A stretch of DNA of 62,354 bases from a virus, in the IMG/VR virus record IMGVR_UViG_3300015158_000001, positions 1-62,354 of that record. One strand, given 5' to 3'. Below, piece by piece: positions 1 to 62,354 of this stretch (positions are counted from its first letter, which is position 1; each line of letters opens with the position of its first letter). Position numbers and translations under genes: made by a program. The notes beneath the pieces are model-generated. The model did not search any database. It was given only the letters and a program-made list of their open reading frames with translations, and was not told where the DNA came from.

Positions 1-73
1 ACGCGACGTTCGCGTAGCGCGAGCCGGCGCGGCCGTCGCTCACCCAGGACCCGCCGAAGACGGAGGCGCGCGG
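1..73 (-). repeat. DGR variable repeat (VR), 5' segment
   Basis: This segment matches template-repeat positions 61783-61855 except at four places, all T on the plus strand, that is adenines of the minus-strand template: Met ATG to GTG, Asn AAC to AGC, and Asn AAC to CGC (two changes). Homology ends after position 73. The other segment of the VR lies at 62305-62354. Confidence 0.93.
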
Positions 74-829
74 TTCGTCCGGGTCGCCGTCGTGACCCCA
101 TGCCCACAGGTTCCCGGTCGCCTGCATCAGCCCGAACCGGCTGGTGCGCGCGACATCAAGCCCGGTGATGCGCGGGTCCTTGCGGCTGGCGGTCTTCTCG
201 GTGACACCGAAGGCCGCGGCGAAAAACTCCTCCACGCCGAGCAGGCCCTTGCCATGGTGCTTCATCACCGCGACGGCGGTCTCATAGTTGAAGCGACCGT
301 AACGGCCGCCATCCGGTTTCTGTGGCGGCGAGTCGCCATCCGCGATCGTGACGCCGAAGAGGCTGGTGCAATCCAGGTGATCGGCGCCGGTGAGGTAGAT
401 GTCGCACCAGAATTTGCCGGATGGCGCGTCGATCAGCGTCATGCCGCGCGGGTCCGGGCAGGCGGGGCGGAAGTTGCGGTCCCATACCGAGCACGGATTG
501 ATTGCCGGTACGTCGTCGCCACCGGCGCGGGCGACCGCGTTTCCACCAGGCGCGAAGTGGAAGCCACCGAGGATGTCGTCGCCCTGTGGCATGCCTCTCG
601 TGCGGTTCAAGGCGAAGCTTCCGTCCGCGGCGGTGACGACATAGTCGGCGCCGGGGATGAGGTCGATGCCGGGCACCGGCGTGTCGCCGCTGAAGAATAT
701 ACCGGCGAACGTCGTTCCAGCCTTGATCGCGATCGAGCTCGAGCCCGTCACCAGCAGCGCCGGAGAGCTCGGGTCAGTCTTGATCAGGACAGGTGACGCC
801 GCACTCTGTACGCTGATGGGCTTATTCAT
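1..829 (-). CDS. DGR variable protein (C-type lectin fold), first 276 codons; gene continues at 62354-62291
   Basis: This minus-strand frame starts at ATG 829-827 and runs off position 1. It resumes at 62354 and ends with TAG at 62293-62291. Visible length (829+64) plus the 7 nt missing relative to the template repeat gives 900 nt, exactly 300 codons, so the predicted protein has 299 residues. The middle part (ILGGFHFAPGGNA, FRPACPDPRGMTL, GVTIADGDSPP) and the end (MQATGNLWAWG, VFGGSW, GARGRSDHL) are typical of DGR-diversified receptor-binding proteins with a formylglycine-generating-enzyme/C-type-lectin fold. The last ~43 codons are the variable repeat. It starts 5 nt after the ASCH-like gene stops and so sits in the leftward early operon. 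Known members act as phage receptor-binding or surface ligand-binding proteins; the target here is unknown. Confidence 0.9.
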   Translation of the reverse strand, partial: MNKPISVQSAASPVLIKTDPSSPALLVTGSSSIAIKAGTTFAGIFFSGDTPVPGIDLIPGADYVVTAADGSFALNRTRGMPQGDDILGGFHFAPGGNAVARAGGDDVPAINPCSVWDRNFRPACPDPRGMTLIDAPSGKFWCDIYLTGADHLDCTSLFGVTIADGDSPPQKPDGGRYGRFNYETAVAVMKHHGKGLLGVEEFFAAAFGVTEKTASRKDPRITGLDVARTSRFGLMQATGNLWAWGHDGDPDEPRASVFGGSWVSDGRAGSRYANVA

Positions 830-833
830 GGCT

Positions 834-1352
834 TCATGCTCCATGGATTGCCGGCTGCCCGCCGGCGGGGATTGGGTTTTGGGTTGGGGTCGCAACGCCT
901 TCGGCGTCATTGCCGGGCACCTTCCAGCTTTTGAAGGTAGACTCCGCGACGGTAGCGCCCATCTTGTGAGGCCATGCCGGCGAGGCCATCCAGCGCGGCC
1001 ATGTACCCGTGAACTCCACGGCGTCATGCTCCTCGCGCCAGAACTCACGCATTTCGGCGAAGTCGTTAAAGCCGTCGGCAAACGCGAAGCTGTCGAGCGC
1101 CTTCGGTTTGCGCAGGGTCACGCCCGATGTCTCGACACGCGTCCGGCCTTTGAAGACGAGTTTGATCGTCGGCGCCGCGATGCACGGAATGCGAATGATC
1201 AGCGCACAGTGTTTCGTACGCATGCCGGTGTAGAGCTGGAGCTGCTCGCCGGCCATCGCGTGACGTCGAAGCCCGTTCGCGCGGATCGTGCCGCTCTTGG
1301 TCCCGGCCAGGATCGGAGCGACGAAGCGGGGGCGGAATGAATAGGCGACCAT
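834..1352 (-). CDS. ASCH-domain-like protein
   Basis: A 172-residue protein. The N-terminus carries a pattern typical of ASCH (ASC-1 homology) domains, a PUA-like fold linked to RNA or modified-nucleotide recognition: FVAPILAGTKSGTIR, then GEQLQLYTGMRTK. ATG at 1352-1350 overlaps the stop of the upstream gene (TGATG); an in-frame start further upstream would run through that gene and was not used. It ends 5 nt before the DGR variable protein starts, so the two are probably co-transcribed. The family is common in phage early regions; the substrate is not known. Confidence 0.7.
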   Translation of the reverse strand: MVAYSFRPRFVAPILAGTKSGTIRANGLRRHAMAGEQLQLYTGMRTKHCALIIRIPCIAAPTIKLVFKGRTRVETSGVTLRKPKALDSFAFADGFNDFAEMREFWREEHDAVEFTGTWPRWMASPAWPHKMGATVAESTFKSWKVPGNDAEGVATPTQNPIPAGGQPAIHGA

Positions 1353-1558
1353 CAGCCCGCCCTCTCCACCACGCGGCGCACCGTCAGATTGACCAGCTCC
1401 GGGAAAAGCTTGTTCGGGACTTCTTCGGCGAGGCACGCGACGCGGATCGTGTCGATGTCGATCTTTTCGCGCGTGTGCGCTTTGAGCTCCGCATGCAGGC
1501 GGGCCGCAATTCGATCGGCGATGCGCCGGAGGTCAGAGCGATCGATGGGCTCATCCAT
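1352..1558 (-). CDS. small hypothetical protein
   Basis: A 68-residue, charged, probably helical protein (starts MDEPIDRSDLRRIADRIAAR). The ATG at 1558 lies inside the end of the upstream gene (8-nt overlap) and its stop overlaps the ASCH gene start, which supports it as part of the leftward operon. A longer frame to 1690 would overlap the upstream zinc-ribbon gene almost completely. No family recognised. Confidence 0.6.
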   Translation of the reverse strand: MDEPIDRSDLRRIADRIAARLHAELKAHTREKIDIDTIRVACLAEEVPNKLFPELVNLTVRRVVERAG

Positions 1559-1775
1559 TGCCGCACCCGTTCTCGCCGGTGCTGTCACGCGTGACAGGCT
1601 CGCCTTGCAGCAGCGCGCGAATGCGATCGCGCGGGATCTGCGGCCGTTCATCGAACCAGCGGCACACCATGCAGACCGGAAAGCCGTCATAGGTCGACGT
1701 ATGCACCGTGTAGTCGCACCCGGTGCAGGTGAAGACGAAGCCGCCGGAGGCGCTAGGGAAGGGGATGACGGACAT
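1551..1775 (-). CDS. small zinc-ribbon-like protein
   Basis: A 74-residue protein with two cysteine pairs, FTCTGC and PVCMVC, about 19 residues apart, as in a treble-clef or zinc-ribbon knuckle. It starts at ATG 1775-1773 directly at the stop of the upstream gene. It contains one copy of the dispersed palindrome (1582-1597), translated as part of EPVTRDSTG. Function not recognised; nucleic-acid or protein binding through zinc is inferred only. Confidence 0.7.
   Translation of the reverse strand: MSVIPFPSASGGFVFTCTGCDYTVHTSTYDGFPVCMVCRWFDERPQIPRDRIRALLQGEPVTRDSTGENGCGNG
1582..1597. repeat. dispersed palindrome, copy 1 (CTGTCACGCGTGACAG)
   Basis: Perfect 16-bp palindrome inside the small zinc-ribbon gene. 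The 10-bp core TCACGCGTGA recurs in six other places in the window, both inside and outside genes. Confidence 0.75.
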
Positions 1776-2299
1776 CAGTTATCCCCGTCTTCGGTCAGCA
1801 CGCCCGCCGGTGTGTCCGCGCGATGCTGGGCGGCCCGCTCGCGAAACGTCAGCAGGGCCTTCGCGGTCGCCTTGTCGACGAAAGCCTTGTCGGCATCGAG
1901 CGCGGCATCGAGCAGCTCCTGACCGCCGACTTCCATGAGGGCGGCTTGACGCCCTTGATGGAAAGCATTGGTTGCCTCCATGATCTCATCGTTGTAGTCG
2001 CCGAGCACTTGCTGGATCGCGGCGATGTCGCGCTCGGTCAGGACGTGACCGACGCCAAGGCCCCACACATGCTCGCCGCCGTCCATCCCTTCGGGGCATC
2101 GCGCGCCGATCGCGAGCGCCGACCGAATATGATCGCACAGGACTTTGGTGGTAGCCTCGGTCGTGCCACTGATGCGAATCCACTCGGCGCGACGGCTCGA
2201 TGTCCAAGGTCCGCGGTCGTAAAACAGGAGCACGAGCCGGAGCGCGTCCATCACGCCATAGGATGGCTCTTGCGTGTAGTGCGGTTCACTGCCGCTCAT
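1775..2299 (-). CDS. hypothetical early protein
   Basis: A 174-residue soluble protein (starts MSGSEPHYTQEPSYGVMDAL). ATG at 2299 overlaps the stop of the upstream gene in an ATGA arrangement, which decides the start over an in-frame codon at 2341. The C-terminal half is helical and rich in Ala, Asp and Lys. No motif or family recognised. It lies within the leftward early operon. Confidence 0.65.
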   Translation of the reverse strand: MSGSEPHYTQEPSYGVMDALRLVLLFYDRGPWTSSRRAEWIRISGTTEATTKVLCDHIRSALAIGARCPEGMDGGEHVWGLGVGHVLTERDIAAIQQVLGDYNDEIMEATNAFHQGRQAALMEVGGQELLDAALDADKAFVDKATAKALLTFRERAAQHRADTPAGVLTEDGDN

Positions 2300-2769
2300 G
2301 CCGGCACCCTCCAGTTCTTCAGGACGAGCCCGGCCGCCCACACGAAGGCCCAGCCGGACGCGGTGAGCCAGATGTGGCCGGCGTCCCGCGGATAGACGAT
2401 CAGGTTCAGGCGGCTCGTAGCGGTCGCGTTGTCATCGCCATCGCGCAGCGTGCGCAGGCGTTTCGCGATGATCCCGCCGCACCAGCCGGAGCGCTTGCCG
2501 GCTGCGAAGTCGACCTGGTTCGCTTTCGGCACGCTCTCGCCGAGCGCGACGCGGCGCGCCTCGACGCGCGCGAGCGCCGTCATCGCCTGCATTTCGGGTT
2601 CGGTGAGGCGATAGGCTTCGCTCTGCTCGATCAGCAGGCCCTTGAACAGAAGATGCGACGCGGCGCCCTGGTCGACCTTGAGCCGCTTGGCCACGGCCGC
2701 GACGCCGCCGCCGGTCCTTTTGTGTATGCGATGCGCGCGCAGCGCGAGCTTGCGATCGGCGGCCTTCAT
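2296..2769 (-). CDS. hypothetical protein with a possible helix-turn-helix
   Basis: A 157-residue, basic protein. Residues about 20-42 (GGGVAAVAKRLKVDQGAASH) look like a helix-turn-helix or winged-helix segment. The C-terminus (IVYPRDAGHIWLTASGWAFV) is more hydrophobic. ATG 2769; the last bases overlap the next gene (ATGA). It may be a DNA-binding early regulator, but this is inference only. Confidence 0.6.
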   Translation of the reverse strand: MKAADRKLALRAHRIHKRTGGGVAAVAKRLKVDQGAASHLLFKGLLIEQSEAYRLTEPEMQAMTALARVEARRVALGESVPKANQVDFAAGKRSGWCGGIIAKRLRTLRDGDDNATATSRLNLIVYPRDAGHIWLTASGWAFVWAAGLVLKNWRVPA

Positions 2770-2790
2770 GCGGCACCGCCGCAGATGCGA

Positions 2791-3261
2791 TCAGGCCGCG
2801 ATGATCTTCGGAGGAGCTTCGAGGCGAGGCCTGCGGCCCGCCCATTCCGAAATGAGCGCCTGCTTCTCGCGAGAGCGAACGTCGGGAAGATAGTCCCGGA
2901 ACATACACTCGACCGCGAAGTCGCAGTAGTTAGAAAATTCCTGATCTTCCATGATCGGGAAGGCGGTCGAGCGCAACTGCACGGCGACGACGCCCTGCAT
3001 CGTGCCGGCGAGGATGCGCTCGACCAGGCCGGCCTTGAACTTGAGATCGCAATGCAAGGCGTCGGGATGCGCGCCGATCGCGTCGGCGACGTGCCCGACG
3101 AGGCCGCGATACCAGCGATTGAGCTTGCTGGTGCGGGAGAACCGCGTCTGCATTTCCATGGGGTAGCGCTTCGGCAGACGCGCGAGGCGGTCCCGGTCCA
3201 GATCGGTTGCCGGAACGAGCGCAAGACGGCGCTCGTCCCGGACCATGCAGAAGTCCACCAT
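2791..3261 (-). CDS. hypothetical early protein
   Basis: A 156-residue protein starting MVDFCMVRDERRLALVPATD. The region HCDLKFKAGLVERILAG and STAFPIMEDQEFSNYCDFAV recalls phage recombination/early proteins of the DUF1367 or NinB type, but the resemblance is only impressionistic. ATG 3261 lies 49 nt after the stop of the Sak4-like gene. Its position next to a recombination ATPase makes a role in recombination or replication plausible. Confidence 0.6.
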   Translation of the reverse strand: MVDFCMVRDERRLALVPATDLDRDRLARLPKRYPMEMQTRFSRTSKLNRWYRGLVGHVADAIGAHPDALHCDLKFKAGLVERILAGTMQGVVAVQLRSTAFPIMEDQEFSNYCDFAVECMFRDYLPDVRSREKQALISEWAGRRPRLEAPPKIIAA

Positions 3262-3309
3262 GCCTGGAATCTAGACATCGCTTCGCCTTTCGGCATGGTT
3301 AAGAGCCCC

Positions 3310-4800
3310 TCAGCCGAGCCAGACTTCGCCGGGATGGACGCCCGGGGTGCCGCCATTGGTGCGGGCGACCACCTCCGGGGCCGGGGCTTGCGGATCGGGC
3401 TCAGAGGCGGCCGCTTTCGCGGCGGCGCGCCGGTTCTTGGCCGCCTGCGGCTTCTCCGGCTCGGCCGCGTCTTCTTCCGGCTTCGCCTTCTCGGCCTGCA
3501 GGATGTCGCCCTGGCGGGTAATCATCGCGCTGCTCAGACGAAGCCGCGCGGCGATGTCCAGGTCGTCCCGCTTGGCGACCGCCATGCCCCAATGGAGACA
3601 ATCGTTGACGCTGTTGAGCTCGGTCAGCTGAGCGAGCAGCAAATCCTCGATCGACTTCTCGGGCTTCGCCGCCTCGGCCGCGGGCACCGTCGCGGGCGCG
3701 GCCGAATGCTCGGGCAGGCCGTCGTTGAGATCGACCTTCTCGGCTTCCGGCGCACCGTATTTGGACGGCCGGCCTTCCAACTCGCGGTGGAGCTTGTCGT
3801 AGCCGGCCCGAAGATTATCGAGCGGCATCACTTCTTCGACCTCGACCCACCCGGCGTTGAAGGCGTTCCTGATGAGCGAAATCTTGCGCTGCTTCTCCTC
3901 CGCCTTCTGGCCGGGGACATGGAGCACGATCAGGTCCTCGATTTCTCCCAGCACGATCTTGCGCTGCACGGGATGCCAGTCGCGTTTCTCGGTCAGCAGG
4001 ATCGAGCGGCTGTCGCCGGTGTCGCGCACACCGACATGCTCGCCGCCGAGCGCGAGGCGGCTGATGTGCGGCAGGAAGTCTGTAAAGCCGGGATTGTCGA
4101 ACTGGTCGCCGTTGATCTTGTCCCAACGGTCTTTCACGACCGTTGCGCGGTTGAGGAAGATGCGCTCGCGCTTGCCCTGATCGCGCTCATTGCGCTCGAT
4201 CTGCTCCATCAGCACGAGGAGCGAAGGCTCGAAGCCGGTTTCGGCCTCGGTCTTCATCTTCACGCCGACCTTCTCGAGCTGCCGCTTGCCCTGCTCGTCG
4301 GTGTACTGCTCCAGATCGTCGCCGGCGCGCCCGCACATGATGATGTGGAGCTTGGAGTTGATGTAGCGTTTGGTGAACTGCGCCCACCCGTAGTCACCCT
4401 TGATGTAGTTCCAATCGTCGATCTGCAGGAACGTGCGGTTCTTCTGCTTGAGATAGGCCGCGATCAGTTCGCGGTACGGGTGCGTGATCGAGTCGATGAT
4501 GAGCACGGAGTGGTCGCGCTCGGCCTGGTCCATGATCTCGACAAGGCTCTTGAGCGTCTTGTTCTTCTCCACGTCGAGCGGGATTCCCGCCTCCTCGAAA
4601 TCCGGGAGGATGTAGTCTGAGCCGGTTTCGGTATCGAAGAAGGCGGCGGGCTTGTCGGCGTAGGGAATGCCCATCTTTTGCAGATGCTGGATGAGGCCGA
4701 TCGCGACCTTGGCGGCGGTCTTGGTCTTGCCGGCGCTCGTTTTCCCCATGATGCCCATCTTGAGGAAGGCCGATGTGTTGGTAGCGCGTTGTAGTGCCAT
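3310..4800 (-). CDS. Sak4-like RecA-fold ATPase (AAA_24), putative single-strand annealing recombinase
   Basis: A 496-residue protein. Walker A is GIMGKTSAGKTKTA at residues about 17-30; a Walker-B-like strand HSVLIIDSITH lies near residue 100. This arrangement is that of the phage Sak4/AAA_24 family, shortened RecA-like ATPases that work with single-strand-binding or annealing proteins in phage recombination. From residue about 370 the protein is low complexity (Ala, Pro, Glu, Lys rich), a likely disordered tail. ATG 4800 is preceded by a GGAG Shine-Dalgarno. It sits between an XRE regulator and a hypothetical gene in the leftward early operon. Confidence 0.8.
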   Translation of the reverse strand: MALQRATNTSAFLKMGIMGKTSAGKTKTAAKVAIGLIQHLQKMGIPYADKPAAFFDTETGSDYILPDFEEAGIPLDVEKNKTLKSLVEIMDQAERDHSVLIIDSITHPYRELIAAYLKQKNRTFLQIDDWNYIKGDYGWAQFTKRYINSKLHIIMCGRAGDDLEQYTDEQGKRQLEKVGVKMKTEAETGFEPSLLVLMEQIERNERDQGKRERIFLNRATVVKDRWDKINGDQFDNPGFTDFLPHISRLALGGEHVGVRDTGDSRSILLTEKRDWHPVQRKIVLGEIEDLIVLHVPGQKAEEKQRKISLIRNAFNAGWVEVEEVMPLDNLRAGYDKLHRELEGRPSKYGAPEAEKVDLNDGLPEHSAAPATVPAAEAAKPEKSIEDLLLAQLTELNSVNDCLHWGMAVAKRDDLDIAARLRLSSAMITRQGDILQAEKAKPEEDAAEPEKPQAAKNRRAAAKAAASEPDPQAPAPEVVARTNGGTPGVHPGEVWLG

Positions 4801-4835
4801 GACGCTTACTCCGTTGGTGAGGTTGAGGGTGAAGA

Positions 4836-5264
4836 TCAGGCGGCGGCGCGCCGTGGCGCGGGCGTCATCTGCCTTGCGGCTTCGACTTGCGCGACGATCG
4901 CGGCACGCATGTCGCGGCTTTCGATCGCGTTAAAGGCTTGCGCCAGGCGGATGCCGTCGCGCGTCTGTCCGAGCTTGGTCAGCGGATCGTCGCTCGGCGC
5001 GACGCCCTTGCCGTTCTTGTCGGAGGAAGTCCCTTCCGAGAACCAGGCGATCGGGCGTCCGAGCACTTGCGCGACGCGCACCATGCGTCCCGAGCCGACG
5101 CGGTTGACGCCCTTCTCGTATTTCTGCACCTGCTGGAACGTGACGCCGATGCGCTCGCCGAGATCGGTCTGACTGAACTTTGCGGCGATGCGCGCGGCGC
5201 GGATACGCTGGCCGATGAAGGCGTCGATGGCGTCGGCGCGCCGTTGGATCGTGTTGTTCTTCAC
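4836..5264 (-). CDS. XRE-family HTH transcriptional regulator
   Basis: A 142-residue protein with an HTH_3 domain at residues about 17-70 (IRAARIAAKFSQTDLGERIG, then VTFQQVQKYEKGVNRVG). The wording closely resembles HTH regulators widespread in alphaproteobacteria. The start is GTG at 5264-5262, preceded by an AGGGAG element. Being inside the early operon rather than at the switch, it is more likely a secondary regulator than the immunity repressor. Confidence 0.85.
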   Translation of the reverse strand: MKNNTIQRRADAIDAFIGQRIRAARIAAKFSQTDLGERIGVTFQQVQKYEKGVNRVGSGRMVRVAQVLGRPIAWFSEGTSSDKNGKGVAPSDDPLTKLGQTRDGIRLAQAFNAIESRDMRAAIVAQVEAARQMTPAPRRAAA

Positions 5265-5279
5265 GGTCGATACTCCCTG

Positions 5280-5582
5280 TTACGCTGCGCGAGACACGGC
5301 CTGACGCGCAGCAGCGGGCGCGTGGGCGAAGATCTTGATGAGCACCGGCCCCTTGCGCGGGTCGCCGGTGATGAGACCGTGGAGTTGCGAGCGGTGATAC
5401 TCGGAGAGGCATCGCCATTTCGCGACGATGCGCGGCCGTTCGAGTTCGTTAAACAGAACGCCGCGCGGATCGTCGGCCTGCAGCGGACCGAAGGAGAAGC
5501 CGCGCGATTTCAGGAAGGCTTCAGCGGCATGCGAGGCTGCGAAATCGCCGCGCTCGGGAAAGGTGAAGGTGAGGGCGGTCAT
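5280..5582 (-). CDS. hypothetical early protein
   Basis: A 100-residue protein starting MTALTFTFPERGDFAASHAA. ATG 5582 overlaps the upstream stop (ATGA), indicating translational coupling. The order of short strands and helices and the conserved-looking block VAKWRCLSEYHRSQLHGLI suggest a small globular domain. No family recognised. Confidence 0.65.
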   Translation of the reverse strand: MTALTFTFPERGDFAASHAAEAFLKSRGFSFGPLQADDPRGVLFNELERPRIVAKWRCLSEYHRSQLHGLITGDPRKGPVLIKIFAHAPAAARQAVSRAA

Positions 5583-5833
5583 GAGCCCGCCCCCGCGCGC
5601 CTCTTGATCGCCTCATCGCACTCGCGCGAGAACATCGCGAACAGAACGCCGTCCTTGTCGGTCGACCAATGCGATCGCGCCGTCGGCGGATAGCTCGTGC
5701 AGAATTGCGCGGGCTTGTCGCCATCGTCCGTGTCGAAGCGCATGGTGAAGACGCGCTGATGATTGCGGCGCACGGTCGCGGCGTAGCCGTCCGAACAGTC
5801 GAACGCGATGAAAACCGGGATGTCGATCATCAT
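5579..5833 (-). CDS. hypothetical early protein
   Basis: An 84-residue protein (MMIDIPVFIAFDCSDGYAAT). It starts with two Met codons (5833 or 5830), the first overlapping the stop of the membrane protein gene. No domain recognised. Tight coupling on both sides supports it being expressed. Confidence 0.65.
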   Translation of the reverse strand: MMIDIPVFIAFDCSDGYAATVRRNHQRVFTMRFDTDDGDKPAQFCTSYPPTARSHWSTDKDGVLFAMFSRECDEAIKRRAGAGS

Positions 5834-5997
5834 GGCAGCAGCCCCCTGATGACAACGACGCCCGCGTAACCGGCGAGGCCGGCGATCACGATGGCGATGC
5901 TCGCGAGCAGGCCCAACACGATGATGGCCAGCGGTTCGACGCTCGGCGTTGCGCGGGGCCGCGGGAAAGGATGGAAGGAGCGGGGAGCGCGCGTCAT
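5830..5997 (-). CDS. small single-pass membrane protein
   Basis: A 55-residue protein with a proline/arginine-rich N-terminus and one hydrophobic segment (residues about 22-50, IIVLGLLASIAIVIAGLAGY). ATG 5997 overlaps the upstream stop as ATGA, which fixes the start; a longer frame to 6165 would cover the neighbouring gene. Function unknown. Confidence 0.65.
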   Translation of the reverse strand: MTRAPRSFHPFPRPRATPSVEPLAIIVLGLLASIAIVIAGLAGYAGVVVIRGLLP

Positions 5998-6353
5998 GCC
6001 GCCGCTCCCGTCTGTTCGAGGAGCATCCGGCGATACCAGCGCGTGAAGCACACGAGATCGCCGCGGTTCATCGCGCGGTAATCGCTCTCGATGTGGTTGA
6101 GCGCGAGAAGACGGATGTCGCGAGCGCATGCGGTGGCGTGACGTTCGTTGTAGCCTTGCAGCCACGGGGAATTGCCCGGATCGGCGGCGCGCTCGCGCAG
6201 CACGTCGATGGCGGGAAGCGACTTGGCGATCCGCAGGCCATAGGCGATCGCCTGTCGCTCGATGCTTTCGTAGACCGGGCGCGCGTCCGGCGTGGTATCC
6301 GCAGGAAGGATTACGGGCGCGAGCGGTCCCGCGATGGTAAGCGCGTCACGCAT
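5994..6353 (-). CDS. hypothetical early protein
   Basis: A 119-residue, mostly helical protein (MRDALTIAGPLAPVILPADT; later CARDIRLLALNHIESDYRAM). It overlaps the upstream gene by 8 nt. No family recognised. Confidence 0.62.
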   Translation of the reverse strand: MRDALTIAGPLAPVILPADTTPDARPVYESIERQAIAYGLRIAKSLPAIDVLRERAADPGNSPWLQGYNERHATACARDIRLLALNHIESDYRAMNRGDLVCFTRWYRRMLLEQTGAAA

Positions 6354-6759
6354 GGGCGGGGCTCGTGCGTTCGGCCGCGCACTCCAGTTCGATGAGCGCG
6401 AATCCCTCCAGCCCGGCGGTGAGCACGCCGTCGAACAGCCGTTCGTCGACGCCGCGGAAATTCAGCCGCGCTTCCAAGCCGTACGCTTCCACCAGCGGAT
6501 CGACCGCAAGGCAGATCGCCTCCAGATCGTGCGAGAGCGCCCGCGCATCGTCGGGCCCGGCCTCGCCATGGATGCGGTGCGGCCGCAGTCCGGAAAGCTT
6601 CACGATCGCGGCGGCGAGCGCCTTGTAGGTATCGGGCAGGCCTTCGATCCGTTCCGCCGCGCGGGCGAGATCGTGCATCAGCCACATCTGCCGCCGGTAT
6701 TCATCGAGCGCCTTGGCGACGAGGCCGATCGGTGCGTCGTCGGGTGCGAGGGTGGGCAT
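6346..6759 (-). CDS. hypothetical early protein
   Basis: A 137-residue acidic, helical protein (MPTLAPDDAPIGLVAKALDE). ATG 6759 follows the ribbon-helix-helix gene by 2 nt. No recognised motif; the blocks LSHDLEAICLAVDPLVEAYG and LFDGVLTAGLEGFALIELE look like a compact helical domain. Confidence 0.62.
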   Translation of the reverse strand: MPTLAPDDAPIGLVAKALDEYRRQMWLMHDLARAAERIEGLPDTYKALAAAIVKLSGLRPHRIHGEAGPDDARALSHDLEAICLAVDPLVEAYGLEARLNFRGVDERLFDGVLTAGLEGFALIELECAAERTSPAHA

Positions 6760-6761
6760 GG

Positions 6762-7076
6762 TCAGTTGCTCCCTGCGTCAATGCCGCATTCGAGGATGTG
6801 ACGGACTTCGGCGGCGAGGCTCACGCGCTTGCCGACCGCGCGGGCGCGGATGCGCTCGAACAGATCGTTTTCGACCGCGACGACGATGCGGGTGATGCCG
6901 GCGCGATGGCGCCGCGAGGAGCGCGAGCCCCGCCCGATGGCGCTCGGGGGAACGTGGCGCTCGGCGATCGGGCGCGCCGGGGTGACCGGAGCCGCCCGGG
7001 CTACCGGCTCGGGCCGGAACATCGCGAACAGGCGGCGGATGGCGGGGGCGGCGCGCATCTGCTCGACCGCGCTCAC
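6762..7076 (-). CDS. putative ribbon-helix-helix DNA-binding protein
   Basis: A 104-residue protein. Residues about 62-99 (TRIVVAVENDLFERIRARAV, then GKRVSLAAEVRHILECGI) match the strand-helix-helix layout of CopG/Arc-type regulators. The first ~60 residues are Arg/Pro/Ala rich. It is the second gene of the leftward operon, so it could tune early transcription or copy number; this is inference. Confidence 0.65.
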   Translation of the reverse strand: MSAVEQMRAAPAIRRLFAMFRPEPVARAAPVTPARPIAERHVPPSAIGRGSRSSRRHRAGITRIVVAVENDLFERIRARAVGKRVSLAAEVRHILECGIDAGSN

Positions 7077-7237
7077 GCCGGCACCAGTTCAAGCTCGACC
7101 GCTTCACCGCCGCGCAGGTCGGGCGCGATCGGCGCTGCTTCGACGACGAACGGGCCGCAATCGCGCTCGGCGCGCTCGAAGGCTTCGCGGACGAAACGGT
7201 CCTGGAACAGGGCGGAGAGGGTGGTCGGGGTACGCAT
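7073..7237 (-). CDS. first gene of leftward operon, small hypothetical protein
   Basis: A 54-residue acidic protein (MRTPTTLSALFQDRFVREAF). ATG 7237-7235 has a near-ideal GGAGG Shine-Dalgarno, so this start is preferred over an in-frame codon 21 nt upstream. It lies about 35 nt downstream of the leftward promoter's -10. No family recognised. Confidence 0.65.
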   Translation of the reverse strand: MRTPTTLSALFQDRFVREAFERAERDCGPFVVEAAPIAPDLRGGEAVELELVPA

Positions 7238-7271
7238 CGGGTGCCTCCAGAGAATCAATCAACTGGAGGTA

Positions 7272-7299
7272 AGAGTACAACGATATTGTACCTTGTCAA
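7272..7299 (-). promoter_or_regulatory. leftward early promoter (TTGACA-N16-TACTCT)
   Basis: On the minus strand the -35 TTGACA is at 7299-7294 and the -10 TACTCT at 7277-7272, with a 16-bp spacer. The operator at 7275-7291 fills the spacer, so bound repressor would block RNA polymerase. The same hexamers and spacing occur in the rightward promoter at 8156-8183. Confidence 0.75.
7275..7291. promoter_or_regulatory. operator OL1, GTACAACGATATTGTAC
   Basis: 17-bp dyad GTACAA-N5-TTGTAC lying between the -35 and -10 of the leftward promoter. Its centre is 31 bp (about three helical turns) from that of the second site at 7306-7322. Probably bound by the repressor of 7777-8100 and/or the Cro-like protein. 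Confidence 0.8.
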
Positions 7300-7305
7300 T
7301 TGGAA

Positions 7306-7322
7306 GTACAAAAAATTTGTAC
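7306..7322. promoter_or_regulatory. operator OL2, GTACAAAAAATTTGTAC
   Basis: Second perfect GTACAA-N5-TTGTAC dyad, just upstream of the -35 of the leftward promoter; suited to cooperative repressor binding with OL1. Confidence 0.78.
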
Positions 7323-7384
7323 GCAGCCCAAGGCCGTGATCTGGCGGTCGGGTTGTCCACAGAATGGATTCGGAGCCGAAACAA

Positions 7385-7398
7385 TGTCACGCGTGACA
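7385..7398. repeat. dispersed palindrome, copy 2 (TGTCACGCGTGACA)
   Basis: Perfect 14-bp palindrome in the roughly 280-bp gene-free stretch (7323-7604) between the leftward promoter and the next gene. No other clear feature was seen in that stretch, which is AT-richer than the genome average. Confidence 0.75.
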
Positions 7399-7604
7399 CC
7401 GTGACGGTCACGCCAGAGTAGAGGAGAGGAGAATAACTACGTTTAGAACTCGGTGCTGCGCGAGGCGCGGCAAAAAAGTGAATAGGGTTGGTCGAATTGG
7501 TTTGGAGAAATGCGGGACTTTCTGGGATCGGGGCAAGAATTCGGTAGCAATTGAACTGTCACATTGCATGCAAACCCAGGTAGTCCCCGGGGAGCAATTG
7601 CGTC

Positions 7605-7790
7605 ATGACAGTCGAACCGTTTCGTCAGAAGGCGGAAAAAAAGCCAACTCCGCACCGCGATGAAAAATGGCTGCGCCGACAGGCGATGGCTCTGGCGGTA
7701 CAACTTCCGGATTGTGAAGCCGACGCGCTTGCTGTGCTGGCCTATGCGAGCGAGCTAGTGCGCTTCATCGCGCCCACTAAGCCCGTTTAG
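7605..7790 (+). CDS. possible small protein converging on the repressor gene
   Basis: A 61-residue frame (MTVEPFRQKAEKKPTPHRDE, then helical Ala/Leu-rich). A GGGGAG element lies about 12 nt upstream of the ATG. It overlaps the repressor's 3' end by 14 nt on the other strand. Composition is protein-like, but there is no homology evidence; it could also be untranslated. Confidence 0.4.
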   Translation: MTVEPFRQKAEKKPTPHRDEKWLRRQAMALAVQLPDCEADALAVLAYASELVRFIAPTKPV

Positions 7791-8100
7791 TCGCCTTGTA
7801 GCGGTCCAGCTTCTCGATCTCGACGGCGATCGCGTGGGGAAGCAAGTCTTGGTTGCCGAGGTAGATGTAATCGAGTGTCACGCCAATCCGGCGAACAATA
7901 GACATCGCGTTGTCGAGCCCGATCCGATGATCGCCGGTTTCGGCATTGTTCCAGGCCTGCTTCGACATACCAACGAGGTTGGCAAATTCGACCTGGCTCA
8001 TTTCATGTGAATGACCCTGCGCCGCGCTATACGCCCGCCGGATAAGATTCAGCCTGTGGCTGATTGCTTCGATGCTTTCGAGACGAGGATCAGGCGCCAT
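7777..8100 (-). CDS. CI-like repressor (XRE HTH domain)
   Basis: A 107-residue protein. An HTH of the XRE class is at residues about 35-56 (MSQVEFANLVGMSKQAWNNA) and the C-terminal helices may dimerise. There is no S24 peptidase domain, so induction would not be by LexA-like self-cleavage. The ATG at 8100 is preferred to a TTG at 8169, which lies inside the operator. It is divergent from the Cro-like gene with the 8164-8180 operator between them, and is the best candidate for the immunity repressor. Confidence 0.8.
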   Translation of the reverse strand: MAPDPRLESIEAISHRLNLIRRAYSAAQGHSHEMSQVEFANLVGMSKQAWNNAETGDHRIGLDNAMSIVRRIGVTLDYIYLGNQDLLPHAIAVEIEKLDRYKATKRA

Positions 8101-8155
8101 GGTGCGCCGGATGGTGTCAAGAGTCGTTGTACTATTCGATCCCGGATGCACCAAC

Positions 8156-8183
8156 TTGACACCGTACAAAGGAATTGTACTCT
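8156..8183 (+). promoter_or_regulatory. rightward early promoter (TTGACA-N16-TACTCT)
   Basis: -35 TTGACA at 8156-8161 and -10 TACTCT at 8178-8183, spacer 16 bp, filled by the operator at 8164-8180. The expected transcription start is near 8190, only a few nucleotides before the ATG of the Cro-like gene at 8193, so the transcript may be leaderless. Confidence 0.75.
8164..8180. promoter_or_regulatory. operator OR, GTACAAAGGAATTGTAC
   Basis: Third GTACAA-N5-TTGTAC dyad; it overlaps the rightward promoter's spacer and the first bases of its -10. A weak half-site (TTGTAC at 8127-8132) lies nearer the repressor gene and could serve autoregulation. Confidence 0.8.
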
Positions 8184-8192
8184 GTTGAGCCC

Positions 8193-8429
8193 ATGAAGAT
8201 TCGACAACTAGGAACGACCGGCGCGGTCATCGATGAATGCGGTGGAACGGTCGCAACCGCGGCGATCATCCGGCGCACGAAGCAGCATGTTTCCAACTAC
8301 CGCCGCACTGGTCGCTTTCCCCCTGACACCTTCTTGGTGCTCAAGGACGAATTGAAGAAGCGGAGGTGCGCAGCGCCGTCGTCGCTTTGGGGAATTCCCG
8401 AGCCGGTGCGGGCATCTTCGGCAGCGTAG
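8193..8429 (+). CDS. Cro-like protein
   Basis: A 78-residue protein (MKIRQLGTTGAVIDECGGTV). Residues about 18-50 (TVATAAIIRRTKQHVSNYRR, then TGRFPPDTFLVL) look like a YdaS/Cro-type helix-turn-helix. ATG 8193 has no Shine-Dalgarno and lies next to the predicted transcription start. Divergent arrangement with the repressor and the shared operator support a Cro role. Confidence 0.75.
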   Translation: MKIRQLGTTGAVIDECGGTVATAAIIRRTKQHVSNYRRTGRFPPDTFLVLKDELKKRRCAAPSSLWGIPEPVRASSAA

Positions 8430-8520
8430 GGCGTCCGGAGCGTTCTGCTTCAGCACTAGATGAAGCTACTTTCTTCACTGTGAGCGTTCGCGTCGCATTG
8501 AGTCTTGGAAAAGTTTTCCA

Positions 8521-8865
8521 ATGTCGCCGGAAAAGTCTTCCGCAAGTTTGTTGCGTGCAGAGTGCCAAGCGTACATCGCCTTATTGGCGGGTCCGCGAGA
8601 GAACCGGGATTCGCGGGAAAGCTGGATCGCCAAGGCGTCTCGACCACCGGCGCTCACGCTCCGGAAAATCAAGTCGCTCTACTACGGCGAGATCACCGAT
8701 CCCGACCATCCCGCCTTCCTAGCTCTAAAAGACGCGGCCGATCGGTATGAACTTGAAAGCCTTGCCAGACAGATCGACGACCTCGGCAAGCGCATCCGAG
8801 CCATCATCGGCAGGCGTCTGGATGGCGGACGACAGGCGACCCTCCCGTTTCATCGACGACGCTGA
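8521..8865 (+). CDS. hypothetical early protein
   Basis: A 114-residue basic protein (MSPEKSSASLLRAECQAYIA). The block LTLRKIKSLYYGEITDPDHP followed by a long helix (LALKDAADRYELESLARQID) resembles small phage regulatory proteins, but no family is certain. It follows the Cro-like gene on the rightward transcript; the 90-bp gap before it holds no clear feature. Confidence 0.55.
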   Translation: MSPEKSSASLLRAECQAYIALLAGPRENRDSRESWIAKASRPPALTLRKIKSLYYGEITDPDHPAFLALKDAADRYELESLARQIDDLGKRIRAIIGRRLDGGRQATLPFHRRR

Positions 8866-9001
8866 TCCGCCCGAGCCGCTCACCCGCGCGGTGACATTCG
8901 GCTCGATCCTCCTCGCCTGCGCGGTATCGGTCGCGTCGGTCGCCTTGGCGGTACTGATCTCGGCGGGGCTTGCCTATCGGTACATCGGGCCGCCGGCATG
9001 A
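8822..9001 (+). CDS. small membrane protein
   Basis: A 59-residue protein (MADDRRPSRFIDDADPPEPL) with one hydrophobic segment at residues about 27-53 (SILLACAVSVASVALAVLIS). It overlaps the preceding gene by 44 nt in another frame and the next by ATGA. Function unknown. Confidence 0.6.
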   Translation: MADDRRPSRFIDDADPPEPLTRAVTFGSILLACAVSVASVALAVLISAGLAYRYIGPPA

Positions 9002-9213
9002 AATCGCAAATGACCCGCCGCACAATGCAAATGACCCGCCGCACAATTCTGCCCTTTATCGGAGTGGCGCCCGTTGCGGGCGCGATCATCCACACAGAGT
9101 GGCCAATCGCGGATGCGAGTAACGTTTTAGTCATGCGTCACGGATCCGTCACCGGCTTCGCTATCCGCGCGCCGGACATCACTGCGGCCTCCCTGGAGCG
9201 CCGTGAATGGTAA
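8998..9213 (+). CDS. small hypothetical protein with an in-frame tandem duplication
   Basis: A 71-residue protein. ATG 8998 overlaps the upstream stop (ATGA). The N-terminus contains a doubled QMTRRTM/QMTRRTI heptapeptide encoded by a perfect 21-bp tandem repeat, followed by a hydrophobic stretch (ILPFIGVAPVAGAII) that could be a signal or membrane anchor. The 3' end overlaps the antisense gene 9179-9463. Confidence 0.5.
   Translation: MKSQMTRRTMQMTRRTILPFIGVAPVAGAIIHTEWPIADASNVLVMRHGSVTGFAIRAPDITAASLERREW
9006..9047 (+). repeat. 21-bp perfect tandem duplication
   Basis: Two identical 21-bp units (9006-9026 and 9027-9047, each beginning GCAAATGACC), in frame within the small gene at 8998. 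The perfect identity suggests a recent slippage or duplication. Confidence 0.85.
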
Positions 9214-9463
9214 TCCCGGAAAGCATCTTCGCGATCGTGCCGGCCGCCAGGTCGATCGTTTCGGGATTGAAGGCAATTCCCGAAGCCTCAGGCTTGAGCG
9301 CGCGAACTTCTTGGTCGGCGAGCTTGGCTTGTTCGGCTATCCATCCCACCTCTCGCATTCTGCCGATTTCTGTAAAGAGGCGGCGGAACAGCACAAACCA
9401 TGTGAGAGTGTCCGCATCGCGTGACATTTTGAGAAGTGCTTCTGCATCCATCTTCAGCTCCAT
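9179..9463 (-). CDS. hypothetical protein on the antisense strand
   Basis: A 94-residue helical protein (starts MELKMDAEALLKMSRDADTL; then WFVLFRRLFTEIGRMREVG). The second Met (9451) has a better-placed GGAG element, so the start could be 9463 or 9451. It is the only minus-strand gene between 8.1 and 36 kb and fills the gap between plus-strand genes ending at 9213 and starting at 9595. It could be expressed in the lysogen; no family recognised. Confidence 0.5.
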   Translation of the reverse strand: MELKMDAEALLKMSRDADTLTWFVLFRRLFTEIGRMREVGWIAEQAKLADQEVRALKPEASGIAFNPETIDLAAGTIAKMLSGITIHGAPGRPQ

Positions 9464-9594
9464 CGGTTGCGGTTGTTTTGCAGCTCCGATGGTACGTGAG
9501 TCGGCCGGCGGCGGCGCCTCGCTGCCGGTCGATTTGCGCGGTGCCGCACAATGAGCACAGCCGAGTGCACCCACCAGAAAAGAAAGGGAGCGCG

Positions 9595-9881
9595 ATGACG
9601 AAGCGGAAAGGCGAGCAGGAAATCCGCGACGATGAGCGCAGACACATTGGCAAGATGCTCACCGCCGCTGCGAGGAAAAAAATATCGACCCGACTGTTGC
9701 GAATGTTTTCCGCGATCTCGGCAAGGTCCTCTCAAAGCCCGCCAAAGAACTCATCATCGAGGGCCTAATGATCATCCTGGACGAGATCATTGACGAGAAG
9801 GTGGCCAAGGGCGAAGGCGAGCGCATCACAATTCGCGGCAAGCCGGGCTATCGCTCGTTCGGGGCGCAACACGCGTCATGA
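9595..9881 (+). CDS. small protein split by a -1 frameshift at an A7 run
   Basis: ATG 9595 has a good AGGGAG element and encodes a normal-looking start (MTKRKGEQEIRDDERRHIGK). At a run of seven A (9676-9682) the coding signal moves to the -1 frame, which continues as NIDPTVANVFRDLGKVLSKP and ends IRGKPGYRSFGAQHAS at TGA 9879-9881, overlapping the GapR gene's ATG. The unshifted frame degenerates into Arg/Ser-rich residues and stops at 9768. The joined product would have about 95 residues. Explanations: programmed or transcriptional slippage, a one-base assembly error, or two coupled genes (TAATG at 9766-9770). Confidence 0.6.
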
Positions 9882-10150
9882 GCACCGCCGCCGCCGTCAG
9901 GGAAGAAACCGCGCATCGCTTCGCCAAGGATCACCTGAAGGCCTTCGTCGAGCGCATCGAGCGCATGGAGGAGGAGATCAAGGCGCTCAACGACGACAAG
10001 CGCGACATCTACGCGGAGGCGAAAGCCAACGGCTTCGACGTGAGGGCGCTCAAGCAGGTGGTGCGGTTGCGCGCCCAGGACATCGATGAGCGCAAGGAGC
10101 AGGAAGCCATTCTCGAAGTCTACCTGCAGGCGCTCGGGATGCTGACATGA
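9878..10150 (+). CDS. gapR: GapR-like nucleoid-associated protein (DUF2312)
   Basis: A 90-residue, nearly all-helical protein (AHRFAKDHLKAFVERIERME, then FDVRALKQVVRLRAQDIDER) that matches the alphaproteobacterial DUF2312/GapR family. In Caulobacter, GapR binds overtwisted AT-rich DNA ahead of replication forks. A phage copy next to a replication gene may assist phage replication or compete with the host protein. Start ATG 9878 is coupled to the preceding gene (ATGA). Confidence 0.9.
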   Translation: MSTAAAVREETAHRFAKDHLKAFVERIERMEEEIKALNDDKRDIYAEAKANGFDVRALKQVVRLRAQDIDERKEQEAILEVYLQALGMLT

Positions 10151-10206
10151 GCGCTCTTGGCACGCGAAATGCACTCGCGCGTGCACGTGCACGAGGTCGC
10201 CGATGA
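10147..10206 (+). CDS. 19-codon coupled micro-ORF
   Basis: ATG 10147 overlaps the GapR stop (ATGA) and its TGA (10204-10206) overlaps the ATG of the replication gene (ATGA). It encodes MSALGTRNALARARARGRR. Its main role may be to carry ribosomes from gapR to the replication gene, since that gene lacks its own strong Shine-Dalgarno. Confidence 0.45.
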   Translation: MSALGTRNALARARARGRR

Positions 10207-10988
10207 ATCGGCCGCCACCGCCGCCTTCGCAACCGGAAATCATCCCGCGCAAGTCCCGCGACCGGACTTATGGCTGGTGCCGTCTCTACAACGATTTCAC
10301 CGGACACAAAAAATGGCGGCTCATCGCAGCGATGAGCGGCGTCCCGCTGGTTGCCGTGCATGCGATCGTCGCCGCGATGTTCAATCAGGCGAACAAATCG
10401 AAGCCGCGCGGCTCGCTTGCGGAATTCTCGGTCGAGGAGTGCGCCATCGCGCTCGACGTCCAGCCGGAGCACGTCGCCCGCATCTATCGTGCCCTGGAAG
10501 AGCGTGGGTGGATCGAGCAGGATTTCATCGGGACATGGTACGAGCGCCAGCCCGACAGCAACGATCCGACCGCGACCTTGCGCAAGCGGGCCGAGCGCGC
10601 ACGCACCAAGGGCGAGCGGGAAGGTTATTCGCTGTCACGCGTGACAGGCGCAATCGCGGCACCTTCCGAACCGGTCCCGGGGCTCGACGGCCAGCTCGCA
10701 GCCAACGCGCAGAAGCGATGGTTGTTTGAAGTCGGCTGCAATCTTGTCGCCATGCGGTGCGATGTGATTGGCGCGGTTGCCGACGGGCTCACGCGAAAAT
10801 GGCTGAACGACATCGAGGGCGACGTGCCCGCGCTCTCCCGCATCATCGCCGAGACGCACGCGCGCGAAGTCACCGGCGAGCCATTCCGCAAGCTCATCGG
10901 AGAACAGGTCGCGCGTCACCTTGACGAAAAGCACCAGGGACCGAAGCTCAATTTCGGGCCGATGGTGGTGAAGGGCGGGAAACCATGA
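10203..10988 (+). CDS. putative replication initiation protein (winged-helix)
   Basis: A 261-residue protein. After a Pro-rich start it has RLYNDFTGHKKWRLIAAMSG and a winged-helix-like block (FSVEECAIALDVQPEHVARI, then YRALEERGWIEQD), a plan seen in phage O/DnaD-like replication proteins. The C-terminus carries further helices. It follows the GapR-like gene and precedes an HNH gene with a 4-nt overlap. The role is inferred from layout and position. Confidence 0.55.
   Translation: MNRPPPPPSQPEIIPRKSRDRTYGWCRLYNDFTGHKKWRLIAAMSGVPLVAVHAIVAAMFNQANKSKPRGSLAEFSVEECAIALDVQPEHVARIYRALEERGWIEQDFIGTWYERQPDSNDPTATLRKRAERARTKGEREGYSLSRVTGAIAAPSEPVPGLDGQLAANAQKRWLFEVGCNLVAMRCDVIGAVADGLTRKWLNDIEGDVPALSRIIAETHAREVTGEPFRKLIGEQVARHLDEKHQGPKLNFGPMVVKGGKP
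10632..10647. repeat. dispersed palindrome, copy 3 (CTGTCACGCGTGACAG)
   Basis: Same 16-bp palindrome as copy 1, inside the replication gene, translated LSRVTG. Confidence 0.75.
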
Positions 10989-11482
10989 CGCTGCTCGCCG
11001 CCGAACCCTGCGCGCTCGAACCCGCTCCGCTCGCCTTCTGGGCGATGGCGCAAGGCGCGCCCGATCCCGAGCCGTGGCGCGATCTTACGCTCAGCACCAA
11101 GCACAACATCACCTGCCTGATCGACGCCGACGACTATTACTGGATCGGCGCGACGACATGGAATTGGGGCTGGCACAACCGGACGCCGTGGAAGTATTAC
11201 GCCAAGCGCAATGTCGGCGTCGCGCGCTCCACCGTGTATCTGCACCGCGAGATCATGATCCGCGCCGATCCGCGCACCGAAGTCTTCCAGTGGACGCACC
11301 ATGTCGACCACATCAACGGGCAGAGCCTGGATAACCGCAGGGCGAACCTGCGCTGGGTGACGCCGGAAGAAAATCGCAACAACAAAGTCCCTCGGGCGCA
11401 GATCCCGACGTTTGAAGCGATCGTCGCAAGCCTTCGGGCCGAGCGAGCGCGCGAGGGTGTGCCGGCAGCGATGCCGTTCTGA
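10985..11482 (+). CDS. HNH endonuclease
   Basis: A 165-residue protein with an HNH_3-type core at residues about 100-133 (HHVDHINGQSLDNRRANLRW, then VTPEENRNNK). The AP2-like strand region before it (TCLIDADDYYWIG, YLHREIM) is typical of phage homing-type HNH proteins. ATG 10985 overlaps the upstream stop. It may be a free-standing homing nuclease or assist DNA processing. Confidence 0.85.
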   Translation: MTLLAAEPCALEPAPLAFWAMAQGAPDPEPWRDLTLSTKHNITCLIDADDYYWIGATTWNWGWHNRTPWKYYAKRNVGVARSTVYLHREIMIRADPRTEVFQWTHHVDHINGQSLDNRRANLRWVTPEENRNNKVPRAQIPTFEAIVASLRAERAREGVPAAMPF

Positions 11483-11805
11483 TGCCTCGGCCAGCCCCCA
11501 CCATGCTCGCGCGCGAACAGATCCACGATCCGAACGTCGCGGCGTTCTACGCCTTCATCTGCAACTGGCCGGTCGTCGTATGCCATCCGGCGCCGATCGC
11601 CATGTCGCCCTGGGGACGGCTGTTCACATGTTGGGTGACCTGGCCGCCCTTGGTCGGCGCCGACGAATGCCGGCGCGTCGGACCGCGCACGCTGTACGTG
11701 GGCGAAAAATTCAGCGAGCGGATGGAGCTTTACCGCGTAAGCCACCGTTGCGAGGCGCGGGAACGGCGTCAGGCATCGCGCGAGAGTTCCACTCCATCGC
11801 GTTGA
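11482..11805 (+). CDS. hypothetical protein
   Basis: A 107-residue protein (MPRPAPTMLAREQIHDPNVA) with several Trp and Cys residues in the centre (NWPVVVCHPAPIAMSPWG). The TGATG overlap with the HNH gene supports the start. No family recognised. Confidence 0.55.
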   Translation: MPRPAPTMLAREQIHDPNVAAFYAFICNWPVVVCHPAPIAMSPWGRLFTCWVTWPPLVGADECRRVGPRTLYVGEKFSERMELYRVSHRCEARERRQASRESSTPSR

Positions 11806-11868
11806 CGCAACTATAGATTTGCTCGCGTAAATCGGCCATGGTGCCTGCCTCTTGGTGGGGACCGGGAC

Positions 11869-12147
11869 GTGGATGATCGCGTTTCACATGAAATACCGGC
11901 GACCGGGCCGCGCGGCATCGCGGTCGCGGCCGACGGCTCCCTCATTAACGCAGGCGATACCGTTCTCGTCGTAGCTACCGTGGTGGGCGCAGCAGGGCCC
12001 GTTCACGATCTTCCAGCCAAGGATACCGGTGTGGTCGCCGTCGATATCGAAGGCTACGACGGCGGGCGCAGCTATACGACGCCGCATTACAAGGTCTGCA
12101 CGACGCCGGGAGCGATCGCCACGGTGATCAAGAAGGCCACGTCATGA
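11869..12147 (+). CDS. hypothetical protein, beta-rich
   Basis: A 92-residue protein beginning at GTG 11869. It has alternating strands with Gly turns (GIAVAADGSLINAGDTVLVV), suggestive of a small beta domain such as an SH3-like fold. No family recognised. Confidence 0.55.
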   Translation: MDDRVSHEIPATGPRGIAVAADGSLINAGDTVLVVATVVGAAGPVHDLPAKDTGVVAVDIEGYDGGRSYTTPHYKVCTTPGAIATVIKKATS

Positions 12148-12202
12148 CGGGATGAAATGCGTCGCGCGCCCATCGGCCGTGCAGCGGCCATAGGCGCGAT
12201 CG

Positions 12203-13117
12203 TTGCAGCGGGACCGTCGGCCGATCGAGGCGCCGGTGGCGAAGATTCAGATCGAGATCGAACGCCTGTTGCAATGGGCGTATCGCGATGAGCTGTCGAA
12301 AAGACAGACGTCGTCTGCGGAAGGCATTTGGGATCACATCGAGGAGTGGGGCCAGCGCGGCGGGATCGATCCGGGCCACGGCGCCGCGCAGCGCTATCCG
12401 CATTTCGGATTGCCGCATGCCGACGCCGAAGCAATTGAACTCGCGGTCGGCATGCTTCCCGACGGCATGATCGATTGGGCGATGGAAAGCGAAGCCATCA
12501 TGGGCGACTTGCTTGGCCTCGCAGATACGCGTCCCCCTGCTGCGCGGCCGAAGCAGCGCGCTTCAAAAATCACCTATCGCGACAAATACCGCGACAAGCT
12601 CGGCTGGCGTTCCGAGCTTGTGGCCCCGCCGCGCGATGTCATCATGGTGCGCTCGCTGAGAACAGCGGCGCTCGTGACCATGCACGCGGGTATGGGGACG
12701 CGACCAGACTGGCACGAGGATCCCCCGCGGCCGTATTGGATCGAACCGGAGAGAGGACCGATCCGGGCAAAAATCGTCGGCGAGTGCAGGGGGCGAGATC
12801 TCTACACCACAGGGTCCTACTGCCCGCTGCAATGGCTTCCGTCGCCGCTCACGATCGCGGCCGCGCGAGCCGATTATCTCGCATGGCACCGCGGGCTGGC
12901 GACGCTCGCCGAGACATTGGTGCTGGACGCACATGAGGCGTTGCCGCCGGCCGCGCCGGAATATCCGTGGTGCGAGCGGTTTGAGCCGCGCTCGGTCTAC
13001 ACGGTCGACGCCCCGTCTCGCGTGAAGCTGCCGCTCGTGCCTCAACGCGATCGCGTCGGGCCGCCGATGCGGCGCCCGCGTCACGGTCTGGTAACCATAA
13101 TTGGCCGGGACGCTTGA
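12203..13117 (+). CDS. hypothetical protein
   Basis: Up to 304 residues from TTG 12203; GTG 12236 (VAKIQIEIERLLQWAYRDEL) is an alternative start. The first part is helical and continues with AEGIWDHIEEWGQRGGIDPG; the C-terminal half has Trp/Pro-rich blocks (DWHEDPPRPYWIEPERGPI). No domain recognised. It is the last gene before the terminator at 13167-13193. Confidence 0.6.
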   Translation: MQRDRRPIEAPVAKIQIEIERLLQWAYRDELSKRQTSSAEGIWDHIEEWGQRGGIDPGHGAAQRYPHFGLPHADAEAIELAVGMLPDGMIDWAMESEAIMGDLLGLADTRPPAARPKQRASKITYRDKYRDKLGWRSELVAPPRDVIMVRSLRTAALVTMHAGMGTRPDWHEDPPRPYWIEPERGPIRAKIVGECRGRDLYTTGSYCPLQWLPSPLTIAAARADYLAWHRGLATLAETLVLDAHEALPPAAPEYPWCERFEPRSVYTVDAPSRVKLPLVPQRDRVGPPMRRPRHGLVTIIGRDA

Positions 13118-13166
13118 AAAGGGGGCGATCGCTTGACAGTGTTCACGACGGTGAAATCCCCCAGAG

Positions 13167-13193
13167 CCCGCAGCGCCCAGCGCCGCGGGTTTT
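13167..13193 (+). terminator. rho-independent terminator
   Basis: Stem CCCGC/GCGGG (13167-13171 and 13185-13189) continued by GCGC/GCGC, followed by TTTT. It ends the early rightward block. Confidence 0.6.
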
Positions 13194-13212
13194 CGCATTT
13201 TTGGAGTGTGTC

Positions 13213-13419
13213 ATGGGCAACTGCATCGTTTCCGTTCACGTCACGGGCGCGCACCATAATGGAAAGTCCTACGACATCGACCAGCATTCCGCGCAGTTTG
13301 TCGACGGATTGATGGCTGCCGGTCACAACGTCACCGCGGCGAGCATCGTTAGCGGGGGTGAATACGATCTGCTCAACACCGTGTCGCGATTTCCCCTCAA
13401 AAATGCCGACGCCGGTTAA
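13213..13419 (+). CDS. small hypothetical protein
   Basis: A 68-residue protein starting MGNCIVSVHVTGAHHNGKSY. It looks like a small alpha/beta domain (strand, loop, helix DQHSAQFVDGLMAAGHNVTA, strand). It follows the terminator and so probably has its own promoter; TTGACA at 13133-13138 is a candidate -35 without a convincing -10. Confidence 0.55.
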   Translation: MGNCIVSVHVTGAHHNGKSYDIDQHSAQFVDGLMAAGHNVTAASIVSGGEYDLLNTVSRFPLKNADAG

Positions 13420-13555
13420 AGAGGCCCGCGACCTCGTCAAGCCGTTCGGCCGCGACACCGATCTTCTCCGTTGGGCCGCGAACCTCATCGCCGCGCGCGA
13501 TCGCTTCGAACGCCGCCAGCAGCTCGCCGATGTTGCGCCGTCGACTCGGCCGTGA
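13403..13555 (+). CDS. small hypothetical protein
   Basis: A 50-residue basic helical protein (MPTPVKEARDLVKPFGRDTD, then LLRWAANLIAARDRFERRQQ). It overlaps the preceding gene's end by 17 nt. No family recognised. Confidence 0.5.
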   Translation: MPTPVKEARDLVKPFGRDTDLLRWAANLIAARDRFERRQQLADVAPSTRP

Positions 13556-13601
13556 TTCTCTGTGTGCGCGCTGATTTGCAGCGCGAGCAACGGAGGACCT
13601 G

Positions 13602-13706
13602 ATGGCTGCGACCACGACACGCAAGCGGACAACGCCGACGAAGACGAAGCCGCGTGCCGCCAAGAAGACCGGCAGCGGCACGACGCGGACGAAGACGAAG
13701 CGCTAA
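13602..13706 (+). CDS. 34-residue Thr/Lys/Arg-rich basic protein
   Basis: Encodes MAATTTRKRTTPTKTKPRAA followed by KKTGSG and TTRTKTKR, a histone-tail-like sequence with repeated T-x-TKTK motifs. A strong CGGAGG Shine-Dalgarno sits 6 nt before ATG 13602. The gene is short but well formed and is followed by a strong terminator, so it could form a monocistronic unit. A DNA- or RNA-binding role is inferred from charge only. Confidence 0.6.
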   Translation: MAATTTRKRTTPTKTKPRAAKKTGSGTTRTKTKR

Positions 13707-13751
13707 CACCGACCCGCTCAAGGCGGGCCAAAATCCAAGTTTGCTGTGAGA

Positions 13752-13776
13752 GGCTCGGGCGATCGCCCGGGCCTTT
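13752..13776 (+). terminator. rho-independent terminator
   Basis: Hairpin GGCTCGGGCG-AT-CGCCCGGGCC (13752-13773), ten pairs with one G-T, followed by TTT. Confidence 0.65.
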
Positions 13777-13795
13777 CGCATTCCGGAGCCCACCG

Positions 13796-13930
13796 ATGAC
13801 ATACCGCGCCTACGTGAGGCGGCGTCTGAAAGCCGCGCAGTATTTTCGTAACGGATTAAACGGCCCCCGCGCCCTGGCGCGCTGCCGTCGCCAGCGCCTC
13901 AAGATCGAAGCCCGGCAAGCACCGGCTTGA
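13796..13930 (+). CDS. small basic protein
   Basis: A 44-residue Arg-rich frame (MTYRAYVRRRLKAAQYFRNG). A GGAG element lies 9 nt upstream. No family recognised. Confidence 0.45.
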   Translation: MTYRAYVRRRLKAAQYFRNGLNGPRALARCRRQRLKIEARQAPA

Positions 13931-13935
13931 GATCG

Positions 13936-14196
13936 ATGCCCGCACAGGTGATCGACATCTGGGCCGAACCGTACGGCGGCCGCATCCGTGTCGGAGGATC
14001 AGGCCCGACGCGCGACGAGCCTGCTTCGGTCACTATCCTGCCGGCGATGCGGGCCGAGCGGAAAAAACCGGTGCCCAAGGCGCCGCGCCGCCGCACCCGC
14101 CGCTTCGACGACGAAGGCGCGAGGCCGAGATCATCGGCCCGGGCAACAAGGAAAGCGCCCCGACGCCTCAGAGATGAGTCCAGCGTCCTGCCGTAA
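13936..14196 (+). CDS. hypothetical basic protein
   Basis: An 86-residue frame (MPAQVIDIWAEPYGGRIRVG) with a strongly basic C-terminal half (KKPVPKAPRRRTRR). Starts at ATG 13936, or at TTG 13927 coupled to the previous stop. Coding status is moderate. Confidence 0.4.
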   Translation: MPAQVIDIWAEPYGGRIRVGGSGPTRDEPASVTILPAMRAERKKPVPKAPRRRTRRFDDEGARPRSSARATRKAPRRLRDESSVLP

Positions 14197-14324
14197 CCCG
14201 TTAAGATATCTGCAACTTCTAGAGCGCATTTCGAATCCATAGCCCGCTGCACGGGCTGGTGCGCGCCTGGCCTTCCCGGTTCCGTGTGGGCCCGGCCGCA
14301 CCGTCAATCACGAGGGCAGACCCG

Positions 14325-14555
14325 ATGGCGCGCCCGGTCGATGTCAAGCCTTGGAGCGATCTCGAGATCGCCGAACTCGCAACCATCGCCCCGCGCAAAT
14401 ACGGGGCGGTATCGGCGTTCGCAGCGAAGCATGCCCGCAGCCACCCCGCCGTCAGCAGCAAGCTCCTCAGGCTGCGCCTCCAGGGCATCGCCCGCGACAC
14501 GGCGCACGCCCGCACGCCACGCAATTTGCTAACTCAGAGGGGAAGATCGCTTTGA
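14325..14555 (+). CDS. small SANT/HTH-like DNA-binding protein candidate
   Basis: A 76-residue protein. WSDLEIAELATIAPRKYG followed by basic helices (AAKHARSHPAVSSKLLRLRL) resembles short Myb/SANT-like or GcrA-like trihelical binders found in phages. ATG 14325. The 120-bp stretch before it contains a short hairpin (14240-14256) and no clear gene. Confidence 0.5.
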   Translation: MARPVDVKPWSDLEIAELATIAPRKYGAVSAFAAKHARSHPAVSSKLLRLRLQGIARDTAHARTPRNLLTQRGRSL

Positions 14556-14588
14556 CTTTTCCTCTGCGCTCAACGCTTCTCCCGCCTC

Positions 14589-14801
14589 ATGACCACGAGG
14601 CCCAGAGGACTGCCCGCCGAACTCGCGCGCGCGATCGTGCCGCTGCTCGACCTGGTGCTGTGCGCGCCCGGGCTCGACGACGACACCGAACGGCGCACGA
14701 CCTGGCTGCGAATGCGGCTCGCCGAGATCGCGCCCGAGATGGCGCCGCCGCTCGTTCCGGGCATCATCGACATGCGCGCGGAGCAGCTGCTCGCCGGCTG
14801 A
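14589..14801 (+). CDS. small hypothetical protein
   Basis: A 70-residue helical protein (MTTRPRGLPAELARAIVPLL). Ends 8 nt before the next gene. No family recognised. Confidence 0.55.
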   Translation: MTTRPRGLPAELARAIVPLLDLVLCAPGLDDDTERRTTWLRMRLAEIAPEMAPPLVPGIIDMRAEQLLAG

Positions 14802-14808
14802 GGGCGTC

Positions 14809-15258
14809 GTGAGCGGGCGCTCGCTGCATCTTCGCGATGGCAAACTCATCACCAACCGGAAGACCGATCGCCGGCAGGCCGAGCGCACGCCGCCGGATCT
14901 GATGCCCGACTGGCGTGTCACTCTGCCGTTACCCGGGCGGCTTGCATTTTCGGTATCGGCCGGCATGCCAACGGGCATCATCGGTGTCGAGGTCGGTCAA
15001 GGCCCGGCGATCGAGGCGCGCGGCAAGAACTGGGAATGGGTCTATCGCCAGGCAGGAGAATTCCTCGCCCGCATCGCCAAGGGCTGGCAAGGCCGGATCG
15101 CCATGCGGGTCGAGCGCGACGCCTACCCGGGCCTCACGCAATCCGGTCCGTTGCATCCGGCGATCGATCGCACGCAGGATGTGCTGCTGATCACCGAGCC
15201 GTCATTCGTCGTGACTCGACCCTTCAAGGATCCGCTGATCTTTCCGGTGAAGGCGTGA
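14809..15258 (+). CDS. hypothetical protein
   Basis: A 149-residue protein starting at GTG 14809 (MSGRSLHLRDGKLITNRKTD). The blocks WEWVYRQAGEFLARIAKGWQ and RIAMRVERDAYPGLTQSGPL look like a compact alpha/beta domain. Its stop overlaps the next ATG (TGATG). No family recognised. Confidence 0.55.
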   Translation: MSGRSLHLRDGKLITNRKTDRRQAERTPPDLMPDWRVTLPLPGRLAFSVSAGMPTGIIGVEVGQGPAIEARGKNWEWVYRQAGEFLARIAKGWQGRIAMRVERDAYPGLTQSGPLHPAIDRTQDVLLITEPSFVVTRPFKDPLIFPVKA

Positions 15259-15389
15259 TGTTTCGGCGAGATGTCGTGACCATCCGGGACGCGTTCGGGC
15301 GCGAGCGATACACCGGCACATTCGTTCGAACGTATGTCCGCGTCGGCGGCGTCTTCACTCTCGTCGACGTCGAGCGGCTGGGTTCGTGA
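15258..15389 (+). CDS. 43-residue hypothetical protein
   Basis: MFRRDVVTIRDAFGRERYTG, then beta strands. Start and stop are both coupled by TGATG overlaps to its neighbours, the main argument for translation. Confidence 0.5.
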   Translation: MFRRDVVTIRDAFGRERYTGTFVRTYVRVGGVFTLVDVERLGS

Positions 15390-15613
15390 TGATCAGTCAG
15401 AACGATCTCGAAACCGAGCTTCGCACCATCCTCGAGCAGGTGAGACGGATGCGGCCGCCGTTCGGCGGACAGCCGCATGCCTTCCACGAAGACAAGGGCG
15501 AAGTGGCGCGGCACGTCCAGGAGCTAATCGACAAGGTGCGGGGCATAGCGCAGCGCGAAGCGCAAAAGCTCACATCGGCCGAAATCAGACATGCCGCCCG
15601 CCTTCCGCGATGA
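15389..15613 (+). CDS. hypothetical helical protein
   Basis: A 74-residue protein (MISQNDLETELRTILEQVRR). Long amphipathic helices separated by a Pro/Phe/Gly segment suggest a coiled-coil hairpin. Coupled to both neighbours. Confidence 0.55.
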   Translation: MISQNDLETELRTILEQVRRMRPPFGGQPHAFHEDKGEVARHVQELIDKVRGIAQREAQKLTSAEIRHAARLPR

Positions 15614-16236
15614 CACGCCCGCGCCCGCCGATCGAGCTTTGCGGCATTGAAGGCGCTATGGCGCCGATGTTCGCACCGGCGCCCGAGCTGCTGGCCTGGG
15701 CGACACGCACCTTCATCGAACCCGACGCGCCGCTGCATAACGAAGATCATCTGCATCTTCTCGCTGCGCGCATCGGGATGCTGTGGACCAGCGTTGCAAA
15801 TTCGCGGAGCGGCCGCAGCATTGTCGGGCAGTGCGAGTTCAAGCCGCCTGGCGGCACCATGGGAAAATGGGCCCGCGCTCGAGCGCAGAGCCAGATCCTC
15901 GGATGGTTCGGGGAGATGCCGGACTTTCTGCTGACGTTCGACGCGCAATACGCCAGCGCCTGCAGCGATGCCGAGTTCATGGCTCTGCTGGAACATGAGC
16001 TGTATCACGCCGGCCAGGCGCGCGATGAATTCGGTGCACCGGCCTTCAGCCGTGACGGCATGCCGCTATTCGCGCCGAGAGCGCACGACGTTGAGGAGTT
16101 TATCGGCGTGGTGCGACGCTACGGTGCCGATGCCGCGCATGTGCAGGCCATGATCGAGGCGGCAGAGCAGGGGACGGAGATCGCCGCAGCACGGATTGGC
16201 GGCGCATGCGGGACGTGTCTGGCGCGCGCCGCCTAA
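15610..16236 (+). CDS. putative phage metallopeptidase
   Basis: A 208-residue protein with the zinc-peptidase motif HELYH at residues 129-133 (LLEHELYHAGQ), preceded by a strand DFLLTFDAQYA. This fits the putative phage metallopeptidase family (PF18894-like). A third zinc ligand is expected downstream, possibly H157 in FAPRAHDVEEFIG. ATG 15610 overlaps the previous stop. Substrate unknown; proposed roles include host takeover or protein maturation. Confidence 0.75.
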   Translation: MTRPRPPIELCGIEGAMAPMFAPAPELLAWATRTFIEPDAPLHNEDHLHLLAARIGMLWTSVANSRSGRSIVGQCEFKPPGGTMGKWARARAQSQILGWFGEMPDFLLTFDAQYASACSDAEFMALLEHELYHAGQARDEFGAPAFSRDGMPLFAPRAHDVEEFIGVVRRYGADAAHVQAMIEAAEQGTEIAAARIGGACGTCLARAA

Positions 16237-16268
16237 AGTGGCTTCACTTTCACAACTAAGCCTTGCAT

Positions 16269-16293
16269 AGTGTTCCCATAAAAGGGGAACGCT
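16269..16293 (+). promoter_or_regulatory. inverted repeat AGTGTTCCC-N7-GGGAACGCT before a GTG start
   Basis: Arms 16269-16277 and 16285-16293 pair over nine positions (one G-T). The right arm contains the Shine-Dalgarno (AAGGGGA) of the gene starting at GTG 16294. If transcribed, the hairpin would hide the ribosome site; as DNA it could be an operator. Confidence 0.5.
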
Positions 16294-16647
16294 GTGTGGC
16301 AATCACTTCTCACGCTAACATTCCTCGTCTGGAGCGCGATCGAAGCGCCTGCGTTGGTCCGTGAGTCGACAGTCTTCACGCCAAAATATTGTGCGACTCA
16401 TCAAAAAGATCGGCACTGCCGGAGATGTCCGGAAGGACAACACAGGGATGACAACTGGGAGTGCGTCGGTGATGTCGACGGTCACACGCACGCGCCTCAT
16501 TCGCATAGCGAAGAGTGCCCACCGGGCGAAGCGATGGCTGTTGTTTTGAGATGCTGGTGCCGTGGAAGCGATACGCCTAGCTCCAGGAAGAGCTGCACCC
16601 CGTGCGATCTGAGGGGTGTGGAGACCAAATGCGTTCCGCGGCCGTAA
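16294..16647 (+). CDS. possible secreted cysteine- and histidine-rich protein
   Basis: A 117-residue frame from GTG 16294 with a well placed GGGGA Shine-Dalgarno. It begins with a hydrophobic segment (MWQSLLTLTFLVWSAIEA) that could be a signal peptide, then has cysteine pairs and a His run (YCATHQKDRHCRRCPEGQ, HTHAPHSHSEECPPG). The stretch is AT-richer than its surroundings, so it may be cargo. No family recognised. The roughly 150 bp after it hold no other convincing gene. Confidence 0.45.
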   Translation: MWQSLLTLTFLVWSAIEAPALVRESTVFTPKYCATHQKDRHCRRCPEGQHRDDNWECVGDVDGHTHAPHSHSEECPPGEAMAVVLRCWCRGSDTPSSRKSCTPCDLRGVETKCVPRP

Positions 16648-16801
16648 CACGCTGCCGCGTCTGCCGCTTCTGAAAAAGCGAGGCGGGAGCTCGGGTGTTG
16701 GAAGCACCCAAGCCGCGAGCTTGCACTCGCATGACCGTGAGCGGCCGTCTCGACGGCCATCCCGCCACCGCGCACGCGGCGGGACCATCGAAGCCCATGT
16801 C

Positions 16802-17602
16802 ATGCCCGAAAAGAACAACCCGCTCGCAGCGGGGTTAACCGCTGGTGTCCGCGTTCGAACAGGCGACGTCTGGCAGCTCGGCCGCCATCGGCTCGTCTGC
16901 GGCGATGCGACCAGTCCGCTTGTCGTCGCCCGCGCACTGAATGGCCACGCGACGCACCTCATGGTGACGGACCCGCCCTATGGCGTCTCGTACGATCCGA
17001 ATTGGCGCACCGGACTTGTCGATCCCGGCGGAAAGCAGAAGTCGGTCAGAGCGACAGGCAAGATCGCGAACGATCATCGTTCCGACTGGCGCCGCGCCTG
17101 GAAGCTGTTTCCCGGCGACGTCGCCTATGTATGGCACGCCGGCCTGCACGCAAGCCGGGTGCAGGCGAGCCTCGCAGCGGCCGGTTTCTTCATCCGCTCG
17201 CAGATCGTCTGGGACAAGGGCCGCCTGATCATCTCGCGTGGCCACTATCACTGGCGTCACGAGCCGTGCTGGTACGCGGTGCGCAAGGGCAAGACAGGGC
17301 ACTGGGCCGGCGATCGCCGCCAGGTCACGGTGTGGCAGATCCCGCACCGCCGGTCGGAAACCGGTCACGGCGCGCAGAAGCCGATCGAGTGCATGCGCCG
17401 GCCGATCGAGAACAACTCACGCCCGGGAGACCGGGTCTATGACCCGTTCGTCGGTTCGGGCACCACCATCATCGCGGCCGAGATGACGGGCCGCATCTGC
17501 CACGCGATCGAGATCGATCCCGTCTACGCCGGCGTCGCGATCGCGCGCTGGCAGCAGCTCACGGGAAAGAAGGCGCGGCTGGTGTCAAGGGAACGGACGT
17601 GA
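16802..17602 (+). CDS. site-specific DNA methyltransferase (N4/N6 type)
   Basis: A 266-residue protein. Catalytic motif IV DPPY is at residues 57-60 and the AdoMet motif FVGSGTT near residue 230; this order (IV first, target domain, then I) is that of beta-class enzymes. GDVWQLGRHRLVCGDAT at the N-terminus is typical of phage methyltransferases. No restriction partner nearby, so it is an orphan that may protect phage DNA or mark the packaging region just downstream. Specificity cannot be read from the sequence. Confidence 0.9.
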   Translation: MPEKNNPLAAGLTAGVRVRTGDVWQLGRHRLVCGDATSPLVVARALNGHATHLMVTDPPYGVSYDPNWRTGLVDPGGKQKSVRATGKIANDHRSDWRRAWKLFPGDVAYVWHAGLHASRVQASLAAAGFFIRSQIVWDKGRLIISRGHYHWRHEPCWYAVRKGKTGHWAGDRRQVTVWQIPHRRSETGHGAQKPIECMRRPIENNSRPGDRVYDPFVGSGTTIIAAEMTGRICHAIEIDPVYAGVAIARWQQLTGKKARLVSRERT

Positions 17603-17611
17603 ACGGGACCC

Positions 17612-17745
17612 GGCGCTGATTTAATTGTGCAACTCAAACCAAACGAGAACGGACCCGGCACGCTTGCGAACAAGGGCGCGACCGAGTGTGTGGGTCCCGC
17701 GCTGAATTAATTGCGCAGTTCCGCCGGATTTAATTGTGCAGCTTT
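17612..17745 (+). repeat. TTAATTGTGCA-type repeats upstream of terminase
   Basis: Three related copies in the 174-bp gene-free stretch before the small terminase: GATTTAATTGTGCAACTC near 17618, GAATTAATTGCGCAGTTCC near 17704 and GATTTAATTGTGCAGCTTTCC near 17727. A second pair, AACGGGACCCGGC near 17602 and AACGGACCCGGC near 17648, is interleaved. Iterated sites directly upstream of terminase are typical of cos or pac recognition regions. Confidence 0.55.
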
Positions 17746-17776
17746 CCAGACGCCCACTCTACCGGTCTTTACCAAC

Positions 17777-18322
17777 ATGGCGCGCTCCGAAGAGTTCACG
17801 TTTGAGGTAAAGCTCTTTATCATTCAGGAGCTTGCGTGCTTTGCCACTCAGGCCTCGGTGGTAAAGGCGCTGAAAGCCGATTACCAGCTCGATGTGTCGG
17901 CCGCTCGCATCCGGTACTACGACCCGACGGGTAAGCTCGGACAAGGCCTAGCCGAAGACCTCAAGGCCCGGTTCCTCGAAGCGCGCAAAGCTTTTCTCGA
18001 AAATCTCCCGTCGATCCGACTATCGAACAAGGCGGCCCGCATCGCGATGCTCGACCGCATGGCCAGTCTTGCGGAGCAGCGCGGTCAGATCCCGATGGTG
18101 ATCGCCTGTTGCGAGGCAGTCGCCAAGGAGATGGGCGGCGTGCACTCCAACACGCAGAAGATCGAGCATACCGGCAAGAACGGCGGGCCCATTCAGGTGG
18201 ACGATGCAGCCCGACAGCGCGTCTTCGATCGACTCGACGATCTCCGCAAACGCATCGCGAGCCGAGTTGATGGTCTCGCTCTCACCTCAGGAGCAAGCCG
18301 AGTACCAGAAGGAACTGGGTAA
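17777..18322 (+). CDS. terminase small subunit-like (DUF2280)
   Basis: A 181-residue protein. The N-terminus (VKLFIIQELACFATQASVVK, then YQLDVSAARIRYYDPTGKLG) is a DUF2280 signature, an HTH domain found in place of terminase small subunits. The remainder is helical. ATG 17777; the gene overlaps the large subunit by 53 nt in another frame. Expected to bind the packaging site and recruit the large subunit. Confidence 0.8.
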   Translation: MARSEEFTFEVKLFIIQELACFATQASVVKALKADYQLDVSAARIRYYDPTGKLGQGLAEDLKARFLEARKAFLENLPSIRLSNKAARIAMLDRMASLAEQRGQIPMVIACCEAVAKEMGGVHSNTQKIEHTGKNGGPIQVDDAARQRVFDRLDDLRKRIASRVDGLALTSGASRVPEGTG

Positions 18323-19817
18323 TCTCGCGGGTTACGAGTTCGACTGGCGGTTCTGGGGGAGACACAATCAGATCGCGCCGCCGGGTGAGTGGGCGGTCTG
18401 GCTGATCTTGGCCGGCCGCGGCTTCGGCAAGACCCGCACCGGTGCTGAGTGGGTCCGCGAGAGCATGTGCGGCGACACGCCGCTCACGGGCGGCAAATAT
18501 CGCCACATGGCGTTGATTGCCGAGACGGCGGCCGACGCGCGCGAGGTGATGGTTGGAGATGGCAAGGCACCAAGCGATCCCACTGCCGGCAGCGGCATCC
18601 TGCAGGTGCATCATCCTGACTTTCTGCCGAACTACGAGCCCTCTAAACGACGACTGACCTGGCCGAACGGCGCGATCGCGACGATCTACAACGCGGTGGA
18701 ACCCGAGCAACTGCGCGGCCCACAACATAATGCAGCCTGGGGTGACGAGCTCGCGAAGTGGCGATACGGGCAGGACACCTTCGATCAGCTCGAGTTCGGC
18801 CTCCGCATGGGCAAGGACCCGCGCATCGTCATCACGACCACGCCGAAGCCGATCAAGTTGCTCAAGGATATCATCGCCGATCCTGAGACGCTGATCACGC
18901 GCGGATCGACATTCGACAATGCGTCCAATCTGGCGCCGCGATTTCTCGCGCGGCTGCTGCGCAAATACGAGGGGACGCGGCTCGGCCGGCAGGAACTGTA
19001 TGCCGATGTGCTCGACGACGTCCCGGGTGCACTGTGGTCGCGCGCGCGGATCGACGAGCTGAGGGTCAAGCCCGGCGGCGTGCCGCAGCTCACCCGCGTG
19101 GTGATCGCCATCGATCCCGCGGTGACGAGCGGGGAGGATGCGGACGAAACCGGCATCATCGGTGCTGGCGTCGGGGTAGACGGTCACGGCTATGTGCTCG
19201 ACGACGTGTCCGGCATCTACAAACCGACCGAGTGGGCGAAGGAAGCGATCGCCACCTACCGGGCGCGCAAGGGCGACCGCATTATCGCCGAAGTGAACAA
19301 CGGCGGCGAGATGGTCGAAGGCACCATCCGCGTCGTCGATGCCAATGTCCCGTTCAAGGCGGTGCACGCTTCACGCGGCAAGGTCACGCGCGCCGAGCCG
19401 GTCTCGGCTCTCTACGAGCAGGGCAGGGTGCATCACGTCGGTGCCTTCGCGGTGCTGGAAGATCAGCTCTGCGCCTTCACGTCGGACTTCGATCGCAAGT
19501 CCGCTGGTTATTCTCCCGATCGGCTCGACGCTCTGGTCTGGGCGCTCACCGAGCTGATGGTGGGCGAGAGCGACACCGGCTTGATCGAGTACTACCGGCG
19601 CGAAGCCGCCAAGGTCAAAACCGACGCCGCCGGCGGGCCGACAGGCCAAAAGAAGCCGCCCGCTTCGTTCAAGCGACTGAAGGCGCCGCCTGGCATGTCG
19701 ACTGCGTACGGCATGACCGGCACAAGCTACTCGGTCGATGCCGACGGCATGATCGCCGTGCATCCGGACGACGAAGGCCCGCTGCGTAGGGCCGGCTTCA
19801 CCACACCCGAAACCTGA
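18270..19817 (+). CDS. terL: terminase large subunit
   Basis: A 515-residue protein. Walker A is at residues 48-57 (LAGRGFGKTRTGAEW), the typical form of GTA/HK97-like terminases; a Walker-B-like element is NAAWGDELAKW. The nuclease domain has the acidic strand VVIAIDPAVTSGEDADETGI and a late Asp in RLDALVWAL. It powers DNA packaging into the prohead and cuts the concatemer. ATG 18270. The C-terminal ~60 residues after GLIEYYRREAAK are a Lys/Pro-rich extension. Confidence 0.95.
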   Translation: MVSLSPQEQAEYQKELGNLAGYEFDWRFWGRHNQIAPPGEWAVWLILAGRGFGKTRTGAEWVRESMCGDTPLTGGKYRHMALIAETAADAREVMVGDGKAPSDPTAGSGILQVHHPDFLPNYEPSKRRLTWPNGAIATIYNAVEPEQLRGPQHNAAWGDELAKWRYGQDTFDQLEFGLRMGKDPRIVITTTPKPIKLLKDIIADPETLITRGSTFDNASNLAPRFLARLLRKYEGTRLGRQELYADVLDDVPGALWSRARIDELRVKPGGVPQLTRVVIAIDPAVTSGEDADETGIIGAGVGVDGHGYVLDDVSGIYKPTEWAKEAIATYRARKGDRIIAEVNNGGEMVEGTIRVVDANVPFKAVHASRGKVTRAEPVSALYEQGRVHHVGAFAVLEDQLCAFTSDFDRKSAGYSPDRLDALVWALTELMVGESDTGLIEYYRREAAKVKTDAAGGPTGQKKPPASFKRLKAPPGMSTAYGMTGTSYSVDADGMIAVHPDDEGPLRRAGFTTPET

Positions 19818-19863
19818 GACCCGTTCACCCCATCCTCAACAACCTGACCTGGAGAACGCCACC

Positions 19864-20529
19864 ATGGCGACGAAAATGTTTGCGCCTTCCGGCCGCACAG
19901 GCCTCGTGCAGGGCGGCGCGTCCGGCACCTCGTACACCATCGGCACCGACGGCTCGATCTCGGCGAATATCGCCGACGTGCTCGCGCTCGAGGCGGCGGG
20001 CTTCACCCAAGCGAACCGCACCTCGAATTCGGCGAACGGCTTGAGTGCTGCCAATCTGCCGCTGTTCCACTTCAAGAATGCCGACGGCACCACGCTGGCG
20101 GCTGCGGCCGCGGCGGGCAAGTTCGGCCTTACCGAGACGATCGGGACGGGTGAGAACCTGGTCACTGAGGCCGCGAACAACAACGCCAAGAGCGATGCGG
20201 CGATCTTCCAGCACGTGCTGCCGGCGAACTATGTGGCGGCTCAGGATCTGAGCCTCGTCGTCAATCAGCAGATCGTGATCGGTTCGGGCACGCTGTCGGT
20301 GAAGACGTTGACGCCCGACGTGCGCAAGAAATCGACCGACGGCACCGTCGGCGCCAATCTGGCCAGTGTCGCGCAGAACATGACCAACGCGGCGGGCGAT
20401 CTCACCTTCACGATCACCGGCGCTACGCTCTCGCCTGGCGATATTCTGGTCGGACAGCTTACCGCGGCCATCACCGAGACCGCGGCCTCCGCCGTCACCG
20501 CCAAGATCAACTCGGTCCGCATCTCGTAA
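19864..20529 (+). CDS. putative head decoration or structural protein
   Basis: A 221-residue protein with an N-terminal GTDGSISANIADVLALEAAG repeat-like motif. The same kind of motif (Y-x-V-D-x-D-G-x-I plus ...AGF) occurs at the end of the large terminase protein (SVDADGMIAVHPDDEGPLRR). The rest is Ala/Thr/Val-rich beta, as in capsid decoration proteins. Located between terminase and portal. Confidence 0.55.
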   Translation: MATKMFAPSGRTGLVQGGASGTSYTIGTDGSISANIADVLALEAAGFTQANRTSNSANGLSAANLPLFHFKNADGTTLAAAAAAGKFGLTETIGTGENLVTEAANNNAKSDAAIFQHVLPANYVAAQDLSLVVNQQIVIGSGTLSVKTLTPDVRKKSTDGTVGANLASVAQNMTNAAGDLTFTITGATLSPGDILVGQLTAAITETAASAVTAKINSVRIS

Positions 20530-20555
20530 GCGGCGCGAACTGAGACGCTCCCGCC

Positions 20556-22874
20556 ATGATCACGCGTGATACCCAGGCCAACGCCGCGGCGGTGATCCCG
20601 CTCGGCGGCTATGGCATCACCGTGAGCTATGGTCAGCAGGGCGGAGCCGGACCAGGCTGGTTCGGTCCGCTCGCGCCGATGACCCCGGTGGCGCCGCCTT
20701 CCGTGAAGGGCCGGCGCTTCGATTTTCCGAGCGGCTACAATCTCAATCAGCGCGCGCGCGCCTATGAGCGCATCGGGTTTGATGAACTGCGGGCGCTGGC
20801 GGATAACTACGATCTGCTGCGGATCGTCATTGAAACCCGCAAGGACCAGGTCGAGCGCTTGCCGTGGCGCATCGCGCCGCGCGAGGACGAATACGGCACG
20901 AGCGGAAACGAACCCTCAAAGGCGCTCTTAGCTCGGTCGAAGGAGATTCGCGACTTTCTGCGGAAACCCGACAAACGGCTGCCCTGGGCACAATGGACGC
21001 GCGAGCTGCTCGAAGACTTGTTCGTCATTGATGCGCCGTCGATCTATAAGCGGCCCACTCGCGGCGGATCTCTGTTCGCACTCGAAGTCATCAACGGTGC
21101 GACCATCAAGCCGATCATCGATGACGGCGGCCGCATGCCGCTTCCGCCGCTGCCGGCCTATCAGCAGGTGCTCAAGGGCATGCCTGCTTCGGAATACCGT
21201 GCGGACGAGTTGATATATCGCCCACGCAACGTCCGCTCGAATCGGGTTTATGGTTTTTCCCCGGTCGAGCAGATCGTGATGACGGTCAACATCGCGCTGC
21301 GGCGTCAATTGTCGCAGATGCAGTACTACACCGAGGGCAATATTCCTGAGGCGCTGATCGGCGTGCCCGACACGTGGACGCCCGAACAGGTGAGCGCGTT
21401 CCAGCAGCACTGGGATGAAACGCTTGAAGGAAGCTCGGCGCGAAGGCGTCACGCCAAGTTCGTCCCCGGCGGCGTCGGCAAGACGTTCATTCCGACCAAG
21501 GAGCCCGAGCTTAAGAACGTCTTCGACGAATGGCTCGCGCGCGTGGTCTGCTTCAGCTTTTCCATTCCGCCTTCGCCGTTCGTCGCGCAGGTCAATCGCG
21601 CCACCGCCGAGACCGCGCAGGAGCAGTCGCTCGAGGAGGGCCTCGAGCCGGTGAAGCAATGGCTCAAGGACCTGATTGACGATATTCTCATTGAGGACTT
21701 CGGCGAGACCGATCTCGAATTCCGCTGGGGTGAGACCAAGAAGGTCGATCCGGATCAGCAGGCGACCCGTATCATCGGTCTTGTCGGCAGCGCCCTGATG
21801 CGCCCGAATGAGGGACGCGCCGAACTAGGCCTCGAGATCGACCCAAATCCTGCCGCCGACATGCTCGGCATCAAGACTGGCACCGGCTTCGTTCCGATCG
21901 AGGCGCTCACCATCGAAGGCAAGCAGGCCAATCTCGACGCGTTCGGGCCGCCCGAGGTGCCCGGCGCGATTCCGGATAAGGGGGGGGCTTCTTCGGAATC
22001 GGGTTCAAATCCCGGTGGGAAAGTGAACCCGCTGGCCCCGGGCAAGCCCGACAAGCCGGATAAGGGCGCCACGGAAAAGTTCGCAAAAGCTCGCATCCGG
22101 ATCCGGAGGCCGGGCCCGGTCCCTTTTGACCGTCCGGCGGTCCGCAAGGCGATCCGCGCGATCAGCCTAACGGTCCGCAAGGCGCTCGTTAAGGCAGGTC
22201 AGGACGTTGCAGCACAAATCGGCGACGCCCTTTCAAAAGTCGCCAAGGACGAGCAGTCCAACCAGAAAAGGGCGACCGATATTGCTGCCGCGATTTCGCT
22301 GCGCGACTTCCTCGAGCAAATCGACGGCGTGAGCGACAATCTCGCGCCAGTTGCCGCCGACGCAATGGAGCTCGCGCTCGCGCAGGTCGGCGTCACGGAC
22401 AGGAGCGATCTCGTCAACCAGGTCAACGACGCTGCGGTCGAGCAGGCGAGGGCCCAGGCGGCCGAGCTGGTCACCCGCATCGATGAGGCGACCCGCAACA
22501 CAATCCGCGACACGATCGCGGACGGGCTCGAGGAGAACATCGGGACCGACGAAATCGCCGACGCGATCGCTGCCTCGACCGGGTTCTCGGCCGATCGTGC
22601 CGACCTGATCGCGCGCACCGAGGTTTCGCGGGCGAATAGCGATGCGGTGGTCGCGGGCTATGCTTATGCGCGCGACAATGCCGGCGTGAAGGTCAAAAAG
22701 GAATGGTTGCTCGGGGAAAACCCGTGCGACATCTGCGAGGCGAACGCCGAAGCCGGACCGATCGACGTCGACGATGAATTCCCCTCTGGGGATGACGCGC
22801 CACCCGGGCATCCGAACTGCGAATGCGCGGTCGCACCGGTGGTCGAGGACGAACAAGAAGAGCCGGAGAATTAA
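20556..22874 (+). CDS. portal protein fused to a MuF-like head morphogenesis domain
   Basis: A 772-residue protein. The first ~460 residues are portal-like (GFSPVEQIVMTVNIALRRQL, QYYTEGNIPEALIGVPDTW). A low-complexity linker (KGGASSESGSNPGGK, KPDKPDKG) leads to a C-terminal MuF/SPP1-gp7-like domain with ARTEVSRANSDAVVAGYAYA, CDICEANAEAG and PPGHPNCECAV. The portal forms the dodecameric DNA channel; MuF proteins enter the prohead in few copies. In most phages these are two genes. An eight-G run at 21979-21986 lies in the linker. The start overlaps palindrome copy 4. Confidence 0.85.
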   Translation: MITRDTQANAAAVIPLGGYGITVSYGQQGGAGPGWFGPLAPMTPVAPPSVKGRRFDFPSGYNLNQRARAYERIGFDELRALADNYDLLRIVIETRKDQVERLPWRIAPREDEYGTSGNEPSKALLARSKEIRDFLRKPDKRLPWAQWTRELLEDLFVIDAPSIYKRPTRGGSLFALEVINGATIKPIIDDGGRMPLPPLPAYQQVLKGMPASEYRADELIYRPRNVRSNRVYGFSPVEQIVMTVNIALRRQLSQMQYYTEGNIPEALIGVPDTWTPEQVSAFQQHWDETLEGSSARRRHAKFVPGGVGKTFIPTKEPELKNVFDEWLARVVCFSFSIPPSPFVAQVNRATAETAQEQSLEEGLEPVKQWLKDLIDDILIEDFGETDLEFRWGETKKVDPDQQATRIIGLVGSALMRPNEGRAELGLEIDPNPAADMLGIKTGTGFVPIEALTIEGKQANLDAFGPPEVPGAIPDKGGASSESGSNPGGKVNPLAPGKPDKPDKGATEKFAKARIRIRRPGPVPFDRPAVRKAIRAISLTVRKALVKAGQDVAAQIGDALSKVAKDEQSNQKRATDIAAAISLRDFLEQIDGVSDNLAPVAADAMELALAQVGVTDRSDLVNQVNDAAVEQARAQAAELVTRIDEATRNTIRDTIADGLEENIGTDEIADAIAASTGFSADRADLIARTEVSRANSDAVVAGYAYARDNAGVKVKKEWLLGENPCDICEANAEAGPIDVDDEFPSGDDAPPGHPNCECAVAPVVEDEQEEPEN
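20559..20570. repeat. dispersed palindrome, copy 4 (ATCACGCGTGAT)
   Basis: Perfect 12-bp palindrome at the start of the portal gene (translated ITRD), sharing the core TCACGCGTGA with the other copies. Confidence 0.6.
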
Positions 22875-22930
22875 GTCCCTGCAACCTTACAGACGTTGTT
22901 GCGGGGTCGGAATCACTCGATTATGCGCAA

Positions 22931-23140
22931 ATGACGCTTTACGCCGTCACGAAGTCGCCCGTCGATCTGGAAGGCACCGTGGAATTCATAGGTGTCTTCT
23001 CGACGCGTGCGCGCGCGATCGCGGGCTGCACCGGCGCCGGCACCTATACGATCGCGCACATGCAGCTCGATCGCATCTATCGCGGCGATCTGCTCGACGT
23101 GGAAATCCATCGGGTCGTGGGCGATCTCGAAGTGAACTAA
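22931..23140 (+). CDS. small hypothetical protein
   Basis: A 69-residue protein (MTLYAVTKSPVDLEGTVEFI) with alternating strands and a central ARAIAGCTGAGTYTIAHMQL. It lies between portal and protease genes. No family recognised. The 130 bp after it carry no clear feature. Confidence 0.55.
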   Translation: MTLYAVTKSPVDLEGTVEFIGVFSTRARAIAGCTGAGTYTIAHMQLDRIYRGDLLDVEIHRVVGDLEVN

Positions 23141-23272
23141 TGCGCCTCGCGACGCCGTAGCGTCGCTCGACCCTTTCCGCCACCTCAGTCATGCACGCGC
23201 ACGCGGACCTCCGCGGGCGCCGGCATGCGTTTTCGTAAATCACCACCGCCTGCCAGCCCCAAGGGGAGCACG

Positions 23273-25054
23273 ATGAAAGACCTCAAGCTGTTCGTCCAAC
23301 TCGCGAAGGTCGACGCTGCCCAGCGCATCGTCTACGGCACCGCGGTGACCGAGACGCCGGACTTCGTGAAGGAAGTCTTCGACTACGACACCTCGAAGCC
23401 GCTGTTCGAGGCATGGTCCGAGAAGATCCACAAAGCGACCGACGGCAAGAGCATGGGCAATGTGCGCGCCATGCACGGCAAGGTCGCCGCCGGCAAGCTC
23501 ACCCAGATCGGCTTCGACGACACGCGCAAGGCAATCGATGTCGCGGCGAAGATCGTCGACGACGCCGAATGGGCCAAGGTCCAGGAGGGCGTCTACACCG
23601 GATTCTCGATCGGCGGCCGCTACGTCAAGAAATGGAAGGATGGCGATAACCAGCGCTATACGGCCGAGCCTGCCGAGATATCGCTCGTCGATCTGCCGTG
23701 CATCGCCGACGCGCAGTTCTCCATGATCAAGGCCGATGGCTCGCAGGAGCTGCGCAAATTCAAATCCGCCGGCGCGCCGGAAGTGCCCGTCATCGCGAAT
23801 GACGCGATCGCCGCCAAGGCGACCGAGCTTGCGAAGGCCGCGGGCGACGAGACGAAGTGGGTCGACCACATCGCGGCCGCGCGCGAGGAGCTCACAAAGG
23901 CTGCGGCGCCGGCGCCAGTCGTCAAAGAGCCGGTCGTCGAGAAGACCGCCGAGCCTGCGAAGGTCGAGCCGGAAGCGAAGGCTGCAGGCGACGGGCCGTG
24001 GGAGCAGGTGTGGGTCTCGAAAGACCTGCCCAACCAGCAATTCAAGACCAAGGGCGAACTGCGCGCCGCGCTGCTCGAAAAGAGCGCAACCGACGACGTC
24101 GCGAAGAAAGCCGCTCCCGTCACCGACGCGCTCGCCGCGATCGGCGCCGAACTCACGAAACGCGATGGCGGCCCGGCCAAGGTCGAGCCCACCGCAAAGG
24201 ACGCCGCGAAGGTGAATGCCGGGGACGGCAAGACACCGCGCGTGTGCAAGATCGCCAGCATGGCGACCTTCGCCCAGGACCTCGCCAAGATCGCCGATCC
24301 CGCAAGGTCGGCCGATCTCTGCCGGAAGGGCCTCTATGACGTTGGCCGCCTGGCCGGCCTGATCAGCGAATTGAAGTGGCTGCAAGACGCCCTGCGCTGG
24401 GAAGCGCTCACCGAGGGCGACGGTTCGGCGGTGCCGGGCCAGCTGAAGGCGTCACTCGTGATGTTGTGCGATGTGCTGTGCAACCTCGTGGCCGAGGAAA
24501 CCGCGGAATTCATTTCCAGCGTTCCGGATGTCGCCATCATCGAACTAGCGGCCGGCATGCTGCCGCACGGGCATATCGACGCCCTGGTCAAGCTATCGGC
24601 GGGGACGCCGGATCTGGCCAAGGTCAACGACGTACTGCAGAAGGTCGGCGCGCGTCACAGCAAGCCCGACAACGAACGCATCGGCAAGGCCCATGACCTG
24701 CTGGTGGAGCTCGGAGCAACTTGCGGCGGGGACGCCGCGAAGAATGCGCCCGCGGAGCTTGCGAAGCGCATCGACGAATTGTCCAAACTCACGGCCGAGC
24801 GCGATGCTCTCGCAAAGCAGCTCGACGGCCTCGTTCCGACGCTCACCGATATTCTCACGCGCGTGAAGAAGATCGAAGCGCAGCCCATGCCCGGTGGACC
24901 GGCGCGCATGGCGGGACCTGTTTCGAAAGAACGCGACGGGCTCGATGTCACCAAGACGATCGAAGGCATGAGCGCCGAAGATTTGCTCACGACCGTGATC
25001 AAGGCCGCGCAGTCGCAAGGCCGCGTCATCACACAGATCGGCCAGTCGGCCTGA
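23273..25054 (+). CDS. prohead protease (XkdF-like) with C-terminal scaffold region
   Basis: A 593-residue protein. The first ~165 residues resemble the XkdF/prohead serine protease family, with candidate catalytic His68 (RAMHGK) and Ser112 (YTGFSIGGRYV). The long Ala/Lys/Glu-rich remainder, including helical and coiled-coil stretches (LAKRIDELSKLTAERDALAK), fits an internal scaffold released by self-cleavage during maturation. ATG 23273 has a strong AAGGGGAG element; it precedes the major capsid gene as in HK97-like modules. Confidence 0.75.
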   Translation: MKDLKLFVQLAKVDAAQRIVYGTAVTETPDFVKEVFDYDTSKPLFEAWSEKIHKATDGKSMGNVRAMHGKVAAGKLTQIGFDDTRKAIDVAAKIVDDAEWAKVQEGVYTGFSIGGRYVKKWKDGDNQRYTAEPAEISLVDLPCIADAQFSMIKADGSQELRKFKSAGAPEVPVIANDAIAAKATELAKAAGDETKWVDHIAAAREELTKAAAPAPVVKEPVVEKTAEPAKVEPEAKAAGDGPWEQVWVSKDLPNQQFKTKGELRAALLEKSATDDVAKKAAPVTDALAAIGAELTKRDGGPAKVEPTAKDAAKVNAGDGKTPRVCKIASMATFAQDLAKIADPARSADLCRKGLYDVGRLAGLISELKWLQDALRWEALTEGDGSAVPGQLKASLVMLCDVLCNLVAEETAEFISSVPDVAIIELAAGMLPHGHIDALVKLSAGTPDLAKVNDVLQKVGARHSKPDNERIGKAHDLLVELGATCGGDAAKNAPAELAKRIDELSKLTAERDALAKQLDGLVPTLTDILTRVKKIEAQPMPGGPARMAGPVSKERDGLDVTKTIEGMSAEDLLTTVIKAAQSQGRVITQIGQSA

Positions 25055-25063
25055 TCGACCGGC

Positions 25064-25166
25064 GCCGGGGACGGCGCACCGCACCACCGCACGAAAAGCG
25101 ACTGAACGCATCGCCGGGGACGGCGCCGCGCAGCTGATCGCTGTCTCGAACACGGCCGGGGACGGC
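25064..25166 (+). repeat. three copies of GCCGGGGACGGC before the capsid gene
   Basis: Identical 12-mers at 25064-25075, 25113-25124 and 25155-25166 in the 165-bp gap between protease and major capsid genes. A fourth copy is inside the protease gene (24218-24229). Spacings are 49, 42 and much longer. They may be transcript structures or binding sites that raise capsid expression. Confidence 0.6.
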
Positions 25167-25219
25167 TCGAAGCCGCGCGTCCAGCGCAACCCCCATTCAT
25201 CCCTTCAGGAGTATCCGTA

Positions 25220-26746
25220 ATGGATCCCGCACTGCTTCAGCAGGTCCTTGACGCTATCGCCAAGGCCCAAGGCGCCCCGATCACCGATCCGCGCCTCGCC
25301 AAGATGCTCGAGAAGTCGACGTTCTCTCAATCGGGAACGGCAACCTCCGGCATGACAATGTACAGCTTGGAGCTCGGCGCCAAGCTGCTCTATCCGGTCC
25401 TCACTCCGTTGCGCAACATGATCCCGCGCGTCGGCGGCGGTGAAGGCATCCAGGCGGCATGGCGCGCCATCACGGCCATCAACACCTCGGGCCTGCGCGT
25501 CGGTGTCTCCGGCGGCAATCGCGGCGGCGTCATGGCGGTCTCGTCCGCCGACTACACCGCGGCCTTCAAGGGCCTCGGCATCGAGTCGAACGTCGACTTC
25601 GAGGCGGGTTATGCCGCGAAGGGCTTCGACGACGTGCGCGCGCTCGCAGCTCGCATGGGCCTCGAGGCGACGATGCTCGGCGAGGAACAGGTCCTCCTCG
25701 GCGGCAACAACTCGATCGCGCTCGGCACCACGCCGACCCCGACCGTGGCCGATGTCGGGACCGGCGGCACGCTTGCCGCCAACCTTGTGGTCAGCGTCAT
25801 CTGCGTCGCGCTCACGCTCGACGGCATGATCAACGGTTCGGTTGCCGGCGGCATCCAGGGCCAGATCACCCGCACCAACGCCGACGGTTCGTCCGATGTG
25901 TTCGGCGGCGGCGCGGCGCGCAAATCGGTCGCGGGCGCCGTCACCACGGCAAACGACGGCAATGCCACCCACAAGGTCACGGCGTCCGTGGCCGCGGTCA
26001 ATGGCGCAGTCGGTTATGCCTGGTTCTGGGGCACGGCCGGCAACGAAGTGCTCGGCGCGATCACGCCGATCAACTCGCTTGCGATCACGGCGACGGCCGC
26101 GGGCTCCATGACCGCCGCTTCGCTCGGCGCCGGCGACAACTCGCAGAACACGCTCGTGTTCGACGGGCTGCTCACCCAGGCGTTCAAGTCGGGCTCCAAC
26201 GCCTACATCAAGACGATGGCGACGGGCACCGTCGGCGCCGGGACCGGGCTCACCGCCGACAACGCCGGCGGCGTCACCGAGATCGACGACATGCTCCAGA
26301 GCATGTGGGACAATTATCGGCTCTCCCCCGATACGTTCTGGGTCAACTCCCAGGAGGCGCGCAACATCTCCAAGAAGATCCTTGCGTCCACCTCGGGCAA
26401 CCCGGGTGCGCAGCGCTTCGTCTTCACCGCGGACCAGGCGCAGATCGGCGGCGGCATCATGGTCCGCACCTATCTGAACAAGTTCTCGATGGCGGGCGGA
26501 TCGTCGATCGACATCAAGGTGCATCCGAACGTTCCGGCTGGCACCCTGTTGGCGACCTCGCGCGGGCTGCCGTACCCGCTCGCGAACGTGCCGAGCGTGT
26601 TCCGCGTCCTCACGCGGCAGGATTACTACCAGCTGGAATGGCCGCTGCGCTCGCGCAAGTACGAGTACGGCGTCTATGCGGACGAAGTGCTGCAGCACTA
26701 CTTCCCGCCGTCCATGGGCGTGATCACCAACATCGGCAACGCGTAA
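25220..26746 (+). CDS. major capsid protein (HK97-like)
   Basis: A 508-residue protein. The N-terminal arm and E-loop region (YSLELGAKLLYPVLTPLRNM) and the C-terminal part (FWVNSQEARNISKKILAS, PSVFRVLTRQDYYQLEWPL) fit a large HK97-fold capsid family. Residues about 245-305 (ATHKVTASVAAVNGAVGYAW) look like an inserted Ig/FN3-like surface domain. ATG 25220 has a GGAG element. Its own terminator follows at 26779-26804, consistent with high expression. Confidence 0.88.
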   Translation: MDPALLQQVLDAIAKAQGAPITDPRLAKMLEKSTFSQSGTATSGMTMYSLELGAKLLYPVLTPLRNMIPRVGGGEGIQAAWRAITAINTSGLRVGVSGGNRGGVMAVSSADYTAAFKGLGIESNVDFEAGYAAKGFDDVRALAARMGLEATMLGEEQVLLGGNNSIALGTTPTPTVADVGTGGTLAANLVVSVICVALTLDGMINGSVAGGIQGQITRTNADGSSDVFGGGAARKSVAGAVTTANDGNATHKVTASVAAVNGAVGYAWFWGTAGNEVLGAITPINSLAITATAAGSMTAASLGAGDNSQNTLVFDGLLTQAFKSGSNAYIKTMATGTVGAGTGLTADNAGGVTEIDDMLQSMWDNYRLSPDTFWVNSQEARNISKKILASTSGNPGAQRFVFTADQAQIGGGIMVRTYLNKFSMAGGSSIDIKVHPNVPAGTLLATSRGLPYPLANVPSVFRVLTRQDYYQLEWPLRSRKYEYGVYADEVLQHYFPPSMGVITNIGNA

Positions 26747-26755
26747 CCGTCACGC

Positions 26756-26769
26756 TCTCACGCGTGACA
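26756..26769. repeat. dispersed palindrome, copy 5 (TCTCACGCGTGACA)
   Basis: Near-perfect copy in the intergenic space between the major capsid gene stop and its terminator. Confidence 0.65.
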
Positions 26770-26778
26770 ACGACATGA

Positions 26779-26804
26779 GGGCTGGCGTCCGCGCCGGCCC
26801 TTTT
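26779..26804 (+). terminator. terminator after the major capsid gene
   Basis: Nine-pair stem GGGCTGGCG/CGCCGGCCC (26779-26787 and 26792-26800, one T-G) with a 4-nt loop and TTTT. It may be partial, since head genes continue immediately downstream. Confidence 0.65.
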
Positions 26805-26830
26805 CGTTTGGGTCAATCCGGAGTGCGCAA

Positions 26831-27376
26831 ATGTTCAAATTGAAGCAGGCTGAAGGCGGCACGTCCGCGAGCTGGGGCGGCCAGCAATTCCTTGCCGACA
26901 TCGAGGGCTTTATCGAGGTGCCGGCGACCGCGGTCGCGGATCTTGCCGCGCATGGCTGGCAGCAGATCGGCGCGGCCATCGCTCACGTCGTCCCGGTCCA
27001 TCCGGCGCTATCCGACGATGATGCCACCCGCGTCGAATACGTGTTCGCCAACCTCGCCAAGGTCACGGACGCAAACTTCGTCGACCTCGCGAAAATCGTC
27101 ATCGCGCGCGCCGGCGAACTGCCCGCCGAAACTGCCGATGCCCTCAAGGCCGCATTCGGTGCGGTTGCGCCGGCGCCGGTCGAACCGGTCACGGCGTTTC
27201 TCAGCCATCTCGGCGAACTCAGCGTCACCGACATCGAGCAGGTGATCGGCGCCGTGATCCCGAAGGTGCAGGAGCTGATGACTGCGAAGGCTCCGCCGGC
27301 GCCCGCGCCCGCCGAGCAAGTTAGCGCTCCGGCGGCCGCGCCCGATGGCGAAGCCGCGCCGAGTGCCGCGCAATGA
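26831..27376 (+). CDS. hypothetical head protein
   Basis: A 181-residue protein (MFKLKQAEGGTSASWGGQQF). The N-terminus contains a short strand/turn domain (FIEVPATAVADLAAHGW) like capsid-associated proteins placed after major capsid genes. The end is a Pro/Ala-rich tail. Position suggests a head completion or minor head role. Confidence 0.55.
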   Translation: MFKLKQAEGGTSASWGGQQFLADIEGFIEVPATAVADLAAHGWQQIGAAIAHVVPVHPALSDDDATRVEYVFANLAKVTDANFVDLAKIVIARAGELPAETADALKAAFGAVAPAPVEPVTAFLSHLGELSVTDIEQVIGAVIPKVQELMTAKAPPAPAPAEQVSAPAAAPDGEAAPSAAQ

Positions 27377-27543
27377 ACCCGCGTGACGCACTGGTAAAGG
27401 TCCTCAACGACAACCGCATCGCGTTCAACGCCGATGCGCTGATGCAGGCGCTCGATGCGCTCGGCTTCGCGATCGCCGCGAAGGAGCCGACCGCGCTCGA
27501 CCTGGGCGCGGCAGTTCGCGCCAGCGGCCAACAGGGCGATTAA
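27373..27543 (+). CDS. 56-residue hypothetical protein
   Basis: MNPRDALVKVLNDNRIAFNA, then a helix rich in Ala/Leu (ADALMQALDALGFAIAAKEP). ATG 27373 overlaps the preceding stop (ATGA). No family recognised. Confidence 0.55.
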   Translation: MNPRDALVKVLNDNRIAFNADALMQALDALGFAIAAKEPTALDLGAAVRASGQQGD

Positions 27544-27617
27544 CCCGGCCTCGCCACTTCGCTCTCAACACCACCCGCAACCGATCGCGCTCATCCGCGC
27601 CACGAGGACCTATTGCC

Positions 27618-28400
27618 ATGGATAACATCGAACGCGCCTCCGGCAACATCGACGCACTCGCGCAAGGCGTCATGGCCGAGAAGTTCCGCGGCATGATCGC
27701 GATGGAGACCCTTTACCAGCTCGAGGCGCACGACAAGTTCGGCGCGTTGCTGTGGCGGGAAACCGCGAAGAACCGCGTCGTCACGGCAGGTCTCAACAAG
27801 CTGCTCGACGCCACCTTCAAGACCGGGCTGGCGTCGCCCCTTTGGTACATCGGCATCTGCGGGCCAAGCGTTTCGGACGCGGTCACCACGAACGCTTCCA
27901 CCACGCTCACGTCGGCAACCGCCGGTTTTGCCGCTGGCGATGCCGGCCGCAACATCATCGTGCGCGGCGCCGGGGCTGCGGGCGCCGATCTCGTGACCAC
28001 CATCGCCTCGTTCACCAATTCCACAACCGTCGTGCTCGGCGCCGCTGCATCGGCTTCGCTCACGGCCGTGCCGATCATCTTCGAGGCGCGCGCGGCCGAC
28101 ATCATGTCGTCGCACGCGCCCTGGGTTGAGAGTGCGGCGTATTCCTCGCCGGGCACGCGTCCCGCCTTCACGCCGGGCACGATCGCCGCCGGATCGGTCG
28201 ACAATTCGGGCTCGCCCGCGTCCTACACCATCAACGGCAACAATACGCTGATCGGCGGGCTGTTCCTCACCGACAACAGCACGATCAGCGGCACAACCGG
28301 GACGCTCTACGGCATGGCACCGTTCACCGTGAGCTTCAGGCAGCTCAACACCTCGGACACGCTGACCGTAACCGCCACCTTGACTGCCGCGTCAACGTAA
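27618..28400 (+). CDS. putative structural protein (fibre or decoration type)
   Basis: A 260-residue protein. The first part (LEAHDKFGALLWRETAKNRV, GLNKLLDATFKTG, WYIGICGPS) matches a widespread phage virion protein type lying next to capsid or fibre genes. The rest is Ser/Thr/Ala-rich beta structure (TLTSATAGFAAGDAGRNIIV). Probably on the capsid surface or tail. Confidence 0.6.
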   Translation: MDNIERASGNIDALAQGVMAEKFRGMIAMETLYQLEAHDKFGALLWRETAKNRVVTAGLNKLLDATFKTGLASPLWYIGICGPSVSDAVTTNASTTLTSATAGFAAGDAGRNIIVRGAGAAGADLVTTIASFTNSTTVVLGAAASASLTAVPIIFEARAADIMSSHAPWVESAAYSSPGTRPAFTPGTIAAGSVDNSGSPASYTINGNNTLIGGLFLTDNSTISGTTGTLYGMAPFTVSFRQLNTSDTLTVTATLTAAST

Positions 28401-28419
28401 CGGCGCATTACGATCAACA

Positions 28420-28445
28420 CGGCCGCCATTTTCGAGTGGCGGCCG
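28420..28445 (+). terminator. hairpin between structural genes (weak terminator candidate)
   Basis: Nine-pair perfect stem CGGCCGCCA/TGGCGGCCG with an 8-nt loop just before the fibre gene. No real T-tract follows, so it may instead protect the transcript or slow polymerase. Confidence 0.4.
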
Positions 28446-28478
28446 CTGCGCTTTCCGATATCGCCAGGATAGCCGCTG

Positions 28479-30119
28479 ATGACCGCCAAATCGATCAAGC
28501 ATAAATTTGCATCCGGCGTCGCCGACGGCGCCGACGCGACTGTTGTGCGCCCGTCGAACTGGAACGACGATCACAACTTCTTTCTCGGCATCAATGCGCA
28601 GACCGGCACCAGCTATACGTTCGCCGACGGCGACGATTGGTGTTTGGTCACCTTCAACAACGCCTCCGCGATAGCGGCCTCGCTACCCCAAGCCGGTGCC
28701 AGCAGCCAGTTCATCAGCGGCCACATTATCTTCGCTCGCAATCTCGGCGCCGGCGCGGTCACAATCACGCCCGCAACATCGACGATCGACGGCGCGGCAA
28801 CCCTGGTACTGGCGCAGGGGCAAAGCGCGATTATCATTTCGGACGGCGCCAACTACACCACGCTGCCCATGGCGAGCGTGACGAATATCGCGCTGTTGGG
28901 AACGCCGACCGCGCCAACCGCGGCGAGCAGCACCAACACCACGCAAATTGCCAGCACGGCGTTTGTACAGAACTTGCTCGCGGCCGGCCTTGCCACGTTC
29001 ATTTCTGTGGTCGGCAGTGCGGCGTCTCCCGCAAACTCATTCGCGGGGCGCACCAGCGACGGGATGTATTCGCCCGCGAGCGCTGCGCTCGGGTTTTCGA
29101 CCGGCGGCACCGAACGCACTCGGATCACCAGCACGGTGTTCTCCGTCGGCGTCGCAGGCACGACCAACCCCGCGTTCCAGGTCGACTATTCGGCGGGATC
29201 GGCCGCGACCGGCATCAAGATCGCTGCGGCAGCGGCGGCCAGCGGTGTTGCGATTTCTGTGCTCTCATCGGGCACGAATGAAAACTTGAGCATCGACGCC
29301 AAAGGCACCGGCACCCTCACGCTGCAGGGCACGGCCACCGGCGCGATCACGCTGACCCGCGCCACGACCTTAAGCGCCGCGTTGACCTATGGCGGCGTTG
29401 CGCTTTCCAATGCCGTCACCGGCACCGGCAACATGGTGCTGTCTGCGAACCAGACGCTGACGGGAACGCTGACGGCGGCGATTGTCACCGCGTCCGGTGT
29501 GATCTCGACCACTGACACCACGGCCTCCTCGTCCACCACGACCGGTTCGGGCAAGTTCGCGGGCGGCATCGGCGTCGCAGGCGCGGCCTACATCGGCGGC
29601 GTCGTTAGATTTACGAGCGGCAACGCGAACCTACTTGTGCTCGGAGGAACAACTCCCGGCACGACGAGCCTGATCGAATGCCAATACTCCAGCGTTTTGA
29701 CCAACGGCATGGCGATGATCGATTCCTATACGGGGGCGAACACAAACCTCGTGATGTATATCCAGCGCAACGGAACGCAGGTGGGCGGCATCACGACGAC
29801 TGCGACGACGACGGCTTTCAACACATCATCAGACAAGACGCTGAAGACCGACGGGCAACCGCTCGATCCAGCTCGCGTCCGGGGCATCATCGACCGCAGC
29901 GAGATTTGGGATTTCGCCTGGAAAAAGACCGGGGAACGCGGCATTGGTGTTTTTGCGCAGGACGCATACCGGGTTTTTCCGGATGCCGTCACGCCGTCTG
30001 ACGAAAGAGGCGGCTGGCAAGTGGACTATTCCAAATACATGCCGATCGTGATCGCCGACGCACAGGCGACCCACCGCAGGCTCGACCGCATCGAGCAACA
30101 CCTCGGCCTCGCCGCCTAA
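28479..30119 (+). CDS. fibre/spike protein with C-terminal S74 self-cleaving chaperone
   Basis: A 546-residue protein. A short N-terminal domain is followed by a Ser/Thr/Ala/Gly-rich beta repeat region. The last ~97 residues form a peptidase S74-type intramolecular chaperone: FNTSSDKTLK provides the Ser...Lys dyad (about residue 450), followed by WDFAWKKTGERGIGVFAQDA and VDYSKYMPIVIADAQATHRR. Such domains trimerise the fibre and then cleave themselves off. The gene sits in the head module rather than after the tail tip. Confidence 0.85.
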   Translation: MTAKSIKHKFASGVADGADATVVRPSNWNDDHNFFLGINAQTGTSYTFADGDDWCLVTFNNASAIAASLPQAGASSQFISGHIIFARNLGAGAVTITPATSTIDGAATLVLAQGQSAIIISDGANYTTLPMASVTNIALLGTPTAPTAASSTNTTQIASTAFVQNLLAAGLATFISVVGSAASPANSFAGRTSDGMYSPASAALGFSTGGTERTRITSTVFSVGVAGTTNPAFQVDYSAGSAATGIKIAAAAAASGVAISVLSSGTNENLSIDAKGTGTLTLQGTATGAITLTRATTLSAALTYGGVALSNAVTGTGNMVLSANQTLTGTLTAAIVTASGVISTTDTTASSSTTTGSGKFAGGIGVAGAAYIGGVVRFTSGNANLLVLGGTTPGTTSLIECQYSSVLTNGMAMIDSYTGANTNLVMYIQRNGTQVGGITTTATTTAFNTSSDKTLKTDGQPLDPARVRGIIDRSEIWDFAWKKTGERGIGVFAQDAYRVFPDAVTPSDERGGWQVDYSKYMPIVIADAQATHRRLDRIEQHLGLAA

Positions 30120-30131
30120 CAGGAGCACGCT

Positions 30132-30446
30132 ATGCCAGTCTCACTCGGTCCGGTCTCCGCGACCAAGAAGCAATCCATCGCGCGCGTCGAGCTGTTCACC
30201 GATGCGCACCTTGCGTCCGACGACTGGCGCCTGACCGCGCACTTCGAGGATGGGCTCTACGACGCCAACGGTGCGTTGATCGGGCAGACACAGTTCGGGA
30301 CGCGCGAGGTGACGCGCCGGTTCGGCGCCATCAAGACCGAAAGCGTCTCGGCGGCCGGTGCCACCGTGACCATCGCGCAACTCGCGGCGCTGATTGCGGC
30401 CGCGTCCTACGCGTTCCGTCAGCAGGACATCGACGCCGCCGCGTAA
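30132..30446 (+). CDS. hypothetical protein
   Basis: A 104-residue protein (MPVSLGPVSATKKQSIARVE) with a strand-rich N-terminus and helical C-terminus. It follows the fibre gene by 12 nt. No family recognised; could be a fibre assembly partner. Confidence 0.55.
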   Translation: MPVSLGPVSATKKQSIARVELFTDAHLASDDWRLTAHFEDGLYDANGALIGQTQFGTREVTRRFGAIKTESVSAAGATVTIAQLAALIAAASYAFRQQDIDAAA

Positions 30447-30483
30447 GAAATCGCAGCTCTGTAATCTCTGCCGTGGAACGATC

Positions 30484-30936
30484 ATGTCGCAAGCCGTCAA
30501 GCCGAAGTCGCTCAAGCTGAAGATGTCGCAGGCACTGGAGTTGTTCCAGGCCTATCAGGCATTCGGCGGTTACAACAAGACCGTCGGCGACGAAAAATCC
30601 GTGGTGGTGCCGTTCGATCTCGGCGGCCTCACGCGCGTCGCGCTCGCGATGAACGCAACGGCCCTGCGTCCGTTTGTGGAGGCGCATAACGACGCCGCCG
30701 AGGCGCTGCGCAAGCAGCATGTTCCCGATGGCTTCGATCCGAAAGTTGCAACGCCGGCAGAGCGCGGCGCGCGCATCGCCGCCATGCAGAGCTACGCCGC
30801 CGAGGTCAAGAAACTCGCCGACGCCGTGATCGACGTAAAGCAGCGGCCGATCGCGCTCGATGATCTCAAGCCGGACGTGAACCCGATCGACCCCAGCATT
30901 CTGATCCTGCTCGCGCCGGTGCTCGTCGAGGGCTGA
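30484..30936 (+). CDS. hypothetical protein
   Basis: A 150-residue helical protein (MSQAVKPKSLKLKMSQALEL). The central part (TRVALAMNATALRPFVEAHN) and the repeated ELFQAYQAF resemble a small assembly or chaperone protein. ATG 30484. No family recognised. Confidence 0.55.
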   Translation: MSQAVKPKSLKLKMSQALELFQAYQAFGGYNKTVGDEKSVVVPFDLGGLTRVALAMNATALRPFVEAHNDAAEALRKQHVPDGFDPKVATPAERGARIAAMQSYAAEVKKLADAVIDVKQRPIALDDLKPDVNPIDPSILILLAPVLVEG

Positions 30937-30959
30937 ACGTCGATTGAGCGAGGAAACCC

Positions 30960-32936
30960 ATGCCAGCCGGTTTCCGACCTGCCGCCTTCCAGAACACGGG
31001 CTTTCAAACCCAAAGCGGATTTGTCGCCGCGGCCGCCATGGGCGCACTCGTCGGCGAGACGGCGAGTGCGAAGAAGACAAACCTTGCCGCGGCACCGATC
31101 GCCGAAAAAGCCGGCGTCTCCTCGCCGGGGCGGATTACGCTTCGGTCCGCATCGTCGCATGGCGTAACCGGTGGCCTTTCCAGTCCGGGAAACCTGACGT
31201 TTCGTGCTGGCATACCCGCCTTGGCCGGCCGATTTGCACATGTCACGGCGTCGCATCAGATCGGTGTCCAGGCCGCAACGCGTTTTAGCGAGATCGATGG
31301 CCTTACGGTCGCGCCGGTTCGAGCGGCCCGCGTCGCCACAATCGCATATGGTGCGCGCTCCGGCCTTGCGGCGCCCGGGCGGCACACCGCGCGTTCGACA
31401 GCTTCCCTTAACGGACGCGTGCGCTGGCTCACCTATGGCGGCCTTGGGTTCCAGACCGGAGCCTTCCAGGGGAACGCGTTCCAGGTCGTCATCACCGAAC
31501 GGGTCACCGCGCGGCCCGCGGCTTCGATCCAGAGCCGGGATGGATTTTCGCATACGTCGCGCGTCACGGAGCGGCCAGCGGCCGGGTTCGGCGCGGCGCT
31601 CAGAATAACGGCAAGCTTCGGCGGCCATTTCTTTTTGGCGGGAGCGCTCGGCGCGAGGGCGTCGCATGCCGGGACGGGTAAATCCGGCCGGCGCGCTCTC
31701 TCGACGCTCGGCGTTCTTGACACCGAGATCAGCCGCTACCGCAGCGACGGCAGCGGCACAGCGACTTTCGCAGCTCGCGCGGGGCTGATCCCGACCTCGA
31801 CGGGGACCGCCTTTCGGCAGGGTTTCCAGGTCAACGCCTTCGAACAAACCATCGACAACGCGCCGCGCGCACATGAGTTTGGCCGTCCGCCGACTGTCGC
31901 CTCCACCATCAACGCCGCATCGGTGAGCAGGGTAGCCAAGAAAGCAGCGCCGCCGTCCTTTGCCACCCGCGAGGCGAATTCCCCCTCGGGCGCGGTCACG
32001 CGCCAGGCCGGCGCCGCTCTCGGCGCAACCCAGGAGGCGTTCCGGTTTCGCTCGCTGCTCCAGATCTTCACCGGACAGGGATTGTTCGGGGTCCGTGGCG
32101 GCGCCAGCACGACCGCCCGCAACGCCGGCACCGCGCGCGCCGCGATCGGGCGAGCATCTCCAGGGATCTCCGGAACCGGGCGCCTGGGCGTGGCGCTCAC
32201 GCGAGCCCTGGGGGCGGCTGTTTCAGCGGCGGGCGTCGGAAGCCGGTTCGTTGCCGCAAGCGCACAGGTGCTTGGCGCACGCGGTACGGCGGCCGGTTCG
32301 GCGCGGACAAATCAGCGCCCTGCGGCCCATGCCGACGCTAGGGTTGCGCTTCTCCCGCAGACGATTCGAGTGGGTGCAAAGCCCGCCGGCCAGCTCGCTG
32401 CGAAAGCCGCGATCGCACCCTCGTTCGCCCGGGTGGCGTTATCGGCAAGCCGGGTGATCCTGCTGACCGCTCAGCTCCGCGGTGTGGGCAACCGTACGAC
32501 TTCGGACAGCGCCAGCCTCGGGGAACGCAACAAAGTCGCCTCGCCCGGCCGGATCACCACCAGGCCCTCCGTCGCGGTTGGTGCGGTCGCGCTCGGGAAG
32601 ACGGTCGGCCCAGTTCGGGTCAATGCCCGGCCGGTCGGTCCGATCGGGGCGAATGCCAGAATTCCAGCGAACAACACCCGTCTCGCCGCGGTCGCCAGGC
32701 AGGCGATCATTGCGAAATTGGCCACGCCCTCGATCGTGCGACTCGGGCGGTTTGCCGCAGCGTCGATCATGCGGGCGGCGCTCAAAGTTGCGGGGCTGTT
32801 TAATCCGCAGCTGATCGACCAGGGCCGCGGCGTCACGCTGAAGAACGATCATGAGCGGTTGCGCTCGCTCCTGCGGAGCGGCCCGCGCCAGCGCGGCCTG
32901 CACAATTCGCGGCCGCGCAACCGGAGCGTTCCGTAA
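30960..32936 (+). CDS. large Arg/Ala/Ser-rich repetitive protein
   Basis: A 658-residue, very basic protein with almost no Asp/Glu/Lys-balanced regions. It contains recurring blocks (SPGRITLRSAS, PGRHTARSTAS, SPGRITTRPSV) and FQ motifs (GFQTGAFQGNAFQV, FRQGFQVNAFE). Motifs like FQ-x-x-AFQ recur in uncharacterised virion proteins near tail genes. The frame fills exactly the space between its neighbours and ends with a TAATG overlap, so it is real despite its odd composition. Function unknown: a structural repeat protein or nucleic-acid binder are both possible. Confidence 0.6.
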   Translation: MPAGFRPAAFQNTGFQTQSGFVAAAAMGALVGETASAKKTNLAAAPIAEKAGVSSPGRITLRSASSHGVTGGLSSPGNLTFRAGIPALAGRFAHVTASHQIGVQAATRFSEIDGLTVAPVRAARVATIAYGARSGLAAPGRHTARSTASLNGRVRWLTYGGLGFQTGAFQGNAFQVVITERVTARPAASIQSRDGFSHTSRVTERPAAGFGAALRITASFGGHFFLAGALGARASHAGTGKSGRRALSTLGVLDTEISRYRSDGSGTATFAARAGLIPTSTGTAFRQGFQVNAFEQTIDNAPRAHEFGRPPTVASTINAASVSRVAKKAAPPSFATREANSPSGAVTRQAGAALGATQEAFRFRSLLQIFTGQGLFGVRGGASTTARNAGTARAAIGRASPGISGTGRLGVALTRALGAAVSAAGVGSRFVAASAQVLGARGTAAGSARTNQRPAAHADARVALLPQTIRVGAKPAGQLAAKAAIAPSFARVALSASRVILLTAQLRGVGNRTTSDSASLGERNKVASPGRITTRPSVAVGAVALGKTVGPVRVNARPVGPIGANARIPANNTRLAAVARQAIIAKLATPSIVRLGRFAAASIMRAALKVAGLFNPQLIDQGRGVTLKNDHERLRSLLRSGPRQRGLHNSRPRNRSVP

Positions 32937-33247
32937 TGTTTGTCGGTAAGGACTGGGACCCGAGCGACCCAGGCGAGAACGAGCTTTACACGCTCGACTT
33001 CGTCAACGACCTCGCCGCGAACGAGGCTATGACTTCAGCGACGTGGACCTGCGCGGCGGTGACGGGCTCCGATCCGAGCGCTGCTTCGCGCATCAGCGGA
33101 CCTGCATCGGTCAGCGGCAAGACCACCAGCCAGCGCGTGACCGGCCTCCTGGCCGGCGTTCGCTATCGCCTCCAAGCCATCGCCACGACGACGTTCGGAA
33201 ACACCGTCAGTCTCTATTCGCACGTGACGTGCCAATCGCCGAAGTAG
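32936..33247 (+). CDS. hypothetical structural protein
   Basis: A 103-residue beta-rich protein (MFVGKDWDPSDPGENELYTL) with an Ig/fibronectin-like pattern (RVTGLLAGVRYRLQAIATTT). Similar small proteins precede connector genes in HK97-like modules. Coupled to the preceding gene. Confidence 0.6.
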   Translation: MFVGKDWDPSDPGENELYTLDFVNDLAANEAMTSATWTCAAVTGSDPSAASRISGPASVSGKTTSQRVTGLLAGVRYRLQAIATTTFGNTVSLYSHVTCQSPK

Positions 33248-33259
33248 CGAGCCGAATTC

Positions 33260-34087
33260 ATGTCGCCATCCGATCTGTGCACGCTCGCCGATGCGAGGGC
33301 CTGGTGCGGCGTGTCCGGCAACGCTCAGGTTGACGATATTCTGATTGGCCGGCTCATCTCGGCGATCAGCCGGACGATTTGCGGATACATCAACCGCCCG
33401 TCGGTGCTGCCGCGGACCGTCACGGAACGCCGCGATGGCAACAGCCGCACACGCATGATGCTGCGGCATTGGCCGGTGAGCTCGCTGTCGGGCCTCTCGA
33501 TCGACGGGGCTGCGACCCCCGCTGCGACCCCGGGAGCATCGCCGAGCGGCTGGCTGCTCGATCCCTGGGACGGAATGCCGCCCGGCCGCCCGCAGTCGAT
33601 CGACCTGTTCGGCTACGGCTTCGGGTGTGGCCGGCAGAGCGTGGCGCTCACGTATGTCGCAGGCTATCTCGTCTCGGCCGAGCCGCAGACGATCCCGGCC
33701 GATGGCGCGATCACGGTCGCGGCGCCGTTCGGTCCGTGGGCCTCGGACATGGGCGTGACGCTCGCGACCGGGGCAGTGCTCACCGCGGTCGCGACGGGGG
33801 CCACCCCGACCGCGGGGCAATATGCGCTCCTGGGCGACAGTCCCGGCAAATACCAGTTCGCCACCGCGGACGCCGGGCACGCGCTGCTGATCTCGTACGG
33901 CTTTATCCCGTTCGATCTCTACCAGGCCTGCGCCGAGCAAGTGGCGGAGCGCTACGCCTACAAGAGCCGCATCGGGCACGTCTCGAAGTCGTTGGGCGGG
34001 CAGGAAACCATGTCCTATTCGCTTAAGGACATGAACGACGCCACGAAGATGATGCTCAATCCGTTTCGCAATGTCGTTCCGATCTGA
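33260..34087 (+). CDS. head-tail connector protein
   Basis: A 275-residue protein. LCTLADARAWCGVSGNAQVD followed by ISRTICGYINRP is the usual start of gp6-like connector (adaptor) proteins; the end has a helix (QACAEQVAERYAYKSRIG). A beta-rich insertion occupies the middle. Stop overlaps the next start (TGATG). Confidence 0.75.
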   Translation: MSPSDLCTLADARAWCGVSGNAQVDDILIGRLISAISRTICGYINRPSVLPRTVTERRDGNSRTRMMLRHWPVSSLSGLSIDGAATPAATPGASPSGWLLDPWDGMPPGRPQSIDLFGYGFGCGRQSVALTYVAGYLVSAEPQTIPADGAITVAAPFGPWASDMGVTLATGAVLTAVATGATPTAGQYALLGDSPGKYQFATADAGHALLISYGFIPFDLYQACAEQVAERYAYKSRIGHVSKSLGGQETMSYSLKDMNDATKMMLNPFRNVVPI

Positions 34088-34572
34088 TGCTCAACATCAC
34101 GCTCACCGGCGACCGCGAACTCGTGGCGCGGCTCGGTGCCATGCCAGCCAAGGTCCACGACGCGCTGCTGCGCAAGGTGAGCACCCTGGCGCTCAAGCTC
34201 GAGGCCAAGGTCAAGGGCAAAGTCAGCGGTGACGTGTTGAAGGTGCGCAGCGGCGCGCTCCGCCGCAGCATCTTTCAGCGGGTTCTCGATAATCCGACCT
34301 CGGTCATCGGCAAAGTCGCCTCATCGGGCGATGTGAAATACGCCGCCATCCACGAATTCGGCGGGCAGACGCCGGCGCACGACATCGTGCCGGTCAAGGC
34401 GCAGGCGCTCGCCTTCATGGCGGGCGGCAAAATGGCTTTCGCGAAGGTTGTGCACCACCCCGGTTCGAAGATGCCGGAGCGTTCCTTCCTGCGGACTTCG
34501 CTCGCCGACATGCGCGACGAGATCACCGGCGGCCTGAAAGAGGCCGTGCTGCAGGGCGTGAAGAACCCATGA
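34087..34572 (+). CDS. HK97 gp10-like tail completion protein
   Basis: A 161-residue protein with the layout of HK97-gp10 family proteins: N-terminal strand/helix (LVARLGAMPAKVHDALLRKV), then RSGALRRSI, the block YAAIHEFGG, and MPERSFLRTSLADM. It acts at the head-tail junction. Confidence 0.85.
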   Translation: MLNITLTGDRELVARLGAMPAKVHDALLRKVSTLALKLEAKVKGKVSGDVLKVRSGALRRSIFQRVLDNPTSVIGKVASSGDVKYAAIHEFGGQTPAHDIVPVKAQALAFMAGGKMAFAKVVHHPGSKMPERSFLRTSLADMRDEITGGLKEAVLQGVKNP

Positions 34573-35012
34573 CCGCGACCCGCGAGCCGATCGCGATCGC
34601 GTTGCTCGGCGTGATCGCGAAATCCTATCAATGGGCCGTCCCGCCGAGCCGGCGCGTCAAACTCTGGGACGACGCCAAGCAGCGCCCGGTCGCGTTCCTG
34701 CAGGAAAACGGCGAGCAGCGCGCCAGCCAAAGCCTTACGCTCACCAAGCGCACGCTCGAATTCAAGCTGTTCGTCTACACGGACGCGAAGCCGATCGACA
34801 GCGAGCTGCCGGGATCGACTGAGCTCAACACCATCATCGACGCGCTCGATGCCTCGCTGACGCCGTCCGCAGCCGATCTGATGACCGGTCGCATGACGCT
34901 GGGCGGTTTGCCGATCCAGCACTGCCAGATCGTCGGGCCGATCCTTATCGATGCCGGCGATCTCGACGGCGACGGCATCGCCATCATCCCGATCACCGTC
35001 CTGCTCCCGTAA
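34569..35012 (+). CDS. tail terminator-like protein
   Basis: A 147-residue protein in the position of the tail terminator (between gp10-like and tail tube genes), with a helix-strand-strand pattern (IALLGVIAKSYQWAV, ASQSLTLTKRTLEFKLFVYT). ATGA overlap with the previous gene. Assigned mostly by synteny. Confidence 0.6.
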   Translation: MTATREPIAIALLGVIAKSYQWAVPPSRRVKLWDDAKQRPVAFLQENGEQRASQSLTLTKRTLEFKLFVYTDAKPIDSELPGSTELNTIIDALDASLTPSAADLMTGRMTLGGLPIQHCQIVGPILIDAGDLDGDGIAIIPITVLLP

Positions 35013-35037
35013 CCGCTCGATCAACGCCAGCCGCACG

Positions 35038-35059
35038 CGCCGCCTCGTGGCGGCGTTTT
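35038..35059 (+). terminator. internal terminator before the tail tube gene
   Basis: Perfect stem CGCCGCC-TCGT-GGCGGCG (35038-35055) followed by TTTT. It lies 20 nt upstream of the tail tube gene and could separate connector from tail transcription. Confidence 0.6.
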
Positions 35060-35078
35060 GCGTTTCAAGGAGACTGAC

Positions 35079-35831
35079 ATGGCTTTTACAAACAACATCG
35101 GCTTCGGCTCCGGCGTGATGTTCGGAACGCCGAACACCGCGAATGCGACGCCGGTGCGCCTCGGCATCATGCAGGATGCCTCGGTCGATTTCACGTTCAC
35201 GACCAAGGAGCTGATGGGCTCGTATCAGTTCCCGATCGCCGTCGGCCGCGGCACCGCCAAGATCACCGGCAAGGCGAAGTTCGCGCGCATCGACGCCGGC
35301 GCAATGAACAAGCTGTTCTTCGGCATGAATTCCACGACCGGCCAGATCATCACACAGGATGCGGAGGCGGGAGCGGTCCCTGGCTCTGGCGCCGCCACCA
35401 TCACGGTCAATCATGGCGCGGCGTTCGAAAAGGATTTAGGCGTCAACTATGCGACCACGGGCCAGCCGCTCGCCAAGGTCGCCTCCTCGCCGGCCGCCGG
35501 CCAGTATTCGGTCGGAAACGGCGGCGTCTACACGTTCAGCACGAGCGATTACGGCGCCGCGGTGCTGCTCTCTTATACCTGGACCGACACGGGCGGCACG
35601 CAGATGACGATCACCAACCCGGTGCTCGGCACCGCGACGCCGTTCCAGATCGATTTCTATCAGGCGAACCCGAACAGCACCCAGCAATGGGGCCTGCGGC
35701 TTTATTCATGCATCTCGGCGAAGCTCTCGCTCGCAACCAAGCTCGAGGACTTCACCATTCCGGACTTCGAGTTCCAGGCCTACGCCAACGGGGCGAACCA
35801 GATCGGCATCCTCAATCTGCCGACCTCATAA
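35079..35831 (+). CDS. major tail (tube) protein
   Basis: A 250-residue beta-rich protein (IGFGSGVMFGTPNTANATPV, ELMGSYQFPIAVGRGTAKIT). It starts after a strong AAGGAGA element and is followed by the frameshifting tail chaperone genes, the standard place for the tube protein. Confidence 0.75.
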   Translation: MAFTNNIGFGSGVMFGTPNTANATPVRLGIMQDASVDFTFTTKELMGSYQFPIAVGRGTAKITGKAKFARIDAGAMNKLFFGMNSTTGQIITQDAEAGAVPGSGAATITVNHGAAFEKDLGVNYATTGQPLAKVASSPAAGQYSVGNGGVYTFSTSDYGAAVLLSYTWTDTGGTQMTITNPVLGTATPFQIDFYQANPNSTQQWGLRLYSCISAKLSLATKLEDFTIPDFEFQAYANGANQIGILNLPTS

Positions 35832-35841
35832 GGGTTGATCG

Positions 35842-36288
35842 ATGACTGACATACCGAGTGTTCGGCTGGCCGATCGCGACTGGCCGATCCCGTTGCTGGG
35901 GATCACGCAGAACCGAGTGGTGACGCCTGCGATCATGAAGCTGCTGCCCGAGCTCGGGCGCATCTTCGCGGCGGTCAGCGCGGCCCAAGATGGAGGAACA
36001 GTTCCGCATCTTGAAATCACCGAAGAGACGTTCGATCTGATGGCAAATGCGGTGTACGCCGCGATGACACGCGGGACGCCGGGGCTTGCGCGCGCCGAAT
36101 TCGAGAACCTTCCGATATCGGTCTTCGACTTGATCGCCGCGCTTCAGGTTGTCATCCAGCAATCCGGGGCCTTCAAACAGGGTGGGGATGCTGCTGCGGG
36201 GGAAGCCCGGGCGACGGTGATATCGACTTCGACTTCATCGTCGCCGATTACTGCCAGTGCTCCGGAGAGCCCTGGACCGACGAGCTAG
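35842..36288 (+). CDS. tail assembly chaperone, zero-frame product (G-like)
   Basis: A 148-residue protein. Residues 1-118 look like a compact helical domain (RLADRDWPIPLLGITQNRVV, IMKLLPELGRIFAAVSAAQD); after the slippery site (codon 119-121) the zero frame reads a Ser/Thr-rich tail that is probably incidental. It sits between tail tube and tape measure, as lambda gpG does, and is expected to coat the tape measure during tail assembly. Confidence 0.8.
   Translation: MTDIPSVRLADRDWPIPLLGITQNRVVTPAIMKLLPELGRIFAAVSAAQDGGTVPHLEITEETFDLMANAVYAAMTRGTPGLARAEFENLPISVFDLIAALQVVIQQSGAFKQGGDAAAGEARATVISTSTSSSPITASAPESPGPTS
36198..36204 (+). other. slippery heptamer G-GGG-GAA for -1 frameshift
   Basis: In the zero frame the codons are GCG GGG GAA. 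Slipping one base back re-pairs GGG on GGG and moves GAA to GGA, and opens the 91-codon -1 frame. Confidence 0.75.
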
Positions 36289-36473
36289 AATTCTCCCTGA
36301 CGATCGCGCGGATCGAGGCGCGGCATCGATATTGGGGGCGTCACCCGCCGGTTCACCTTTTGGCGGCCTCGATCGGCGCGTCGCTCGGCGCTTACAAGCC
36401 GGCGCCAGAGCCCACCAAGCCGGCGACCATCGCGGACCTGCAGGGAATGTTTCCAGGCGGCATGATCAGGTAA
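36201..36473 (+). CDS. tail assembly chaperone, -1 frameshift extension (T-like)
   Basis: The -1 frame after the heptamer reads SPGDGDIDFDFIVADYCQCS and continues EFSLTIARIEARHRYWGRHP to TAA 36471-36473. Codon use and composition are protein-like, while the zero frame becomes Ser-rich and stops at 36288. It has no start codon of its own. By analogy with lambda gpGT, the fused product (about 209 residues) joins tape measure and tube subunits. Confidence 0.8.
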   Translation, partial: GSPGDGDIDFDFIVADYCQCSGEPWTDELEFSLTIARIEARHRYWGRHPPVHLLAASIGASLGAYKPAPEPTKPATIADLQGMFPGGMIR

Positions 36474-36477
36474 CCGG

Positions 36478-36873
36478 TCAGCGCGGCTGCGCGGAGCCTG
36501 CTTGCGGCGACCCGGCGGCCAAGTTCGCGCCCGTCCCGAGGTTGTTCTGCGTCGACGTCGTGTTTGTCAGAATGCCACGTGCGTCGAACGTGAACGTGAC
36601 GGCGCTCGACGACCTGTCGTAGCCCGCCACCAGCGGCCCGATGTATGGGATGAAGTTCTGCGGACGGGACTGCACGGCTGCATAACTATAGATCGCGACC
36701 CGCATGCCGTTCGTGGAGCTGCTCGTGGTTGTCGGTGGCCCCAATGTCCCGACCACATCGGCATAGGTCGATCTCCCGACTTGGAAGTTTTGGGCCTGCT
36801 CGTCGCTTACCTTGACGCCGCTGGCGGCACACCCGGCCAACGACAAACACCCTAAAACCAGCAGCCATCGCAT
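36478..36873 (-). CDS. BamE/SmpA-like lipoprotein, antisense cargo gene in the tail module
   Basis: A 131-residue protein with a lipoprotein signal (MRWLLVLGCLSLAGCAASG, lipobox LAGC, acylated Cys15). It is followed by QNFQVGRSTYADVVGTLGPP, the signature of SmpA/OmlA (BamE) domains, and a beta region. It is inserted on the opposite strand between tail chaperone and tape measure genes, the classic place for a moron expressed in the lysogen. A change to the outer membrane, such as receptor masking or superinfection exclusion, is an inference. Confidence 0.8.
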   Translation of the reverse strand: MRWLLVLGCLSLAGCAASGVKVSDEQAQNFQVGRSTYADVVGTLGPPTTTSSSTNGMRVAIYSYAAVQSRPQNFIPYIGPLVAGYDRSSSAVTFTFDARGILTNTTSTQNNLGTGANLAAGSPQAGSAQPR

Positions 36874-36939
36874 CGCCAGCCCTCCCGATCCCGGGCGGAA
36901 GCTACGGCGTCTTGCGCGCCACATCAATAGGTTGTGCAG

Positions 36940-39018
36940 ATGGCCGACAATGTCAGCGTCACCTTTGGCGGTGAGATCGCCGGCCTCAAGGCCGCCGCGA
37001 GCCAGGCGACGGACCAGATCAACCAATTCGTCTCGCGAACAAAGACCAGTGTGGGCCTGCTGGCGTCGCCTTTCGAGAAATTACAGCAGTCGATCCTGGC
37101 CATTGCGGCGATCGCCGCCGGCGGCGCGGTGTTCAAGAGTTTCGTCGACGAGGCTACGACAGCCGCGGGTGAAGTTCTCAAGCTCTCGAAGTCGCTCGGC
37201 ATCAACACGGACGCGGCGAACGTTTTGCGCGTCCAGTTGCGAGGTACCGGCAACACCGTCGACGACTATGTGAGCGCATCGCTTCGCATGGATCGGCAGG
37301 TGCGGCAAAACGAAGACACGATCAAAAAGACCGGCATGGCGACGCGCGACGCCAACGGCCAGTTTCTCAACGGCCAACAGCTGATGGTCAACGCCATCAG
37401 CACACTGAAGCAATATAAGGAAGGCACCGACCGCAACATTGCGAGCCAGGTGATCTTCGGCCGGGGCGCGGGCGATACCGCGTCGCTGCTGAAGCTCAAC
37501 TCGGAGAGCATGCAGCGCGCGACGAAGGATTTGACCGAGCTAGGTCTAACCGTGACGCCGCAAGCGATGGCAAACTCCAAGGCGTACAAGGAATCGATGC
37601 ACGAGCTGGAGCTATCCTTCCAGGGCATCAAGAAGGCGATCGGCGAGGCTGTTCTTCCATATCTGACGAGCTTCGCGAACTGGTTCCGTCAGCAGGCGCC
37701 GACGATCATCACCAATATGAAGGAGACGATGAAGTCGGTGATTGATTGGGCCTTCGACACCGCGAAGGCCTTTATCGATTTCGTCCACAGCGCACTCGAT
37801 GGTGTGATCTCGCTGATGGCCGGCTGGACGCTGGTGAAATCTTCGCTCGGGATGATCGACGAGCTGGCGGCCGACACCACGATGCGCCGGCTCGCTGACA
37901 TGTCCGACAGTCTCAAGAACCTGCGCGAGCGAGCGATAGCCGCTGTGGACAGTATCCACGCCGTAGTGACGGCGGGCGGTCCCAACAGCCCGATCCCGTC
38001 ATCCCCGGCACCGGGAACGAAAAGCGCCGTCGGCCTCATCAATGACAAGGGAAAAGACGAAGAGCTAGCCGCCGCGATGAAGAACATCGACGGCCAGGTG
38101 AAGCTCCTGCGCGATGGCCTCGAACAGAAGAAGGTCATCTATCAGTCCGAAGTCGAAATTCAGAAGATCACGGAGAACCAGAAGTTTGCGCTGACGCAGC
38201 AGGCTGTCCAGCAGACGACGGCCGCCGAGATTTCGAAGCTGCAGACCGAGATGACTTTTGCCGGGATGAGCCTCGCGCAAAAGCAGGAGGTCGAGAACAA
38301 GATCAAGCAGCTGAAGGAGAAATCTAACACAGAGCTGATCCGCCTCGATTCGCAGTCGATCGCTGCCCAAAAGCAGATGTGGAGCGGCTACCTCAGTGAC
38401 ATCACCGGCGCCTTCCACTCGCAGCTGTCCGGCCTGCTCACCGGCACGATGACGTTCACGCAAGCGTTCAAGAACGCGATGCTCGATCTCACGCTCAAGA
38501 TCGTTGGCTACTTCGAGAAGATGGGCATCGAGTGGGCGGCAACGCAGCTTGGCATGGCGACGGCCGCGCAGACCGGTGCGCTCCAGCAGGCAGCGGCGAC
38601 GCAAGAAGCGATGGCGCTCACGCTGCCGGCACGCATCGCGAAGTTTACCAGCGACATCACGGCGATGAGCGCGGCGACGTTCGCCGGCATTTTCGCGAAC
38701 CTCGCGCCGATCCTTGGACCGGCGGCCGCGGGTCCAGCAGCGGCCGGGCAGGCGACTGTGCTCACCCAGCTCGCCGCCGTGCCCAAACTCGATGTCGGCG
38801 GCCTGGTGCTGAGCGACGGTTTTGCAATGATCCACCGTGGCGAGACGGTCACGCCGGCGGCCCAGGTCGACACGCCCTTCAAGGGCGCCCAGGGCGGCGG
38901 TCCGGACCTTCATTTCCACGGCCCGTTCACCGGTGGCGCGGGCGAAATGGATGTACGGAAATTCGCGAAGAAGCTACAGGCCTTCCTCGCCGTCAATCCA
39001 AGCTATGCACCGGCGTAA
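36940..39018 (+). CDS. tape measure protein
   Basis: A 693-residue protein. Start MADNVSVTFGGEIAGLKAAA; hydrophobic patches (ILAIAAIAAGGAVFKSF; AATFAGIFANLAPILG) and a long central coiled coil (residues about 380-470, rich in Gln, Lys, Glu). It is preceded by the chaperones and followed by tail-tip genes. It sets tail length and is threaded into the host envelope at injection; at the usual ~1.5 angstrom per residue the tail would be about 100 nm long. Confidence 0.85.
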   Translation: MADNVSVTFGGEIAGLKAAASQATDQINQFVSRTKTSVGLLASPFEKLQQSILAIAAIAAGGAVFKSFVDEATTAAGEVLKLSKSLGINTDAANVLRVQLRGTGNTVDDYVSASLRMDRQVRQNEDTIKKTGMATRDANGQFLNGQQLMVNAISTLKQYKEGTDRNIASQVIFGRGAGDTASLLKLNSESMQRATKDLTELGLTVTPQAMANSKAYKESMHELELSFQGIKKAIGEAVLPYLTSFANWFRQQAPTIITNMKETMKSVIDWAFDTAKAFIDFVHSALDGVISLMAGWTLVKSSLGMIDELAADTTMRRLADMSDSLKNLRERAIAAVDSIHAVVTAGGPNSPIPSSPAPGTKSAVGLINDKGKDEELAAAMKNIDGQVKLLRDGLEQKKVIYQSEVEIQKITENQKFALTQQAVQQTTAAEISKLQTEMTFAGMSLAQKQEVENKIKQLKEKSNTELIRLDSQSIAAQKQMWSGYLSDITGAFHSQLSGLLTGTMTFTQAFKNAMLDLTLKIVGYFEKMGIEWAATQLGMATAAQTGALQQAAATQEAMALTLPARIAKFTSDITAMSAATFAGIFANLAPILGPAAAGPAAAGQATVLTQLAAVPKLDVGGLVLSDGFAMIHRGETVTPAAQVDTPFKGAQGGGPDLHFHGPFTGGAGEMDVRKFAKKLQAFLAVNPSYAPA

Positions 39019-39021
39019 TCG

Positions 39022-39594
39022 ATGACCGTCCAGACGTTCCCGACGCTTGCTGGCCTCGGCTTCCCAGTTAAGCGCACACCGATCCATTCGACGACGCCGC
39101 AGGTCGCCTGGTCGGGGAAGGACAGCCGCCGCAGCAATTGGACCTACCCGAAGCACCGCTACGAGCTCGTCTTTGACCTGCTGCGCTCGGACAGCAACGC
39201 CGAGTGGCAGACGCTGATCGGCTTCTTCAACAAGTGTCACGGCTCGGCGGCGGTCTTCAAATTCCTCGATCCGGACGACAACACGGCGACCGCGCAGCAG
39301 ATCGGCATCGGCGATGGCGTCACGACCACGTTCCAGCTGGTGCGCACGCTCGGCGGCTTCGTCGAGCCGGTGTTTTCGCCGATCTCGCCCGTGGTGTCGG
39401 GCGCCGGCCTTTACTCGGTCGACGCCTCGGGGCTCGTGACCTTCAGCCTGCCGCCGTCGATCGGTGCGGCGATCACCTGGAGCGGGACGTTTAACTGGCT
39501 CTGCCGGTTCGATAGCGACGAGCTGGAGTTCGACAAGTTTATGAATCAGATGTGGAGCGTCGGGAAGGTCAGTTTTACGACGGTGAAGCCGTGA
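39022..39594 (+). CDS. DUF2460 distal tail protein (GTA gp12-like)
   Basis: A 190-residue protein with the DUF2460 pattern FPVKRTPIHSTTPQVAWSGK, YELVFDLLRSDSNAEWQTLI and FKFLDPDD. First gene of the GTA-like four-gene tail-tip set that follows the tape measure. Confidence 0.85.
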   Translation: MTVQTFPTLAGLGFPVKRTPIHSTTPQVAWSGKDSRRSNWTYPKHRYELVFDLLRSDSNAEWQTLIGFFNKCHGSAAVFKFLDPDDNTATAQQIGIGDGVTTTFQLVRTLGGFVEPVFSPISPVVSGAGLYSVDASGLVTFSLPPSIGAAITWSGTFNWLCRFDSDELEFDKFMNQMWSVGKVSFTTVKP

Positions 39595-40496
39595 AGCCCG
39601 CCTCCGACGCACTGATCACGCTGCTGCTGTCCAAGGTCTTCGAGCGCGCCGATCTTTACACGTTCACGCTTGTGAACGGTTCGGTGCTGCGCTACGCCGC
39701 GCTCGATGTCGACGTGATCTCGGGCGGCAACCGGTATCTCTCGAACCCGCCGATCGAGCGCAAGGACGCGCGGCCGACGGCGCACTGGAAGGCGGGCGTC
39801 GACACCGACACCTGGGCGGTGCACGTCATCCCGCGCCAAGCCGACGTGATTACCGGCGCCGCACTGCCCGACCAGCTCAACAACCAGCCATGGATGGCGG
39901 CGGTAAAGGCCGGTGCGCTCGACGGCGCGACCGCGCGCGTCGACCGCGCCTATTTCGGAGCGTGGCCCGATCCCTGGACGCCGACCGTTACGCCGGTCGG
40001 GACGATCAACATCTTCTCTGGTCGTGTCGCCGAAGTCGACTTCACGCGGGTGAGCGCGATCATCACGATCAATAGCTGGATGGAATTGCTCACACAGGAG
40101 ATGCCGCGCAACCTGTTCCAGTCGGGCTGCCGGTTCACGCTGTTCGGCACCGGCTGTTCGCTCAATGCGGCAACCTTCGCGGTCAATGGCGCGGTCGGAA
40201 GCGGATCGACGCCGAGCACCATCAACGCCTCGCTGGGCCACGCCGCCGGTTACTACGATCTCGGCCGCATCGTAATGACCTCGGGATTGAACGCGACGTT
40301 CTCACGCGGCGTGCGCTCCTGGGACGGTACGACGCTCAAGCTGCGGGCGCCGTTCCCGTTCGCGATCGGGACGGGGGATACGTTCACGATTTACGCCGGA
40401 TGTGACAAGCAGCTGACCACGTGCACCACCAAATTCAGCAACGCGGCCAACTTCGGCGGCACGGACCTGATCCCGGCGCCGGAGAACGCGGTATAG
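39591..40496 (+). CDS. DUF2163-like tail tip protein (GTA gp13-like)
   Basis: A 301-residue protein starting at GTG 39591, overlapping the preceding stop (GTGA). The blocks LYTFTLVNGSVLRYAALDVD, PRNLFQSGCRFTLFGTGCSL and a Cys motif near the end (GCDKQLTTCTTKFSNAANFG) match the DUF2163/BR0599 family of tail-tip baseplate proteins. Confidence 0.85.
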   Translation: MKPASDALITLLLSKVFERADLYTFTLVNGSVLRYAALDVDVISGGNRYLSNPPIERKDARPTAHWKAGVDTDTWAVHVIPRQADVITGAALPDQLNNQPWMAAVKAGALDGATARVDRAYFGAWPDPWTPTVTPVGTINIFSGRVAEVDFTRVSAIITINSWMELLTQEMPRNLFQSGCRFTLFGTGCSLNAATFAVNGAVGSGSTPSTINASLGHAAGYYDLGRIVMTSGLNATFSRGVRSWDGTTLKLRAPFPFAIGTGDTFTIYAGCDKQLTTCTTKFSNAANFGGTDLIPAPENAV

Positions 40497-40503
40497 TCGC
40501 ATC

Positions 40504-40749
40504 ATGAGCGATCGCCTTGCCGCAGATGCCGTTGCCTTCGTCAAAGGTCCGTTGAAGGCGTTCCTCCGGCCCACGCGGCCCACTGGACCGCTAGTCGGAG
40601 AGCTAACCAAGAAGCCGGCGCGTGTCCTGCCGACCGATCCCATTCGCGTGGGCGATGTCGTGAAGTTCAACGGTCGCAAGATGGCCGTCGCGGGCAAAAA
40701 CGCTCACTCGCTCATCTTAGCCGACGGATCGACGATCACCTTCGCGTAG
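40504..40749 (+). CDS. small hypothetical tail-region protein
   Basis: An 81-residue protein (MSDRLAADAVAFVKGPLKAF) whose end (DVVKFNGRKMAVAGKNAHSL) looks like a small beta barrel. It interrupts the usual gp13-gp14 order of GTA-like tips. Function unknown. Confidence 0.55.
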   Translation: MSDRLAADAVAFVKGPLKAFLRPTRPTGPLVGELTKKPARVLPTDPIRVGDVVKFNGRKMAVAGKNAHSLILADGSTITFA

Positions 40750-40779
40750 TCGCGCCTTTCCAACCCCATCGCAGGCCTC

Positions 40780-41217
40780 ATGACCGACACCGAGCGTGAG
40801 CAGCGCGCGCGCGTTGCCGCGCTCACGCGCGAATGGATCGGGACGCCGTACCGCAACAATGCGCGGCTCAAGGGCACCGGCGCCGACTGCACGTTCTTTG
40901 CGGTGGTGTATGCCGAGGCCGGGCTGATCCCGGCGCTCGACATCGAGCACTATTCGCCGCAGTTCGGACTTCATCGCAGCGAGGAACGCTACCTCGAAGC
41001 GGTGCTGGCGCACGCGGTCGAGACCGACACGCCGCAGATGGGCGATGTCGCGCTCTACAAATGGGGCCGCGTGTTCTCGCATGGCGGCGTCGTCGTCGAT
41101 CCGGGCTGGCCGACGATCGTCCATGCCGAGGCCAACGCGCGCTTCGTGATCGAGGCGAATGGCGAGGGCGGGCGGCTCGGCGATGCGCCGCGCAAATTCT
41201 TCACGCTGTGGCCCTGA
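40780..41217 (+). CDS. NlpC/P60 tail-tip peptidase (GTA gp14-like)
   Basis: A 145-residue cysteine peptidase. Catalytic Cys37 (GTGADCTFFAVV) and His101 (VFSHGGVVVD) are in the expected spacing. In phages and GTAs this enzyme at the tail tip cuts peptidoglycan cross-links during entry. Directly followed by the tail tip attachment protein. Confidence 0.88.
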   Translation: MTDTEREQRARVAALTREWIGTPYRNNARLKGTGADCTFFAVVYAEAGLIPALDIEHYSPQFGLHRSEERYLEAVLAHAVETDTPQMGDVALYKWGRVFSHGGVVVDPGWPTIVHAEANARFVIEANGEGGRLGDAPRKFFTLWP

Positions 41218-41220
41218 CCG

Positions 41221-44200
41221 ATGGCCAGCTTCTTCGGGTCGGGGAATGGCGCGAGCACGCCGACCAAAGACGTCGCGCTGCGCGTCCAGTCGTCGCTGCA
41301 GGGAAAGCCGATCCCGATCCTCTGGGGTCAGACCCGCATCGCCGGCAATCTGATCTGGGAAAATGACTTTCGCGCGATCCCGGCGAGCGGTGCGGCGGGC
41401 GGCAAGGGTGGCGTCTTCGGCGCCGGCTCCACCACCGGCTATGAATATCTCGTCAACATCGCGCTCGCGATCTGCGAAGGCCCGGTCGCCTCCATCAACT
41501 CGGTCTGGAAAGACCAGGCACACCAGACGCTCCAATCGCTCAATCTCACCACGTTTCTCGGAACGTATACACAGACGGCATGGGGGCTCGTCTCCAGCCT
41601 GCACCCGACCGAGGCGCGCAACTATCGCGGCCTTGCCTATGTGGCGGCCGGTCCGCTGCAGCTCGGTTCATCGTCCAGCATTCCCAACCTCAATTACGAG
41701 GTGAAGGCGGCGATCGCCGACGGCATTCCCGGCCTGCCCGACGCCGATCCGTCAGCGGTCGTCACCGATTTCCTGACCAACGCCCACTACGGGCTCTCGG
41801 CCTCGTTCCCGGTCGGCGACCTCACGGTCTATTCGAATTACGCCCGGGCGATGGGCCTGGTGGTGTCGCCGGCGCTCACCAGCCGGACGGCCGCAAGCGC
41901 GTTCCTGCGCGATCTCCTCGACGCCACCAACAGCGAGGCGGTGTGGTCGTCGGGCGCGCTCAAGATCGTGCCCTACGGCGACCAGGACGTCTCGGCGAAC
42001 GGGGCGACATACACCGCACCGTTCGAACCCGAATACGATCTCACCGAAGACGACTTCCTGCCCGGCCAGTCGAGCGACGGCCCGGTCGTCGGCGTGCGCA
42101 AGCGCCAGTCGGATTCGCTCAACCAGATCCTCGTCGAATTCCTCGACGCCACGAGCAACTACAACCCGGCGATCGCCGAGGCCAAGGACGACGCGGCGAT
42201 CAACGACTTCGGCCTGCGTTCGGCGCCGACGAAATCGTTTCATCTGTTCTGCAATGCGGCAGCCGCCGGCGTCTCGGCGTCCCTGCTGCTCGGCCGCCAG
42301 GCGATCCGCAACGAATACACCTTCACACTCGGCGAGGAGTTCGTCCTCCTCGAGCCGATGGACATCGTCTCGCTCACCGACATCGACGCCGGGCTATCGC
42401 GCCAATGGGTGCGCATTCTCGACATCCAGGAGAATGCGGACTTCTCGCTCACCTTCACGGCGGAGGAATATCTCGCCGGCACGGCGCATGCCCCGCATTA
42501 CGGCATGCAGGCGAACACCGGCCGGGTGCGCGACTTCAACGCCGATCCGGGCAGCGTCAATACGCCGGTGATCTTCGAGCCGACGGGCGCGATGATCCCG
42601 GGGCCCGAGGTGTGGCTCGCGCTCTCCGGCGCCGCCGGCTCCGTCTGGGGCGGCGCCGAAGTCTGGTACTCCTGGGACAATACCAGCTACGCCAAAGCTG
42701 GAACTGTCATCGGGCCGGCCATCACAGGCGTTCTGGCGCAGACCTTCGCGACGGTCGCGGTCGCGGCCGCAGGCCCAACGGTCGACCAGACCAACATCTG
42801 CCACGTCGATCTCTCCTCGAGCGGGGGCGAGCTCACGTCGTCGTCGCTCGACGCGACCTTGATGCTCGACCAGCTCTGCTTCGTCGACGGCGAATTCATC
42901 TCCTTCCAAAACGCCAAGCTGGTCGGGACCGAGCTTTACGATCTCACCTACATGGTGCGCGGTGCCTTCGACCCCGAGAACCATATCGTTTCCCATGCGG
43001 CGGGCTCGCCCTTTACCCGCGTCGACGATCGCATCTTCCGGTTCCCGTACACGCCCGACAAGATCGGGGCGACGCTCTACCTGAAATTCCTCTCGTTCAA
43101 TCTGTGGGGCGGCGGTACCCAGCAGCTCTCGGACGTCGGCGCCTATCAGCACGTCATCGGCGGCACCTGGCAGACCGGCACGCTCGGGTCCACGGTCACG
43201 AACTTCAACGTATCGAACGTCGCGCTCAACGGCGCCGGCGGCCTCGTTCAGCCCGGGATCCTCTGCACCTGGGACCCGGTCAGCGACAAGACGGTCAAAT
43301 CCGTCGTCGTGTCCTACAACATCAAGAACGACACCGCCGTCCAGCAGGCGAAGTTCCTGCCGGGCCCGGGCGTCGGCACGATCTCGGGGGTGCACCCCGC
43401 GACCATCTACCAGCTCAAGGCGACGATCGACGTCACGCCGAGCCGGCCGACCACGTTCACCTCGACCAAGGAGATCACCACCGGCGCCACCCAAATCGTC
43501 CAGCAGGCCGCGAAGGTGATCCCGGGCGGGATCGACAACAGCCAGTTCGCGGCCGACCTGGCCGCGACGATCGCGCTGGTCACGCCGACGCATCTGCTGG
43601 CTGTCAGCACGGACATTCTGGCAAATTCGACGGCGTCCACCGTCACCACGCTCCAGCAGACGGTCACGAGCAACTACAACACGCTGAACGCGGCCGTCGT
43701 CAGCGAGGCCGCGCTCCGGGTCACCAACGACAGCGCGCTATCAGCGACCCTCGATACGCTAACCGCCACTGTCAATGGCAACTTCAATTACACTAATGCT
43801 ACAATTACGAACGAGCAGACCGCGCGTGCGAGCGGCGATGCCGCGAACGCAACGACCATCACCAATCTCACGACCACGGTGAACGGCCATTCCTCGACAC
43901 TCCAGGTCTATGGCCAGTCGATCGACGGACTAAATTCGGAGTTCGGCGTCACCATCGCCTTCGACAATGTCATCGGCGGCTTCAAACTCACCGGCATCAA
44001 GCAGAACGCGACCGGCTCACCGGTTGTCACGTTCCTGCTCGATGGCGACTTCGTCACCAACGGGACGATCACCGGGCCGAAGATCAAAGCGGGACAAATC
44101 TCGGCCAGTCACGTCGGCACCAACCTTCTTGTCACGAACTCCGCCAATATCGGCACGGCGACGATCAATACCCTGCATGCGGTCGGGGAGGCGTGGACCG

Positions 44201-44625
44201 CAATCCGGTATGCGGTGGGATCGAACGTCGACGCGCAGCAGCACACCAATAGCGTGCAGGACCTCGTCAGCATTACGAAGACGATCACCGACGGCACCGT
44301 CGTGTTGCTGGCGTCGTTCGATATCCCGCGACCGTCAAAGCCGGTCACGTTGTCGTTGCGGTTGAAGGTTGACGGGAACGCGGTGGAAGATCGCGCAACC
44401 CAGATTGGCATCTACGACTCCGACCCGGGCGGCGGGGGCCAACTCGTGGCCTGTCACGGCGGAACCTACACAGCGCAGTACGTCGCAACCGGCCTGTCCA
44501 ACGCATCGCACACGTTCGCGCTGTCTGCGGTCATCGGCGACACATCGTTTGCCGGAGGAACGCAGATCGGTTCGACGTGCACCCTGACGCGTCCGACCAT
44601 CACGATCCTGGAGCCGAAGCGATGA
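41221..44625 (+). CDS. tail tip attachment / central hub protein (GTA gp15-like)
   Basis: An 1134-residue protein. The N-terminal third (LQGKPIPILWGQTRIAGNLI, GYEYLVNIALAICEGPVASI) and the hub domain (EYTFTLGEEFVLLEPMDIVS) are typical of phage tail proteins J/gp15. Residues about 820-960 are coiled-coil-like (TVTTLQQTVTSNYNTLNAAV), then a tail-fibre-like region (NGTITGPKIKAGQISASHV) and a C-terminal beta domain. It probably carries the distal receptor-contacting part. Confidence 0.9.
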   Translation: MASFFGSGNGASTPTKDVALRVQSSLQGKPIPILWGQTRIAGNLIWENDFRAIPASGAAGGKGGVFGAGSTTGYEYLVNIALAICEGPVASINSVWKDQAHQTLQSLNLTTFLGTYTQTAWGLVSSLHPTEARNYRGLAYVAAGPLQLGSSSSIPNLNYEVKAAIADGIPGLPDADPSAVVTDFLTNAHYGLSASFPVGDLTVYSNYARAMGLVVSPALTSRTAASAFLRDLLDATNSEAVWSSGALKIVPYGDQDVSANGATYTAPFEPEYDLTEDDFLPGQSSDGPVVGVRKRQSDSLNQILVEFLDATSNYNPAIAEAKDDAAINDFGLRSAPTKSFHLFCNAAAAGVSASLLLGRQAIRNEYTFTLGEEFVLLEPMDIVSLTDIDAGLSRQWVRILDIQENADFSLTFTAEEYLAGTAHAPHYGMQANTGRVRDFNADPGSVNTPVIFEPTGAMIPGPEVWLALSGAAGSVWGGAEVWYSWDNTSYAKAGTVIGPAITGVLAQTFATVAVAAAGPTVDQTNICHVDLSSSGGELTSSSLDATLMLDQLCFVDGEFISFQNAKLVGTELYDLTYMVRGAFDPENHIVSHAAGSPFTRVDDRIFRFPYTPDKIGATLYLKFLSFNLWGGGTQQLSDVGAYQHVIGGTWQTGTLGSTVTNFNVSNVALNGAGGLVQPGILCTWDPVSDKTVKSVVVSYNIKNDTAVQQAKFLPGPGVGTISGVHPATIYQLKATIDVTPSRPTTFTSTKEITTGATQIVQQAAKVIPGGIDNSQFAADLAATIALVTPTHLLAVSTDILANSTASTVTTLQQTVTSNYNTLNAAVVSEAALRVTNDSALSATLDTLTATVNGNFNYTNATITNEQTARASGDAANATTITNLTTTVNGHSSTLQVYGQSIDGLNSEFGVTIAFDNVIGGFKLTGIKQNATGSPVVTFLLDGDFVTNGTITGPKIKAGQISASHVGTNLLVTNSANIGTATINTLHAVGEAWTAIRYAVGSNVDAQQHTNSVQDLVSITKTITDGTVVLLASFDIPRPSKPVTLSLRLKVDGNAVEDRATQIGIYDSDPGGGGQLVACHGGTYTAQYVATGLSNASHTFALSAVIGDTSFAGGTQIGSTCTLTRPTITILEPKR

Positions 44626-44789
44626 TGTTTGTGTTTTTCGTCGTATTCGATCTGACGACGGGGAAGATATTGCGCACCGGCACGGCATCCCCTGAGGATG
44701 TGGCAGCGCAAGCCGGCCTCTACGAAGCGGCACGCGTGATCGCGTTCGACGAAGCTGCGCACGATCTCAAAATCATCATTCCCGAATAA
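44622..44789 (+). CDS. small hypothetical protein
   Basis: A 55-residue protein (MMFVFFVVFDLTTGKILRTG), ATGA-coupled to the tail tip gene. The ends of similar tail modules often carry such small proteins (phage tail-fibre-associated). Function unknown. Confidence 0.55.
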   Translation: MMFVFFVVFDLTTGKILRTGTASPEDVAAQAGLYEAARVIAFDEAAHDLKIIIPE

Positions 44790-44815
44790 GCGCCTTCACC
44801 GGCCCGGAGCAACGC

Positions 44816-45133
44816 ATGCCCAAGATGACAGTCGCAATCGAAGTCGAGGCGACCCCCGAGCTCGTGGAAGATCACCTGCGCAAGTACGCCGACACGATCT
44901 CGGCTGCGGGCGCATTTCCGGTTCCGGCCGGAACGATGGTGGATCTCAAGCCCGAGGTCACGGCCGCGGTCGGCGCGCTCCCCGGCGCCAAGGTCCTTAT
45001 CGTCGAAGCCTCGCAGCGATCGCCGAACGCGTTCATTGCCTTCGTCAAGGCGGCGGGCGGGTTCGGTGTGTTCTGGGGCATGGCCGCGCAGATCGTGCTG
45101 CCCGAGGCGGCGGTCGAGCAGAAAACAGACTGA
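44816..45133 (+). CDS. hypothetical protein
   Basis: A 105-residue protein (MPKMTVAIEVEATPELVEDH). The C-terminal GGFGVFWGMAAQIVLPEA is hydrophobic enough for a weak membrane segment. It lies between tail and lysis genes. Confidence 0.5.
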   Translation: MPKMTVAIEVEATPELVEDHLRKYADTISAAGAFPVPAGTMVDLKPEVTAAVGALPGAKVLIVEASQRSPNAFIAFVKAAGGFGVFWGMAAQIVLPEAAVEQKTD

Positions 45134-45324
45134 TGCGCAGCGCCCCTGTGGCGCTGGCGGTCGCCGGCGCGCTCAACTTTGCCTTCATGGTCGTGTCGGC
45201 GGCCGCTCCGGAAATTCGCCGGACAGCGGACATGAGCCGCGACGTGACGCAGGCTGTGCGCGCCCAACGCGGTGACACACCTGCCGCCCCGGCTCCGCAG
45301 CGCGGCGCCAAGCCCGCGCGCTGA
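45133..45324 (+). CDS. small exported or membrane protein
   Basis: A 63-residue protein with an N-terminal hydrophobic segment (MRSAPVALAVAGALNFAFMV) ending near AAAPE, so a signal peptide or anchor, followed by an Ala/Pro/Arg-rich tail. Placed directly before the endolysin; it could take part in lysis. Confidence 0.5.
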   Translation: MRSAPVALAVAGALNFAFMVVSAAAPEIRRTADMSRDVTQAVRAQRGDTPAAPAPQRGAKPAR

Positions 45325-45348
45325 TCCTTCCATAGAACGAGGCCTTCC

Positions 45349-46617
45349 ATGCTCTCCGATAAACTTGTAGGCGCGGCCGTTGCCGTCGCCAAGCGCAATG
45401 CGATTCGCCCGGCCGGCTTCCTTGCCCTCATTGAAGTGGAAACCAACGGGCAGCCGTTCGAGCCCGACGGGCTGACGCCGCGATTCCTGTTCGAGCGGCA
45501 CAAGTTCTTCAGCGAGCTCAAGGCCCATCAGCCCGGCAAGCTTGCAAAGGCTACCGCCGCAGGCCTCGCCATCCCGGCCTGGTCGCCGAAGACCCAATAT
45601 AAGGACGAGCGGGACGGCAAGGCGCGTGCGGCGTTGCTCGCACGTGCGGCCGCGATCGATCCCGAATGTGCGCACCGCGCCTGCTCCTGGGGTCTCGGCC
45701 AGATCATGGGCTTCGAGGCGGAGCACCTCGGGTATCCGAACGCGATCGAGATGGTGCGGTCGATGCGGGTGGGCGGCGCGGAAGCACAGCTCGACGCGAT
45801 CGCGCGGTTCCTCAAATCCAAGAAGATCATCGATGCGCTCAATGCCGGCGATCATTGCACGGTCGGCGCGCATTGCCATAACTATGCCGACGTCGCGCTG
45901 CGCTACAACGGCGCGCAATTCGCCCAGCACAATTACGACGGCCGCCTCGCCGATGCCGACAAGCGCTGGGAGCGCAAGCTTGGCCTCATGGGCGTGAGCC
46001 TCGCCCCGGATGCCCCGAGCGAGCCCACGCGCCCCGTGCCGCCCGAGCAGATGCTCACCGGCGCGATGGTGCAGGAGGTTCAAAACAAGCTCCGCGCGCT
46101 GGGTTATGCGGAAGCGGGGCTCCCAGACGGCAAATGGGACACCAAGACCACGGCCGCGATCGCGGCGTTCCAGGCGCACGAGGGTCTGCCCGTCAACGGC
46201 TCCTATGACGACGCGACGCAGGCCGCTCTGGTCGTCGCCGAGCCGCGCCCTGTCACGCGTGACCGCGCAACCGCGACCGCGGACGATCTCGAGGAGGCCG
46301 GCTCGAAAACCGTCATCCTAGCCAAGAAGCAGTCCTTCCTCGGCAAGGTGATGGCCTGGCTCGGCTTCGGCGGCGCCGGCGGCGGTATAGCCGACACATC
46401 CGGCGCGCTCGACAAGGTGAAGGACCTCACCGACCACGCCTCGACCGCGCGCGAGATTGTCACCAGCGTGCAGAGCTTGATGCCGGCGCCCAGCGTCATT
46501 TTGGTGTGCGTGTTCATCGCCGGGTTCGGGATCGGCATCGTTTATCTGGCGCACTGGATCATCCAGCGCCGCGTCGCGGATCACAATTCCGGGGTGCACG
46601 CCGGGGCGGTGTCCTGA
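45349..46617 (+). CDS. endolysin: N-acetylmuramidase + PG-binding + C-terminal membrane segment
   Basis: A 422-residue protein. Residues about 10-215 fit the N-acetylmuramidase (DUF3380) family (LIEVETNGQPFEPDGLTPRF, CSWGLGQIMGFEAEHLGY). Residues about 235-300 form a PG_binding_1 domain (VQEVQNKLRALGYAEAGLPD). A transmembrane helix follows at about 383-405 (ILVCVFIAGFGIGIVYLAHW). It cuts the glycan chain at lysis. A C-terminal membrane anchor on a cytoplasmically made endolysin is unusual. Confidence 0.85.
   Translation: MLSDKLVGAAVAVAKRNAIRPAGFLALIEVETNGQPFEPDGLTPRFLFERHKFFSELKAHQPGKLAKATAAGLAIPAWSPKTQYKDERDGKARAALLARAAAIDPECAHRACSWGLGQIMGFEAEHLGYPNAIEMVRSMRVGGAEAQLDAIARFLKSKKIIDALNAGDHCTVGAHCHNYADVALRYNGAQFAQHNYDGRLADADKRWERKLGLMGVSLAPDAPSEPTRPVPPEQMLTGAMVQEVQNKLRALGYAEAGLPDGKWDTKTTAAIAAFQAHEGLPVNGSYDDATQAALVVAEPRPVTRDRATATADDLEEAGSKTVILAKKQSFLGKVMAWLGFGGAGGGIADTSGALDKVKDLTDHASTAREIVTSVQSLMPAPSVILVCVFIAGFGIGIVYLAHWIIQRRVADHNSGVHAGAVS
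46251..46264. repeat. dispersed palindrome, copy 6 (TGTCACGCGTGACC)
   Basis: Copy inside the endolysin gene, translated PVTRD, 13 of 14 bases identical to the full palindrome. Confidence 0.65.
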
Positions 46618-47063
46618 TGCTCTCCGTTCTCGCGACAGCAATCTTTTCCGGCCGGCAGATCGTCACCGGGCTGATCAGCTTCTTTTCAACGCCGCTCGGG
46701 CAGGTCGTGGCGATCGCCGGCGCGCTGGTCATGACCGCGATCGGCACCGATGTGCATGCGCGCGTCCGCGATCATGCGGTGTGCGAGCAGCGCATCACGC
46801 TCAACAATTCGGCCTGGCAGAAGCGCGAGCGCGACGCCGCGGCCGCCTACGAGGATTCGCGCGTCACGCGTGACAGAGAGATCGGCGACCAGGTCCGCGC
46901 CGGCGTCGATCGCCAGCTGCTCGATCAGAAGGCTCGCGTCGCCGCCCTCGATGGCGAGGTGGCAAAATATGCAAAGGAACACCCGAATGCGTCTCCGGCT
47001 TGCCGCGTTTCTGACGATCTTGTCCGCCGTCGTGACGGCTTGCTCGGCCGATCTAAAAAGTAA
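46617..47063 (+). CDS. inner-membrane spanin-like protein (Rz-like)
   Basis: A 148-residue protein with an N-terminal membrane segment (residues about 25-47, LGQVVAIAGALVMTAIGTDV) and a long charged helical periplasmic part (YEDSRVTRDREIGDQVRAGV). TGATG overlap with the endolysin. The gene for the lipoprotein at 46987 begins inside it in another frame, the Rz/Rz1 arrangement. It would join inner and outer membranes in the last step of lysis. Confidence 0.7.
   Translation: MLSVLATAIFSGRQIVTGLISFFSTPLGQVVAIAGALVMTAIGTDVHARVRDHAVCEQRITLNNSAWQKRERDAAAAYEDSRVTRDREIGDQVRAGVDRQLLDQKARVAALDGEVAKYAKEHPNASPACRVSDDLVRRRDGLLGRSKK
46863..46875. repeat. dispersed palindrome, copy 7 (GTCACGCGTGACA)
   Basis: Copy inside the spanin-like gene, translated RVTRD. 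Confidence 0.65.
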
Positions 47064-47304
47064 GCTGCCGGCGCCATCGACCGAGCGGCTCGATCTCTCG
47101 GTCGCTATTCCGGCCGAATGCAAGCGCCTGGCCGGGGCCGTGGATCATCCCGTGATGCGCCGAGACGACGACGCCGAGCTCCTGATCATCCGCTACGCGG
47201 CCGCGCTGGAAATCGCCAACGGCAGGATCGGAGCACAGGCCTGGTGCGTCGCGGACCTGCGCGCGCGGTACGCGAACTATGCCGCGAGAGCGGCGAGGAA
47301 ATAG
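46987..47304 (+). CDS. outer-membrane lipoprotein spanin-like (Rz1-like)
   Basis: A 105-residue protein with a signal peptide and lipobox (MRLRLAAFLTILSAVVTACS, Cys19). It begins inside the Rz-like gene in a different frame (77-nt overlap). It is longer than classical Rz1, with a mixed globular region (ECKRLAGAVDHPVMRRDDDA). Paired with the upstream gene it is the best o-spanin candidate. Confidence 0.7.
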   Translation: MRLRLAAFLTILSAVVTACSADLKSKLPAPSTERLDLSVAIPAECKRLAGAVDHPVMRRDDDAELLIIRYAAALEIANGRIGAQAWCVADLRARYANYAARAARK

Positions 47305-47306
47305 TC

Positions 47307-47642
47307 ATGGCCGGCAAGCTCGACGAAATCAGCGTCATGCTCGGCGGGTTGACCGCCGAAGTGAAGCATCTCGGCCAAACCATGAAGGACAATCGGGATG
47401 TGGCCGACCAGCGGCATGCCGAGAACAAGCAGCGTCTCGACAACATCGACACGACGCTCAGCACGCTCAGTCCCACCGTCGCCTGGATGAAGCCGATCGT
47501 GAAGAACTACCAGGTGACCCGCTGGAAGGTCATCGGCGGGCTCGCCGTCGTCGGTGTGATCATGTGGCTCCTAGGCTGGATCGTGTCGGCCTTCGCCGCG
47601 AAGCTGCTGGCGCTCATATGGTCGGCGGTGACGCGAACATGA
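47307..47642 (+). CDS. DUF1515-like membrane protein, holin candidate
   Basis: A 111-residue protein with an N-terminal heptad-rich helix (LGGLTAEVKHLGQTMKDNRD) and one transmembrane segment at about residues 76-100 (VIGGLAVVGVIMWLLGWIVS). This is the layout of the DUF1515 phage family found in lysis cassettes of rhizobial phages. ATG 47307. Holin function is inferred from position and topology. Confidence 0.65.
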   Translation: MAGKLDEISVMLGGLTAEVKHLGQTMKDNRDVADQRHAENKQRLDNIDTTLSTLSPTVAWMKPIVKNYQVTRWKVIGGLAVVGVIMWLLGWIVSAFAAKLLALIWSAVTRT

Positions 47643-48028
47643 GCCTCGCCTGGCGCTGCGTCATTGCCGGGTTCGTGTTCGAGGCCGTGGTGATCGCGCT
47701 CGCGGTGTTGGCATCTATCGTGCCCGCGCCCGCTCAGGAACACCGTCATCCGACCGAAACCATCGCCGGCGCCACGGGCAAGTTCTACGAGACGTGGAAG
47801 CGTCCGGACATGCCCGACGTGTCCTGCTGCAACCTGATGGACTGCTACGCCACCCCCAGCCGTCACCACGGCGGCAAGGTGCAGGCGCTCCACCGGGAAA
47901 GCGGCGACTGGATCGATATTCCACCGAACAAGATCGAACTCAACCGCGACAGCCCCGATGGCCTTAGCCATCTGTGCGCGACCGCGTGGAAGTTCGTGTT
48001 TTGCTTCAAGGAAGGCGGCGGCACGTGA
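47639..48028 (+). CDS. exported Cys-containing hypothetical protein
   Basis: A 129-residue protein with a signal-peptide-like start (CVIAGFVFEAVVIALAVLAS, cleavage expected near APAQE) and later cysteines (SCCNLMDCYATPS, SHLCATAWKFVFCFK). ATG 47639 overlaps the holin candidate's stop. Periplasmic location likely; role unknown. Similar proteins occur in Rhizobiales phages and chromosomes. Confidence 0.6.
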   Translation: MSLAWRCVIAGFVFEAVVIALAVLASIVPAPAQEHRHPTETIAGATGKFYETWKRPDMPDVSCCNLMDCYATPSRHHGGKVQALHRESGDWIDIPPNKIELNRDSPDGLSHLCATAWKFVFCFKEGGGT

Positions 48029-48354
48029 GCCAAGTCAGCAGCAAACTTCGTCGCGGCGAGACACAATATTTCCATTGGTGCCCCGGCTGCAATGAAATGC
48101 ACCCGCTGCCGGACGGCTGGTCTTTCAACGGCGATCTTGAGCGGCCCACGTTCTCGCCGAGCTTCTCGCAGACATCAACACGGTACGAGAGCTACACCGA
48201 AGCGGGCATCGGGGTCGGTGAGCGGACCAAATTCGTCTGCCACTACATTCTGACCAATGGCGTGTTGAATTTTTGCGGAGACAGCATGCACGTGCTCGCC
48301 GGTCAGAGCGTTCCGCTGCCGCCGCTGCCGGAGGGTTTCACCGACGATCCCTGA
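48025..48354 (+). CDS. DUF6527-like zinc-binding protein
   Basis: A 109-residue protein beginning at GTG 48025 (overlapping stop, GTGA). YFHWCPGCNEMHPLPDGWSF, then NGDLERPTFSPSF and CHYILTNGVLNFCGDSMHVL give paired Cys/His ligands characteristic of DUF6527. It is the last gene before the late terminator. Function unknown. Confidence 0.75.
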   Translation: MSQVSSKLRRGETQYFHWCPGCNEMHPLPDGWSFNGDLERPTFSPSFSQTSTRYESYTEAGIGVGERTKFVCHYILTNGVLNFCGDSMHVLAGQSVPLPPLPEGFTDDP

Positions 48355-48398
48355 GTTTCGTTTAGGCTGCTCGATCCCTGTCTGAGCCGCCCGACTGC

Positions 48399-48434
48399 CC
48401 CGCCCTGGCCTCATGGCCGGGGCGGGCGCTTTTT
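48399..48434. terminator. strong terminator between convergent gene blocks
   Basis: Twelve-pair stem (48399-48410 with 48415-48426, one T-G) around a TCAT loop, followed by CGC and TTTTT. It closes the late operon and lies 6 nt from the end of the opposing minus-strand gene. Confidence 0.85.
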
Positions 48435-48439
48435 GCGTT

Positions 48440-48670
48440 TCAGGCCATGCGCTTCAGCAGCGCAGCCGCTTCTTTTTGTAAAAGCACCCGGCCGATCATC
48501 TGTTTCGGGATTTTCTTCGCCGTCTTCGCATCCAGCTCGTGTCCTTCGACGAACGTGCCGTCGAATCCAGCCTTCGCCGCCGCAAGCCTTGCGTAGACCA
48601 ATGAGGCCGCGTCCTGAATGAAGACGGCCGGCGCGCCGTTGCGGGTGTGGACGATCCAGAAGCTAGGCAT
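48440..48670 (-). CDS. small hypothetical protein
   Basis: A 76-residue protein (MPSFWIVHTRNGAPAVFIQD; LDAKTAKKIPKQMIGRVLLQ). It overlaps the upstream gene by 8 nt. Resembles small phage proteins that contain a strand-strand-helix unit; no family recognised. Confidence 0.6.
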   Translation of the reverse strand: MPSFWIVHTRNGAPAVFIQDAASLVYARLAAAKAGFDGTFVEGHELDAKTAKKIPKQMIGRVLLQKEAAALLKRMA

Positions 48671-48872
48671 TGGTGCGCGTGCCAATGATGGCAATCGCCT
48701 TCGCCAGCGCTTCGCCTTCGTCGAGGATCGAGAGGCCGGTGTATTCGCGGTCGGGCAGGGCGCCCGGCGGCATGTAGGTTTCGACCGCCTCGCGCACCAT
48801 GCGCAACGCCGTCCAGGCGTCGCGGTTGCCCTGGCGCATCGCTTCGTCTGCCGCACTGTGCTCCGCCATCAC
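48663..48872 (-). CDS. small hypothetical protein
   Basis: A 69-residue helical protein (MMAEHSAADEAMRQGNRDAW). Two adjacent start codons (48872, 48869). No family recognised. Confidence 0.6.
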   Translation of the reverse strand: MMAEHSAADEAMRQGNRDAWTALRMVREAVETYMPPGALPDREYTGLSILDEGEALAKAIAIIGTRTNA

Positions 48873-48895
48873 TCAACTCCACGCTACCGACGGAT

Positions 48896-49267
48896 TCAAA
48901 CGTTAGTTGGGGGTGGCGGTTCCTCAATTTCACGGCCTTCGGGCATCCGATCGCCGACCATGAACATGTCGGCTTCCTCCATCGTATGGGCGTTGTAGAG
49001 CCGAACGTCCGTCGAACCGCATCCGTGCCGACCGCACCTGAACTTCATGGTATTGACCAGCGTCTTGTTGCCGCGTCGGATGTGCTCGCAATCATCACTG
49101 GTGAGAGCACTACGGCGTCCGCAAGCCTTGCACTCGATACAGAGCGCGCCGCCATTGATAGCGATTCGTTCGAAGGGGAGTTCGGGGCCATAGGACGGAG
49201 GGACGTGGCTCATCTCGCCCCGCGGACGAGACTTGCCTTGCTCGGCGTCATTTGGCGGGCGGGACAT
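48896..49267 (-). CDS. zinc-ribbon hypothetical protein
   Basis: A 123-residue protein with a four-cysteine centre (CIECKACGRR ... CGRHGCG) typical of zinc ribbons. ATG 49267 overlaps the stop of the SRAP gene (TGATG). May bind nucleic acid; otherwise unrecognised. Confidence 0.65.
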   Translation of the reverse strand: MSRPPNDAEQGKSRPRGEMSHVPPSYGPELPFERIAINGGALCIECKACGRRSALTSDDCEHIRRGNKTLVNTMKFRCGRHGCGSTDVRLYNAHTMEEADMFMVGDRMPEGREIEEPPPPTNV

Positions 49268-49974
49268 CAGGCGGCTAACTCGATCGGCTGGATAAGCTCC
49301 GGATCGTCGCCGCTCGCGCGCGAACTGTTCACTCGCTGCGATACTGGCCATTTCCGCAGCATGTCCTCCGCCGCCGGCACCAACATCTCCTTGCCAGCCG
49401 ACCCATCGAGCCAGGCACCGAACTGGTCGGGCCGCAGCAGCACCGGCATACGGTCGTGCACCTCGGCGACGAACGCGTTCGGCTCGGCGATGACCATTGC
49501 GCACGAATGCAGCTCCTTGCCTTCGTTGTCCGGATCGTTCCAGCGGTCCCAAATGCCGGCGATCGTCAGGATTGGCGTGCCGTCACGCGCCGTGAAGTAA
49601 TAGGGCTGCGGCGGAGTGCCCTTCTTGGCGCCCGGCATGTGGTGCCATTCGTAATAGCCCGACACGGGCATCAGGCAGCGGTTGCGCTTCCAGATCCCGC
49701 GAAAGGTCGGCTTCACCTCGATCGTCTCTGTGCGCGCGTTGAAGGTCGCGACCTTCCAGTCCTTGATCGTCTTCTTGTGAAAAAACGGAATGATACCCCA
49801 ACGCATACGTTCGAACGCGCGCTTGCCGTCGCGCTGCACAATGGTTGGGACGATCTGTGTCGGGCAGACATTGTAGTTCGGCTCGAAATTCCAGGGCGGC
49901 GGCCCTTCCATCGCGAGATCGTAGAGCTTCGCGACGTCCGACCATTTGAGGTCGGAGGAATAGCGCCCGCACAT
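49267..49974 (-). CDS. SOS response-associated peptidase (SRAP, YedK/HMCES family)
   Basis: A 235-residue protein starting MCGRYSS, where Cys2 becomes N-terminal after Met removal and forms the thiazolidine crosslink with abasic sites. Other family motifs are present: FNARTETI, RCLMPVSGYYEW (active-site Glu) and HDRMPVLL (His). It shields abasic sites in single-stranded DNA; in a phage it may protect replication intermediates. ATG 49974 defined by the required MCGRY start. Confidence 0.95.
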   Translation of the reverse strand: MCGRYSSDLKWSDVAKLYDLAMEGPPPWNFEPNYNVCPTQIVPTIVQRDGKRAFERMRWGIIPFFHKKTIKDWKVATFNARTETIEVKPTFRGIWKRNRCLMPVSGYYEWHHMPGAKKGTPPQPYYFTARDGTPILTIAGIWDRWNDPDNEGKELHSCAMVIAEPNAFVAEVHDRMPVLLRPDQFGAWLDGSAGKEMLVPAAEDMLRKWPVSQRVNSSRASGDDPELIQPIELAA

Positions 49975-49996
49975 TGTAGCTGTCCTTTTGGTTTCT

Positions 49997-50380
49997 TCAG
50001 CGCGGCGCGTCGTGCGAAGGCCGCAGACCGTCAAGCTGCGCGAAGGGCGGATTGGGAGAACAACGCTGGCATGACAGCGACGGGATCAATCCGGTGATCG
50101 GCGTCTCAGGGTGTCGATCGAGCGTGCGCAGGTCGACCTCACCTTGCACCTGGCAGCCGGGGCAGTGGAAGGCGAGCAGCGGCAGCTCGGCTCGGATGGC
50201 GCCGTCGATCGTGGGGACGAACAGGGGCTCGGCGCCGCGCCGCCGGCGGGCATCCCAGAGGGCGAGCACGCGCGCCGCGAAGCGCGTGTCGGCCCGGCGC
50301 TGGGGTGCGGCCGCCATATGGTCGAACCACGCCTTGACGTGTGCCCGCTGGAGATACGCGCGTTCGGTCTCTCGGCCCAT
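49997..50380 (-). CDS. zinc-finger hypothetical protein
   Basis: A 127-residue protein. The C-terminal half (FHCPGCQVQGEVDLRTLDRH, then IPSLSCQRCSPNPPFAQLDG) is a four-Cys motif commonly seen in uncharacterised Rhizobiales proteins. ATG 50380; an upstream start at 50416 is possible. First gene of this small leftward block. Confidence 0.65.
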   Translation of the reverse strand: MGRETERAYLQRAHVKAWFDHMAAAPQRRADTRFAARVLALWDARRRRGAEPLFVPTIDGAIRAELPLLAFHCPGCQVQGEVDLRTLDRHPETPITGLIPSLSCQRCSPNPPFAQLDGLRPSHDAPR

Positions 50381-50516
50381 GCCGGGAGGGTAGGTCTGGA
50401 CTCGGCCAACGGGCAAGCCGCTAGGGCGGCAGCGCTACGAACGAGGGTAGAAGGCTCAAGCTGCAACCCGCATGCCGCGTGCACTGAGGCAGCAAAATGG
50501 AAAAAATAGAAGAAAA

Positions 50517-50545
50517 CCCCGCCAACTCGCGCTGGCGGGGTTTTT
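50517..50545. terminator. bidirectional terminator
   Basis: Perfect eight-pair stem CCCCGCCA/TGGCGGGG with an 8-nt loop, TTTTT on the right and AAAA on the left. It isolates the P-loop ATPase gene from upstream transcription. The 175 bp between it and the ATPase gene hold no gene; no convincing promoter was seen. Confidence 0.75.
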
Positions 50546-50720
50546 CGATGTCGAATCCGCAGCTAAAGTCGCTGTCCGGCGTTCGACGAACCATGGCGAA
50601 CAGTCTCGCCGTAGTTCAATCTTACAAAGCTTAGGTTGGATTTTCGTTGCGTTCCGTCAAATTTTTTCGCGCTGGAACCAATGCCGGACGCTCATCTAGA
50701 GGCTCCTGGGGCAATATGCA

Positions 50721-52367
50721 ATGGCAAATCCGATAGTGTTCCGGCGTAACCTAGACGTCGGTGCCGCCGACGCGGAGTCAGACGACCTATACCTCGCTAA
50801 CTGTTTTGTTGACACCGGCGACCTCCAGATACTCAAAGACTGTTCCGATCCGAAATGCCTCATATTGGGCCGCACGGGGTCGGGTAAGACCGCGTTGCTC
50901 AAACAGGTTCTAAAGGCTCCCTTTGCCGTTGACCTGTCGCCCGAAGATTTGGCGCTGAACTACATCACCAATTCACAAGTACTGAAGTTCTTTGAAGCGG
51001 CAGGCGTACACCTTGACGTCTTTTACACGCTCCTCTGGCGGCACATAATCACAGTCGAATTGCTGAAACTGAAGTACGGCATCACCAATCAAGAGAAACA
51101 AAATTTTTTCCTTAAAAAGATCGGGCAGATGTTCGATCGCAACGAGACCAAGACGAAAGCTCTGAAGTACCTTAGCGATTGGGGAAGCCGATTTTGGGAG
51201 GAAACGGAATATCGGACCAAGGAGTTCGTCCGGAAGCTTGAGACAGACCTCAAGGGCGCGGTGAAAATTGATGCGAAGTACATTGCGCTCGGTGCGGAGG
51301 GCGCACGCAAACTCACCGAAGAGGAGAGAATTGAGGTTCACAGCTACGGAACGCGCGTGGTCAATGGAGTTCAGGTCAAGGAGCTTCACGATGTCATAAA
51401 CCTGTTGTCTGAAGATATCTTCACCGATCCTCAGCAAGCGCACTATGTAGTGATTGATCGACTTGACGAGGACTGGGTGGACGACTCCATCCGGTTCAAG
51501 CTCATTAAGGCGCTTATCGAGGCGCTTCGAACGTTTAAGCGGGTGAGATATGTGAAGGTCATCGTAGCGCTGCGCATGGACCTCCACTTCCGGGTGCTTC
51601 GCGAGACGCCCCAACCAGGCTTTCAGGAGGAGAAGTATCGATCGCTGTACATGGAGATGAAGTGGACACGGCAACAGCTTGAAAAGATGTTGAATGACCG
51701 GGTCACTTTCATGTTCAGGCGACAATACACACGGGAGGGCGTACGCCTATCCGATATCTTGCCCGGCAACCAAATCGACCAACGCTCCTCCCTGGAGTAC
51801 ATCTTAGACCGCACCTTTTTTCGGCCGCGCGAGGCGATCATTTTCCTCAACGCATGCCTTGCGAAAGCCGAGGGAAAATCCAAAATTACGGTCGGCCTTC
51901 TTAAGCAGGCAGAGATGATCTACTCCCAGCAACGGTTTGTATCGCTCGCGGACGAATGGCGGCGCGACTATCCGAATTTGCAGAAAGCGGCGCTCCTGCT
52001 CTTGGAGAAGCGGGTCACACCCTTCACGCCGAAAGAAATATCGACCGAGGATTGCGAGAAGCTCTCATTATCGATCCTAGAAGACAAACATGAGGATGCG
52101 ATAAAGCGCTGCTGTGAGGCGCACTACCTTGCGAACAACAAAACCACTGAGGTGGACTTTCTCAGATGCATTCTGGCCATCTTCTACCAAGTAGGATTGA
52201 TTGGGGTGAAAGCAGAAGCGCACCTCAGCCGGTCGTGGTCCTTCATGGATGAGCCGGTTTTAGAACAAGGACAGATACACGAAACATCGATCATTGACGT
52301 CCACAAGACCTTCTGGGCAGCACTCGGGGTCACCACTCGTGACAAGCGCGCATCGAGTTCCTTGTGA
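50721..52367 (+). CDS. P-loop ATPase resembling the Sll1717 family; cargo gene
   Basis: A 548-residue protein. The N-terminus (CFVDTGDLQILKDCSDPKCL) leads to Walker A at residues 50-58 (ILGRTGSGKTALL), then LALNYITNSQVLKFFEAAGV and a Walker-B-like HYVVIDRLDEDWVDD near residue 245; this succession fits the Sll1717-type P-loop ATPases. The region is clearly AT-richer than the rest and stands alone on the plus strand between two minus-strand blocks with a terminator upstream, so it looks acquired. A role in host defence or superinfection exclusion is inference; alternatives are a signalling NTPase. Confidence 0.75.
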   Translation: MANPIVFRRNLDVGAADAESDDLYLANCFVDTGDLQILKDCSDPKCLILGRTGSGKTALLKQVLKAPFAVDLSPEDLALNYITNSQVLKFFEAAGVHLDVFYTLLWRHIITVELLKLKYGITNQEKQNFFLKKIGQMFDRNETKTKALKYLSDWGSRFWEETEYRTKEFVRKLETDLKGAVKIDAKYIALGAEGARKLTEEERIEVHSYGTRVVNGVQVKELHDVINLLSEDIFTDPQQAHYVVIDRLDEDWVDDSIRFKLIKALIEALRTFKRVRYVKVIVALRMDLHFRVLRETPQPGFQEEKYRSLYMEMKWTRQQLEKMLNDRVTFMFRRQYTREGVRLSDILPGNQIDQRSSLEYILDRTFFRPREAIIFLNACLAKAEGKSKITVGLLKQAEMIYSQQRFVSLADEWRRDYPNLQKAALLLLEKRVTPFTPKEISTEDCEKLSLSILEDKHEDAIKRCCEAHYLANNKTTEVDFLRCILAIFYQVGLIGVKAEAHLSRSWSFMDEPVLEQGQIHETSIIDVHKTFWAALGVTTRDKRASSSL

Positions 52368-52448
52368 GGATTTTAATTCGATCTGGGGCGCGTGCATTTC
52401 GTTTTGGCACGCAACACGACGGTTCAGGTCGCGATCATTCATTGCACC

Positions 52449-52649
52449 TCACACCACCGGCCATTTCTGCCGTCCAAACAGCGCGTGCGCCTCGACCTCT
52501 CCGAGCTCGCGTGCCTTGTCGATGACGGGTTTTGTCTTTTCGACCAGCGTCGTCAGGTTGGCGAGGTTCGCGCCCATCTGCACTTTGATGTCGATGCGCA
52601 CGGTGATTTCCTGCGGTTCGGGGGAGGGCGTTGCTTGGGGCTGGCTCAT
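52449..52649 (-). CDS. small hypothetical protein
   Basis: A 66-residue protein (MSQPQATPSPEPQEITVRID; then LTTLVEKTKPVIDKARELGE). Strand then long helix. Start 52649 is preceded by an AAGGAAG element (minus strand). No family recognised. Confidence 0.6.
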   Translation of the reverse strand: MSQPQATPSPEPQEITVRIDIKVQMGANLANLTTLVEKTKPVIDKARELGEVEAHALFGRQKWPVV

Positions 52650-52680
52650 GGGACTTCCTTTGTAAAGTGGATCACGGCGG

Positions 52681-54363
52681 TTACGGGAACAACCAATTCT
52701 GCGCCTTGAGTTCGCCGCGCCCGTCAATCAGCTCGAGCGATCGCAGCCGGCTCAAATATGTCGCCCATGTCCCCGATGCGGGGCTATAGCCCGCAGCCTC
52801 AGAAACCTGCGCATGTGACAGGCCTTGCGGGTAGTGCTCGAGCATCGGCCGAAGGATGCGGACGAGCGGGCGGTCGAGCTTTGACAGGACCGTCAGACGC
52901 AGCTGCTCGCCGGTCGGTGGCGAGGCTGGTTCGTTCACCGCGGCCACGCCCGCCTCGGTCAGCACCAGGCCCCCGCGCCCTTCGATGATGCCGGCGGAGC
53001 GAAGGCGGCTGAGATATGTCGCCCAGGTGCCGGACTTGTGCGAATAACCGGCGATAAAGCCGACCTGCGGATGGCTCGGAGCGGGGACGCCGAGCACATT
53101 CCACCACCGGATCGCGTCGATGATCTTCTGTTCCGGTCCGCTCAAAGTCCCATCGCCGCTCGCCGCCGGCGATGGGGTTGCGCGCCGGCTCGGGAGAGGC
53201 TTCTTGTGCTCGCGCGTCGACCAGCCCTCGATCGTTTTCACGTCGGCCTTGAGGGCGGCGAGCTGCTGCTCGAGCGGCGCGATCTTTTCGCGGATGCCGC
53301 CCATCATGCCGTGCGCGGTCTTCATCGCATCGGCGTAGCCTTCGATCTTGGCGCGCATCAGGGCCCGTTCGTCGGCGACCTTGACCTCGACGGTCTTGGT
53401 CTCGGCCGGTCGGACGCGGAGCTGATGCTGCAGGTCCGCGATCTGGGCCTTCAGCGCCTTCGGATCATTCGCCTTGGTTTCGGCCTCGACGGTCGCGAGC
53501 TTGTCCTTGAGCCCGGCGAGGTCGAGCGGCTTCAGGACGGTGTTGCGCTTCTTCTCGCCCCGCTTCGGCGTGCGCGAGCTATCGAAGGTGATGTTCTGCG
53601 GGAACGTCTCGGTCGAAAGAATGCCGCGCCCCGGGATCCACACCACGCCTTCGCCCTGCTTGAGCGTCGGCAGCGACGCCAGGATGGCCTTTCCCTGCTG
53701 CCGGTCGGCTTGCCCTTCGATCCAGGCGCCGATCGCATCGCGATCCTGCGACGAGGTGAGCTTGAGCGCGATCAGGCCGTCCGCCTGCGAAAGGACGTTC
53801 TTGTTGAGCACCGCCGGGCGCTGGGTGATCAGCCACGGGATGAAGCCCTTCACCCGGCCGCGCCGCACGATTTCTTCCATGAGGTGCGCCAGCATCGCCT
53901 CGTTCCCCATGGGCTTCTGCGGCGCCCACAGATCGGCCTCGTCGAAAACGACGTGATACGGATCCCGCGCGTCCGGATCGGTGCGCTCATAGAGCGCGTC
54001 GAGGAACGCGAGCATGAACCGCTGGCGCGCGGCGCTCGTGCGCAAGCCGGTCAACGACACGATGCAGCTATCCGGCGATCGCGCGACCGCTTCGCCGATC
54101 AGTGCACCGGAATGCTCGGTAATCGGCAGATCGGCGTGCTTGCCGCCGAGGATCGCGACGCTAAACCCGCCGCCAGGCTTGCCGTCAGAGCCAAGCCGCA
54201 ATCCGAACCAGACATCGAGCGGATCGACGACCACCACCCGGTGTTTTTTGTGCAGCAGCAGCTCGACGCGACCTTTCGCTGCGAATGTCTTGCCCGAACC
54301 CGACGTTCCGATGAACGCGAGCCGGTCATCGAGCGCGGCGGTCGGAATGGGATTGTGCGTCAC
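52681..54363 (-). CDS. HerA/FtsK-like ATPase with duplicated C-terminal winged-helix motif
   Basis: A 560-residue protein starting at GTG 54363, overlapping the upstream stop (GTGA). Walker A at residues 19-26 (IGTSGSGKTFAAK), Walker B VVFDEADLWAPQ near 150, and GFIPWLITQRPAVLNKNVL (arginine-finger/sensor region), as in HerA-type hexameric translocases. A coiled-coil stretch follows, then two copies of a motif ending SGTWATYLSRLRS (about residues 450-485 and 525-550), likely winged helices. Possible roles: DNA translocation, end processing or partition. No NurA nuclease gene adjoins it. Confidence 0.8.
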   Translation of the reverse strand: MTHNPIPTAALDDRLAFIGTSGSGKTFAAKGRVELLLHKKHRVVVVDPLDVWFGLRLGSDGKPGGGFSVAILGGKHADLPITEHSGALIGEAVARSPDSCIVSLTGLRTSAARQRFMLAFLDALYERTDPDARDPYHVVFDEADLWAPQKPMGNEAMLAHLMEEIVRRGRVKGFIPWLITQRPAVLNKNVLSQADGLIALKLTSSQDRDAIGAWIEGQADRQQGKAILASLPTLKQGEGVVWIPGRGILSTETFPQNITFDSSRTPKRGEKKRNTVLKPLDLAGLKDKLATVEAETKANDPKALKAQIADLQHQLRVRPAETKTVEVKVADERALMRAKIEGYADAMKTAHGMMGGIREKIAPLEQQLAALKADVKTIEGWSTREHKKPLPSRRATPSPAASGDGTLSGPEQKIIDAIRWWNVLGVPAPSHPQVGFIAGYSHKSGTWATYLSRLRSAGIIEGRGGLVLTEAGVAAVNEPASPPTGEQLRLTVLSKLDRPLVRILRPMLEHYPQGLSHAQVSEAAGYSPASGTWATYLSRLRSLELIDGRGELKAQNWLFP

Positions 54364-54680
54364 GACGCCTTCCGATCCCGCAGGCCCTTCAGCAAGGCGA
54401 TCTGCGCTTCGATCACGCGGGCATTCGCGATCCCGAGCTCCGGGCTGTTCGGCGCGATGACCTGGTCGGCGAGAGCCAGGAAGAATTCCCGCGCCAGTTC
54501 CGGCTGGCTCAATCCAAGCCATTGGGAGAGATAGATCACCGCGTCGACGGTGAAGCCCCACATGTCGTCGCCGGTTTCGTTGGTGTGGCCCCTGCAGGCG
54601 CGATCGAGGCGATGCTGCATGGACGCGCAGCGGGCTTCGCTGGTGTCTCTATTATTGTCGTTGACGGGGAGGGTGGTCAT
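54360..54680 (-). CDS. hypothetical protein
   Basis: A 106-residue protein (MTTLPVNDNNRDTSEARCAS; then WGFTVDAVIYLSQWLGLSQP), helical. Coupled on both sides by 4-nt overlaps, which ties it to the HerA-like ATPase as a possible partner. Confidence 0.6.
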   Translation of the reverse strand: MTTLPVNDNNRDTSEARCASMQHRLDRACRGHTNETGDDMWGFTVDAVIYLSQWLGLSQPELAREFFLALADQVIAPNSPELGIANARVIEAQIALLKGLRDRKAS

Positions 54681-55177
54681 TTAGGCGGCCTCCCGTCTTC
54701 CAGCCCGCGGTGGAGCTTCCCGACCGCATTGAGAAAGCCGCGGCACAGGCGCAGCTTGGAGCGGTCACTGACCGTCGTCTCGGTCTTGAGGTCGCCAAGC
54801 TCGATCGACACGGTTTTTTGCGGGTAGGCAAAGCCGTGTTCGGCGTCCGGCTCGATCGGCGTGCCCTTATGGCAGTAGAACGCCTGTCCCTGCTTGAGCT
54901 CGCCGATCAGCTCGCGCCATTTGGCGGGATCGGCTTTTTCGGGCGAGCCTGGCCGCAACGCGCAGTTGTTGCACGGGTCCTTGAACGAGCCGTGCGGGTC
55001 GCCCGTGTCCCACAGGTGCTCTGGAAGGAACGGCTCGTATAGCGTTTTGCAGTTCTGGCAGGTACCGAGCCCCGGCCCGAAGCCCTTGAAGCGGAGCGCC
55101 GGATCGTAGGCGATCTTGCTGCTGGCGCATTTCGGGCAGTGCAGCGTCGAGCCGCGAAGGTGGCGGGGCGCGCTCAT
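54677..55177 (-). CDS. multi-zinc-finger hypothetical protein
   Basis: A 166-residue protein with an N-terminal ribbon (CPKCASSKIAYDPALRF, CQNCKTLYEPF) and a second Cys cluster (CNNCALRPGSPEK ... FYCHKG). The second part resembles CxxC...C rubredoxin-like or iron-sulfur motifs. Coupled to the downstream gene. Function unknown. Confidence 0.65.
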   Translation of the reverse strand: MSAPRHLRGSTLHCPKCASSKIAYDPALRFKGFGPGLGTCQNCKTLYEPFLPEHLWDTGDPHGSFKDPCNNCALRPGSPEKADPAKWRELIGELKQGQAFYCHKGTPIEPDAEHGFAYPQKTVSIELGDLKTETTVSDRSKLRLCRGFLNAVGKLHRGLEDGRPPK

Positions 55178-55329
55178 GCCGCACCTGCCGATGCGACCAC
55201 TTTCGCGACCAGTCCCGAGGGCGAGCAGCCCTTGGCGGCGGTGGCTTCACGGGGAGGAGCGGGGCGGCGGTCGCCCGCGGCGTCTTCTACTTGACGCTGA
55301 GTCACAGCGGGAAGGGCGCATCCCGACAT
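55174..55329 (-). CDS. possible small protein next to attP
   Basis: A 51-residue frame (MSGCALPAVTQRQVEDAAGD) overlapping the zinc-finger gene's start by 4 nt. It also contains two arm-type repeat candidates at its ends. Coding status uncertain; it may be only the open flank of attP. Confidence 0.35.
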   Translation of the reverse strand: MSGCALPAVTQRQVEDAAGDRRPAPPREATAAKGCSPSGLVAKVVASAGAA

Positions 55330-55363
55330 GCGACCACTTCTGCGACCTCGCAAATCGACCTTA

Positions 55364-55387
55364 GATTCGCGGGATTCGCTAGATTCG
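55364..55387. repeat. GATTCG x3 at 9-bp spacing near attP
   Basis: GATTCG at 55364, 55373 and 55382, spaced close to one helical turn, between the second arm repeat and the core. Candidate excisionase or integration-host-type binding array. Confidence 0.45.
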
Positions 55388-55443
55388 TACCCCCGGGCCG
55401 GGCAAGAAATTCCCGTAAACCCGCTATATCTTTGAAAGGTAAG

Positions 55444-55492
55444 TGGAGGCCACGGCCGGAATTGAACCGGCGTAAACGGTTTTGCAGACCGC
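55444..55492 (-). other. attP core = 3' half of a tRNA-Cys(GCA) gene
   Basis: Read on the minus strand the sequence has the anticodon arm GCGGT-CTGCAAA-ACCGT (anticodon GCA), a complete T-arm (GCCGG-TTCAATT-CCGGC) and a 3' end GGCCTCCA. The 5' half (acceptor 5' strand, D-arm) is absent, so this is not a functional tRNA but the segment a phage carries to rebuild the host tRNA after integration. It lies about 40 nt from the stop of the integrase gene. An intact attP implies that the molecule is not an integrated prophage. Confidence 0.85.
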
Positions 55493-55532
55493 GAATCCTT
55501 TCTCACGCACGTCGACACTTTCCCCTGAGTCA

Positions 55533-56747
55533 TCATGCGCTTAAATCCTTCTGTCCCGCGCCGAACCGTTGACCCTGCGACTCTTTCCGCGACTCCCCGT
55601 ACTTGGCTTTTCGCTCTTCTTCCGACGGCACGAAGTCGAGATAGATCTCCGTCGTCTTCACGCTGGTGTGGCCGAGCCGCTTCTGCAGGTCATAGATCGA
55701 GCCGCCGGCCTGTAGCCAGTCGACCGCATGACGGTGGCGCAAATCGTGGAAGCGGAAGGGGAGCAGATCGGGCGCTGGCACACCCGCCAGCTTCGCTGCC
55801 TTCACCTCCTGCGCGATGACACGGCGCACCAGCGTGTGGAACGCGCCAGAAACCCCGCTGTAGGGCTGCGCGACCGTCTGGACGCCAGGGTGCAGCTTGC
55901 GCCTGCCGCGCCTGGACCCGCCGGCCTCATGCCAGAACAGCCATTTGCACCCGAGCTTGGGCGGAATGGCGCGGACCGTCTCGTACGCGCCGCCGAAGTC
56001 CAGGTCGATGACGCGCACCTTGTTGCCCTTGCCGCGCAGAGTGAGTTGCCGGCGGGCATGGTCGACCGCCTTGCGCTCGGCCGTCACCAGCTCGTTCAAT
56101 CGACACCCGGTCGCCAGCGCGACCCTGATGAGCGGAGCCAGGGATGGGGACGCCGCAGCCATCACGCGTTCGATCAGCGAATGGTCGGGCAGCACGATCG
56201 GGTCGCGGCGCTCCTTCAGGCGCTTGAGACGGTAGAGAGCCGGATTGTCGTTTTCCTTGCGCACGCCTTCGCCGATCGCGAATTCGAGCACGCTGGAGAG
56301 CGCGGTCAGATCGCGGCGGATCGTTGCCGTGCCGGCGCCTGCGTCGCGGCGCACGCCAACGATTTCGGCAATCTTGGCGCTGTCGATCTCGTCGACGTGG
56401 AGAGAGCGCAAATGCGGCTCCAATTGCCTGAGTGAGACGGCGTAGCGCCGCGCCGTGTTCGGTCCGACCGCGTGCACGACCCAATTCTCCGCCCAGCGCG
56501 CCGCAATATCCTCGTAAGTTGCACGCGCTCCGCCATAGGTCGCAGCCTTCAGCCGCGCGATGTCTTCTTTGACCCGATCGCGAGCAGTTTCGACATCGCC
56601 CGTTCGTAGCGACCAGCGGCGGAGTCGTCCGGCGACGCGGACGCGACCTTCGAGCGTCCAGCCGTCCTTGGCGCGCCAGACCCATTGGGTGTTGGTCGGA
56701 GCCTTTCGCGGGGGCTTGCCCCTGCGACGACTTTTCGCGTCTGACAT
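55533..56747 (-). CDS. int: tyrosine-family phage integrase
   Basis: A 404-residue protein. A core-binding SAM-like domain covers about 75-165 and the catalytic domain about 185-385, with Arg216 (ATGCRLNEL), His334 and Arg337 (FHDLRHRHAVDW), His360 (RLGHTSVKTT) and the nucleophile Tyr369 (EIYLDF). ATG 56747 is used; the frame open further upstream overlaps the excisionase candidate. Stop lies about 40 nt from the tRNA-Cys-type attP core. It catalyses integration and, with the partner, excision. Confidence 0.95.
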   Translation of the reverse strand: MSDAKSRRRGKPPRKAPTNTQWVWRAKDGWTLEGRVRVAGRLRRWSLRTGDVETARDRVKEDIARLKAATYGGARATYEDIAARWAENWVVHAVGPNTARRYAVSLRQLEPHLRSLHVDEIDSAKIAEIVGVRRDAGAGTATIRRDLTALSSVLEFAIGEGVRKENDNPALYRLKRLKERRDPIVLPDHSLIERVMAAASPSLAPLIRVALATGCRLNELVTAERKAVDHARRQLTLRGKGNKVRVIDLDFGGAYETVRAIPPKLGCKWLFWHEAGGSRRGRRKLHPGVQTVAQPYSGVSGAFHTLVRRVIAQEVKAAKLAGVPAPDLLPFRFHDLRHRHAVDWLQAGGSIYDLQKRLGHTSVKTTEIYLDFVPSEEERKAKYGESRKESQGQRFGAGQKDLSA

Positions 56748-56944
56748 TGCTCGTTCTCCAGTTCGCGCAGCCAGGCGCGCAGCTTGCCCAGATCGAACGT
56801 CCACTCGCCCCGGATCTTGATCGCGCCCGGGATTTCGCCGGCCTCCGCCATCTGCTGCGCCACGCGGCGGCCCTTGCCGATGATCGGCAAAGCCGCGGCC
56901 ATATTGATCCGCTCGGGCTCGATTCGTAGCTGGGTTGAGGCCAT
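56549..56944 (-). CDS. excisionase/HTH candidate overlapping integrase
   Basis: A 131-residue frame. The first ~70 residues (PERINMAAALPIIGKGRRVA, then EAGEIPGAIKIRGEWTFDLG) look like a MerR/Xis-type HTH_17 domain. The remainder runs for 199 nt over the integrase start in another frame and is Arg/Ser/Ala-rich, so it may be a by-product of a late stop. Position directly before int supports an excisionase or directionality factor. Confidence 0.6.
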   Translation of the reverse strand: MASTQLRIEPERINMAAALPIIGKGRRVAQQMAEAGEIPGAIKIRGEWTFDLGKLRAWLRELENEQCQTRKVVAGASPRERLRPTPNGSGAPRTAGRSKVASASPDDSAAGRYERAMSKLLAIGSKKTSRG

Positions 56945-56957
56945 TGTTCACAGGCTC

Positions 56958-57140
56958 CTACGGCTCGCAGTCCGGACAAAAATGCATCCACTCGCCCACG
57001 ATCTTGCGGGCCTTCCAGCCGTCGCGCTTGGCGGCGCTCCAGACCAGTTCGAAGTTGCCCTCGTCCGGGAGACCGAATTCGGCGTCGCAGGTTGCGCCGT
57101 CGCAGGCGAAGAGGAGCTTGCCGTGCTGCCGGTCGATCAT
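56958..57140 (-). CDS. small zinc-binding-like protein
   Basis: A 60-residue protein (MIDRQHGKLLFACDGATCDA ... HFCPDCEP) with CxxxxC and CxxC pairs. ATG 57140 overlaps the upstream stop. Small proteins of this type are frequent in alphaproteobacterial prophages; function unknown. Confidence 0.65.
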   Translation of the reverse strand: MIDRQHGKLLFACDGATCDAEFGLPDEGNFELVWSAAKRDGWKARKIVGEWMHFCPDCEP

Positions 57141-57328
57141 GACGCCTCTGCCTCCGAAACCGCTGCCTCACGCGCGTCGTGAAATCCCTGCATCCAGATC
57201 GCGCGGGCGCGCGATTTTTCCTTGAGCGGACAGTCGGCGGGCTTCTTCCCCTCGGCGAATGCTTGCGCGCCTTGTTCGCGGAAGGTGCCGACGGCGGCGG
57301 TGTTGGTTGGTCCGTGGATCACTTTCAT
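57137..57328 (-). CDS. Rmf/CrpP-like small protein
   Basis: A 63-residue protein. The stretch EQGAQAFAEGKKPADCPLKE and RARAIWMQGFHDARE follows the G-x(2,3)-A-x-x-G-...CP...R..W..G pattern of the Rmf/CrpP fold, small RNA- or ribosome-associated proteins often found in phages. Coupled on both sides (ATGA). Confidence 0.65.
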   Translation of the reverse strand: MKVIHGPTNTAAVGTFREQGAQAFAEGKKPADCPLKEKSRARAIWMQGFHDAREAAVSEAEAS

Positions 57329-58167
57329 GGCGTGCTCCCGGGCCGTGTTGTGCCGCGCTTCTTTTCACGAAGCCGATGCTCGAGCTTGGCCACGGCCATG
57401 ATCGTCGGCTTGAGATCGTCCGGCGCTTTGTCGTATCGGCGGCCGGACTTGCCGTTGAGGCGCGGCAACAGGCCGCGCGGAACGAGCTCCCAGTTCGACG
57501 GATCGGTGTTGAGCTTGTCGCCAAGGCATTTCAGCACCATGCCGTCAGGCACCGGCCCGTGCGCCTGTTCCCAAAGCCAACGGTGTTTGTGAACGTAGCG
57601 GCGCTCGAAACCCGTGTGAGGGTTGGTCTCGTTGACGCTGATCTCGACATAGCCTTGCGAGTTGACGCGCTCGTGGCCGGCGAACTTCGTGTTGTGCGCT
57701 AGCTGGCCCGTCTTGAACTGCGTTTGAGCGCTGTTCACGTTGAAGGGCAGCTTCTTGCCCTTGCTCCAAGGGACGGCGCCTTTGTTGAAGTGCCCGTCTC
57801 GCCCCGTCTTCCACTTTTGTTTCTTGCGAAAGCCGTTCAGACCGCTCTTGGTCACGTCGTTCCGGTTGAACCGCTCACAAAATGTTCGATGATACTCCCC
57901 GATCACCACCGTGCAGTTGTCGCGGAGCCACCCGACCTCGGCCGCGGAATACTTGGTGTGCCGCCCGAGCATTCGCACGCGGGCGAGTTCCGGGCCGACC
58001 TTCCAGCCGAGCCGCTTGCGCAGGCCGTGAAGGTGCGCGGCGGTCACGTCGGCCCTGCCGAACGCGGCGACGAACCCACGATGATAGTCGCTGATGACCA
58101 TCAGCCGGTTTTCCTCCAGCCAACGCATTTCAGCCGGGCTGTATGGAATGCGCCGCGCCCGCGTCAT
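57325..58167 (-). CDS. HNH endonuclease with N-terminal HTH repeats
   Basis: A 280-residue protein. Two related N-terminal units (YSPAEMRWLEENRLMVISDY and YSAAEVGWLRDNCTVVIGEY) look like short DNA-binding repeats. The C-terminal HNH-type core is YVHKHRWLWEQAHGPVPDGM ... LNTDPSNWELVPR. The family is common in phages, often as homing-type nucleases. Coupled to neighbours by 4-nt overlaps. Confidence 0.82.
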   Translation of the reverse strand: MTRARRIPYSPAEMRWLEENRLMVISDYHRGFVAAFGRADVTAAHLHGLRKRLGWKVGPELARVRMLGRHTKYSAAEVGWLRDNCTVVIGEYHRTFCERFNRNDVTKSGLNGFRKKQKWKTGRDGHFNKGAVPWSKGKKLPFNVNSAQTQFKTGQLAHNTKFAGHERVNSQGYVEISVNETNPHTGFERRYVHKHRWLWEQAHGPVPDGMVLKCLGDKLNTDPSNWELVPRGLLPRLNGKSGRRYDKAPDDLKPTIMAVAKLEHRLREKKRGTTRPGSTP

Positions 58168-58433
58168 TTCTTCGGCCCTTCAATGGCACGGGTTGCCTTC
58201 GTCGTTCCGAGTTCCGGCAGAAACCGCGACGCATCGACGTCGCCGGTTTCCGCGGAAATCTTCGCGGCCTGAACCTGCAGGCTGGCGTGGTGCAGGATGC
58301 GATCCGCGACGGCGACGATTGCGCCTCCGCGCTTGACCTCGGCGTCGAGTTGCTCGGTCGTCAGGTCTTCGTCCGCCAGCCGCTCAATCTGCGCGAACAA
58401 GTGATCGTTGAGGTCCGCCAGTTTATTTTTCAC
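58164..58433 (-). CDS. hypothetical protein
   Basis: An 89-residue helical protein (MKNKLADLNDHLFAQIERLA; VKRGGAIVAVADRILHHASL). It has the look of a small phage protein often found beside HNH genes; function unknown. Confidence 0.65.
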   Translation of the reverse strand: MKNKLADLNDHLFAQIERLADEDLTTEQLDAEVKRGGAIVAVADRILHHASLQVQAAKISAETGDVDASRFLPELGTTKATRAIEGPKK

Positions 58434-58809
58434 TTTGTCGCCCCATCTTCTTCACCCGCTTCTGGAACGGCCGGCTCGGGATCCTCGATTTGCGCTCGCG
58501 CTTTCCGCCACAGGGGCGCGAAAGCACCTTGCGGACGAATTCGACTTGGTCTTCCGTGAGCCGCTTCATCTTCGCGACCGAAGACGTGTCGGCGCGGCTT
58601 TTCTTGCGGTGCGGCGCGATCAATCGCGGCGTTAAATTCCAGAACGCATTATTGACCTCGACGGCGTGCAGGATGCCGTGGTCGACGTGGTAGAGCGAGA
58701 TGATCTGGTCCTCGTGCATCAATTTGGCGTCGTCATAGGGGACGTCGCCGAGGGCGAGGAGCGCGCAGGCGTATTTGGTCTTGAAGCTGATGTGGGCGCG
58801 GGCGGTCAC
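58423..58809 (-). CDS. HNH-like nuclease candidate
   Basis: A 128-residue protein starting at GTG 58809 (overlap GTGA). MHEDQIISLYHVDHGILHAV, then NLTPRLIAPHRKKSRADTSS, matches short phage proteins described as HNH or restriction-type nucleases, with clustered His, Asn and Asp. The C-terminus is basic. Confidence 0.65.
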   Translation of the reverse strand: MTARAHISFKTKYACALLALGDVPYDDAKLMHEDQIISLYHVDHGILHAVEVNNAFWNLTPRLIAPHRKKSRADTSSVAKMKRLTEDQVEFVRKVLSRPCGGKRERKSRIPSRPFQKRVKKMGRQSEK

Positions 58810-59096
58810 TCCGGCTTCTCCCAATGCCGGCAGGCGGGCGCGCTCGCCTTGATGTCGCTGCCCGGCCCGCGCGTCCAATGCGCCTCCATCAATGCGCACT
58901 TGCGGAACGTGTGGCCGCCATCGCTCTGCACGCGGACGATGTGCCTGCAGGATTTACAGGTCTCGCCCTGAGGACCGGAGCCCGGCTTCCACGCATAGCC
59001 GTTCGGCTGCCTATTCGAGCGGCCGGTGAGCTTGCGGCGCTCCTTCGGCGTGAGCGCGCGATCGGGGACGGCGAAGCCGAACAAATCTATCGCCAT
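58806..59096 (-). CDS. Cys/His-containing hypothetical protein
   Basis: A 96-residue protein with CKSCRH ... FRKCALM ... PACRHWEKPE, a putative zinc knuckle, after LTPKERRKLTGRSNRQPNGY. Coupled to the HNH-like gene. Function unknown. Confidence 0.65.
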   Translation of the reverse strand: MAIDLFGFAVPDRALTPKERRKLTGRSNRQPNGYAWKPGSGPQGETCKSCRHIVRVQSDGGHTFRKCALMEAHWTRGPGSDIKASAPACRHWEKPE

Positions 59097-59305
59097 GGCA
59101 GCGCCCCGATCTTTTCCCGGATCGCCGCCTCGTTGTCGCGCACGAACCGCAGCGTGCGCAGCGCGCTTTCCATCCGCTCGATTTGCGCCTCCGACACGGC
59201 CTTGCTGATCTGGCCGGAGCGTACCTTGCCCGGATGCGTGACCTGCCGCAGGCTCAGCTCGCGCGTCACTTCGTCGATCTGCTGTGCGATAGGGGCGACG
59301 GCCAT
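59087..59305 (-). CDS. small hypothetical helical protein
   Basis: A 72-residue protein (MAVAPIAQQIDEVTRELSLR; AQIERMESALRTLRFVRDNE). TGATG overlap with the helicase gene upstream, 10-nt overlap with the downstream gene. No family recognised. Confidence 0.6.
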   Translation of the reverse strand: MAVAPIAQQIDEVTRELSLRQVTHPGKVRSGQISKAVSEAQIERMESALRTLRFVRDNEAAIREKIGALPWR

Positions 59306-60516
59306 CACACCACCACCGTCAATCGCTCGGCCGCGCGGGTGACGCCGGTATAGAGCCAGCGCGCGCGATCGGGACCGAATGATGCGCTCTCGTTGAACAG
59401 CATCACGTTGTTCCACTGCGAGCCCTGCGACTTGTGCACGGTGAGCGCGTAGCCGAATGTGAACTGCTGGAATTTTCTCAGCTCCTCCCACTCAAGCTCG
59501 CTCTCGCGACCCTCGAAGAAGAACGGATGGACCTTCACTTCGATCTTGCGCGCGACCGCGCCCGCATCTTCCGGCCTGAGAACGAGGCGGACCGCCGCGG
59601 CGTTCGCCTTGCGGACCCTGTCGACGCGCCAGATGCCGCCGTTGAACAGGCCGCGCTGCCGATCGTTCTTGAGGCAGACGAGCTTTTCATCGACTTCGGG
59701 CGTCGGCTTGCGAATGTTCTTCATCACCCGGATTCGGCCGTTGTAGGTGACGCGCGTTTTGTTGAGGCCAACGAGCACCTGATCGGCGCGCAGCACCGCC
59801 ATCGGATCGTCCTTGAGTGCCGCGCGCTCGATGACGCGGCATGCACCGAAGTCGCCGAGCGGGATCGGCTTTCCGGCGCGGATGTCCATCGAAAGCCGGA
59901 TGATCGGGTTGTCGCGGGCCTGGCGGTGAACCTCGGTGAGCATCACGTCGGGCTCGCCGACGGTGAAGAAGCCGACGTCCTGGACGGGCGGGAGCTGCGC
60001 CGGATCGCCGAGCACCAGCACCTTCACGCCGAAGCTCAACAGATCCTGCGCGAGCTCGGCGCCGACCATCGAGCATTCGTCCACGATGAGCAGCGTCGCA
60101 TCGGCGAGCTTGCTGGCCTCATTGAGGATGAACTTCGGTGCGCCGGCGACGTCCTCATCGAGCGTGTAGATCAGGCTGTGGATCGTGCTCGCGTCGTGGC
60201 AGCCCTTCGATTGCATGACCAGCGCGGCCTTGCCGGTGAAGGCGGCGAACAGAACCTTGCCGGTAAATTCCTCCCCGCCGATCAGCTTCGCGATCTCGAT
60301 CGCGAGTGTCGTCTTGCCGGTGCCGGCATAGCCGAACACCTTGAACACCTGGCCCCCGCCCGCGGCCTTGAACCATTCCGACACGGACTTGAGCGCCGCT
60401 TCCTGCTGCGGCGACCATTCGAGCCTCGCGGGCGCCAAGCCGACCGGGACAGCGAGCGGCAGCGGCGCACCCAGGGGCGGCGTTTCGGGCAAGGTGCCGG
60501 CGAAAAGATCAGCCAT
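59305..60516 (-). CDS. RecD2/Dda-like SF1 helicase
   Basis: A 403-residue protein. Motif I at residues 62-71 (GYAGTGKTTLA), motif II LLIVDECSMVG near 145, motif III VLVLGDPAQLPPV, and late motifs YALTVHKSQGSQW and ARWLYTGVTRAAERL. This is the small RecD-like/Dda group of 5'-3' helicases used in phage replication or recombination. ATG 60516 lies 8 nt inside the end of the DGR reverse transcriptase gene. Confidence 0.93.
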   Translation of the reverse strand: MADLFAGTLPETPPLGAPLPLAVPVGLAPARLEWSPQQEAALKSVSEWFKAAGGGQVFKVFGYAGTGKTTLAIEIAKLIGGEEFTGKVLFAAFTGKAALVMQSKGCHDASTIHSLIYTLDEDVAGAPKFILNEASKLADATLLIVDECSMVGAELAQDLLSFGVKVLVLGDPAQLPPVQDVGFFTVGEPDVMLTEVHRQARDNPIIRLSMDIRAGKPIPLGDFGACRVIERAALKDDPMAVLRADQVLVGLNKTRVTYNGRIRVMKNIRKPTPEVDEKLVCLKNDRQRGLFNGGIWRVDRVRKANAAAVRLVLRPEDAGAVARKIEVKVHPFFFEGRESELEWEELRKFQQFTFGYALTVHKSQGSQWNNVMLFNESASFGPDRARWLYTGVTRAAERLTVVV

Positions 60517-61528
60517 TCGGCCCTCCCGTCTCGCCCTCGGCCGGCGTCAACAGCAACCCGAGACTGCGGATCAGATTGGCGCTATCGGCGAAGCGCGCGT
60601 GGCCGAACCAGGCGGCGAGGAATTTTCGCAACCGTTCGTGATCGCCGTTAGCCCGATAGGCCGCGATCTTCCGCCGCGCGCGGATGACGCTGTCACGGCG
60701 CAGGAGCTTGTGGGTTTTCCAGATGCGATAGCCGAGGAAGTTGATGCCGCGGCGAGCGGGCGCGATCGACCATTTCGAGAATCGCAAGGACAGCTCGTCG
60801 CGCGAGAACGCCTCGATGCTCTCCTTCACGCGGCGCAGATGCTCGGACGAGTGGCTGAGCACCACGAGATCGTCCATGTAGCGAAACCAGTAATCCTCGC
60901 CCAGCGTCTGCTGCAGGTGACGGTCGAGCGTGGCGCCGGCATAGAGATTGGCGAAGATCTGGGATGTGAGGCTGCCGATCGGCAGGCCGATGCCATGGCG
61001 CGGCACCATGGCTTCGATCAGCCGCAGCGTGGCACGGCAGCTGATCTTCGCCTCGATCAGGCGCCATAGCGTCGCGCGCTCGATCGACGCGAAGTAGGCG
61101 GAAAAATCGGTCTTGAGGAAATAGACCGGTCCGGACCGGCCCAGCCGCCGCAGATCGCTTTGCAGCGCGATCGCGCCGGCATGCGTGCCCTTGCCGGGAC
61201 GGCAGGCGAAGCAGCGCGGCAACAATGCGCGATCGAAGATCGGCGCGATGACAAGGCAGAGCGCTTGCTGCGCGACGCGATCGCGGAACGGCAATGCCGA
61301 GATCAACCGGCGCTTGGGATCGTAGACGTAGAATTCGTTCGGGGTTCCCGGCTCATAGGCGCCGTTCGCCATGTCGTCGGCGAGATCGCCAAGATTGACG
61401 ACATCGTATTCCTTGAAGGTGAGAAAACCGGCCGTCAGGCGCTTGCCGCGCGATGTCAGGCGATAGGCCTTTTGCATCGTCGCCGGCGAGGTGATCTGGC
61501 CGATCAGATTTCGATAACGCTTACCCAT
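60509..61528 (-). CDS. DGR reverse transcriptase
   Basis: A 339-residue protein. RT motifs: FLKTDFSAYFASI (Asp141), GLPIGSLTSQ at 181-190, the catalytic YMDD at 217-220, and INFLGYRIW at 262-270. The (I/L)GxxxSQ form of the fourth motif is the recognised hallmark separating DGR enzymes from group II intron and retron RTs. The start MGKRYRNLIG at 61528 is chosen by family length; the same frame stays open upstream through the TR to ATG 61861. With Avd it makes mutated cDNA from the TR transcript, with adenine-directed errors. Confidence 0.95.
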   Translation of the reverse strand: MGKRYRNLIGQITSPATMQKAYRLTSRGKRLTAGFLTFKEYDVVNLGDLADDMANGAYEPGTPNEFYVYDPKRRLISALPFRDRVAQQALCLVIAPIFDRALLPRCFACRPGKGTHAGAIALQSDLRRLGRSGPVYFLKTDFSAYFASIERATLWRLIEAKISCRATLRLIEAMVPRHGIGLPIGSLTSQIFANLYAGATLDRHLQQTLGEDYWFRYMDDLVVLSHSSEHLRRVKESIEAFSRDELSLRFSKWSIAPARRGINFLGYRIWKTHKLLRRDSVIRARRKIAAYRANGDHERLRKFLAAWFGHARFADSANLIRSLGLLLTPAEGETGGPNG

Positions 61529-61861
61529 GACGCGCACCCGATACGCAACGGAAAAGAGGAAGCCGGCCGCGGGTCTCGACGGGATCGAGCGCGCGCCCGC
61601 CCCGCTACGCCCCGCTCTGCCGGACCGTGAAGTGTGTTCGCCGAAGCAGGACAGGCGGGCTGACCACCGACCTTGATCGAGCATGGTCGACCGGCGGGAC
61701 CGTAATCGCCGCCGAGCCATGAACCGGTCGTCACTGCGGCCCCGCGCCCCGAGGTCGTCGTTGGAGTTGTCGGGCCAGTTGTACGCGACGTTCGCGTAGC
61801 GCGAGCCGGCGTTGCCGTCGTTCATCCAGGACCCGCCGAAGACGGAGGCGCGCGGCATCAT
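61529..61861 (-). other. open frame running from avd stop through the TR into the RT
   Basis: The avd stop (TGA 61860-61858) overlaps an ATG at 61861, and this frame has no stop until the end of the RT gene. Its first 43 codons are the TR read in the same frame as the variable protein (starting MMPRASVFGGSW). Translation would give an RT with a 111-residue extension. The TR RNA may simply be read by ribosomes; its main role is as template. Confidence 0.6.
61726..61855 (-). repeat. DGR template repeat (TR), 130 bp
   Basis: Homologous to the variable repeat at 62305-62354 and 1-73. On the minus strand it has six AAC codons (Asn), the codon that adenine mutagenesis can turn into the widest residue range, and ends in a GC-rich, adenine-poor stretch (CTCGGGGCGCGGGGCCGC), the expected initiation region for mutagenic homing. 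It lies between avd and the RT gene. Confidence 0.95.
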
Positions 61862-62256
61862 TTCCCCGCTTGCCCTATCGGACGCGTTGGCGCGTCCGAA
61901 CGGGATCGCTCAAGCTTCTTCTGCCACGCGCCGAGCATCTTCCCCGCTTCGCCAAGAAGCGCGAGCGCCGTCTTGTGCTGCTGCGGGCCGATGATCCGGA
62001 AGGCGTAGAGGAAGCGCAGATAGGCCCGCAGGGTCGCGAACTCAGCATCGACGGCATGCAGCCGTGACACCTGCCGCGACCGCGCGGCGTGATAGAGGCC
62101 GCCGACCGGCTCGAACAGATCGTGCAACACGCGGTCGCGAAGAACGCCGTGTTTGCGCGGGCTCGTTTGCAGGATCGGATAGAGATAGTGCACGAAGGCC
62201 TCATACTTCTCGACGATAGCCAAGCCGTCTGTTGCGAGATTTTCGGTGGCGACCAT
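61858..62256 (-). CDS. avd: Avd, DGR accessory variability determinant
   Basis: A 132-residue, basic, four-helix-type protein (IVEKYEAFVHYLYPILQTSP; LFEPVGGLYHAARSR; FATLRAYLRFLYAFRII). This resembles Avd/four-helix bundle proteins of the S23-like family, which form pentamers, bind the TR RNA flank and the RT, and are needed for cDNA synthesis. ATG 62256 follows the variable protein's stop by 34 nt; the stop is coupled to the TR-containing frame. Confidence 0.88.
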   Translation of the reverse strand: MVATENLATDGLAIVEKYEAFVHYLYPILQTSPRKHGVLRDRVLHDLFEPVGGLYHAARSRQVSRLHAVDAEFATLRAYLRFLYAFRIIGPQQHKTALALLGEAGKMLGAWQKKLERSRSDAPTRPIGQAGK

Positions 62257-62271
62257 CGTCGCGGCTCAAGC

Positions 62272-62291
62272 GCCGTCGCTGCCGCGACGGC
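62272..62291 (-). other. hairpin/cruciform just downstream of the variable repeat
   Basis: Perfect 8-bp GC-rich stem GCCGTCGC/GCGACGGC. Read in the direction of the variable gene the loop is GGCA, which fits the GRNA tetraloop described for target-site hairpins of DGRs (Bordetella phage BPP-1 type). It starts 13 nt after the VR end and touches the stop codon of the variable protein. Confidence 0.8.
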
Positions 62292-62354
62292 TAGACAAGC
62301 TGCAGGTGGTCACTGCGGCCCCGCGCCCCGAGGTCGTCGTGGGAGTTGTCGGGC
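62291..62354 (-). CDS. DGR variable protein, last 21 codons (gene starts at 829)
   Basis: Reads PDNSHDDLGARGRSDHLQLV and TAG (62293-62291). GARGRSDHL is the conserved end of DGR-diversified lectin-fold proteins. In the template the same stretch reads PDNSNDD; the Asn-to-His change is one A-to-C event. The join to the 1-829 part lacks 7 nt in this window. Confidence 0.9.
   Translation of the reverse strand, partial: PDNSHDDLGARGRSDHLQLV
62305..62354 (-). repeat. DGR variable repeat (VR), 3' segment
   Basis: Matches TR positions 61726-61775 except at one adenine (Asn AAC to His CAC) and at the extreme end (position 62308, template G versus C), where the homology fades. That last difference is the kind that distinguishes the VR homing site from its TR counterpart. 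Confidence 0.93.

What the first reader, a model, noticed from the sequence alone, without database searches (positions are those of the whole stretch)
60509..62354. Complete diversity-generating retroelement in a temperate alphaproteobacterial siphophage
Variable protein, target hairpin, Avd, template repeat and a DGR-type reverse transcriptase ((I/L)GxxxSQ and YMDD motifs) follow each other on the minus strand. All parts needed for targeted hypermutation are present and intact, so the phage can probably diversify a lectin-fold binding protein.
Basis: partly seen in the sequence, partly recalled or inferred. Interest (0 to 1): 0.95.

Follow-up and report, generated by a model that had tools for sequence, protein, structure and literature searches.

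The report
Phage hypermutation cassette with translated template
This phage carries a complete, ordinary-looking cassette for rapidly mutating the tip of its host-binding protein; the less ordinary part is that, here and in about 65 relatives, the supposedly non-coding template RNA sits inside a reading frame kept open between the two helper genes, so ribosomes probably pass through the template to make the mutating enzyme.

Summary
The finding is real, with one correction. Only the last ~20 codons of the variable protein lie there. The rest, a homologue of the BPP-1 Major Tropism Determinant, is at the other end of the contig (829-1, minus). The genome was cut inside the variable repeat and 7 bases are missing at the join. 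All 5 TR/VR differences lie at TR adenines, as do 366 of 410 in 30 TR/VR pairs from relatives. That is a known kind of system. The extra result: TR and structural RNA lie inside a reading frame that starts on the Avd stop codon (ATGATG, 61861) and runs into the RT (450 aa in all). In 65 of 66 related loci this linking frame is kept open. TR-to-RT length changed about 46 times on the tree, but phase only about 8 times. All nine loci out of phase end their frame at the RT start, seven by an exact ATGA overlap. I infer that ribosomes traverse the template to reach the RT. BPP-1, the laboratory model, lacks this.

The parts
60509..61528 (-). DGR reverse transcriptase, 339 aa from its conserved own start codon
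   Evidence: RVT_1 E 1e-16; PDB 8ub7 (BPP-1 RT) E 8.9e-110; 53.7% identity to BPP-1 bRT
60509..61861 (-). Linking reading frame: ATG overlapping the Avd stop, through TR and spacer RNA, in frame into RT (450 aa)
   Evidence: conserved in 65 of 66 clade loci; 46 length but only 8 phase changes on the tree
61562..61717 (-). DGR spacer RNA (Rfam RF03022 Phage_DGR) downstream of TR; in BPP-1 it recruits RT-Avd and primes cDNA synthesis
   Evidence: 73.9 bits, gathering score 50; the same family matches BPP-1 and 6 relatives
61732..61855 (-). Template repeat (TR)
   Evidence: direct repeat of the VR; mismatches only at TR adenines
61858..62256 (-). Avd (accessory variability determinant), 132 aa
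   Evidence: NF033474 109.2 bits (cut-off 80), PF22296 91.8 bits (cut-off 40), PDB 4dwl E 4e-22
62272..62291 (-). Target hairpin GCCGTCGC-GGCA-GCGACGGC just after the variable repeat
   Evidence: perfect 8-bp stem, GRNA loop; present on the VR side and not the TR side in many relatives; chance about 1% per 90 nt
62291..62354 (-). C-terminal end of the variable protein, holding the 3' part of the VR (62310-62354)
   Evidence: reading frame PDNSHDDLGARGRSDHLQLV*
1..829 (-). Variable protein, codons 1-276, Mtd homologue; the 5' part of the VR is at 73-1
   Evidence: PDB 1yu4 E 3.1e-43; phrog_11262 tail protein E 1.4e-68
59305..60516 (-). Helicase (Dda/RecD-like) whose start overlaps the RT stop by 8 nt; the next gene of the same operon
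   Evidence: phrog_325 E 1.3e-100; coordinates

Best explanation
A complete BPP-1/Mtd-type diversity-generating retroelement of a temperate tailed phage. The RT-Avd complex copies the TR RNA with errors at adenines; the cDNA replaces the VR at the 3' end of an Mtd-like receptor-binding protein, with the hairpin marking the target (anatomy shown here; mechanism taken from BPP-1). In this DGR lineage the template is also a translated spacer: ribosomes finishing Avd restart at an overlapping ATG, read through TR and the spacer RNA, and reach the RT gene, giving a TR-RT fusion and probably also RT from its own start codon. The same RNA can then serve as RT message when ribosomes cover it, or fold and act as template when they do not (frame conservation shown; translation, coupling and the switch inferred).
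For: DGR; relatives show 366 of 713 TR adenines changed against 44 of 2937 other bases. Linking frame: open from TR start to RT start in 64 of 67 loci, against 19 and 1 in the other two frames and 43% expected from shuffles of the spacer; a start codon at the Avd stop in 65 of 66 loci, ATG in 64, at offset -1 (ATGA overlap) in 48. About 46 length changes but about 8 phase changes on the RT tree (P = 8e-12 if 2/3 of indels shifted phase). All 9 phase-shifted loci stop within -13 to +5 nt of the RT start, 7 of them at exactly +1; that state needs at least 6 changes on the tree, 2 forced by well-supported branches. Where two genes lie between TR and RT (L031), the TR frame ends TGA-ATG at the first and the second ends ATGA at RT. 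In about five fused loci the spacer motif is read in another frame but the RT phase is restored. Cultured phages VP58.5 and ACA1 carry the same fused frame, annotated as a long RT starting on the Avd stop; phiARM81mr likewise starts just after it.
Against: No expression, ribosome or protein data. Loci are related, so raw counts overstate independence; the binomial P-values ignore this. Codon-position variation in the spacer is not significant (p = 0.10), so selection on the encoded peptide is not shown. BPP-1, Chromohalobacter phage YPCBV-1 and two Vibrio phages lack a linking frame. L114 has an in-frame stop at -153. The window's own VR is interrupted by the contig ends.
Confidence: 0.77

Rival explanations
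1. An ordinary DGR with an untranslated TR; the frame from Avd to RT is open by chance because the DNA is about 70% GC.
For: Shuffled spacers of the same composition are open 43% of the time. BPP-1 works without a linking frame. The peptide shows no clear codon-level selection.
Against: 64 of 67 open against 19 and 1 in the other frames; phase kept through about 46 length changes; phase-shifted loci end at the RT start; cases at 45-50% GC in ACA1 and VP58.5, where shuffles are open in 0.6% and 2%.
Confidence: 0.12
2. The TR/spacer-encoded segment is a functional N-terminal domain of the RT (arginine-rich, perhaps binding the DGR RNA); the fusion protein itself is what is selected.
For: 56 of 70 clade loci are in-frame fusions; the spacer peptide is arginine-rich and similar in many members.
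Against: No third-position excess; some lineages read the spacer in another frame, so the peptide differs; residues 1-114 have pLDDT of about 25-30 (shallow 15-sequence alignment); seven loci split it from RT by ATGA; RT residue 1 is a start codon in 56 of 56 fused loci, so internal initiation is also kept.
Confidence: 0.1
3. Translation through TR/spacer is kept only to prevent Rho-dependent transcription termination in an otherwise untranslated 330-nt stretch; there is no coupling or switch.
For: It would explain why only openness and arrival at RT matter, not the peptide.
Against: Rho avoidance alone does not need phase with RT or exact ATGA ends, though these are cheap ways to reach RT. 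Not separable from coupling with these tools.
Confidence: 0.25
4. The RT belongs to a group II intron or retron, not a DGR.
For: Weak below-cut-off matches to group II and retron models.
Against: 370 bits to BPP-1 RT against 43 to the best group II RT; Avd, TR/VR and RF03022 alongside.
Confidence: 0.01

Closest known systems
Bordetella phage BPP-1 DGR (mtd-avd-TR-brt)
   Same: Same gene order and strand, homologous variable protein (44%), Avd (48%) and RT (54%), same spacer RNA family, 8-bp GRNA-type hairpin after the VR.
   Different: BPP-1 has no reading frame linking avd to brt: its TR lies in another frame and the target-frame ORF stops 31 nt before brt. BPP-1 is described as a podovirus (own knowledge); this phage has siphovirus-type tail genes.
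DGRs of Vibrio phage VP58.5, Pseudoalteromonas phage ACA1, Aeromonas phages phiARM81mr and phiWae15
   Same: A linking frame through the TR: fused to RT in the first three, and a separate 91-codon ORF ending 2 nt before the RT ATG in phiWae15.
   Different: RT only 35-41% identical.
[quoted passage not shown] PMC3521204)
   Same: The long annotated RT of this lineage would fall in that class.
   Different: That paper treats it as an arrangement, infers that spatial arrangement is irrelevant and that RT and TR RNAs are transcribed separately; it reports no test of frame conservation in the passages read.
Metagenomic DGR catalogue of 31,007 DGRs (PMC8144416)
   Same: This cassette is one more member of a very common kind.
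   Different: Its main text, as searched, does not mention translation of the TR; its supplements were not readable here.

Membership tests
Diversity-generating retroelement | DGR-type reverse transcriptase with intact catalytic motif | tested here: met
   PDB 8ub7 E 8.9e-110, phrog_1423 E 7e-107, YMDD and GLPIGSLTSQ present
Diversity-generating retroelement | TR/VR pair with mismatches at TR adenines | tested here: met
   5 of 5 in the window, P 5e-5; 366 of 410 in 30 pairs from relatives
Diversity-generating retroelement | Accessory protein Avd | tested here: met
   NF033474 and PF22296 over cut-off
Diversity-generating retroelement | Structured spacer RNA downstream of TR | tested here: met
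   RF03022 73.9 bits, gathering score 50
Diversity-generating retroelement | VR at the 3' end of a C-type-lectin-fold target gene, followed by a hairpin (phage DGRs) | tested here: met
   Mtd homologue E 3e-43 and 8-bp hairpin; the fold itself rests on homology, and the VR is split by the contig ends
Diversity-generating retroelement | Mutagenic retrohoming takes place | not testable with these tools
   No reads or phage; TR/VR divergence shows past activity only
Temperate siphovirus | Integrase plus long non-contractile tail genes | tested here: met
   PF00589 integrase; tape measure and tail assembly families; contractile-sheath genes and a repressor were not systematically searched
Translationally coupled linking frame through TR (proposed) | Frame from the Avd stop to the RT start kept open and in phase, or ending at the RT start | tested here: met
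   65 of 66 clade loci
Translationally coupled linking frame through TR (proposed) | Translation actually takes place and RT depends on it | not testable with these tools
   needs ribosome profiling or constructs

The most novel reading that the evidence does not exclude
In a large alphaproteobacterial phage DGR lineage, and separately in some gammaproteobacterial phages, the template RNA is an obligatory translated spacer: RT is made only by ribosomes that pass through TR and the spacer RNA, so translation and templating compete on one RNA and set the rate of diversification.
Probability: 0.35. Interest if true: 0.72.

Novelty: new variant of a known kind. Interest (0 to 1): 0.5.

Why it matters
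The DGR itself is one of tens of thousands known. The linking frame matters because DGR template RNA is described as non-coding (PMC8867640). If ribosomes must pass through it to make the RT, DGR activity has a built-in translational control that the BPP-1 model lacks and that can be tested directly. It also warns that annotated long RTs in such phages contain the TR, and that trans-complementation designs taken from BPP-1 may mis-set RT level here.

Tried and rejected
Collection scans for near-identical TR/VR copies with adenines free: none in viral contigs, so no direct VR-variant census of this phage. Gene neighbours across the contig join: none of the genes upstream of the variable protein is shared with relatives, so the circular join rests on the VR and reading frame alone. 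Codon-position test for a functional spacer peptide: not significant. AlphaFold of the 450-aa fusion: residues 1-114 unfolded by confidence. Class- and order-wide genome searches added no members beyond the Afipia-like set. DNA folding of the hairpin with flanks was not better than shuffles (z -1.3); the case for the hairpin rests on its conserved position and form in relatives. Contig ends falling at the VR as evidence of living diversity: 6 of 18 RT-bearing contigs that reach an upstream end break at or just before the VR, but none of the 18 variable-protein loci in the list appears cut at its VR, so this stays suggestive.

Full report
OBSERVATION. Avd (61858-62256), TR (about 61732-61855), RT (60509-61528) and the hairpin (62272-62291) are there. 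The RT carries GLPIGSLTSQ and YMDD, matches RVT_1, and is closest to the BPP-1 RT solved as 8ub7 (370 bits; best group II RT 43 bits). Avd is over the NCBIfam and Pfam cut-offs and matches the solved BPP-1 Avd.

CORRECTION. The variable protein is split by the contig ends. Its last ~20 codons are at 62354-62291 and codons 1-276 at 829-1, both minus. Relative to the TR, seven bases (ACAACTG) are missing at the join; with them the frame closes as ...RYANVA-xxx-PDNSHDDLGARGRSDHLQLV*. There is no terminal repeat. The protein is an Mtd homologue (PDB 1yu4 E 3e-43; phrog_11262). Over 117 comparable bases there are five TR/VR differences, all at TR adenines (A>G three, A>C two; P = 5e-5). In 30 TR/VR pairs from relatives, 366 of 713 adenines and 44 of 2937 other positions differ; many of the latter are a recurrent G>C near the 3' end of the repeat, where BPP-1 has its IMH/IMH* differences.

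MISSED PART. Rfam RF03022 (Phage_DGR) covers 61562-61717(-) at 73.9 bits against a gathering score of 50; BPP-1 and six relatives score over the cut-off too. In BPP-1 this spacer RNA recruits the RT-Avd complex and primes cDNA synthesis (PMC12875486).

PHAGE AND HOST. Terminase, portal, head-tail adaptor, tape measure, tail assembly and endolysin families and a tyrosine integrase fit a temperate siphovirus. The nearest named terminases are from Brevundimonas phages, 48% identical. The one named bacterial relative above 70% RT identity is an Afipia MAG, and five of 297 genomes of that family carry a close RT. Alphaproteobacterial host: likely, inferred.

LINKING FRAME. The RT reading frame of the window is open upstream to an ATGATG whose first ATG overlaps the Avd stop (61861). 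Inside it, the TR is read in the same frame as in the variable protein, then the whole spacer RNA, then RT: 450 aa. I asked whether this is chance at about 70% GC. From searches with the RT, and one with the variable protein, I took 70 distinct loci with RT at least 66% identical; the frame played no part in their selection. The target-frame ORF is open from TR start to RT start in 64 of 67 usable loci, against 19 and 1 in the other frames; dinucleotide shuffles of the spacer are open 43% of the time. A start codon sits at the Avd stop in 65 of 66 loci, ATG in 64, most often at offset -1. The TR-to-RT length takes 34 values in 65 loci. On an IQ-TREE RT tree this needs about 46 changes, yet phase needs about 8. 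If two thirds of indels shifted phase, 8 or fewer of 46 has P = 8e-12; this treats changes as independent and is only a guide.

EXCEPTIONS THAT SUPPORT IT. Nine loci have TR out of phase with RT. In seven (L048, L069, L081, L082, L084, L129, L132) the TR-spacer frame stops exactly at +1 of the RT ATG (ATGA); in L104 it stops at +5 and in L124 at -13. On the tree the ATGA state needs six changes, at least two forced by well-supported branches. In the Afipia locus L031, where two small genes lie between TR and RT, the TR frame ends TGA directly before the first inserted gene's ATG and the second ends ATGA at RT. In L053 Avd itself runs ATGA into RT with no TR between. Some fused loci (L030, L049, L074, L122) read the spacer motif in a different frame, yet RT is back in phase. 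L114 is the one plain exception (in-frame stop at -153).

WHAT IS SELECTED. Arrival of ribosomes at RT, rather than the peptide: codon-position variation in the spacer is 0.40/0.32/0.40, p = 0.10 for a third-position excess; AlphaFold gives no structure for residues 1-114 (only 15 sequences). RT's own first codon is ATG, GTG or TTG in 56 of 56 fused loci, so initiation there is probably also kept. The window's own RT start shows no Shine-Dalgarno-like motif, though 24 of 56 fused loci do.

BREADTH. In cultured phages the same layout is hidden in annotation. VP58.5 gp20 and ACA1 gp44 are long RTs that start on the Avd stop and contain the TR, at 50% and 45% GC where shuffles are open in 2% and 0.6%. 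phiARM81mr has a fused RT starting just after the Avd stop. phiWae15 has a 91-codon 'hypothetical protein' that is the TR frame, ending 2 nt before the RT ATG. Chromohalobacter YPCBV-1, two Vibrio phages and BPP-1 lack a linking frame, and in Pseudomonas phage Bise the frame opens at ATGA but stops early.

LITERATURE. DiGReF group 3 already lists DGRs whose TR overlaps the annotated RT ORF, but concludes that arrangement is irrelevant and that RT and TR RNAs are probably separate (PMC3521204). A review describes TR as ncRNA (PMC8867640). No held paper found here reports conservation of a frame through TR; subscription papers, preprints and supplements were not searchable, so priority is uncertain.

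VERDICT. DGR identity: about 0.97. Linking frame conserved by selection: about 0.85. Translated in vivo: about 0.75. Competition between translation and templating: about 0.35.

Noticed in passing
window 62354 / 1; L023, L024, L025, L026, L028, L029: Contig ends fall in or just before the VR in the window and in 6 of 18 relatives that reach an upstream contig end. This may be assembly failure caused by living VR diversity; TR and VR share at most 32 exact bases in the window. No comparable cut is seen in the variable-protein hits.
   Followed up: partly
L008, L009, L030: Two VRs for one TR: a second variable-protein VR about 1 kb upstream of the first, both with adenine-directed changes.
   Followed up: no
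L053:3900-4440 and L012: Avd followed directly by RT (ATGA, L053) or by other sequence (L012) with no TR found between; possibly decayed or rearranged DGRs.
   Followed up: no
L031:9467-10003: Two small genes inserted between the spacer RNA and RT in the Afipia DGR, joined by TGA-ATG and ATGA junctions.
   Followed up: partly
window 60509-60516: RT stop and helicase start overlap by 8 nt, so the coupled series Avd, TR frame, RT probably continues into the helicase.
   Followed up: no
window 49267-50034: SRAP (SOS response-associated peptidase) gene carried by the phage (PF02586 E 7e-60).
   Followed up: no
window 52681-54561 and 50721-52367: A HerA-like ATPase (below cut-off) and a 548-aa protein matching an unknown phage family; roles unknown.
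   Followed up: no
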